Shown here: positions 1 through 26,693 of the stretch, piece after piece
Layout: each line of letters opens with the position of its first letter
Position numbering within the stretch: the stretch's first letter is position 1
Source of the DNA: a virus
Reading direction: 5' to 3' (one strand)
Length of the DNA stretch: 26,693 bases
IMG/VR virus record: IMGVR_UViG_3300042486_000027
Span: 1-26,693 of that record
Position numbers and translations under genes: made by a program
Notes under the pieces: generated by a model
Told to the model about the DNA's origin: nothing
Seen by the model: only the letters and a program-made list of their open reading frames with translations
Databases searched by the model: none

Positions 1-342
1 AAGCATAGACAACCAGTTAGTTTCTGAAAGATTTTCAACTAGACCCTCCGCAGTATCATCAATGAAGTTTAGGAAACAACTGATTGGCATACCACGCTTT
101 GACCGACCAAACGAGAGGATCGGAGTCGCGTATGACAACCAGTGCTTTGATGCATATTCGTATAGACGCTGCGCATGTGCAGGATTAGAACCGAACGTCT
201 TTGAAACAAAAGCGAACCGATGCTGCGGAGACGTTTCGTCGTCCTTCATGTATGATTCTTGAAGTCGCTGAATACCTAGTTTGTCAAACAGGGAGTCCCG
301 TGATAAGTCAATCTCAATATCCAGATAATTCTCTCTTGCCAT
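1..342 (-). CDS. nrdA: Class I ribonucleotide reductase large subunit, N-terminal part (cut by window edge)
   Basis: The 114 codons from an ATG at 342 run off the left edge, so only the N-terminus is present. The stretch around residues 66-95 (KHWLSYATPILSFGR, then GMPISCFLNF) is the start of the catalytic barrel of class I/II ribonucleotide reductases; C89 sits where the first redox-active Cys of the active site is expected. The enzyme reduces ribonucleotides to deoxyribonucleotides for phage DNA synthesis and, in class I, needs a small radical subunit that is not in this window. The region before C89 is far shorter than in E. coli NrdA (C225), so no N-terminal ATP cone is present. The start follows an AGGGAC site, and the stop of the upstream MazG-like gene lies directly next to it. 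It shares a block with thyX, which fits a deoxynucleotide-supply role. The family call is firm; the class (Ia or otherwise) is inference. Confidence 0.9.
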   Translation of the reverse strand, partial: MARENYLDIEIDLSRDSLFDKLGIQRLQESYMKDDETSPQHRFAFVSKTFGSNPAHAQRLYEYASKHWLSYATPILSFGRSKRGMPISCFLNFIDDTAEGLVENLSETNWLSML

Positions 343-888
343 TTATAGTCCCTGTTCCTTCAACACTTTTTCGATGTCTGGTTTGAAATATGATTCTGGT
401 TTAAGAATCTTACCATCCTCACGCTTTTTAATCTTACCATTATCAGAAACCTTACTCATGTTAGAAGCACGAACTTCTTTCCACACCTCTTCAAAGTTGA
501 TACCAAGAGTTGCAAACAATCCTTGAACAACCCAAACTAGGTCGGCACCACCGTCAGCAATGTCTCCAATATGACGACGAAGAAAACCATCGCAAAGTTC
601 GCGGTATTCTTCATCGATCAGATTAATATATAGGTTTGCTTGCGCCATATTATCATCATTTAGATGCGGAGTTGTGCCCACATATTGATCTGCTGCAATC
701 ATAAATTCGGTAACGTCTTTTTGGTTATTCATAATATTTTCTTTCTTTGTCAATGCCCAAGATCCATCATGTTGATCGGACCAAATTAGTTCTGTGTTTT
801 CATCCCAGTGAAGGGTCTTCAATAGATCGTGCGGAAGCTCTATATATAATTCACCATCATCATTTTCCTTAACTATAACTGTTGTCAT
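343..888 (-). CDS. MazG-like nucleotide pyrophosphohydrolase with AbrB-like N-terminal domain
   Basis: The 181-residue protein has two parts. Residues 1-50 (VIVKENDDGELYIELPHDLL, ending GSWALTKKE) look like an AbrB/MazE-type swapped-hairpin domain. Residues 53-181 resemble the all-alpha NTP pyrophosphohydrolase (MazG/PRA-PH) superfamily: an acidic helix pair (LIDEEYRELCDGFL, then DIADGGADLVWVVQGL) carries the E/D metal ligands, and a C-terminal NMSKVSDNGKIKKREDGKIL segment is typical of phage members. MazG-type enzymes hydrolyse (d)NTPs or (p)ppGpp-like nucleotides to monophosphates. An internal Met at residue 53 opens the enzymatic part, so two products are possible. It lies between a small membrane protein gene and nrdA and ends next to the nrdA start, which supports a nucleotide-metabolism role. 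Substrate is unknown. Confidence 0.72.
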   Translation of the reverse strand: MTTVIVKENDDGELYIELPHDLLKTLHWDENTELIWSDQHDGSWALTKKENIMNNQKDVTEFMIAADQYVGTTPHLNDDNMAQANLYINLIDEEYRELCDGFLRRHIGDIADGGADLVWVVQGLFATLGINFEEVWKEVRASNMSKVSDNGKIKKREDGKILKPESYFKPDIEKVLKEQGL

Positions 889-889
889 A

Positions 890-1081
890 TTACCAATGCC
901 GTATCGTGTTGGTAATAATTACAAAACACGTAACGATGTGTATCACAACCCAAAATGTTTTGAGAAACAACGCAACACGTGCTTCTTGTATTGTAAGAAT
1001 AGGAACATCAGGTCTATCTTCGTCTGTTGAACCCATAAGATGACCAGTTGCTCGAGACCATATTTTTTCTAGACTATTCAT
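890..1081 (-). CDS. Small single-pass membrane protein, unknown function
   Basis: This 63-residue protein has a polar N-terminal half (MNSLEKIWSRATG, then DEDRPDVPILT) and one hydrophobic segment at about residues 38-58 (ALFLKTFWVVIHIVTCFVII). I expect one membrane span with a short tail. Small proteins with a similar W-S-R-A-T-G start and D-V-P-I-L-T motif occur in other T4-like marine phages as hypothetical proteins (recall, not a search). Its ATG overlaps the TGA of the 48-residue gene upstream as ATGA, so translational coupling is likely. Function is not recognised. Confidence 0.7.
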   Translation of the reverse strand: MNSLEKIWSRATGHLMGSTDEDRPDVPILTIQEARVALFLKTFWVVIHIVTCFVIITNTIRHW

Positions 1082-1224
1082 GGTAACATTTCTATTCTAT
1101 AAGGTGCTTCGTCTTTCCACCACGGATCTTCCGTAAGATCTTCTACGACTTCGAGTGCTTCTTCTTCAGACTCAACATCTGCAACAACAATATCATCTTT
1201 ATTATATACTAACCAATTAATCAC
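1078..1224 (-). CDS. 48-residue acidic protein with GTG start
   Basis: A GTG-started frame of 48 codons fills the gap between thyX and the small membrane protein. It begins V-I-N-W-L-V-Y-N-K-D-D, continues with an acidic stretch (VESEEEALEVVEDLTEDPWW) and ends EAPYRIEMLP. The GTG overlaps the TGA of thyX as GTGA, and its own TGA overlaps the next ATG as ATGA, so it is chained on both sides like its neighbours. The pattern (short beta-strand, then a helix of alternating Glu and Val, then a WW motif) resembles small phage proteins of unknown function. The reading frame and double overlap are the main evidence that it is real. Confidence 0.66.
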   Translation of the reverse strand: MINWLVYNKDDIVVADVESEEEALEVVEDLTEDPWWKDEAPYRIEMLP

Positions 1225-1925
1225 GGAAGTTTCCTTTCAAACTCTGCCCACGCTGTCATGTCATCTAGTGCCTTGATTACATCGGGGAAGTGTTGACCGA
1301 TTATTGTCCAGCACTGTTCTGCTACGATACGGTGTTCTTTCTGCGTCGCTTTATCCATACGCAACTGGCAGTAGTGAACCCACGAACGCAGCGAACCTGC
1401 CATGATGATAGTTGATTCGGTATTACCTTCAGGCAGAACAGCACGTGCCTGCTCCTTTGCGATACCGTTTTCAATCGCCCACTCATAAGCATCTAAGGCA
1501 GCATCAGTAGCAGTTACCTGTCTCATTGCCCATTCTTCGGCCAATGCGTTGTCGTCGGATCCCAATTCCACCGAGTTTTGTCGGTTATTGGTATCCTGTA
1601 GTCGTGCTTCTCTAATGACGAATCCAAGGTCTGTAGTCGGGTCTGCATATCTCTGTGAAAATTCTTGGAACGAAAAGGATCGATGGCGAAGAATTTGCCT
1701 AGCGATGTCACGAGTTGTTTTAATTTCCATTGATACATGTACCATCTCCAGTGGTGACCAGTGTTGGTTCTTAATAAGATACTGAACCAGTTTAGGTGCT
1801 GTTGCGGTGCTGTTCTGGTTTGACGGATTAGATACTCTTGCTGCCCATGCAACCAGTTCATTGGCAGTACTACATTCTGTATACGCACTTGGTTTTGTAA
1901 GTCCGATCAGATTTACTTCGCTCAT
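1221..1925 (-). CDS. thyX: Flavin-dependent thymidylate synthase ThyX
   Basis: ThyX makes dTMP from dUMP using methylene-tetrahydrofolate as carbon donor and FAD/NADPH as reductant. The 234 residues match the family length. The diagnostic RHRxxSxxxxSxR motif is complete at residues 80-92 (RHRSFSFQEFSQR). Other family features are the early AARVSNPSN segment, NQHWSPLEM near residue 53, and the late LPEGNTEST and LRSWVHYCQLRMDKATQKEHR region that binds dUMP and FAD. The ATG overlaps the stop of the upstream unknown gene as ATGA, and the TGA overlaps the next GTG. With nrdA and the MazG-like gene it forms a deoxynucleotide supply group downstream of primase. Confidence 0.97.
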   Translation of the reverse strand: MSEVNLIGLTKPSAYTECSTANELVAWAARVSNPSNQNSTATAPKLVQYLIKNQHWSPLEMVHVSMEIKTTRDIARQILRHRSFSFQEFSQRYADPTTDLGFVIREARLQDTNNRQNSVELGSDDNALAEEWAMRQVTATDAALDAYEWAIENGIAKEQARAVLPEGNTESTIIMAGSLRSWVHYCQLRMDKATQKEHRIVAEQCWTIIGQHFPDVIKALDDMTAWAEFERKLP

Positions 1926-2467
1926 TCAACTCTCCATGATGTTGTATTCAATTTAATATTAGTGGGCCAATCGCCTTCAGTATAAGATTTATCATGAAAT
2001 CTCAACTCGTTTGTAGGCATAATACAAAGTCTGCCGTTGTCTAGTTCTATAAACATAAACTCCTTAGACTGCGAAGGATGCATACTGTAACCATCGTTCA
2101 TAGGAATGGCAGTAAACAGATAGCGACCAAACTCCCCAGTACTACGAATCTCTGCTCGCTGACTGTTCAGATAATCATAACGAATAACTGAGAACTGATC
2201 ACCATAACAATCCCATACCTGTGTATCTTCAAGAGTCCACGCTGGTTCTGGGTCTACAGAAAATGCTAGAGCATGCGGAGGAACACCACGGTAGACTGCA
2301 CCACATTCAAGCATGATATGACACCCCCATGAGTGTCCAGGTTTTGAATGCAATGCAAACCAAACACAGGGTTCAAAGGTATATGGTTCTACACCCTTAC
2401 GAATGAACGATGAGTCTACCCAGCAGTAGATATGATGTGGAAGATTTCCCGACCCAGTGTATAGCAT
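1922..2467 (-). CDS. Conserved-looking phage protein of unknown function, 181 aa
   Basis: I do not recognise this 181-residue protein. It is soluble, rich in aromatic residues and His/Cys (CVWFALHSKPGHSWGCHIML around residues 34-53), and predicted mostly beta. There is no signal peptide or membrane span. Its ATG overlaps the TAA of the upstream gene as TAATG, and its TGA overlaps the thyX ATG as ATGA, so it is expressed in the primase-thyX chain. Position suggests an early or middle role in replication or nucleotide metabolism, but no motif supports a specific activity. Confidence 0.75.
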   Translation of the reverse strand: MLYTGSGNLPHHIYCWVDSSFIRKGVEPYTFEPCVWFALHSKPGHSWGCHIMLECGAVYRGVPPHALAFSVDPEPAWTLEDTQVWDCYGDQFSVIRYDYLNSQRAEIRSTGEFGRYLFTAIPMNDGYSMHPSQSKEFMFIELDNGRLCIMPTNELRFHDKSYTEGDWPTNIKLNTTSWRVE

Positions 2468-2733
2468 TACTCAACCTCAAATTCTTTGACTTTTTGGAAC
2501 TGTGCCCTACTAACATATCCAACACCCAGAAGATGATCTACACGATTAGATGCATCGGCATAATCGATATACGTACCATCATCGAACCACCACCAGCGGT
2601 CGAGACCAAGCAACCAGCGAGGTTCGCGGCGATACTCTACCAACCACTTACCGTCTGTGCGATGAATACGCAACTTTGTGATTCGAAAATGAGCGAGTTC
2701 TACGCCATATTCATTAGCGACAAGTTCGCTCAT
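2467..2733 (-). CDS. Small phage protein of unknown function, 88 aa
   Basis: I place the start at the ATG at 2733 (MSELVANEYGVEL) rather than the in-frame GTG four codons upstream, because a perfect GGAGG lies just before the ATG (GGAGGAAAGTATG). The 88-residue product is rich in Trp and Arg (WLVEYRREPRWLLGLDRWWW at about residues 30-49), followed by FDDGTYIDYADA and a C-terminal helix. It has no membrane span. The compact aromatic strand pattern resembles small phage proteins of unknown role. It starts 4 nt inside the primase gene and ends in a TAATG overlap with the next gene. Confidence 0.72.
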   Translation of the reverse strand: MSELVANEYGVELAHFRITKLRIHRTDGKWLVEYRREPRWLLGLDRWWWFDDGTYIDYADASNRVDHLLGVGYVSRAQFQKVKEFEVE

Positions 2734-3761
2734 ACTTTCCTCCACATCATATACTTTGCCTTTGCTGATAGTCCTTGAAACGTATTATCATTTATAATAC
2801 TCTGGATTTCACCAGAAGTCAATCCATTTTCAATCATTTCATTAATATCTTTTCCTGGAACATCTGGCCAAATGACCATCTTATACCCCATATCAATATA
2901 CTTATTCATTAACTTACCGACTTCTCGGTTTTTTGGTTGATTATCAAAAATAATTGTTATTTTTTCTTTTTGTAACGGAAGTTGGTCGATTTTTCCGAAT
3001 GACGTTCCAGCACAAGCGATAGAATTATCCAGAAAAAGGGAGTCAAGGGGCCCTTCGACAACAAGTATTTCTTTTGTAGGATCGACCCTATCCAGACCGA
3101 AAATCGATGGTGCATCTTCGTCTACCTTAATGTTAATATAACGTAATGACTCGCCTCTGATTCCGCGAAGGCTAACAACAAGGAGTTTACCAGCGCCATC
3201 AAAAAAAGGAATCGCGAGTCTCGGTTCAGATGTAATGATCGAGTTTTTATATTTGTCATTAAGCTGTATGACATCTTTAACATTAGGAATGAAATACAAC
3301 CTATCAAAAGCATCGCGAGGAATTTTGCGGTCAGTAACATATTGAATTACCTCATGATCATCTGGTAGCGTATCAAGTCGATCCATAATCGAGTCGAGCA
3401 GTTTAGGTTCTGGTTTCTTAGTAAACTTTGGTTCTTCAAACTTTAGAACTGATTCTACAGTTTTATGAGAAGTCTTGTTGTGAGCACCATCTGCATATCG
3501 TTCTACGACATATTGACTGTAGAGGGTGGCATCAAAGTTCTTGAGGAATGTTCCAAAGTGTTGACTCGCGCCACACTTATGGCACTTGTAATACAGATCG
3601 TTCTTACCACGATAGAAGTATCCTCGTGCCTTCCTCTTATTACGTTGTGAGTCGCCGCAGATTGGACATCTGCAGTTGAATAGATCTTGGGTTTTCTTCT
3701 TGAAATTCTCTAGTCGATATGAAATCGAATGGAGATACTTGATGTCAATATATAAACTCAT
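2730..3761 (-). CDS. 61: DNA primase, T4 gp61-like (zinc finger plus TOPRIM)
   Basis: The protein makes RNA primers for lagging-strand synthesis and should work with the gp41-type helicase encoded at 20570-21961. Counting from the ATG at 3761 (343 residues), an N-terminal zinc-binding domain has C32-x2-C35 and C60-x2-C63 (CPICGDS and CHKCGAS), as in DnaG/gp61 primases. A TOPRIM core follows: EILVVEGPLDSLF near residue 235 carries the catalytic Glu, and a later TIIFDNQPKNREVG segment is the acidic metal-binding part. An in-frame ATG at 3779 overlaps the -10 element of the promoter and lacks a ribosome site, so I prefer 3761; transcription would then begin at or next to the start codon (leaderless). 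The gene is separated from polymerase and helicase by the whole late block. Confidence 0.92.
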   Translation of the reverse strand: MSLYIDIKYLHSISYRLENFKKKTQDLFNCRCPICGDSQRNKRKARGYFYRGKNDLYYKCHKCGASQHFGTFLKNFDATLYSQYVVERYADGAHNKTSHKTVESVLKFEEPKFTKKPEPKLLDSIMDRLDTLPDDHEVIQYVTDRKIPRDAFDRLYFIPNVKDVIQLNDKYKNSIITSEPRLAIPFFDGAGKLLVVSLRGIRGESLRYINIKVDEDAPSIFGLDRVDPTKEILVVEGPLDSLFLDNSIACAGTSFGKIDQLPLQKEKITIIFDNQPKNREVGKLMNKYIDMGYKMVIWPDVPGKDINEMIENGLTSGEIQSIINDNTFQGLSAKAKYMMWRKV

Positions 3762-3767
3762 AATATA

Positions 3768-3796
3768 GTTATACCCCATTATGGGGCGGAAGTAAA
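3768..3796 (-). promoter_or_regulatory. Sigma70-like promoter upstream of primase, with palindrome in spacer
   Basis: On the minus strand TTTACT (3796-3791), a 17-nt spacer and TATAAC (3773-3768) form a near-consensus sigma70 promoter. The predicted start point, 7 nt after the -10 box, is the A of the primase ATG at 3761. The spacer contains a 13-bp palindrome, CCCCATAATGGGG (3774-3786), abutting the -10 box, which could be an operator. The -35 region lies in a 15-mer (3790-3804) identical to the one at the polymerase promoter, and begins with the stop codon of the upstream gene. Use in vivo is not shown. Confidence 0.72.
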
Positions 3797-3801
3797 GGGA
3801 T

Positions 3802-4269
3802 TTATTGAAAAAACTTTAATATCATTGGAAGTATCTTGGTTATGATTGCACCAAGAACAATACCACCACCAATCATAATATACTTGGTTTTTTCCAAATT
3901 GTCAATACGTTTTTTGTTTTTTTCTTCTTCTTTATCAATCGATTCTTTGAGTTCTTTGATCGATGTCATGATCTTAACTTCAGTTTGGTCAACTTTATCT
4001 GAGAGTTCTCTCGTTGTAGTTGTGATGCGAGAGTGAAGTTCTTTATTGTTTTCAGTTGATTCTCTACGATGGACTTCCATCGCATCGTAGAGATCTTGAT
4101 TTACATTTTCTTGTCCGCTTAGTTTTAAATCGTGCACGGCAAGCATTTTATTGATTGAGTTAGAAACATCGGTCATCTTTTCTATTACGGTATCCAGACG
4201 AGCGAACACGACCTGCATTTGTTTCAGGTCGTGCTCTAGAATTGCGACTTTAGTTTCTAACTCCGCCAT
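3802..4269 (-). CDS. Coiled-coil protein with C-terminal membrane anchor, XhlA-like; possible lysis accessory
   Basis: The 155 residues start with a heptad-rich region (VAILEHDLKQMQVVFARLDT) and continue as long charged helices (residues 1-125, rich in E, K and S/T). One hydrophobic span follows at about 131-152 (YIMIGGGIVLGAIITKILPM). Coiled coil plus tail anchor resembles the hemolysin XhlA/holin-accessory family, and the gene closes the lysis group after endolysin and the EF-hand protein. It could help the holin or tether the endolysin at the membrane; this is inference from topology and position. The start overlaps the preceding stop region (AAGTAAATGGC) and has only a weak ribosome site. 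Its TAA starts the 15-mer of the primase promoter. Confidence 0.72.
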   Translation of the reverse strand: MAELETKVAILEHDLKQMQVVFARLDTVIEKMTDVSNSINKMLAVHDLKLSGQENVNQDLYDAMEVHRRESTENNKELHSRITTTTRELSDKVDQTEVKIMTSIKELKESIDKEEEKNKKRIDNLEKTKYIMIGGGIVLGAIITKILPMILKFFQ

Positions 4270-4440
4270 TTACTTTGCTTTTGGTTTGCGGATTTTCTTG
4301 ACTACTTTTTTGACAATCGCTACTTCTGCTTCTGCCTTGTCGACAACGGCAGTAAGTTCAGCAACGTCTATTTTGCCATCTTTGTTTGTATCTGCAAAAC
4401 CGAATAGAGTTTTGATGAGTTCTTTAATTTTGTTAAACAT
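4270..4440 (-). CDS. EF-hand microprotein in the lysis region
   Basis: The best start is the ATG at 4440 (MFNKIKELIKTLFGF), because GGGGA lies 8 nt before it; an earlier in-frame ATG at 4455 sits inside the endolysin gene. The 56-residue product has an amphipathic N-terminal helix, a canonical 12-residue EF-hand loop DTNKDGKIDVAE (Asp at loop positions 1 and 5, Asn at 3, Gly at 6, Ile at 8, Glu at 12) and a second helix ending in a basic tail (KKVVKKIRKPKAK). Calcium binding is therefore likely; dimerisation would make a paired EF-hand. It lies between endolysin and a coiled-coil membrane protein, so it may tune lysis or endolysin activity by Ca2+. That role is inference. Confidence 0.75.
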   Translation of the reverse strand: MFNKIKELIKTLFGFADTNKDGKIDVAELTAVVDKAEAEVAIVKKVVKKIRKPKAK

Positions 4441-4445
4441 ATCTG

Positions 4446-5630
4446 TTATCCCCATGCTGCGAATTGTTTTGTTTTCTTAATACGATCATCTAGACCATGC
4501 GTACCACCGTTTACACGACGAGTAATCTGACCTATAACTGCATCGGTAACACCCTTGTCAGCGATTGCGAACAGACCGTTCTTATTGAAGAACCATAGTG
4601 CTGATTCGAATGCCAGTTCGGTTGCAACGATGTCTGGATTGGTTAGAACATCAGGACGACCAACCGACTGCGAGAATGCAGTATAGTTGTCCTTACCAGT
4701 TAACTGAATTGGTCCACGACCACGGAACTTATACCCATCACCTGAAGATTCTGGACCATTGCCCATACGATTAGCATAGACCTTGTTGGCAATCTTCTCT
4801 GGTTTACGAGCGTAACCAGCAGTCGATGCGATTGTTGGGAAGTATTTTTTAAAGATGCCATTCAGACCCTTGTCTGAGTAGTTTAGGTTCTCCGAGAATA
4901 CCTTAAAGTTGCCCGACTCGTGAGCACACTGTCCAAAGAAGTGTGCAGCTTGTGCAGATGACAGTTTGTAGTAACCCTTGGCACTTACATAAGTTCCTGG
5001 TCCCCACTTACCATCAGCAGTAATACCACACTTAGTTTGAAGTGCTTCCATTGGACCAAGTCCAGCAGTAGATGCTACCTTTGGTGCTGCCTTTGGTGCT
5101 GCCTTGACAACCTTTGCTGCTTGAACAACAGGAGCACCTGCTTCTCTTGTAGTTGAAGGATCGAAGTCAGCAACAGGAGTATACTTTGTGCCACCTGCCT
5201 TGGACTTGGTAGCAACCAGACGCTGCTTGCGGTTTCCACCTTCCTTCTTAATTGAAGCATGGACCCAACCAGAGTTCTTGTCACCAGCAGCATAGAATTC
5301 TAGGATGACTTGGTCAAACTCTAGATTATCAGCAACCCAGTCAGCAACTTTCTTGTTGTCAACACCCTTGACTTCAAAGTCAATTGCTTGACCATTAACG
5401 TGCTGGGATGTTTTCGAACCACCAACTGCCTTATTGACTAGTGGTGCACGATATGAGGAGTTGATTGTTACTGGACCAAACTTAGCACGAACAGGTTCGA
5501 GAATCTTTTCGCAACAGTAGCGCATGTTCTCAATATGCTCAGCAGTTGGTGTGTTAGGAATGCCAAGACGCTTTGCGGTTGGCGAGACGGTCATTTCCTC
5601 TAGGGCAAAATGTTCAGTTAGTTTTGTCAT
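4446..5630 (-). CDS. Two-domain endolysin: M15 peptidase plus GH19 muramidase-like domain
   Basis: Residues 1-128 form a peptidase M15-type domain with zinc ligands in SQHVNGQAIDFEV (H77, D84) and GWVH (H124), expected to cut peptide cross-links in peptidoglycan. After a linker (about 145-190, with repeated Ala-Lys-Pro: VVKAAPKAAPKVAS), residues 195-394 form a glycoside hydrolase family 19 (chitinase-like) domain typical of phage lysozymes: HFFGQCAHESGNF (E238), SENLNYS (E247), KYFP, then KFRGRGPIQLTGKDNY, expected to cut the glycan strand. There is no signal peptide, so export needs a holin; candidates lie at 5641-6096 and 15968-16219. AAGGGGTAATAT precedes the ATG. Together the domains would attack both bond types of the wall. 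Confidence 0.92.
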   Translation of the reverse strand: MTKLTEHFALEEMTVSPTAKRLGIPNTPTAEHIENMRYCCEKILEPVRAKFGPVTINSSYRAPLVNKAVGGSKTSQHVNGQAIDFEVKGVDNKKVADWVADNLEFDQVILEFYAAGDKNSGWVHASIKKEGGNRKQRLVATKSKAGGTKYTPVADFDPSTTREAGAPVVQAAKVVKAAPKAAPKVASTAGLGPMEALQTKCGITADGKWGPGTYVSAKGYYKLSSAQAAHFFGQCAHESGNFKVFSENLNYSDKGLNGIFKKYFPTIASTAGYARKPEKIANKVYANRMGNGPESSGDGYKFRGRGPIQLTGKDNYTAFSQSVGRPDVLTNPDIVATELAFESALWFFNKNGLFAIADKGVTDAVIGQITRRVNGGTHGLDDRIKKTKQFAAWG

Positions 5631-5640
5631 ATATTACCCC

Positions 5641-6096
5641 TTAAAATGGACCGAAGTCGTCGTCGCTGTCTTTATACTTATCGATCGCTGCCATCAGTTT
5701 GATTTCAGTATCTGCCTCGATCGACTCTGCTTTGGCATGTTCAGTGTGCGCTTCTGCGAGATGCTTATAGTCTGTCTTACCGAGTTCCTGAACCTTGACA
5801 TTCGGATCGAATTCGGCAACCTTCATATTCATCATCGTAGCGAATGCGCCAACAAATGCACCGACAATCATCGAGAATGCTGGACCAATAATTTTGAAGA
5901 TTTCATTGTTATCAATGATATCATTTGGCATGAACATCCCAATCAACATCATTACAACAACGGATAGCATAATGGAACCCAAAGTGAGCGCCGCCATCTT
6001 CATAATCATGATTTGGACTTTGCCTTTTTCAATCTCTAGTTCCTCTAGAGTATTGACTTCTTTCGATACCGAAACAAAGTTTAATAATCCCTTCAT
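5641..6096 (-). CDS. Two-span membrane protein, holin candidate
   Basis: The 151-residue protein has two hydrophobic segments, about residues 31-54 (MKMAALTLGSIMLSVVVMML) and 68-92 (IFKIIGPAFSMIVGAFVGAF), joined by a short acidic turn (MPNDIIDNNE), and a soluble charged C-terminal half. Both ends probably lie in the cytoplasm. It lies immediately upstream of the endolysin, where holins are often found, so a holin or lysis-regulator role is plausible, but its length and soluble domains are larger than a minimal holin. A clear AAGGAA ribosome site precedes the ATG. It does not resemble a named holin family that I can recognise. Confidence 0.7.
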   Translation of the reverse strand: MKGLLNFVSVSKEVNTLEELEIEKGKVQIMIMKMAALTLGSIMLSVVVMMLIGMFMPNDIIDNNEIFKIIGPAFSMIVGAFVGAFATMMNMKVAEFDPNVKVQELGKTDYKHLAEAHTEHAKAESIEADTEIKLMAAIDKYKDSDDDFGPF

Positions 6097-6097
6097 A

Positions 6098-6634
6098 TTA
6101 TTTCCTTCTTATAATTTTATTCTTTTTGCGCCACTTCTTCTGAGCAGCTTTTGAAACTCCAGGTTCCGCTTGGTTTGGAATACTTGGATTATTTATACCG
6201 ATACCAGCAATAGCACCGCCACCGACGCCCATTTCTTCGGCGACATATTCTTTAAATGACAACATTGTATCAGATTCCAATTGTTCTGCGAGAGATTTAG
6301 TTTCGTCTTGTTCCATTGTCATATAAAAAATTTCTTCCAGAATGTCTTCATCATACTCAGCGTTTTCTTTAACAAGTGCTATAGCAGCAGCAAATGACAG
6401 GAATCGTTTATTTTCAAATGGAACCTTTTCTATAATTCGCTTCAACTTAAAAACCATACGGTGTAGAAGAGTATATGATTCTCTTTCTTCTTCTGTCGCG
6501 AGATCTTGTTCTTTCTTAATGACAGCGCCATGCGCATCAATAATACCGAGACGATATGCATCAGTATCAGTAAATGCTGTTGTCAACATACGTAAGATAC
6601 GATATGTTATGATTGCATCGACAAATCTTGCCAT
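6098..6634 (-). CDS. Conserved phage protein, possibly virion-associated, 178 aa
   Basis: The start (MARFVDAIITYRILRMLTTA) followed by FTDTDAYRLGIIDAHGAVIK and a helical LLHRMVFKLKRIIEKVP segment is a pattern I recall from many T4-like marine phages, where it is annotated as a hypothetical or structural protein. The protein is mostly helical, with a Gly-rich stretch (GVGGGAIAGIGI) and a strongly basic tail (KAAQKKWRKKNKIIRRK), which could bind nucleic acid. Its ATG overlaps the upstream TAA as TAATG with GAGGGA before it. It is co-transcribed with virion and lysis genes, so late expression is likely. No catalytic motif is visible. Confidence 0.72.
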   Translation of the reverse strand: MARFVDAIITYRILRMLTTAFTDTDAYRLGIIDAHGAVIKKEQDLATEEERESYTLLHRMVFKLKRIIEKVPFENKRFLSFAAAIALVKENAEYDEDILEEIFYMTMEQDETKSLAEQLESDTMLSFKEYVAEEMGVGGGAIAGIGINNPSIPNQAEPGVSKAAQKKWRKKNKIIRRK

Positions 6635-6990
6635 TAAATCCCTCTTAACTTGTTAACGATCGTGCGATCCATAAAAACATCTGGTAACTCACTATCGGTC
6701 ATTCGGTTTAAAAATACCAGAAATGGTTTAATCAGAGGCATCAAATCGGAGAGTTTATAAACTATCATATCTGTCGCTGCTTGATTAAACACATTATATA
6801 GAACCAACAAATGATTTATAATAAGACGTTCGTTTAGAACATTAGTATTTTCGTATCGTGTTAATAATCTTCGGAGATAAACAAAACGTTTCAAATCTTC
6901 CTGTAAATCTGAAATACCAGTACATCCAGGATTATCATAGTGTTTAATTGCGAACATTAAAAAAGTTTCTTCATTCAATTCATTAATCAT
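6634..6990 (-). CDS. Conserved T4-like phage protein of unknown function (DUF7207-type), 118 aa
   Basis: The protein reads MINELNEETFLMFAIKHYDN, then LQEDLKRFVYLRRLLTRY and LNERLIINHLLVLYNVFN, and ends in an LMPLIKPFLVFLNRM segment. I recall this all-helical fold as a short, widely conserved hypothetical protein of T4-like marine phages. No membrane span or catalytic residue set is visible. It lies in the late block between two probable virion proteins, and its TAA overlaps the next ATG, so the pair with 6098-6634 is probably translated together. Role unknown; virion assembly is the default inference from position. Confidence 0.72.
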   Translation of the reverse strand: MINELNEETFLMFAIKHYDNPGCTGISDLQEDLKRFVYLRRLLTRYENTNVLNERLIINHLLVLYNVFNQAATDMIVYKLSDLMPLIKPFLVFLNRMTDSELPDVFMDRTIVNKLRGI

Positions 6991-6991
6991 A

Positions 6992-7444
6992 TTATGATAC
7001 CGTTGCCGTGCCTCCGAGGAAATACCAATTACTACTTAGATAAATCAAATTAGCAGTATCACCTGCTGAATTAAACACAATAGAACTATGTCCAATATTA
7101 GAACTGATAGTCAAGTTGTGCCCACCACTGTTTGATATCATAGCAATAACTTTAACCTGACCTTCTACACCATCTGCGATGGTAAGTGTTCCAGGTCCAT
7201 CAGGTGAAGTGATTTTAGTTATGAGAGCAGTCGCATTGATAGCACCCGCAGACGTTAAAGTCTGCGTAGTGCCACTCAATACCAGTTTACTGTTTAAAAC
7301 CACAGAAACTGGAATACCACCAAACAGATTAGCAATACTTACTTTGTGATCATATGGTGATGTTGCTGGTTTAACAACATACATCAAGTCTGTAGAAACA
7401 AGCGATGACGCTGTTGTCAATGCTGAAAGTTTGCTATCTGCCAT
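6992..7444 (-). CDS. Virion structural protein, appendage/decoration-like, 150 aa
   Basis: It starts MADSKLSALTTASSLVSTDL followed by MYVVKPATSPYDHKVSIANL, a beginning typical of phage tail-fibre or appendage proteins (an M-A-D-S-K-L-S-A-L motif, then a V-x-x-A-N-L-F strand). The rest is beta-rich, Gly/Ser/Thr-rich and low in charge, ending SSNWYFLGGTATVS like the end of a repetitive fibre or receptor-binding module. An AAGG ribosome site lies 9 nt before the ATG. Its neighbour 7456-9009 is also a beta-rich virion protein, and both belong to the late block. The exact virion location is not known. Confidence 0.72.
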   Translation of the reverse strand: MADSKLSALTTASSLVSTDLMYVVKPATSPYDHKVSIANLFGGIPVSVVLNSKLVLSGTTQTLTSAGAINATALITKITSPDGPGTLTIADGVEGQVKVIAMISNSGGHNLTISSNIGHSSIVFNSAGDTANLIYLSSNWYFLGGTATVS

Positions 7445-7455
7445 TGTCTAATGCC

Positions 7456-9009
7456 TTATGCGTCTGGGAATTCAATATCATCAGCAGCATCGCTGGATGC
7501 AATAGCATTCTTAGAGAGTGCTACAAGAACTTCGTGCTTCACACGACCAGCGTTAGCACCAGTTCCAACTGTACGCAGCACCCAACCAGAGTGAGCGGCA
7601 GAAGTACCAGTTTCGCCAGTACCCTTAGCAGCAGTTGCAGTTGCTTGATCAGCAGATGCTTGGATTTCGAAGTACTGAGCATTGTTACCCGTGCCCGAGA
7701 TCAGAACGATTGTAAATGGTGTGTATGTTAGACCAGTAGGCGTACCAGCAGTAGTTGTGAGTGCGCCTCCAGCTTCAGTGGTTAGTGTAAAACCAGTTAC
7801 GGATGGCGAAGTACCAGTAACAGCAGAAACAGTATAGATAGTTCCTGTTGCATAATCAGTAATAGTACCAGTTCCACCTAGTGTACCAGTAATTCTAATA
7901 CGATCACCAGCTGCTAGAGTTGTTGCGGTGCAAGTAAACTCACCAGCAGTACCAGAGATAGCAACACCAGCAAGAGCAGTACGACCAGCGGCAGCAGACT
8001 CCGATGCAGCCAAACGGAACAGACCAGTTGTAAACCCTAGAGCGGATACGAAATACGCAGTATCATTAACTAATCCAGTAGCAGAAGCACCACCACCATT
8101 GAAATACTTAACTGATTCCGCAGCAACTAAACCATGAGTGGCATAAGTAAACTTCTCTTCAGCAATAGTAACAGCAGATGTTAGAATAGTGCGCTTTGGT
8201 TTTGCAATAGCAACAGTTGGCACAGTTTCATATGAAGAACCAGTATTTGTTACTGCGACTGCCGATACTAATCCACCTGAGACGGAAGCAGTTGCAGCAG
8301 CAGAAGAACCCCCACCACCAGAGAAGGTAACTGCAGGAACTTCGAGGTAACGTGTGCCACCTTGAATTAGTGCAACCGAGGCAACATTGTCACCACCAGC
8401 AGCGATTTCAGTGTTGTCAACACCAAAGACTTGAGTTGACTGGAAATTCGCTGTTGAAACCGAAGCAACAGATGTTGGTTTTTCGCTGATTGTATACTCT
8501 TGAGCAGAGAATACAGTAAGAACTGATCCTGGATTCGCATTAATTACCGTAGCAACTGTGTCACTAGCAACAGCAGTAGCAATCATTTCCTGATCACCTA
8601 CACGAACAACATCACCAACTGCAAGAGCAGGATCGAAGTTAGTTCCGTCACCTGTTAGAGTAGCACGACCGTAATCTAGACTTAGTGTGAAGGTATGTGA
8701 AGCACCAACGCCATCAGTAGAGGCAATGATAGTTGGAAAATTGTGAAGTGCATTTGCTTCCGTTGTTGCAACACTGAAAGTATTGGTAGTAACATTAGTT
8801 ACAAAATATGTGTCACCATCAGTCAAACCGACTACTTGAGTGCCGCCGCCATCTGAATAATCTACAGGATCACCAAGTTGGAATGGATGTGCAGCAGAAG
8901 TATATACTCCAGCAGCATGTCCAGTTGCACCATTGAATGTGATAGCAGGTGCAGTAAGAGTTACCGTTCCTGCCGATGTTTTATCGTCTTTATTACCCCA
9001 TGCGGACAT
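7456..9009 (-). CDS. Large beta-repeat virion structural protein, 517 aa
   Basis: The start MSAWGNKDDKTSAGTVTLTA and the end (HSGWVLRTVGTGANAGRVKHE, shortened here) are signatures I recall from structural proteins of T4-like marine phages. The body is low in charge and built from repeats. One type recurs at residues 34-86, 287-338 and, weakly, 361-412: a turn with H-G/P, a GGG loop, GL-x-[DN]-x-T/A-YFV, then F-x-[LV]-A-x-[ST]-E. A second type at 217-268 is GGTRYLEVPAVTFSGGGGSS followed by GSSYETVPTVAI, a Gly-rich beta motif common in adhesins and fibres. A decoration or fibre role is likely. GGGAGA lies before the ATG, which abuts the end of the upstream gene. Confidence 0.8.
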   Translation of the reverse strand: MSAWGNKDDKTSAGTVTLTAPAITFNGATGHAAGVYTSAAHPFQLGDPVDYSDGGGTQVVGLTDGDTYFVTNVTTNTFSVATTEANALHNFPTIIASTDGVGASHTFTLSLDYGRATLTGDGTNFDPALAVGDVVRVGDQEMIATAVASDTVATVINANPGSVLTVFSAQEYTISEKPTSVASVSTANFQSTQVFGVDNTEIAAGGDNVASVALIQGGTRYLEVPAVTFSGGGGSSAAATASVSGGLVSAVAVTNTGSSYETVPTVAIAKPKRTILTSAVTIAEEKFTYATHGLVAAESVKYFNGGGASATGLVNDTAYFVSALGFTTGLFRLAASESAAAGRTALAGVAISGTAGEFTCTATTLAAGDRIRITGTLGGTGTITDYATGTIYTVSAVTGTSPSVTGFTLTTEAGGALTTTAGTPTGLTYTPFTIVLISGTGNNAQYFEIQASADQATATAAKGTGETGTSAAHSGWVLRTVGTGANAGRVKHEVLVALSKNAIASSDAADDIEFPDA

Positions 9010-11039
9010 TAATTGTCTCCCTTTTTAAATTCTTGATCTACGTGGTTGAAAAATTCTTTTCTCTTTTCTTCACCAAGTTCCGAGGGAGACTTGATGTTAT
9101 AATGTTCTAGTGCAGCATCGAACGTGTTCTTGTATGTCTCGTTCATTGACTTTACTGCATCAATATCTTCTTTAGTTAGTTTCTTGACTGCCATTGAAAT
9201 ACCCTTATGACGCTTCGACAACTTCTTTTCGAATCGACCTGATGGACTGCCAACACCAGCTTCTCTGTATCCTTGCCTCCAAGAAGTCGTGTCAATGGAG
9301 TCTTTTGCTTTGTTGATGTAGCGACCTGCAGTTGCTTTCGAGATCTCATCGACTTGCTCGACTTCTTCTGTAGCAGGAACGCGAACATATTTAGAACCTG
9401 GCTTAGCTGTATACTTACGAACAGCGATATCGGTCCCACGCATACGCTTGGTCATTCTGTCATAATCGCCAGTTTCACGAGCCTTAACATCGTCTTTCTT
9501 ATTTGCAGAGAGATACTTCAATGCAGCATCCTTTGAGATCTCATCGATATTCTCGACTTCTTCTTTGGTAAACTTACCATTGACAAGGTTACCGTGAATG
9601 CGTTGAAAATTGCGCTGGTCAGCTCTCAATGCCGATTTGTATCCTTTCATTCTCTTATTATAATGACGGTCATCATCGTTATCATCTGCATCGCGAATCT
9701 CGCGCCATGCTTTGTCTTTATAGTTAATCAGAGTTTTATTTGAAAGTTCATCGATTGATTCGACTTCTTCTTTATTATACCGTTTTAGAAATTCATTAGC
9801 GTGCTTAATAGCAGCTGCTTTTTTTTGCATTGCTTTCTCAGCATCGAATGTTTTTTGCCATCCTTCTTGACGCTTACGTATACGTTCAGCATCACCCTTC
9901 TCAGAATAATCAGCTTCTTCTTTCACGCCACTAGCACGTTCGCGGGTTTTCTTAGAATCTTCCATGGACTTCTTTGTCACGCGAGTCGCCTTCAGTTCAG
10001 CTTCAAGATCCGGATCGATTTCTTCTTTCATACCAGCATTCAGTTTTTTGGCATGAGCATGTGCAGCCTTGTGCTGGTCAGGAGATGTTTGCTTTGATTG
10101 GGTGTCTCCATAAGGAAACGACTTGACAACCTTTGATGTCATCAATGCCTGACCCATCGCATCTTTTTTCCCTGTGGGAATTTTTTCGTTGACATGATGT
10201 GCATTATTAGCAGTGTGAACAAAATATGTTGCTTCTTCGAGATCGACTTCCTCAGTCTGAGATGCCTTTAGTGCAGCAGCAGTTGGTGCGCCTTCGCTTC
10301 CAGGTTTACGCATACGCTCACCTGAACCACCCTTAATGCGCTTACGCTTGGCATGAATGTTATCCCACAGTCCACGCTTTTCTTCGATTGTTTCTTCGTT
10401 GGTTTCTTTAGTGGACGAAAACTTCTTTACTGCAGATGATGCAGCGGCAGATCCAGCGGCACCAGCGATGGCACGAGTAGCAACACCAGCACCTGCGTTT
10501 TTAGCAAGTTTTGATGCAATCATTCTACCTGCTACTCCTGCTAATGCAGCATATTCATTTATAGTTTCTTCGCTCATCTCGCCTTGCATATAGTTGCTGG
10601 CGGTCGAGATGTAATCTTCTGCGAGAGTGATTTTCGACTGAACCCATTCAGGAAGGTTGGTGTCATCAGAAAGCATATCATGCATACGTTGCGAGTTAGC
10701 AATGATTGACTTCAGTTGACCCATTGCCATGTCACCTTCGTAGTCATACTCTGTCTTTTCTTTTGCTTCAGTAGCATAAGTTTTAGCACCAGCACGAGCA
10801 CGATTGAAGATGGCATCGTCACCAAGAACAATAAACATCATCGAGTTAATGAAGTTTGCCATGACATCACGCTCAGCACCCTGAAGTGTCATACCACCCT
10901 GTACCTTGACAATTGCCTTGCGAAGAATCGGAATGGTATTCGCTGGCATCAGACCAGCGCGAACTAGTTGCTGAAGACGACCATCTAAATCGTGCGATTC
11001 AGCAATGACAGTATCTCTGATTGTTTTTTCTAGACTCAT
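9009..11039 (-). CDS. Large modular virion-type protein with EEVE repeats, 676 aa
   Basis: I set the start at the ATG at 11039 (MSLEKTIRDTVIAES) because AGAGGAAT precedes it and a TATAAATA late promoter lies 24 nt upstream; an earlier in-frame ATG at 11111 falls inside the Dps gene. Residues 1-160 form a helical domain; 160-205 is Ala-rich and hydrophobic (AGVAGRMIASKLAK). From 210 on the chain is charged and modular. Three related units begin EEVESIDELSNKTLINY (424), EEVENIDEISKDAALKY (493) and EEVEQVDEISKATAGRY (558), each followed by a KRM[KR]G-type helix. The C-terminus (KNTFDAALEHYNIKSPSELG, then EFFNHVDQEF) is a tail I recall from other marine phages. Function is unknown; a head-interior or scaffold-type protein is an inference. 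Confidence 0.78.
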   Translation of the reverse strand: MSLEKTIRDTVIAESHDLDGRLQQLVRAGLMPANTIPILRKAIVKVQGGMTLQGAERDVMANFINSMMFIVLGDDAIFNRARAGAKTYATEAKEKTEYDYEGDMAMGQLKSIIANSQRMHDMLSDDTNLPEWVQSKITLAEDYISTASNYMQGEMSEETINEYAALAGVAGRMIASKLAKNAGAGVATRAIAGAAGSAAASSAVKKFSSTKETNEETIEEKRGLWDNIHAKRKRIKGGSGERMRKPGSEGAPTAAALKASQTEEVDLEEATYFVHTANNAHHVNEKIPTGKKDAMGQALMTSKVVKSFPYGDTQSKQTSPDQHKAAHAHAKKLNAGMKEEIDPDLEAELKATRVTKKSMEDSKKTRERASGVKEEADYSEKGDAERIRKRQEGWQKTFDAEKAMQKKAAAIKHANEFLKRYNKEEVESIDELSNKTLINYKDKAWREIRDADDNDDDRHYNKRMKGYKSALRADQRNFQRIHGNLVNGKFTKEEVENIDEISKDAALKYLSANKKDDVKARETGDYDRMTKRMRGTDIAVRKYTAKPGSKYVRVPATEEVEQVDEISKATAGRYINKAKDSIDTTSWRQGYREAGVGSPSGRFEKKLSKRHKGISMAVKKLTKEDIDAVKSMNETYKNTFDAALEHYNIKSPSELGEEKRKEFFNHVDQEFKKGDN

Positions 11040-11062
11040 TGTGATTCCTCTAATCTTTTCTA

Positions 11063-11070
11063 TATTTATA
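11063..11070 (-). promoter_or_regulatory. T4-type late promoter TATAAATA
   Basis: TATAAATA followed by TAGAAAAG lies between the stop of the Dps gene and the AGAGGAAT ribosome site of the EEVE-repeat protein, 24 nt from its ATG. This is the full T4 late -10 consensus read by RNA polymerase with gp55. It shares TATAAATATAG with the promoter at 14336. Confidence 0.78.
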
Positions 11071-11508
11071 TTATTTTGAGGTCGCTCGTAGCATCCACGC
11101 ATGTTTTGCATGAATATCTAGACGTTCTTCAATAAGATTTACAAGACCCCGATTACCGTCTGCATCAGCAAGTTTATGTGCCGTATTTAATGCTTCAATT
11201 ACGGAAACATTAGCATCGATAAGATCTGCAACCATCCCCGAAACATCAACGCCGTAAATATTTGACTCTTTAACTGTAGTTGTAGATGCCAACTCAGTCA
11301 TATTATATGGTGCATAGTCATCTAATGCACGAATCTGTTCGGCGATAACATCTGCAGCAGCGAACAATTCCTGATAGAGATTGGCAAAGAAATCGTGCAA
11401 CTGAGCGAAGTCTTTACCCTCTACATTCCAGTGATGCCCATGTGCTTTGAAATACATCGCGAAAGTATTCGCGAGTACGATCTTCATTGATGTCACTAGT
11501 TCGTCCAT
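11071..11508 (-). CDS. dps: Dps-like ferritin (DNA-binding, iron-oxidising)
   Basis: The 145-residue helical protein has the Dps signature HGHHWNVEGKDFAQLHDFF followed by AAADVIAEQIRALDDYAP. The inter-subunit ferroxidase ligands are all present with family spacing: H26, H38 (12 apart, as H51/H63 in E. coli Dps), D53 and E57 (as D78/E82). Dps dodecamers oxidise Fe2+ with peroxide, store iron and often coat DNA. The C-terminal helix (LNTAHKLADADGNRGLVNLI) closes the four-helix bundle. There is no long Lys-rich N-terminal tail, so DNA coating is less certain than iron oxidation. It lies between a DUF6321-like gene and a virion gene in the late block, so it may protect phage DNA or itself be a virion component. 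Confidence 0.9.
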   Translation of the reverse strand: MDELVTSMKIVLANTFAMYFKAHGHHWNVEGKDFAQLHDFFANLYQELFAAADVIAEQIRALDDYAPYNMTELASTTTVKESNIYGVDVSGMVADLIDANVSVIEALNTAHKLADADGNRGLVNLIEERLDIHAKHAWMLRATSK

Positions 11509-11509
11509 G

Positions 11510-11881
11510 TCAACAATTCCACTTTCTTAATGCTAATGCCTTGCGAGTCGGACGACCCTTCTCATCTTTCATTGGACCTTCTACACCAGACATTCTAGCA
11601 CAGAAACTCTTGCGACGACCTGCTGCCTTACTACCTGCCTTTAACTTAGAAGGAGGAGTAGTTACAGGTGCTTGTAGATTACCACCTTTAGCATTATAAG
11701 CATCGCGACCCTTTTGTGTCAGACCACCAGTAGAGGACTTATGTCCTTTGGCATCAATCGCTGCTTCTTTAATACAAGAACCGTTTGCACAAGGTTTAGT
11801 TCCTGGTTTACGTTTGTAACCAGTCCAACAAGTGCAACCTGTTTTTTCTGTTTCAGCAATAAATTCAGCGAAAGAATGCAT
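11510..11881 (-). CDS. DUF6321-like protein with capsid-targeting-like N-terminus
   Basis: Residues 1-10, MHSFAEFIAE, match the T4 internal-protein capsid-targeting sequence MKTYQEFIAE almost position by position, with a possible prohead-protease cut after E10. A Cys-rich segment follows (CTCWTGYKRKPGTKPCANGS with another Cys), possibly zinc-binding. The C-terminal two-thirds (IDAKGHKSSTGGLTQKGRDA, then SFCARMSGVEGPMKDEKGRP and ALALRKWNC) is the conserved basic block I recall as DUF6321, found in phages and some bacteria, function unknown. Its ATG overlaps the upstream TAA as TAATG. I infer a small basic protein packaged in the head and ejected with DNA. Confidence 0.8.
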   Translation of the reverse strand: MHSFAEFIAETEKTGCTCWTGYKRKPGTKPCANGSCIKEAAIDAKGHKSSTGGLTQKGRDAYNAKGGNLQAPVTTPPSKLKAGSKAAGRRKSFCARMSGVEGPMKDEKGRPTRKALALRKWNC

Positions 11882-14307
11882 TACTTTTTCTTTCTTTTGT
11901 TTCTATTGTTGATTCTTTTGCGATCGATCATGCGCTCTTTTTGTTGAAGGCGAATCGAAAGTCTACCGACCATCGGTGCCATGCGCTTTACCATTCCCTC
12001 TAATCTTGTCTTCTCAGAAGCAGATAGTGAAGAACGATCGCGACCACGAAGCACTCTGCTGTAAACCATGTTACGAGCAGCACGAACGGATCTTGACTTA
12101 ATACGATCAGGAGTTGCAACACGCTTTAGTGCCATGTTTCTTGCAAGATTACGGCGACCCTTTGTTCGCATCATATTAAAACGCTTCTTCAGACGACCTT
12201 GGGGAGTAATACCTTCAGCGATATCCTCATCAGAATCTTCGTAGTTTAGATCTTCGTAATCATAATAGTCAACCAGATCTGCCCACTCAGCATTTTCGAT
12301 TTCAGAAGTAACATCATTTTCGATTGCGACCATATCATATTCATCATGACGATCATCGCTGTTATAATCCAACATGTCATTATGCATTGGAGGAGTAGGA
12401 TAGTTAGCAGGATTGATAGAATCAGTGTTAGGTTTTTCCTGACTAAAGTCAGCCCATTCTTCGTGGATCGCTTTTAAAAATTCTTCATGCGACTTATGAG
12501 CACGGTTTACCAACGATTCTTTTTCGATCGATGACTTCAGACCGTGGTACTTGTTCATAAACTTGTCGTGGTGGTTGGAAGCAATTTCATGCTCTTTACC
12601 ATCATAGAACTTTACCTTGGCATTAATCGACTGAGACTTGTGTAGTTGGTGAACCAGATTCTTAGGGACATCTGCTTCTGCTGCCTTTTTCTTAGCAATA
12701 GTTTTCTTTGCTCTGGCGATTGCCTTTGGATCCGAAAGAACCTTTTGCAATTTTGCTTTAAAATCTTGGCGAGCAATAACACCCCTTGCAGAAATTTCTG
12801 ACAGAGTTTCTTCTTTCTGAATACCGCCAATATATCGTGTCGGGACATCATCGTAACGAGCATCGAATGTCGGAATCTTTTTCGCAGCAAGACCTTCTTG
12901 TCCAGGAGTCGCTGCCGCATACTTCTGACGCAGAGCATCAGTTCCCCATTCGTTGCTCTTGCCGAGTTCTTCAGGAAGAATAGATGACTTGGTAACCTTT
13001 GACTTGAACATCTTGTGATCAACACCGACTCTCTTAGCAGCAACCTTGTGAGCATGAGCAGTGTTCTGCGCCTTAACGTGAACCGAACCAGCAGCGACTG
13101 CTTTACCAGCATGTTGCTTGGGGAAGTCTACCTTCCACATGCCATGCGCTTCTTCGAGTTCTGCTTCTTCTTTGACGGTCTTTAGGCCACTGCGCAGTTC
13201 CTCTGCTTTCTTGCGTTGCCTTTCTGCAACAGCATCCCGAGATCGTTTGATGCTGGCGTTGCGTCTGTCAATAGAATCTTGGTGTTGTTTAGCATAAGGA
13301 TTGGCGTTGCGAGAAGCTTGGTATGCAGCAGAAGGTTGGTATGCTGCTGCTTCTTTCATATTACCTTTGGTGTCAAGTTTAGTTTCTTCAGGTAAACCTT
13401 TTTTGCGTCTTTGAGCAGCGGTGAAGTGATCAGGTGTTCCAGTATCTGGATCCATCTTCAGTTTAGCACCTGCCTTCTTTGCTCTATCCATACGAGCTCT
13501 GGTAAGGTTACGTTCTTTTCTCGCGATAGCACGACCCATTGCTCCTCTAGCACTGCCACGAGGCGATCTATCTTGCAATCCTTTCGGCATATCATTGTCC
13601 TCAACGAGTTCTTCGCTGATTGCTTTCTTAAACTCTGCATGAGAGGCATGTGCCTTGCTCTGTAGTTCTTCTTTATCTGCAGGTTTAAGCGAACGATACT
13701 GATTGATAAACTTCTTAGCATGGTGCGGTGCGATGGTATGCGACTTACCATCCTTAAATTTAACTGCTTTATTGATGCTGACTGCTTTGTAAAGTTGCGA
13801 TACCAAGTGAGGAGTTTTATCTTCATCTGGATCTTCTTTTGATTCGCTGTCATCTTCATCGCGTTTAGTTGGAGCAAGTCCCTTTGAATCGCGACGCAAG
13901 TCTCTACGTGCATCTCCGAATGCTGATGCTTCTCCAAGATCTGCGGTGTCGCATGTCTGGCAGCAGTCTGGAGTGCCACAATTGTCATGTTCAACAATCT
14001 TGGCATTCAATGGTTTGCGAGCTTCTTGCTCGGTTGCTTTCTTGTATGCAACATCCATATCTTTATCTGAATCACTCTCTTGTGGTTTCAGACCAGGATT
14101 TGCATGATAACCATAGTCACCCTCTTCTGGGAATCCATCTCTAGGATAATTCTTAAAGACTGCTTCCTTAACCGTATTCATCGCCTTGCGTGCGAGGTGC
14201 TTGGCAACGTTCTTGATTTCGTTGCCATACTTATCCTTACGCTTCTCGCCTGATCGACGAGTCGGGTTTTTAGGATCTTCTTGCCATGGTGGTGAATCAT
14301 TTTTCAT
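11881..14307 (-). CDS. Very large basic modular late protein with duplicated domain, 808 aa
   Basis: The start MKNDSPPWQ is fixed by GGAGAG before the ATG and a TATAAATA box 29 nt upstream. The chain is highly charged with little hydrophobic core. A Cys cluster (C110-x4-C-C-x2-C119) may bind metal. A domain of about 66 residues is duplicated: residues 167-232 (HLVSQLYKAVSINKAVKFKD, ending in a Glu pair) and 549-616 (KNLVHQLHKSQSINAKVKFY). Between them lie basic helices and short L/I-x-E or EE junctions (TVKEEAELEEA, IQKEETLSEI). Residues 702-808 form an Arg/Lys-rich tail (GRLKKRFNMMRTKGRRNLAR) that recurs in other marine phages as I recall. It is probably a head-interior, DNA-contacting protein or a polyprotein cut by the prohead protease; both are inferences. 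Confidence 0.78.
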   Translation of the reverse strand: MKNDSPPWQEDPKNPTRRSGEKRKDKYGNEIKNVAKHLARKAMNTVKEAVFKNYPRDGFPEEGDYGYHANPGLKPQESDSDKDMDVAYKKATEQEARKPLNAKIVEHDNCGTPDCCQTCDTADLGEASAFGDARRDLRRDSKGLAPTKRDEDDSESKEDPDEDKTPHLVSQLYKAVSINKAVKFKDGKSHTIAPHHAKKFINQYRSLKPADKEELQSKAHASHAEFKKAISEELVEDNDMPKGLQDRSPRGSARGAMGRAIARKERNLTRARMDRAKKAGAKLKMDPDTGTPDHFTAAQRRKKGLPEETKLDTKGNMKEAAAYQPSAAYQASRNANPYAKQHQDSIDRRNASIKRSRDAVAERQRKKAEELRSGLKTVKEEAELEEAHGMWKVDFPKQHAGKAVAAGSVHVKAQNTAHAHKVAAKRVGVDHKMFKSKVTKSSILPEELGKSNEWGTDALRQKYAAATPGQEGLAAKKIPTFDARYDDVPTRYIGGIQKEETLSEISARGVIARQDFKAKLQKVLSDPKAIARAKKTIAKKKAAEADVPKNLVHQLHKSQSINAKVKFYDGKEHEIASNHHDKFMNKYHGLKSSIEKESLVNRAHKSHEEFLKAIHEEWADFSQEKPNTDSINPANYPTPPMHNDMLDYNSDDRHDEYDMVAIENDVTSEIENAEWADLVDYYDYEDLNYEDSDEDIAEGITPQGRLKKRFNMMRTKGRRNLARNMALKRVATPDRIKSRSVRAARNMVYSRVLRGRDRSSLSASEKTRLEGMVKRMAPMVGRLSIRLQQKERMIDRKRINNRNKRKKK

Positions 14308-14335
14308 GTTTGGGTTACTCTCCAGTCGTTTCCTA

Positions 14336-14343
14336 TATTTATA
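14336..14343 (-). promoter_or_regulatory. T4-type late promoter TATAAATA
   Basis: TATAAATATAGGAAACGAC followed by the ribosome site GGAGAG lies in the 40-nt gap before the ATG at 14307. The box is the exact T4 late -10 consensus and shares its 3' extension TATAG with the box at 11063. Confidence 0.8.
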
Positions 14344-14347
14344 ATAA

Positions 14348-15439
14348 TTACTGCTTGTATTTAAAATCGCACATCAAACGACTTGGAAACCCTTCTTTCC
14401 CCATCGAATCTCGTATGTTTAATTTGAATTCATACTTAGGACTGTCAATTACAATATCAATTCTTTTACCCTTACCAGTTTTACCACCATAATAGATAGT
14501 TTGTGACATAGCATTTGCGGCAGATCGCATATAGATTTCATCGACTTTATATGATTTAATTTTCCCAGGAAATTTATGGATAACGTGGTATCCATGCCCA
14601 ATACCAGATTCCAGTAGAGTCTTTAATCCAAGTAAATTAGGAGAAACTACTGGCACAACTTCACCCTTACCAGTCCCATTAAAGATATCGCAGAATTTTT
14701 GATGGTCAATCTTAAATAAATCCAGTAGTGCCCGACCATTTTTATTTGTAATTGAACCTGATTGAATTTCTTTCTTGGTAAGAATAGTTTGAACGCCAAC
14801 ATTAAAGAACGTAACAGTGCTCGCAAATTTCAAACTGAGAAATAATGTCCGTGGAATGGCATTCTTATCTTCCCACGTCACAGTAATATCAGTTACTGCA
14901 GCACCAATATCGTTACCAACTCCTTTGGTATTAGTCAATTTAATTCCACTAATAAATGACAACGGTCTTTTGGTATTATCGCCACCAACTGGATCAACCT
15001 TGAAATCAGAACCTTGTCCAATACCATACGTTTTATCTAGACCTTGGATGGCTTCTAGGATCATTCTATCCATACCAGCAGACTCGGGATCACTGCGCCA
15101 GTCGGTTAATGCTTGGGTAAATTGATCTTCGAAAGCATTGCCGCGATTTTTAGCACCTCTGTTGCCAGAGGAACCGTCTCCAAATTTTACTTTAAATGGT
15201 TGCTTAACTCCAGACTGAGTTAAGATTTGCTGCTCGGTAAGAGAACCTTTTATAGCACGGACGACATTTATTTTAGGTACAGCGGGATCGATATTAATCG
15301 GAGTATCGATCTTCGGATATTTTTTACGCAGAAAATTAAATACTGCTTTACAATTATCGCGATACACTTGGGTGTGCTTTGGACCTTTCAGAGCCGAATC
15401 AATATCTTGCTCTGATGTTGGGAAAAGATTATACGCCAT
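14348..15439 (-). CDS. Unknown late protein, 363 aa, weak nuclease-like features
   Basis: I do not recognise this protein with confidence. It is a soluble alpha/beta protein without signal peptide or membrane span. Residues 100-113 (GNAFEDQFTQALTD) followed much later by AVTDITVTWED (D184) and RTLFLSLKFAST (K204) vaguely follow the helix-strand-strand layout of PD-(D/E)XK nucleases. However, the residue two before K204 is Ser rather than Asp/Glu, so the active site would be incomplete. The end is basic (NIRDSMGKEGFPSRLMCDFK). Its start overlaps the TAA of the Rz gene as TAATG, and it precedes the late promoter at 14336. Late expression is likely; function is open. Confidence 0.72.
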   Translation of the reverse strand: MAYNLFPTSEQDIDSALKGPKHTQVYRDNCKAVFNFLRKKYPKIDTPINIDPAVPKINVVRAIKGSLTEQQILTQSGVKQPFKVKFGDGSSGNRGAKNRGNAFEDQFTQALTDWRSDPESAGMDRMILEAIQGLDKTYGIGQGSDFKVDPVGGDNTKRPLSFISGIKLTNTKGVGNDIGAAVTDITVTWEDKNAIPRTLFLSLKFASTVTFFNVGVQTILTKKEIQSGSITNKNGRALLDLFKIDHQKFCDIFNGTGKGEVVPVVSPNLLGLKTLLESGIGHGYHVIHKFPGKIKSYKVDEIYMRSAANAMSQTIYYGGKTGKGKRIDIVIDSPKYEFKLNIRDSMGKEGFPSRLMCDFKYKQ

Positions 15440-15957
15440 TACTTCTTTTTCTTCTCTTTCTTTGCCATCTCATCGATTGCTGTCTTGTTGTCAGAAATCC
15501 ACTTTTGTAGCGAGATCAGTTGCTGGGCGTTTTGCTCGCATCTGGAGTAGTTGTTGAAGATGGTGAGGAGGGCTTCATTGTCTTTAATTCCTGAGGGGCT
15601 CGCATCAGAACTTCTGGTGGGGTCGGCATCACTGGATGTGGCACTAGTGTCGTGGAGGAACACCCAACCATTAGACAACTCAAACTGAGCAGGGACAACG
15701 TTCGTAGCGATATCGCGGTATACATATTCTTTTTCCTTGATTATATTAGTTCTATCAACATACTCGGTAATAACTTTACCAGAGATTTCGGCATTTTTCT
15801 TTTCGAGGACAGCAATCTGTTCACTCTTTTTTGCAGCGAATCTTTGAAGTTCTGCTTCGGCATATGCAGATCCCTTCATATATCCATATACAAACACTCC
15901 AAGAATGAGTGCTGCTGCTGCTAATAATTTATACGGGAGAGGGATCATACCAAACAT
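15439..15957 (-). CDS. Rz: Rz-like inner-membrane spanin
   Basis: The 172-residue protein has one N-terminal membrane span (about residues 8-27, YKLLAAAALILGVFVYGYMK) and a periplasmic coiled-coil (AELQRFAAKKSEQIAVLEKK), then a segment GIKDNEALLTIFNNYSRCEQ with one Cys and a Lys-rich end. This is the layout of i-spanins, which bridge to an outer-membrane lipoprotein and fuse the two membranes in the last step of lysis of Gram-negative cells. The decisive support is the nested Rz1 lipoprotein frame at 15516-15725. AGGAAT lies before the ATG. The upstream gene is a two-span holin candidate. Confidence 0.88.
   Translation of the reverse strand: MFGMIPLPYKLLAAAALILGVFVYGYMKGSAYAEAELQRFAAKKSEQIAVLEKKNAEISGKVITEYVDRTNIIKEKEYVYRDIATNVVPAQFELSNGWVFLHDTSATSSDADPTRSSDASPSGIKDNEALLTIFNNYSRCEQNAQQLISLQKWISDNKTAIDEMAKKEKKKK
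15516..15725 (-). CDS. Rz1: Rz1-like outer-membrane spanin lipoprotein, nested in Rz in another frame
   Basis: This 69-residue frame lies wholly inside the Rz gene. It has a lipoprotein signal peptide ending in a lipobox, MYTAISLRTLSLLSLSCLMV then G-C, with lipidation expected on Cys22. The mature part is short and Pro-rich (TTLVPHPVMPTPPEVLM), as in Rz1 o-spanins. AAGGA lies 8-9 nt before its ATG. Nested Rz/Rz1 pairs are known from lambda and many phages of Gram-negative bacteria. Signal peptide, lipobox, proline content, ribosome site and position within an Rz-like gene together make a chance shadow frame unlikely. Confidence 0.9.
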   Translation of the reverse strand: MYTAISLRTLSLLSLSCLMVGCSSTTLVPHPVMPTPPEVLMRAPQELKTMKPSSPSSTTTPDASKTPSN

Positions 15958-15967
15958 ATTTAATTCC

Positions 15968-16219
15968 TTATTCTTCTTCGTCGGATTTCTTAGTTGGTTT
16001 CTTCGGAGCGAACTTCTCTACGCCAGTAATACCAAGAGTACCGATGACAATATACATTACACCGTTGAAGATAAACTCTTCAATTGTGAAGGACCAGAAT
16101 AGATTCGCGATAAAACCGATAGCAATAAGAATAGTAGCAACAACAGCAATCATACGCTTAGTTGATGGATTGCCATTTTCTGACATCATATCTTTAAGAT
16201 ATGTTAGAAATTTGCCCAT
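15968..16219 (-). CDS. Two-span holin candidate, 83 aa
   Basis: The protein has two hydrophobic segments, about residues 22-42 (RMIAVVATILIAIGFIANLF) and 50-67 (FIFNGVMYIVIGTLGITGVE), a short polar N-terminus and a charged C-terminal tail (KKPTKKSDEEE). Size, topology and charged tail fit class II-like holins, and it lies directly upstream of the Rz/Rz1 pair. Holins form membrane lesions that let cytoplasmic endolysin reach the wall. The endolysin gene itself is about 10 kb away, in the same direction. AAGG lies about 10 nt before the ATG. Confidence 0.75.
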   Translation of the reverse strand: MGKFLTYLKDMMSENGNPSTKRMIAVVATILIAIGFIANLFWSFTIEEFIFNGVMYIVIGTLGITGVEKFAPKKPTKKSDEEE

Positions 16220-16225
16220 GGGTTA

Positions 16226-17686
16226 TTACCTTTTTAATTTGACTTTACCAGCGAGGATTCCAACTCTTGATCGATCCATAATACTTTTAGATTCTGCATC
16301 AGAGAAGTTAGAACCGAGGTGGTGTTTGTATGTCTTTTCATCACCCGATGCTGCTGCGTTGCGCATCTTTGTTCCTGACATACCGTGTGAACGGTTTTCA
16401 TCTTTCGGGTAGTGTATTTCTACTCTATGTGGTTTCTCACCATTCAGTTCCGGAATCTTTCCAGTTTCAATCGAATTCTTTAAACGCTCTGCCATTTCCT
16501 TACGATCGTGTCCGAAGTGAAGATGTAATACTTTCTTTGGACCACTCAACGAATGAAATGCACGACCTACCGTTTGACCAGCAGACTTTTCGACCTTGAA
16601 TTCAGCAGCACCGTTTGACTGTTTATTAGCAATATGTTCTCTTTCTTTATCAGAAAACACATCTGACTTACCAGACAAACCAACATGCTTCTTACCAGCG
16701 CCCATTCCACCAACAACATCAATATGATGACCCATATGTGTATGAGGGGATGCACCCATAAATGCTACATGAGCATGTTGTTCTGCTTCTTCCTCAATGT
16801 ATGACTCGTTGGCACGATCGCTAACACCAAGGTGAGTTCGCAGATGCTCAAGAGCAGAACCGTGGTCCATACCTTTCTTGGTAGCAACACCTGCTTTAAA
16901 TTTGTCATATATTTCTTGGTGTTGTGACTTTGGAATATGCTTCTTGATTAATTCTGCCACACCCTTAAATGAATCAATCTTTTTGTGGTCTGCAGTAGCA
17001 CCAAATAGTTGTTTCGATATCTCATCTGGATGCTGAACACCAACATCATTTTCATCTGATCTAGAACGCAGACCATGTGAGATAGAAAACTTATGCGTTG
17101 ACCCTGCCGCTGCATTGATAAGCATCTTGTGATGCACACCTTTAATACCTGCTTTGGTATCTTCCCAACTAGAAGAATGAAGGAACCTATCAGTTTCAGA
17201 TCCAGGATTATGAACACCCTCAAAATCAAATTGATGGTGCTCACCATTCTCGTGGCGCATTACTGCAGAGATTTCGTTACCGTGCTTTTTAGTTCCAGCG
17301 ACGGTATAGTTACCAAACTTTTTACCTGTTGCAAGAGTTGATGCTATTTTGTCTTTATGATCATGACTGACCTGAACGTCGACATCGCCGACATGTGGTT
17401 TATATCTGGCAAATTCGTGGTCGTCAATATGGTTTCCCATAAAATCACGCGAAGAACCTGAATAGACATGACCTGTTTTTAGTTTTTCTTTATCGGCACC
17501 AAATAGATGCTCGCCATGTTCTTTATGAAACGCATCGTGAATCTTACTCAGCGCTGTGTGAACATCTGTTCTACGTGCTGCTCTGGTATCATGTTGAATT
17601 GGGAATGGAGCAGCAGAAGTTTCTTGCCCCTTTGGACCAACTTTAATGTTTCCACCTTCGTTTAGAAAGAACTTAAAACTTTTCAT
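16226..17686 (-). CDS. Double nucleotidyltransferase (Pol-beta-like plus HxGH cytidylyltransferase-like) with capsid-targeting-like N-terminus
   Basis: Residues 1-10, MKSFKFFLNE, fit the T4 capsid-targeting pattern. Residues 40-200 resemble a Pol-beta-type nucleotidyltransferase: GSS at 77-79, then GDVDVQV with D101 and D103, and a possible third Asp in HHQFDFEG (D154). Residues 305-450 resemble the HxGH/ISxTxxR nucleotidylyltransferase superfamily (NMNAT, CTP transferases): FMGASPHTHMGHHID (H317-x-G-H320) and GMSGTKMRN (S437 to R442). The protein is unusually His-rich. Such domains attach NMPs to nucleic acid, protein or small molecules; the real substrate is unknown. Its start overlaps the stop of the ligase-like gene as TAATG with GGGAAA before it, so both are made together. 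The domain calls rest on motifs only. Confidence 0.78.
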   Translation of the reverse strand: MKSFKFFLNEGGNIKVGPKGQETSAAPFPIQHDTRAARRTDVHTALSKIHDAFHKEHGEHLFGADKEKLKTGHVYSGSSRDFMGNHIDDHEFARYKPHVGDVDVQVSHDHKDKIASTLATGKKFGNYTVAGTKKHGNEISAVMRHENGEHHQFDFEGVHNPGSETDRFLHSSSWEDTKAGIKGVHHKMLINAAAGSTHKFSISHGLRSRSDENDVGVQHPDEISKQLFGATADHKKIDSFKGVAELIKKHIPKSQHQEIYDKFKAGVATKKGMDHGSALEHLRTHLGVSDRANESYIEEEAEQHAHVAFMGASPHTHMGHHIDVVGGMGAGKKHVGLSGKSDVFSDKEREHIANKQSNGAAEFKVEKSAGQTVGRAFHSLSGPKKVLHLHFGHDRKEMAERLKNSIETGKIPELNGEKPHRVEIHYPKDENRSHGMSGTKMRNAAASGDEKTYKHHLGSNFSDAESKSIMDRSRVGILAGKVKLKR

Positions 17687-18648
17687 TATTTTTTCCCAAA
17701 CGATAGATTAGATGAAGACTTCGCTTCTTTGAATTTAGGATTGATTGCCTTGAAACGAGTCGCTTCTGGATTAGCGTCTGATGGGTGAACAACCAGTCCC
17801 TCAGTACCAGATCCAAATTTGTTCTTGATTTTCTTTTCTCCAAGGTGTGTAGAAACCTTAGCACTGACACGCTTTTTGATGTTATTAAACTTTTCAATCT
17901 CGGCGAGTTTTGCTTGTTTGTTCTTGGGAACTGTTCTGGTATTAATCAACCCATGATCGAGTTTATGAAAATCTGCTACTTCATCTTTAACATCGACATG
18001 TGATGGCGTGTGCTTAATAATATCATGATCGAATTTAATATTATCATCTGACAAATTGTTCTTAAAGTGTTCAGGATCGTGTTGCTGATTCGTTGGCATC
18101 CTAGAGTGAATAATAAATGCACCTTGTTTACCCAATCCCTTTGTTGAATAGGAAGTGTGAACAAATTTCACTTCATCTTTCTTGTCTCCAGGACGAGCGA
18201 GCGAGCGATTAAATGCTTCACCGCTGACAGCAACTTCGCCGTGCTTCTCGTAATGTTTCGCTAGATGATTTTGTAGTGCACTGTTTGAGTGAAGAGCATC
18301 ATGGAACTTAGACATTGCTGTTGGACCAGTAGGATCATATTCCTTACCAGTCTCAGATGCTCTACGTTTTGCTCGTTCAATATGTCCTGCACCAGTTCTG
18401 ATTCGATCGCTACCAGAACCTGAGTGCTGAGTGTAGAATCCCTGTTCATCGTGCCCAAACTTAAACGTTTGACCATCGGTCTTTTCAGTTACATGATGGA
18501 TATGGACTTTACCACCCTTAGTGGTTTTCTCGAACTCATCCGTAGACAATGAGGGAGTTTGACCACCTGCAGGTGTGGGTGATGAATGCAGGTGCGGTAA
18601 ACCCTGCCTAATAGATGCTTCAGAGAGATATTGAGTAAATGATAACAT
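17686..18648 (-). CDS. Putative ATP-dependent nucleic-acid ligase with capsid-targeting-like N-terminus
   Basis: I start at the ATG at 18648 (MLSFTQYLSE), which follows the late promoter at 18675 and ACGGGAAT; the longer frame to 18774 crosses the promoter and the hairpin element. Residues 1-10 fit the capsid-targeting pattern. Ligase-superfamily motifs then appear in order: motif I K56-T-D-G59 (HHVTEKTDGQTF), a following FKFGHDEQGFYTQHSGSG strand pair, motif III VAVSGEAF (E144), motif IV EGLVVHP (E283) and motif V RFKAINPKFK (K300). The 320-residue length suits a minimal DNA or RNA ligase. K56 would carry AMP. RNA versus DNA substrate cannot be told. It is the first gene of the late block and couples to the double nucleotidyltransferase. 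Confidence 0.78.
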   Translation of the reverse strand: MLSFTQYLSEASIRQGLPHLHSSPTPAGGQTPSLSTDEFEKTTKGGKVHIHHVTEKTDGQTFKFGHDEQGFYTQHSGSGSDRIRTGAGHIERAKRRASETGKEYDPTGPTAMSKFHDALHSNSALQNHLAKHYEKHGEVAVSGEAFNRSLARPGDKKDEVKFVHTSYSTKGLGKQGAFIIHSRMPTNQQHDPEHFKNNLSDDNIKFDHDIIKHTPSHVDVKDEVADFHKLDHGLINTRTVPKNKQAKLAEIEKFNNIKKRVSAKVSTHLGEKKIKNKFGSGTEGLVVHPSDANPEATRFKAINPKFKEAKSSSNLSFGKK

Positions 18649-18674
18649 GGGATTCCCGTTCAATAGTATCTCTC

Positions 18675-18682
18675 TATTTATA
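18675..18682 (-). promoter_or_regulatory. T4-type late promoter TATAAATA
   Basis: TATAAATAGAGAGATAC lies 27 nt before the ATG at 18648 and 2 nt after the T-run of the upstream inverted-repeat element. It opens the late block. Confidence 0.75.
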
Positions 18683-18684
18683 AT

Positions 18685-18773
18685 AAAAATGCCTACGTTA
18701 CTCCGACTTTTACTATGTTTTCTCGCTAAGAGAATGTGTTTACTACGGGTACACCGTTGGTAATCGGTAGGCA
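18685..18773 (-). terminator. Long inverted-repeat element followed by T5; terminator or structured RNA
   Basis: In the 142-nt gap between 18649 and 18790, minus-strand TGCCTAC (18773-18767) pairs with GTAGGCA (18696-18690), followed directly by TTTTTATTA. The enclosed 70 nt holds two perfect small hairpins, ACGG-N5-CCGT (18757-18745) and TTCTC-N5-GAGAA (18734-18720), and a possible short stem CCGA/TCGG next to the outer one. The 84-nt unit thus folds into a branched structure. It sits exactly between the glycosyltransferase stop and the late promoter, so I infer that it ends the early/middle transcript. It may also be an RNA in its own right. It is not a tRNA: no T-loop motif is present. Confidence 0.5.
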
Positions 18774-18790
18774 ATCACCATTAGTATTTA

Positions 18791-19492
18791 TTAAAACACT
18801 TTTTTCCAAGGGAAGTTTATACGAGATGGAACTCTTTCTATTGTATCTGGATCAAATTTTCTGGTATAGAATACCATTTTCTCGTCATCATATACTGGAA
18901 TGATAGCAGTATCATCAATGATTCCTTTTCTACCACCACGACGACAAGTTAGATTTACCCACTCAAGATTTACTTTTTCGCTTATATCAGCAAGTCTGCC
19001 CAGGAATTCTCGATCACCATAATGGAATGGAACCCACGATTCATCATACCCCTCAGATTCCACAAACAGTTTCTTTGAGATAACAAACTGATTGAGTGCA
19101 ACATAGGGATCGCCGCGACCTTTGTAGCGAGCATTAATCTCATACAATTTCAGAGGATCAAGTTCTTCTTTTTGTAATCTGTGCAGTTCGGAGGGTTGAA
19201 GTGTGTAATCGATGTCCAAGAACAACAACCACTCAGTATCGGCAAGCATAGCACCAAGATTGCGGCAACCATGACTATTGAACCCAATATCCTTGGTGAC
19301 TTTATATACTGAAAGATCTATGTTGTCTGAAAATGTAACACCCCGAAAGACTTCCTCGGCGGGAACCTCTTGGGATCCATCGTCGATTAGGATAATCTTG
19401 ATCGGGGTGTTATACACCTTCCACCTCTCGATTTGAGTCTCGAGAAGTGTTCGGTCGTTATAGTAGGTATGGATTATTGTAAATTTGTTCAT
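18791..19492 (-). CDS. Family 2-like (GT-A) glycosyltransferase
   Basis: The 233-residue protein has the GT-A fold signs: an N-terminal beta strand (FTIIHTYYNDRTLLETQIER), KIILIDDGS (D37, D38), a CRNLGAMLADTEWLLFLDID stretch with the metal-binding DxD motif D93-I-D95, and a later HYGDREFLGRL segment where the acceptor-site acid is usual. Such enzymes move a sugar from a nucleotide-sugar donor to protein, glycan or, in some phages, modified DNA bases. No membrane span is present, so it acts in the cytoplasm. Its ATG overlaps the stop of the upstream gene as ATGA. Target unknown. Confidence 0.85.
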   Translation of the reverse strand: MNKFTIIHTYYNDRTLLETQIERWKVYNTPIKIILIDDGSQEVPAEEVFRGVTFSDNIDLSVYKVTKDIGFNSHGCRNLGAMLADTEWLLFLDIDYTLQPSELHRLQKEELDPLKLYEINARYKGRGDPYVALNQFVISKKLFVESEGYDESWVPFHYGDREFLGRLADISEKVNLEWVNLTCRRGGRKGIIDDTAIIPVYDDEKMVFYTRKFDPDTIERVPSRINFPWKKVF

Positions 19493-19854
19493 CCAACAAT
19501 CTGTTTTAGTTCCTCAGTAGCATCAACTTCGGTCAGATCGATAGCAGGAAACTCAACCTGCTCTGTCAGACTATACTGAAGATACTCGTTGTGAGTAAGA
19601 TTCTGATCCAGATACAACTGCCAACCAGAAAGAGTTTCGTGGAACTGCTTAGTATGAGTTTCAATCAGGTGACGTTTTGATTCACATGCCTTGCCGAGAT
19701 CTTCGAGGGTTGGTTCAGCGGTGAACCGAGCAATGACATATTCTTTGGCACCAACCGTTTTCCAAAGCGGCATATCATCAGTCGCGGAGTTTGCCCAAAG
19801 AGAGGTCGTTACGACCAACTTGAGATTTAGTTCTTCATTAGTTACTTCAGTCAT
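19489..19854 (-). CDS. Unknown acidic phage protein, 121 aa
   Basis: Of two in-frame ATGs at 19860 and 19854, the second (MTEVTNEELNLKLVVTTSLW) has AAGGA at good spacing; the first sits directly on that site. The protein is acidic with a Trp-rich beta start, a helical centre (LGKACESKRHLIETHTKQFH) and an acidic end (DLTEVDATEELKQIVG). I do not recognise it. It begins just after the tRNA gene, which ends in T6, and overlaps the glycosyltransferase start by 4 nt. It is probably transcribed from the promoter at 19962. Confidence 0.7.
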   Translation of the reverse strand: MTEVTNEELNLKLVVTTSLWANSATDDMPLWKTVGAKEYVIARFTAEPTLEDLGKACESKRHLIETHTKQFHETLSGWQLYLDQNLTHNEYLQYSLTEQVEFPAIDLTEVDATEELKQIVG

Positions 19855-19871
19855 ATTCATTCCTTAAAAAA

Positions 19872-19948
19872 TGGCGATACCAGTAGGATTCGAACCTACG
19901 ACCTAGAGCTTAGAAGGCTCTTGCTCTATCCAGCTGAGCTATGGCACC
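19872..19948 (-). tRNA. tRNA-Arg, anticodon UCU, CCA encoded
   Basis: The 77-nt minus-strand sequence folds into a complete cloverleaf: acceptor GGTGCCA with TGGTATC (two G-U pairs), D arm GCTC/GAGC, anticodon stem AGAGC/GCTCT around loop CTTCTAA (anticodon TCT), T arm GTAGG-TTCGAAT-CCTAC, discriminator G and an encoded 3' CCA. It reads AGA/AGG Arg codons. T6 follows the CCA directly. A sigma70-like promoter lies 14 nt upstream of its 5' end. Confidence 0.97.
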
Positions 19949-19961
19949 AAGTCAATAATTA

Positions 19962-19990
19962 GTTATACTATATCATTCATAAAAAGTCAA
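19962..19990 (-). promoter_or_regulatory. Sigma70-like promoter upstream of tRNA-Arg
   Basis: TTGACT (19990-19985), a 17-nt spacer and TATAAC (19967-19962) each match the sigma70 consensus in five of six positions. The predicted start lies about 7 nt before the tRNA. It follows shortly after the stop of the 2OG-Fe(II) oxygenase gene, as the other two sigma70-like promoters follow stops. Confidence 0.72.
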
Positions 19991-19997
19991 GTGTTTT

Positions 19998-20570
19998 TTA
20001 TCGAACATCTACTCTTTCTGGATATTCAAACCACCCAGTAGCGATATACTTATGCCCAACAAGATCACGTGCAGCACGGTGAACATGCGTGTATGCAGCA
20101 GGCCAAATAAGCAAAGTTCCTGCCTCTGGTTTAACTGCCAGATCTTGGTGTTTAAACTCAGTCTTACCACCTTCTTCTACAGTGTTTAGATACAACATCC
20201 AAACACCAAACCTGCCTCGATTATTCCCAGAACCCTGTTCAGAATGCCAAGCGTGGAACCCACCACCAGTTTCTGATCTCTGGAACTTCCATCCAGGAGT
20301 AAACAGTTCTAAAAATGCTCGACTGCCAGCACCATATTTCTTGTTGTATTTTCTCCAACCAGCATGGACAGCATCAATAACATAATCCTCTGATGATTTC
20401 AAAGAACCATATCTGCCAGTAAAGATGTTCCAATCTGTTCGAGAAGAATCATCAGACAGAATACAGGCAGAACCTGGATCTGGACGAGAGATAATTTCGT
20501 CCATCGTATCACAGATTTGCTGACACTTTTCGATGCTTAGAGCATTAGGGTATGATTCGATAAAATTCAT
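19998..20570 (-). CDS. 2OG-Fe(II) oxygenase, prolyl-hydroxylase-like
   Basis: The 190-residue protein has the double-stranded beta-helix signature of this superfamily. An iron site H-x-E/D lies in FHAWHSEQG (H109, E111), strand WMLYLNTVEEGGKTEFK follows, then LAVKPEAGTLLIWPAAYTHV with the distal His (H162 or H164), and HKYIATGWF with K174 placed to bind 2-oxoglutarate. Glu instead of Asp at E111 is a small deviation. These enzymes hydroxylate protein side chains, nucleic acid or small molecules. It starts in a TAATG overlap with the helicase stop. Whether it acts on host or phage targets cannot be read from sequence. Confidence 0.85.
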   Translation of the reverse strand: MNFIESYPNALSIEKCQQICDTMDEIISRPDPGSACILSDDSSRTDWNIFTGRYGSLKSSEDYVIDAVHAGWRKYNKKYGAGSRAFLELFTPGWKFQRSETGGGFHAWHSEQGSGNNRGRFGVWMLYLNTVEEGGKTEFKHQDLAVKPEAGTLLIWPAAYTHVHRAARDLVGHKYIATGWFEYPERVDVR

Positions 20571-21961
20571 TAGAAGTTAAACTTTGACATATCTCGTTGA
20601 CGTTGACCGATAGTGGTTTTCTCAAACACTGGCAGATCATCTTGACCCGAACCCATAATACCCTTCTGGGCAGATTCTTCTAGATCATACAGACGCATCT
20701 TACCACGATCGATACCAACCATGAACCTCTTATTTAGTCCTGGATCATTGTATCGATTTTTCAACTGCTTGACCATCAGTTGCCCCATCTTCTCAAGTTC
20801 TTCAGTCGAGATTAGAGCAAACATCAAGTCAGCAGTTGCTGGCAGACCGAAAGACTCGGAAGTGTCAGTAATGTCGACATCGCTGTTAGCATAACCACCA
20901 CGAGTTGTTTGGGTGGCAGACATAACAGGAAGATCAAACTCAACTGCAAATCCACGAAGTTCTTCAGCAATCGCTTTCACATATGTATAAGAGTTTACAC
21001 CTGCTCCTGGTTTGAACCTACTCGACGCACAGATATTAAGGTAATCGACAAACACAATATCTGGAGCAAAGTTGCGCTTCAACCCCAATTCATTTAGCAG
21101 TGCTTTGAAATGCCCAACGTGCGCACTGGCAGTGGGATATTCCTTGACAATTAACTTACCCTCAGTCTTGTTTCGAATCTTCTCGATACGATTGTCAAAC
21201 ATAGACTTAGAAAGATCCTTCAACTCACCGATGTTTACATTCATCATGTTTGCATCGATACGTTCGGCAATCTTTTCTTCGCTCATTTCTAGAGTGATAT
21301 AAAGAACATTCTTACCCTGTGCCAATGCTCCTGCTGCCACGTGACACATGAACAAAGACTTACCTACACCAGTGCCAGCAAGTGCGATGTTCAGAGTCTT
21401 GTTGGGAAGTCCACCATCAGTAATCTTATTGAACATTTCAAGATCGAATGGTAGTTTGTTTTCTTTACGGTGGTAAAATTCAAATCGAGAGTCAGAATTA
21501 TCTAGGTAATCATGTCCAACGTTATTGTCGAAACAAATTCCCAGTGCTTCTTGTAAGATAGAAGGGATACCATCCTGCGAATGGTTCTTATCAGCACCAT
21601 CAATAATCTGAATTGATTTCATGATTGCATTGTAAACTGCCTTATCCTTACAAAACTTCTCAGTCTCTTCGAGCAACCACTTAGAATTAACTTCGAGATC
21701 TGAATCCATTTGAGTTAATTTCTCGTTTAGATTCTTAAACTCGTTTTCATTTACAGTAGTATCATTTTGTGCGGCAATCTCAATTGCCTCGATAGTCGGA
21801 AGAGAATTATACTTGACAATAAACGCATTCATGTAGTTGAATAATTTACGCTCAGAACTATCATGGAAATATTCATCACGCAAGAAAGGAATGATCTTAC
21901 GAGTATAGTCCTCGTCTGAGAACATCTTACTTAGAATTATTGTCTCAATCTTCTTCGACAA
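20570..21961 (-). CDS. 41: Replicative DNA helicase, T4 gp41/DnaB-like
   Basis: The protein unwinds the fork ahead of the lagging strand and loads primase. An N-terminal helical domain (SKMFSDEDYTRKIIPFLRDE) is followed by a RecA-like motor: Walker A GTGVGKS at 196-202 within NIALAGTGVGKSLFMCHVAA, ITLEMSEEKIAERIDANMM, Walker B-like IVFVDYLNICASSRF near 305, and SATQTTRGGYANSD. The 463-residue length fits gp41. The first codon is TTG at 21961, supported by GGAGGA 8 nt upstream; the next in-frame Met is residue 13 and lacks a site. It overlaps the small Cys-rich gene by 17 nt. Confidence 0.95.
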   Translation of the reverse strand: MSKKIETIILSKMFSDEDYTRKIIPFLRDEYFHDSSERKLFNYMNAFIVKYNSLPTIEAIEIAAQNDTTVNENEFKNLNEKLTQMDSDLEVNSKWLLEETEKFCKDKAVYNAIMKSIQIIDGADKNHSQDGIPSILQEALGICFDNNVGHDYLDNSDSRFEFYHRKENKLPFDLEMFNKITDGGLPNKTLNIALAGTGVGKSLFMCHVAAGALAQGKNVLYITLEMSEEKIAERIDANMMNVNIGELKDLSKSMFDNRIEKIRNKTEGKLIVKEYPTASAHVGHFKALLNELGLKRNFAPDIVFVDYLNICASSRFKPGAGVNSYTYVKAIAEELRGFAVEFDLPVMSATQTTRGGYANSDVDITDTSESFGLPATADLMFALISTEELEKMGQLMVKQLKNRYNDPGLNKRFMVGIDRGKMRLYDLEESAQKGIMGSGQDDLPVFEKTTIGQRQRDMSKFNF

Positions 21962-22166
21962 TGTTTATATCCTCCAATTGGGGTTCTTGTTCATTACAAA
22001 TTTTCTGACAGCATGGTTCGCAAATGTATGTCTGGAATGGAACACCATTCTCTTCACCATGAAGACAGAGTGCAGCATCTTTCGTAGGATGGATGCCACA
22101 CCCACAATGATCACACGTTTTCGTAGTCTTCCGAAATATCTTCATCAGAAATTGCCACATTTTCAT
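21945..22166 (-). CDS. Small Cys-rich (zinc-ribbon-like) protein overlapping uvsX
   Basis: The 73-residue protein has a putative zinc site: CDHCGCG (C18, C21) and later CEPCCQKIC, flanking HPTKDAALCLHGEENGVPFQ. Its first 18 residues are encoded inside the 3' end of the recombinase gene in another frame. The start at 22166 has GGAG 7 nt upstream; an internal ATG at 22145 is an alternative. In T4, gene 40 lies between uvsX and 41, but this protein does not resemble gp40. A small regulatory or scaffold role in the replisome is possible from position only. Confidence 0.75.
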   Translation of the reverse strand: MKMWQFLMKIFRKTTKTCDHCGCGIHPTKDAALCLHGEENGVPFQTYICEPCCQKICNEQEPQLEDINIVEED

Positions 22167-23175
22167 TCTCCATCATTTGTCCACCTGCCATGCGATACCG
22201 CGACTCAATCCATGTACCGAATGTCGGATCAGTCAAGACTGGCAACCAAAATTCCTTGTTGTAAGTATCACCAAGACGATACTTCTTTTCTTCATCAACT
22301 CGTTGATACCAACCATTGCTTGGTTTAATCACGTGACCCGACTCAAGCGCCATGTCGAGCAGACCAGACCACTTACTGATACCACCCTCAAAGGTAACTT
22401 CAATTGGGATCTTGCTCTTTTCTCGGACGAAGCGAGACTTCTCAACGTTGATAATAAAGTTGTAACCAACTACCTCAGTGCCTTGCTTCTCTTGCTGGCG
22501 ACCAATGATAAAAATGTTATCAGCAGAGTAGTAGATACCAGTACCACCAGAGACGATTGCCTTGGGGAACATACCGATTTCCATATAAGTGTGATTGACC
22601 ACGACCATAGGAATATCCTTGATGGTAAGATGTGGCGTAATCATACGGAACAGTGACTTCATCTGTTTGGCACGAGTCATATCAGCAACCGACTTACCAT
22701 CGAGAGCATCATCGACTTCTTTCTTAGATGCCAAGTTACCAACAGAGTCTACAACAATCATGACACGATCCTTACGCTCAAGTTCGTTGACTTGCTTCAT
22801 AATATCGTGCTTCAACTGCTCAATGTCGGTGATCGGTGTATGAATAATCTTGTTGGTATCAATACCAAAGTTCTCAAAGTAAGACTGTGGTGCACCAAAC
22901 TCCGAGTCATAGAACAGAACAACACCATCCTCATACTTATCTAGGAAACTCTTTAGAAGCATCATAGCAAACGCTGTCTTGAAGTGCTTAGATGGACCAG
23001 CGAAGATGGTCAATCCTGGTGTCAAACCACCGTCCAACTTACCCGAAAGTGCTACGTTCAATGCAGGAACTGCAGTTTGAATTAGATCCTTCGTACTGAA
23101 CAACTTACTTTGAGAGAGAACATTAGTCTCTTTAATTGTGCTGTTCTTCTTAATTCTATCAATTAACTCACTCAT
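22111..23175 (-). CDS. uvsX: UvsX/RecA-like recombinase
   Basis: UvsX coats single-stranded DNA and drives strand exchange for recombination-dependent replication and repair. From the ATG at 23175 (MSELIDRIKKNSTIKE) the protein has 354 residues; this start overlaps the polymerase stop as ATGA, so I reject the upstream extension to 23217. The P-loop is FAGPSKHFKTAFAM (residues 60-67), degenerate as in T4 UvsX (GPSKSFKS) rather than the bacterial GxxxxGKT. Further signs are VVLFYDSEFG, RVMIVVDSVGNLAS (Walker B), MVVVNHTYMEIG and VSGGTGIYYSADNI. The C-terminus is acidic (ISDEDISEDYENV), as in T4 UvsX, where the tail regulates DNA binding. Confidence 0.95.
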   Translation of the reverse strand: MSELIDRIKKNSTIKETNVLSQSKLFSTKDLIQTAVPALNVALSGKLDGGLTPGLTIFAGPSKHFKTAFAMMLLKSFLDKYEDGVVLFYDSEFGAPQSYFENFGIDTNKIIHTPITDIEQLKHDIMKQVNELERKDRVMIVVDSVGNLASKKEVDDALDGKSVADMTRAKQMKSLFRMITPHLTIKDIPMVVVNHTYMEIGMFPKAIVSGGTGIYYSADNIFIIGRQQEKQGTEVVGYNFIINVEKSRFVREKSKIPIEVTFEGGISKWSGLLDMALESGHVIKPSNGWYQRVDEEKKYRLGDTYNKEFWLPVLTDPTFGTWIESRYRMAGGQMMENENVAISDEDISEDYENV

Positions 23176-25700
23176 GCAAATAAATCCTCCAATGATGCGG
23201 TTACTTCGGTTTTCCAACCAAGACCTTCAATAATTTGTTTAATTGGTTCCAAGAAACTCTTCTCGAACATTGTATTATAATCTACATAACGATGAATGTC
23301 AAGCTCTTTTGGAATCTTTCCAACGAATGCAATACAATTCTCACGAATGTGATTGGGTTCTTTCAAGTAAAGAAACTTAATCTTTTCTCCCTCTTGAATT
23401 ACTTCATATTTCTTATCTAATTTATTCTTACGCAACAGATGGTTATACATCAACGCACCTCGAACATGTATCGGTGTTCCCTTGGAATAGATGTCTGCAC
23501 CAGAAGTATACTTCATCAGTCCATTTACGCCACGAGGAAATGCGATTTGCTCTGGTTCAAACTTGTTAAACATCATACGAGTATGCTCAATAAAACTCTG
23601 TAGAGTTTTCTCGTCAGTTGTCAATGCCAGTCTTACTGCTTCCTTGAGACTCTCGCGAACAGGTGCTGGAGTCGAGGAACGAACAATTTCGAGACCCATA
23701 ACTTTGAGTTTTGGTTCTTTGTATCGGACACCCTCGTTGTCATAGACGTTAAGTGCATACCTTTTCTTCGCAACCCAGAGACCACGTTCCGCGATTGCCT
23801 CACGTTTGAATATAATTTTCTTCTGAAATGCGTTCGTGTAGTCTGCAAGTTGATCACAACTCTGGTTGATTGCCTCTGTGATTTTCTCTTCGCAGATTTT
23901 ATCGAGAACATCAATGAGTTTATCACGTGATAGATTGCCATAAAACTTACGAACAAGAGGGTCCAAGGAAATATAACAAGAATCAGTATCACTGTAGAAA
24001 GAGTAGTTGTGTCCATTTGTACCTACGACCTTATTAAGATAAACATCAAGTGCTGTGCCGACTTTCTGAATAATATACTGACCAGTCATCGTGATACCCT
24101 CGGCAATACGGGAATCATAATAACGGAAATATTCATTTGCCAACGCACCGAACAGCGAGTTCAATTGAATCTTTCTTGCCATCTGAAAGTTATTATACTT
24201 AGAGATGTCATTCTTCAGTTTAGGATTCTTAGTTTGTTCATATTCTTTCTGTGCGATAATCATCAACTTCTTATAGCGTTGACGGTCATCAAAGAACTTC
24301 TGAACAATCTCAGGAAACATTCCCATCTTTTTACGAGTGAAGCAATAACCATTCGCAGTCATGCAATGATCAGCATCCTTGAGATCATCGAGGTCATACT
24401 TTTGACCGAGCAATCCTTTCACCGTTGTATCTTTTGTTGCATTCGGAACAATAGTCTCGGGTGATTGGTTGTACTGCATAATAATTGACGGATACAGAGA
24501 GGTCGCATCAAAAGAAACAACCCAATCGTACTGTCCAGGTTTTGGTTCCTGGACATATGCACCTTCAATCTGTCGTCCACGACTCTCTTTTTTCTGGGGA
24601 ATCTGAATATTTAAATCATGAAGGTGATTGTAAATGATACAATCCCACGTGCGAACCTGAGAGAAAACATCCGTATAATTGCACTTACCATCGTACGCCA
24701 TTGTGAGCACAAGTTCAATCAGTTTCATTTTGCGCTCAAGCGCATCAACGATCTCAACGTCTCGAATGTTATACTCTACAAATTTCTGCCAATCCTTACT
24801 ATAGAATTCTCGGAAGGAGTCATATGGGTTTTCCATCTTCTTGAGATCTAACTCGACCTCACCGATGTAGTCAAGTTTATAATTCTCCCGACGAACATAT
24901 GTAAACTTCTTGTAGAGATCAAGATAGTCAATGATGGCAACACCAGTGATGTCATATGAAACATGCTCGCGACCCATAATCGTTATGTTCTTACGACGAA
25001 CAAGTCCCCATGGAGAGAACTTCTTCTTCATGGTTGTATCATCTTCAGAGCAGAACAATCGTTCAACTCGAGAGATTAGATACGCGATATCGAATAGTTC
25101 GCAGTTCCAACCTGTAATGATGTCAGGATAATTCTCAGAGTAGAAACGAATGAACGTCTCGAGGAGATCACGCTCATTATCGCACTTGACATACAGAAAC
25201 TTGTTGCCTTGGGCGCGAAGGTTCTCGACTTCCTCACACTTGTCATCAAAATTACCACAACCGAACGTGATAATCTGCCGAGTATTAAGATTCTTGACTG
25301 TGATCAGGAGAACTTCTTCTATGGGATTTTGAACATCAGGAAACCCCTGTTCGGCAGAAGTTTCAATATCGATTGTCTGAATGTTTAGTTGAGTAATATC
25401 CCAGAGGATTTCTCCAGGATAGGTATGGGTAATATATTGATACCCATAATTAGTCTGCCCATAGATCGGGAAGTTCTCTACCTCACCATAGGTCTTAACA
25501 AAGTCTTTTGCTTCATTGTTGTCAGCAAATTCTACAGGTTGTAAGTCCTCTCCATATAGAGACTTAAACTTGCTGGGTTCTTTCGACTTCACATACAGTG
25601 TCGGGGAGAAGTCTTCCCTCTTAATAAAACGCACACCATTATGTATTCCTCGGACTAAAACCTTAGAACCATATTGGTGTGCGCATGTATAAAATTTCAT
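23172..25700 (-). CDS. 43: Family B DNA polymerase, T4 gp43-like
   Basis: The replicative polymerase carries both proofreading and synthesis sites. Exo I is TIDIETSAEQG (D111, E113), Exo II GWNCELFDIAYL (D204), and Exo III EYNIRDVEIVD (Y310, D314). Polymerase motif A is DATSLYPSIIMQYN (D398), motif B QMARKIQLNSLFGALANEYF, and motif C SFYSDTDSCYIS (D571, D573). The 842 residues are slightly shorter than T4 gp43 (898). Clamp-interaction at the very C-terminus (SLEDLFA) fits a PIP-like tail. GAGGGA lies before the ATG at 25700, and a sigma70-like promoter sits about 26 nt upstream. It heads the early/middle block polymerase-uvsX-helicase. Confidence 0.98.
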   Translation of the reverse strand: MKFYTCAHQYGSKVLVRGIHNGVRFIKREDFSPTLYVKSKEPSKFKSLYGEDLQPVEFADNNEAKDFVKTYGEVENFPIYGQTNYGYQYITHTYPGEILWDITQLNIQTIDIETSAEQGFPDVQNPIEEVLLITVKNLNTRQIITFGCGNFDDKCEEVENLRAQGNKFLYVKCDNERDLLETFIRFYSENYPDIITGWNCELFDIAYLISRVERLFCSEDDTTMKKKFSPWGLVRRKNITIMGREHVSYDITGVAIIDYLDLYKKFTYVRRENYKLDYIGEVELDLKKMENPYDSFREFYSKDWQKFVEYNIRDVEIVDALERKMKLIELVLTMAYDGKCNYTDVFSQVRTWDCIIYNHLHDLNIQIPQKKESRGRQIEGAYVQEPKPGQYDWVVSFDATSLYPSIIMQYNQSPETIVPNATKDTTVKGLLGQKYDLDDLKDADHCMTANGYCFTRKKMGMFPEIVQKFFDDRQRYKKLMIIAQKEYEQTKNPKLKNDISKYNNFQMARKIQLNSLFGALANEYFRYYDSRIAEGITMTGQYIIQKVGTALDVYLNKVVGTNGHNYSFYSDTDSCYISLDPLVRKFYGNLSRDKLIDVLDKICEEKITEAINQSCDQLADYTNAFQKKIIFKREAIAERGLWVAKKRYALNVYDNEGVRYKEPKLKVMGLEIVRSSTPAPVRESLKEAVRLALTTDEKTLQSFIEHTRMMFNKFEPEQIAFPRGVNGLMKYTSGADIYSKGTPIHVRGALMYNHLLRKNKLDKKYEVIQEGEKIKFLYLKEPNHIRENCIAFVGKIPKELDIHRYVDYNTMFEKSFLEPIKQIIEGLGWKTEVTASLEDLFA

Positions 25701-25725
25701 GTAAATCCCTCATCAATCAAATTAT

Positions 25726-25754
25726 ATTATACCATAAAAACATCATAAAGTAAA
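25726..25754 (-). promoter_or_regulatory. Sigma70-like promoter upstream of DNA polymerase
   Basis: TTTACT (25754-25749), a 17-nt spacer and a perfect TATAAT (25731-25726) lie in the 59-nt gap before the polymerase gene. The predicted leader is about 19 nt and includes the ribosome site. The 15-mer at 25748-25762 is identical to that at the primase promoter and starts with the stop codon of the nuclease gene. Confidence 0.78.
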
Positions 25755-25759
25755 GGGAT

Positions 25760-26407
25760 TTAGCGAAGTTTATATCCAATCTTTGCTTCTAGTTCTTCCA
25801 GTTTCATTGTTGAAACCTGTGACTTGGGAACGAGATTGTCTACGATATAGACTGCAATATTTCCACTCTCGAAAAATGCAACCTTATAAAGAAAGTCTGG
25901 AACTGGAACTTTACTCTTACCAACCAACGTTGGATTCTTAGAGTAATATGCACCAGTCACAACCCACTTGAAGGGAACCGAACGAACACGCTCCTCAAGA
26001 TTCTTCCATGCAATACGGTTGACCGAAGGCAACTGTGGTGTCATGTTAGTCATCAGGAAAGTGTCTGACATTTCTTTTGGATCATCTGCATTTGCAGCAG
26101 GAACCATGTGTCCACGATCGTAACCAGAGTTGGTATAATCAGCATGAGTTGGCGAGTCAGCAATGCGCTTATCTGGACGGAAGTCGTCAGTACGTGGAGT
26201 TTTCTTTACTCGTTCCTGTGCAATCTCAGTTGAGAAAACGTTTGCGTTGCGAGCATCGTCGTAAACAATTGCATAGAAAGAATTACAGAGAACCGTAGTA
26301 TTTGGTACTACGATTTCTTTGCCATTCGGATAGAACTGATCACACGGGGACGCATTAGCAGCAGTCGGCAGAGCGAACAGAAATAGAGCAGCAATTAATG
26401 GTTTCAT
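25760..26407 (-). CDS. Exported DNA/RNA non-specific endonuclease (DRGH family)
   Basis: A Sec signal peptide (MKPLIAALFLFALPTAANA, cut expected after A19) precedes a beta-beta-alpha-metal nuclease. Catalytic motif DRGHMVPAANAD has the general base H100. TNMTPQLPSVNRIAWKNLEE supplies N121, N130 and E138, matching N110, the Mg ligand N119 and E127 of Serratia nuclease. Two Cys (C22, C41) may form a disulphide in the periplasm. It should degrade DNA and RNA outside the cytoplasm, so it cannot simply recycle host chromosome before lysis. It overlaps the upstream gene as ATGA, and its stop begins the 15-mer of the polymerase promoter. NUC1-type family membership is firm; role is inference. Confidence 0.93.
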   Translation of the reverse strand: MKPLIAALFLFALPTAANASPCDQFYPNGKEIVVPNTTVLCNSFYAIVYDDARNANVFSTEIAQERVKKTPRTDDFRPDKRIADSPTHADYTNSGYDRGHMVPAANADDPKEMSDTFLMTNMTPQLPSVNRIAWKNLEERVRSVPFKWVVTGAYYSKNPTLVGKSKVPVPDFLYKVAFFESGNIAVYIVDNLVPKSQVSTMKLEELEAKIGYKLR

Positions 26408-26693
26408 ATAATGATTTTGCTTTCTGGAACGACTAGACCCGAACCATACCGAGTATTATACTCATTGAGCATACCAACTTCTGGGTCAAAAATTGAAACA
26501 ATTGCACCACCACGAACAGGAACAATACCGTCCTTAGCATAGGGGCAGAATGGAGCAAGTCCAATGCCAAACTGGTTATTTTGACCTTGGGGAACCATCA
26601 TAATTAGTAGAGGTTTACTGAGAACAACAAGGTTTCCATCATCAAACTCAGAAACATCTGCAATGATTTCATCCCCACTGATCAACTTAACAC
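26404..26693 (-). CDS. Small phage protein, 5' end beyond window
   Basis: The frame is open to the right edge (codons for V-K before L-I-S-G-D-E-I-I), so the true start lies outside; the in-frame TTG at 26685 has no good ribosome site and falls within the conserved-looking part. The readable portion, VKLISGDEIIADVSEFDDGN then LVVLSKPLLIMMVPQ, resembles small phage proteins with an Sm-like barrel start (x-V-K-L-I-S/T-G-E-E-I-I-A-x-V), as I recall them. It has no membrane span. Its TGA overlaps the nuclease ATG. Function unknown. Confidence 0.72.
   Translation of the reverse strand, partial: VKLISGDEIIADVSEFDDGNLVVLSKPLLIMMVPQGQNNQFGIGLAPFCPYAKDGIVPVRGGAIVSIFDPEVGMLNEYNTRYGSGLVVPESKIII

Follow-up and report, generated by a model that had tools for sequence, protein, structure and literature searches.

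A probable T4-type capsid targeting tag at the N-termini of three unrelated proteins of a marine T4-like virus

Three proteins encoded in a viral DNA fragment of 26,693 nucleotides (the window, meaning the whole stretch analysed here) begin with a ten-residue tag that resembles the capsid targeting sequence (CTS) of the T4 internal proteins, and we consider it probable (roughly 0.88) that this is a T4-type CTS through which the three proteins are packaged in the prohead, cleaved and ejected. The tag points to proteins that marine phages probably bring into the cell at infection and, with its known determinants, makes the question of injected proteins testable from genomes, those of uncultured phages included.

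A search of the window in six frames with M-x-S-F-x-x-[FY]-[IL]-x-E gave exactly three matches, each at the start of one of the genes that a first-pass annotation of this DNA had named, and the common N-termini are present as that annotation described them. It was also right that the remainder of the three proteins is unrelated: the tag is the only likeness among a DUF6321 protein, a protein with weak cytidyltransferase-family likeness and a ligase-like protein with a KxDG motif. The tags are as follows.

11852..11881, minus strand: CTS-like tag MHSFAEFIAE of the DUF6321 protein (pattern match and orthologs)
17657..17686, minus strand: CTS-like tag MKSFKFFLNE of the 486-aa protein (pattern match and orthologs)
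18619..18648, minus strand: CTS-like tag MLSFTQYLSE of the 320-aa protein (pattern match and orthologs)

With the T4-derived positions [FY]4, [FY]7, [IL]8 and E10, 0.002 genes were expected among the 31 window genes and 3 were observed (Poisson P about 1.5e-9), the expectation being based on the composition of the N-termini of the remaining window genes.

Mutagenesis of the CTS of T4 IPIII showed that positions 4 and 7 matter for targeting and positions 8 and 10 for processing, and gp21 cleavage in T4 follows L/I-x-E (PMC9026906). The window decapeptides conserve all four of these determinants and hold an L/I-x-E site at which cleavage after residue 10 would occur. IPI, IPII and IPIII of T4 (MKTYQEFIAE) likewise begin with a tag of ten residues, aromatic at positions 4 and 7, with I/L at 8 and E10; in the T4 sequence IPII and IPIII show the same pattern, and residues 59-65 of gp23 read FGSFLTE. 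T4 and the phage group of the window both have the T4 head module with its gp21 protease, and in both the mature proteins behind the common tag are unrelated to each other. The match to T4 proposed by the first-pass annotation thus stands at positions 4, 7, 8 and 10 and fails at Ser3, since residues 3 and 4 of the T4 tag are Thr-Tyr; the window tags prefer Ser3 and Phe4, and Ser3 is a feature of the present tag group, outside the T4 match. The cargo differs as well, being a DUF6321 protein and enzyme-like proteins as against the small basic internal proteins of T4. In the giant phages phiKZ and SPN3US the head propeptides of ejection proteins are cut by a gp21-type protease after glutamate, but several of these propeptides exceed 100 residues and their sequence is different (PMC5694885).

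Orthologs at 59-72% identity retain F4, F/Y7, I/L/V8 and E10 and vary at positions 2, 3, 5, 6 and 9 (for example MLSFTQYLSE, MKSFKSFIKE and VIRFKAFLSE). In one related sequence (L016) the residues following the tag of the DUF6321 protein have been replaced, yet a tag remains (MLSFKQYIAE). The 150-kb relative G001, in which proteins 2 and 3 (the 486-aa and 320-aa proteins) are about 97% identical to those of the window, encodes a gp21 protease (E=5e-43) and gp23 (E=1e-143), and further open reading frames were read as gp17-gp20 and gp22. A gp21-type prohead protease and a T4-type head are found in this relative, and the window fragment ends short of the region. The source of the window is an uncultured marine T4-like virus, and the fragment is without head genes. 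Exact DNA matches in annotated phages gave nothing useful.

The genes and late promoters concerned are these.

11063..11070, minus strand: T4-type late promoter TATAAATA, upstream of a 676-aa gene
11510..11881, minus strand: tagged DUF6321 protein, 123 aa (Pfam DUF6321, E=3e-24)
11881..14307, minus strand: untagged 808-aa charged protein, its stop overlapping the DUF6321 start
14336..14343, minus strand: T4-type late promoter TATAAATA, preceding the 808-aa gene and, after that, the DUF6321 gene
16226..17686, minus strand: tagged 486-aa protein with an invariant DVDV motif in its N-terminal half and a likeness to HIGH-type nucleotidylyltransferases in its C-terminal half
17686..18648, minus strand: tagged ligase-like protein of 320 aa in which the KTDG, GEAFN, EGL and RFK stretches are invariant
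18675..18682, minus strand: T4-type late promoter TATAAATA, preceding the ligase-like and nucleotidyltransferase-like genes

The 123-aa protein belongs to DUF6321 (PF19846), scoring 85.8 bits against a curated cut-off of 28.5. It is probably a packaged basic protein, with DNA binding as its likely role, and the 808-aa charged protein is possibly a head-core partner. The DUF6321 of cyanophages forms the C-terminal domain of a long charged protein encoded downstream of gp16, and in T7-like phages it is located between the scaffold and capsid genes; six Autographiviridae DUF6321 proteins, from T7-like phages, are without the tag.

The 486-aa protein matched the profiles phrog_19290 (E=3e-16) and, weakly, the cytidyltransferase phrog_3041 (E=1.5e-4); there was no match in Pfam, and the best Foldseek match was phosphopantetheine adenylyltransferase at E about 0.01, with none below 0.001. 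The nucleotidyltransferase family that it weakly matches has been found in cyanophage virion proteomes, where a cytidylyltransferase/NMNAT-like set of virion-associated proteins of cyanomyoviruses comprises S-CREM2 gp154, S-SCSM1 ORF91, S-SZBM1_140 and T4-GC190 of S-SM1. These are nucleotidylyltransferase-family proteins of T4-like phages, a family to which the 486-aa protein may also belong, and those of S-CREM2, S-SCSM1 and S-SZBM1 have tags at or near the N-terminus (MKNFSSFLTE, MKSFLQFLKE and MRFRQFIIE), of which the accessible parts of the reports make no mention. The window protein differs in its extra N-terminal domain, and the family similarity is weak; because its direct hhalign comparison with gp154 was not significant, the link to the virion-detected family depends on the phrog_3041 match.

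In the ligase-like protein the motif I KTDG and the collinear EGL and RFK are invariant in an alignment of six orthologs, 4 of which weakly match Pfam RNA_ligase (E=0.05-0.07, below the cut-off). A late promoter 34 bp upstream and the orthologs support 18648 as the start of the gene; a longer open reading frame from a TTG at 18774 is less likely. Homology with the tagged DUF6267 ligase-like family was rejected, as hhalign gave a probability of 13% and the alignment begins in the tag. A tblastn search of phage records with this protein gave no match, nor did PDB profile searches with proteins 2 and 3, and the structure model (mean pLDDT 46.7) was too weak for a fold search. The two enzyme-like proteins would likely act in end-joining or nucleotide transfer as infection starts.

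Published virion proteomes of the cyanophages S-CREM2, S-SCSM1 and S-SZBM1 were compared with the tag. In S-CREM2 the tagged gp6, gp13, gp14, gp136 and gp154 were detected in the virion, as was the tagged NMNAT of S-SCSM1. Tagged proteins that were undetected (SSZBM1_191, the DUF6321 protein SSZBM1_192, SSCSM1_30 and the 55-aa S-CREM2 gp175) are all of 165 aa or less. Pooled over the three phages, the proteomes recovered 6 of the 10 tagged proteins, compared with 127 of all 719 genes (18%; P=0.003), an enrichment that is modest and partly post hoc, the broad pattern having been written after the S-CREM2 N-termini were viewed. It is the T4-derived and broader patterns that carry the association with virion detection; the exact pattern of the first-pass annotation scored only 1/3 in the three proteomes. 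Relatives with a C-terminal DUF6321 were also detected in the virions of S-CREM2 (gp137) and S-SCSM1 (SSCSM1_29). The authors of the S-CREM2 study noted that such virion-detected proteins could be co-purified (PMC10665884), and the S-SCSM1 authors, too, that a virion proteome alone cannot tell packaged enzymes from contaminants.

A search of other genomes, suggested by the first-pass annotation, bore the tag out, as a related pattern stands at gene starts in 109 of 111 matches in IMG/VR, compared with 30/53 for a reordered pattern and 17/43 in bacterial genomes. At position 3, which was left free, Ser/Thr occurs in 84/109 IMG/VR tags versus 1/53 (reordered) and 4/43 (bacterial). When start and internal methionines were compared in four genomes the tag was enriched only four-fold at a loosely defined start zone (P=0.008). 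The frequency of gp23 on tag-scan contigs (5/18) and control contigs (3/18) does not discriminate, the contigs being fragmentary and some matches of the tag scan being due to chance. The IMG/VR tag spans some 50 unrelated protein groups, including nucleotidylyltransferases, DUF6267 ligase-like proteins, adenylate and zeta-type kinases, ATP-grasp, HAD, DnaJ, SET and acetyltransferase domains. We think it fairly likely that the tag serves as a modular cargo label throughout marine T4-like phages, fused to about 50 groups that are delivered with the genome, so that gene starts would predict much of the injected proteome. The papers searched did not describe the mechanism, known from T4, as extending to many marine phage enzymes.

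The three proteins would be made late in infection from late-promoter operons. Their tags would bind the prohead core, chiefly via aromatic residues 4 and 7, building the proteins into the prohead, where a gp21-type protease would cut after [IL]-x-E at residue 10 and the decapeptide would depart; the mature proteins would remain inside the head along with the DNA, passing into the next host cell at ejection. Packaging of the three via a T4-type CTS is well supported by our analysis, and we infer the cut after residue 10, the virion content of the window phage, ejection and the cargo functions.

The tag could instead recruit proteins to the prohead core for assembly or DNA packing and not as effectors in the next cell. 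A structural role of this kind suits the genomic position of DUF6321 (between the scaffold and capsid genes of T7-like phages, downstream of gp16 in cyanophages), but we regard it as unlikely, since T4 internal proteins bearing a tag of the MKTYQEFIAE type are ejected (PMC9026906) and most of the recognisable tagged IMG/VR proteins are enzymes (nucleotidylyltransferases, DUF6267, nucleotide kinases and ATP-grasp). Far less probable is a role of the common N-terminus as an interaction helix in some other late complex (replisome, tail or membrane), unrelated to the head. Two structure models predict a short helix at residues 4-10 with low confidence; however, the functional positions are identical to those of the T4 CTS, tagged relatives are detected in virions and the DUF6321 proteins of T7-like phages are untagged. 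Chance, or a common stretch without function, deserves almost no credence: a ten-residue match is short, but only 0.002 were expected, conservation falls on the functional positions, and the gene-start placement in IMG/VR holds over about 50 unrelated groups. Nearly all of the tests made here point to the T4-type capsid targeting proposed by the first-pass annotation, which is supported by the conserved functional positions, the gp21 and head genes of the relative, the gene-start specificity, the over-representation in virions, the untagged DUF6321 of T7-like phages and the late-promoter sequences ahead of the operons.

A looser pattern gave one extra match in the window, inside a 178-aa protein (6098-6634).

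6236..6265, minus strand: internal tag-like site MLSFKEYVAE

The site is kept in G001 as MLSFKDFISE and may be an internal protease site.

The first-pass annotation had reported three N-termini sharing the pattern M-x-S-F-x-x-[FY]-[IL]-x-E (the tag) on proteins otherwise unrelated; all three are present as described, and the proteins are unrelated outside the tag. A six-frame search of the window, a 26,693-base virus record, finds no further match to the strict pattern. Given the amino-acid composition at the N-termini of the remaining genes, chance predicts that 0.002 of 31 genes would fit the T4-derived positions ([FY]4, [FY]7, [IL]8, E10), and three were seen. The features concerned are:

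9009-11039 (-), gene for a 676-aa protein; late promoter
11071-11508 (-), untagged Dps/ferritin-like gene (Pfam E=8e-23), between the 676-aa and DUF6321 genes
11510-11881 (-), DUF6321 protein, tag MHSFAEFIAE
11881-14307 (-), 808-aa gene, preceding the DUF6321 gene; late promoter
16226-17686 (-), protein 2, nucleotidyltransferase-like, tag MKSFKFFLNE
17686-18648 (-), protein 3, ligase-like, tag MLSFTQYLSE; late promoter

According to a review of the T4 head, targeting of IPIII depends mainly on residues 4 and 7 and processing on residues 8 and 10, and gp21 cleaves after L/I-x-E (PMC9026906). Exactly these positions are conserved in the window tags. IPII and IPIII show the tag pattern in the T4 stretch examined, and residues 59-65 of T4 gp23, which has a 65-residue propeptide (SPN3US paper, PMC5694885), read FGSFLTE. 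Orthologs of proteins 2 and 3 (59-72% identity) keep F4, F/Y7, I/L/V8 and E10 and vary at positions 2, 3, 5, 6 and 9; only F4, F7 and E10 are invariant in the first ten residues of the protein 2 alignment. In the DUF6321 protein of another locus, L016, the sequence after the tag is replaced and a differently worded tag, MLSFKQYIAE, is still there. T4-type capsid targeting, as first proposed, is the best explanation of the tag (probability about 0.88). By T4 precedent, the tagged proteins would be cleaved after residue 10 and ejected. The mechanism is of a known kind; apparently new are the enzyme cargo and the breadth of the tag in marine phages. Among openly licensed papers, where absence counts as weak evidence, none was found that describes a capsid targeting sequence in a cyanophage or another marine T4-like phage, and none that mentions DUF6321 by name.

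G001, a 150-kb relative with proteins 2 and 3 about 97% identical to those of the window, encodes a gp21-type protease (PF03420, E=4.7e-43), gp23 (PF07068, E=1e-143) and ORFs that, by inspection, read as gp17, gp18, gp19, gp20 and gp22. All three tags are conserved there (MHSFAEFVVE on the DUF6321 protein), and a fourth protein, with a weak HAD-type match, begins MINFKDYIAE. The late-promoter sequence TATAAATA occurs four times in the window, always on the coding strand (1.0 expected), and lies about 31-36 bp upstream of the protein 3, 808-aa and 676-aa genes. Among the matches listed, it lies within 150 bp upstream of 16/108 tagged IMG/VR genes, against 2.7 in shuffles. The 676-aa protein has a weak blastp match (E=0.002) to a G001 protein encoded between gp20 and gp21, and carries repeats around EEVExIDE[LI]S that may serve as sites for the prohead protease.

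A natural control comes from six Autographiviridae, whose T7-type heads are not known to use a prohead protease: their DUF6321 proteins have no tag at the start. In three of the six the gene lies between scaffold/assembly and capsid genes.

Published virion proteomes of three cyanophages were used: S-CREM2 (PMC10665884, Table 3), set against its gene starts, S-SCSM1, and S-SZBM1 (PMC9146016). A broad pattern, M..[FYL]..[FY][ILVMF].E, was scored at annotated starts. S-CREM2 genes with this pattern detected in the virion were gp6 (SAM hydrolase), gp13, gp14 (kinase), gp136 and gp154 (cytidylyltransferase); gp175 (55 aa), which also has it, was not detected. The tagged NMNAT of S-SCSM1 was detected; tagged SSCSM1_30, SSZBM1_191 and SSZBM1_192 were not. 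Pooled, the broad pattern gives 6/10 tagged proteins detected, against 127/719 of all genes (P=0.003), the T4-derived pattern 4/6 (P=0.010) and the exact pattern of the first-pass annotation 1/3 (P=0.44). Because the S-CREM2 N-termini were already known when the broad pattern was drawn up, all P values are indicative only. The same sources list as detected S-CREM2 gp12 (annotated Cas9; RFASFMAE near its N-terminus), SSZBM1_140 (MRFRQFIIE, one residue shorter), and S-CREM2 gp137 and SSCSM1_29, both with DUF6321 as C-terminal domain. The S-SCSM1 virion protein SSCSM1_93 has a tag-like C-terminus, RTFKEFLEYIE (L047:42626-42835).

IMG/VR was scanned at the DNA level for M-K-x-F-x-x-F-[ILVMF]-x-E and, as control, for the same codons reordered; match positions are comparable between the two, totals are not. 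Among the matches listed, an upstream stop lay no more than 40 codons away in 109/111 open tag matches from IMG/VR, compared with 30/53 in the control and 17/43 for the tag pattern in bacterial genomes; position 3, unconstrained in the pattern, was Ser/Thr in 84/109, 1/53 and 4/43. The 109 listed proteins form 51 groups by common 5-mers behind the tag. Among the Pfam domains they carry are CTP_transf_like (17), AAA/adenylate-kinase/zeta-type kinases (about 8), ATP-grasp (2), one each of DUF6321, DnaJ, SET, GNAT, HicA, WYL_2 and HAD, and DUF6267 (8), whereas the untagged DUF6267 proteins S-CREM2 gp87 and SSZBM1_141 are absent from the virion lists.

Nucleotidyltransferase-type function for protein 2 and ligase-type function for protein 3 are leads. 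An invariant DVDV stretch lies in the N-terminal half of protein 2, whose C-terminal half weakly matches phage cytidyltransferases. The model of protein 2, of middling confidence, best matches a phosphopantetheine adenylyltransferase in Foldseek (E ~0.01), and no significant similarity emerged when protein 2 was compared directly with S-CREM2 gp154. In protein 3, the stretches KxDG, EGL and RFK are those that a covalent nucleotidyltransferase should show, and 4/6 orthologs match RNA_ligase below threshold.

Diverged relatives encode tagged proteins with no Pfam match, MKNFSSFVTE just upstream of the ligase-like gene (L018:2286-3272) and MKSFLTFIEE (L031:7362-7940). At 6236-6265 (-) in the window, a tag-like MLSFKEYVAE lies inside a 178-aa protein and may be an internal protease site; judged by eye only, the small virion protein SSCSM1_97 and tagged stand-alone ORFs in two other loci, L154 and L078, look similar to the glycine-rich basic module that follows it. 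A YHGT stretch, recalling ADP-ribosyltransferases such as T4 Alt, occurs in two tagged IMG/VR proteins, at L096:10529-11047 (no Pfam match) and L113:3736-4149.
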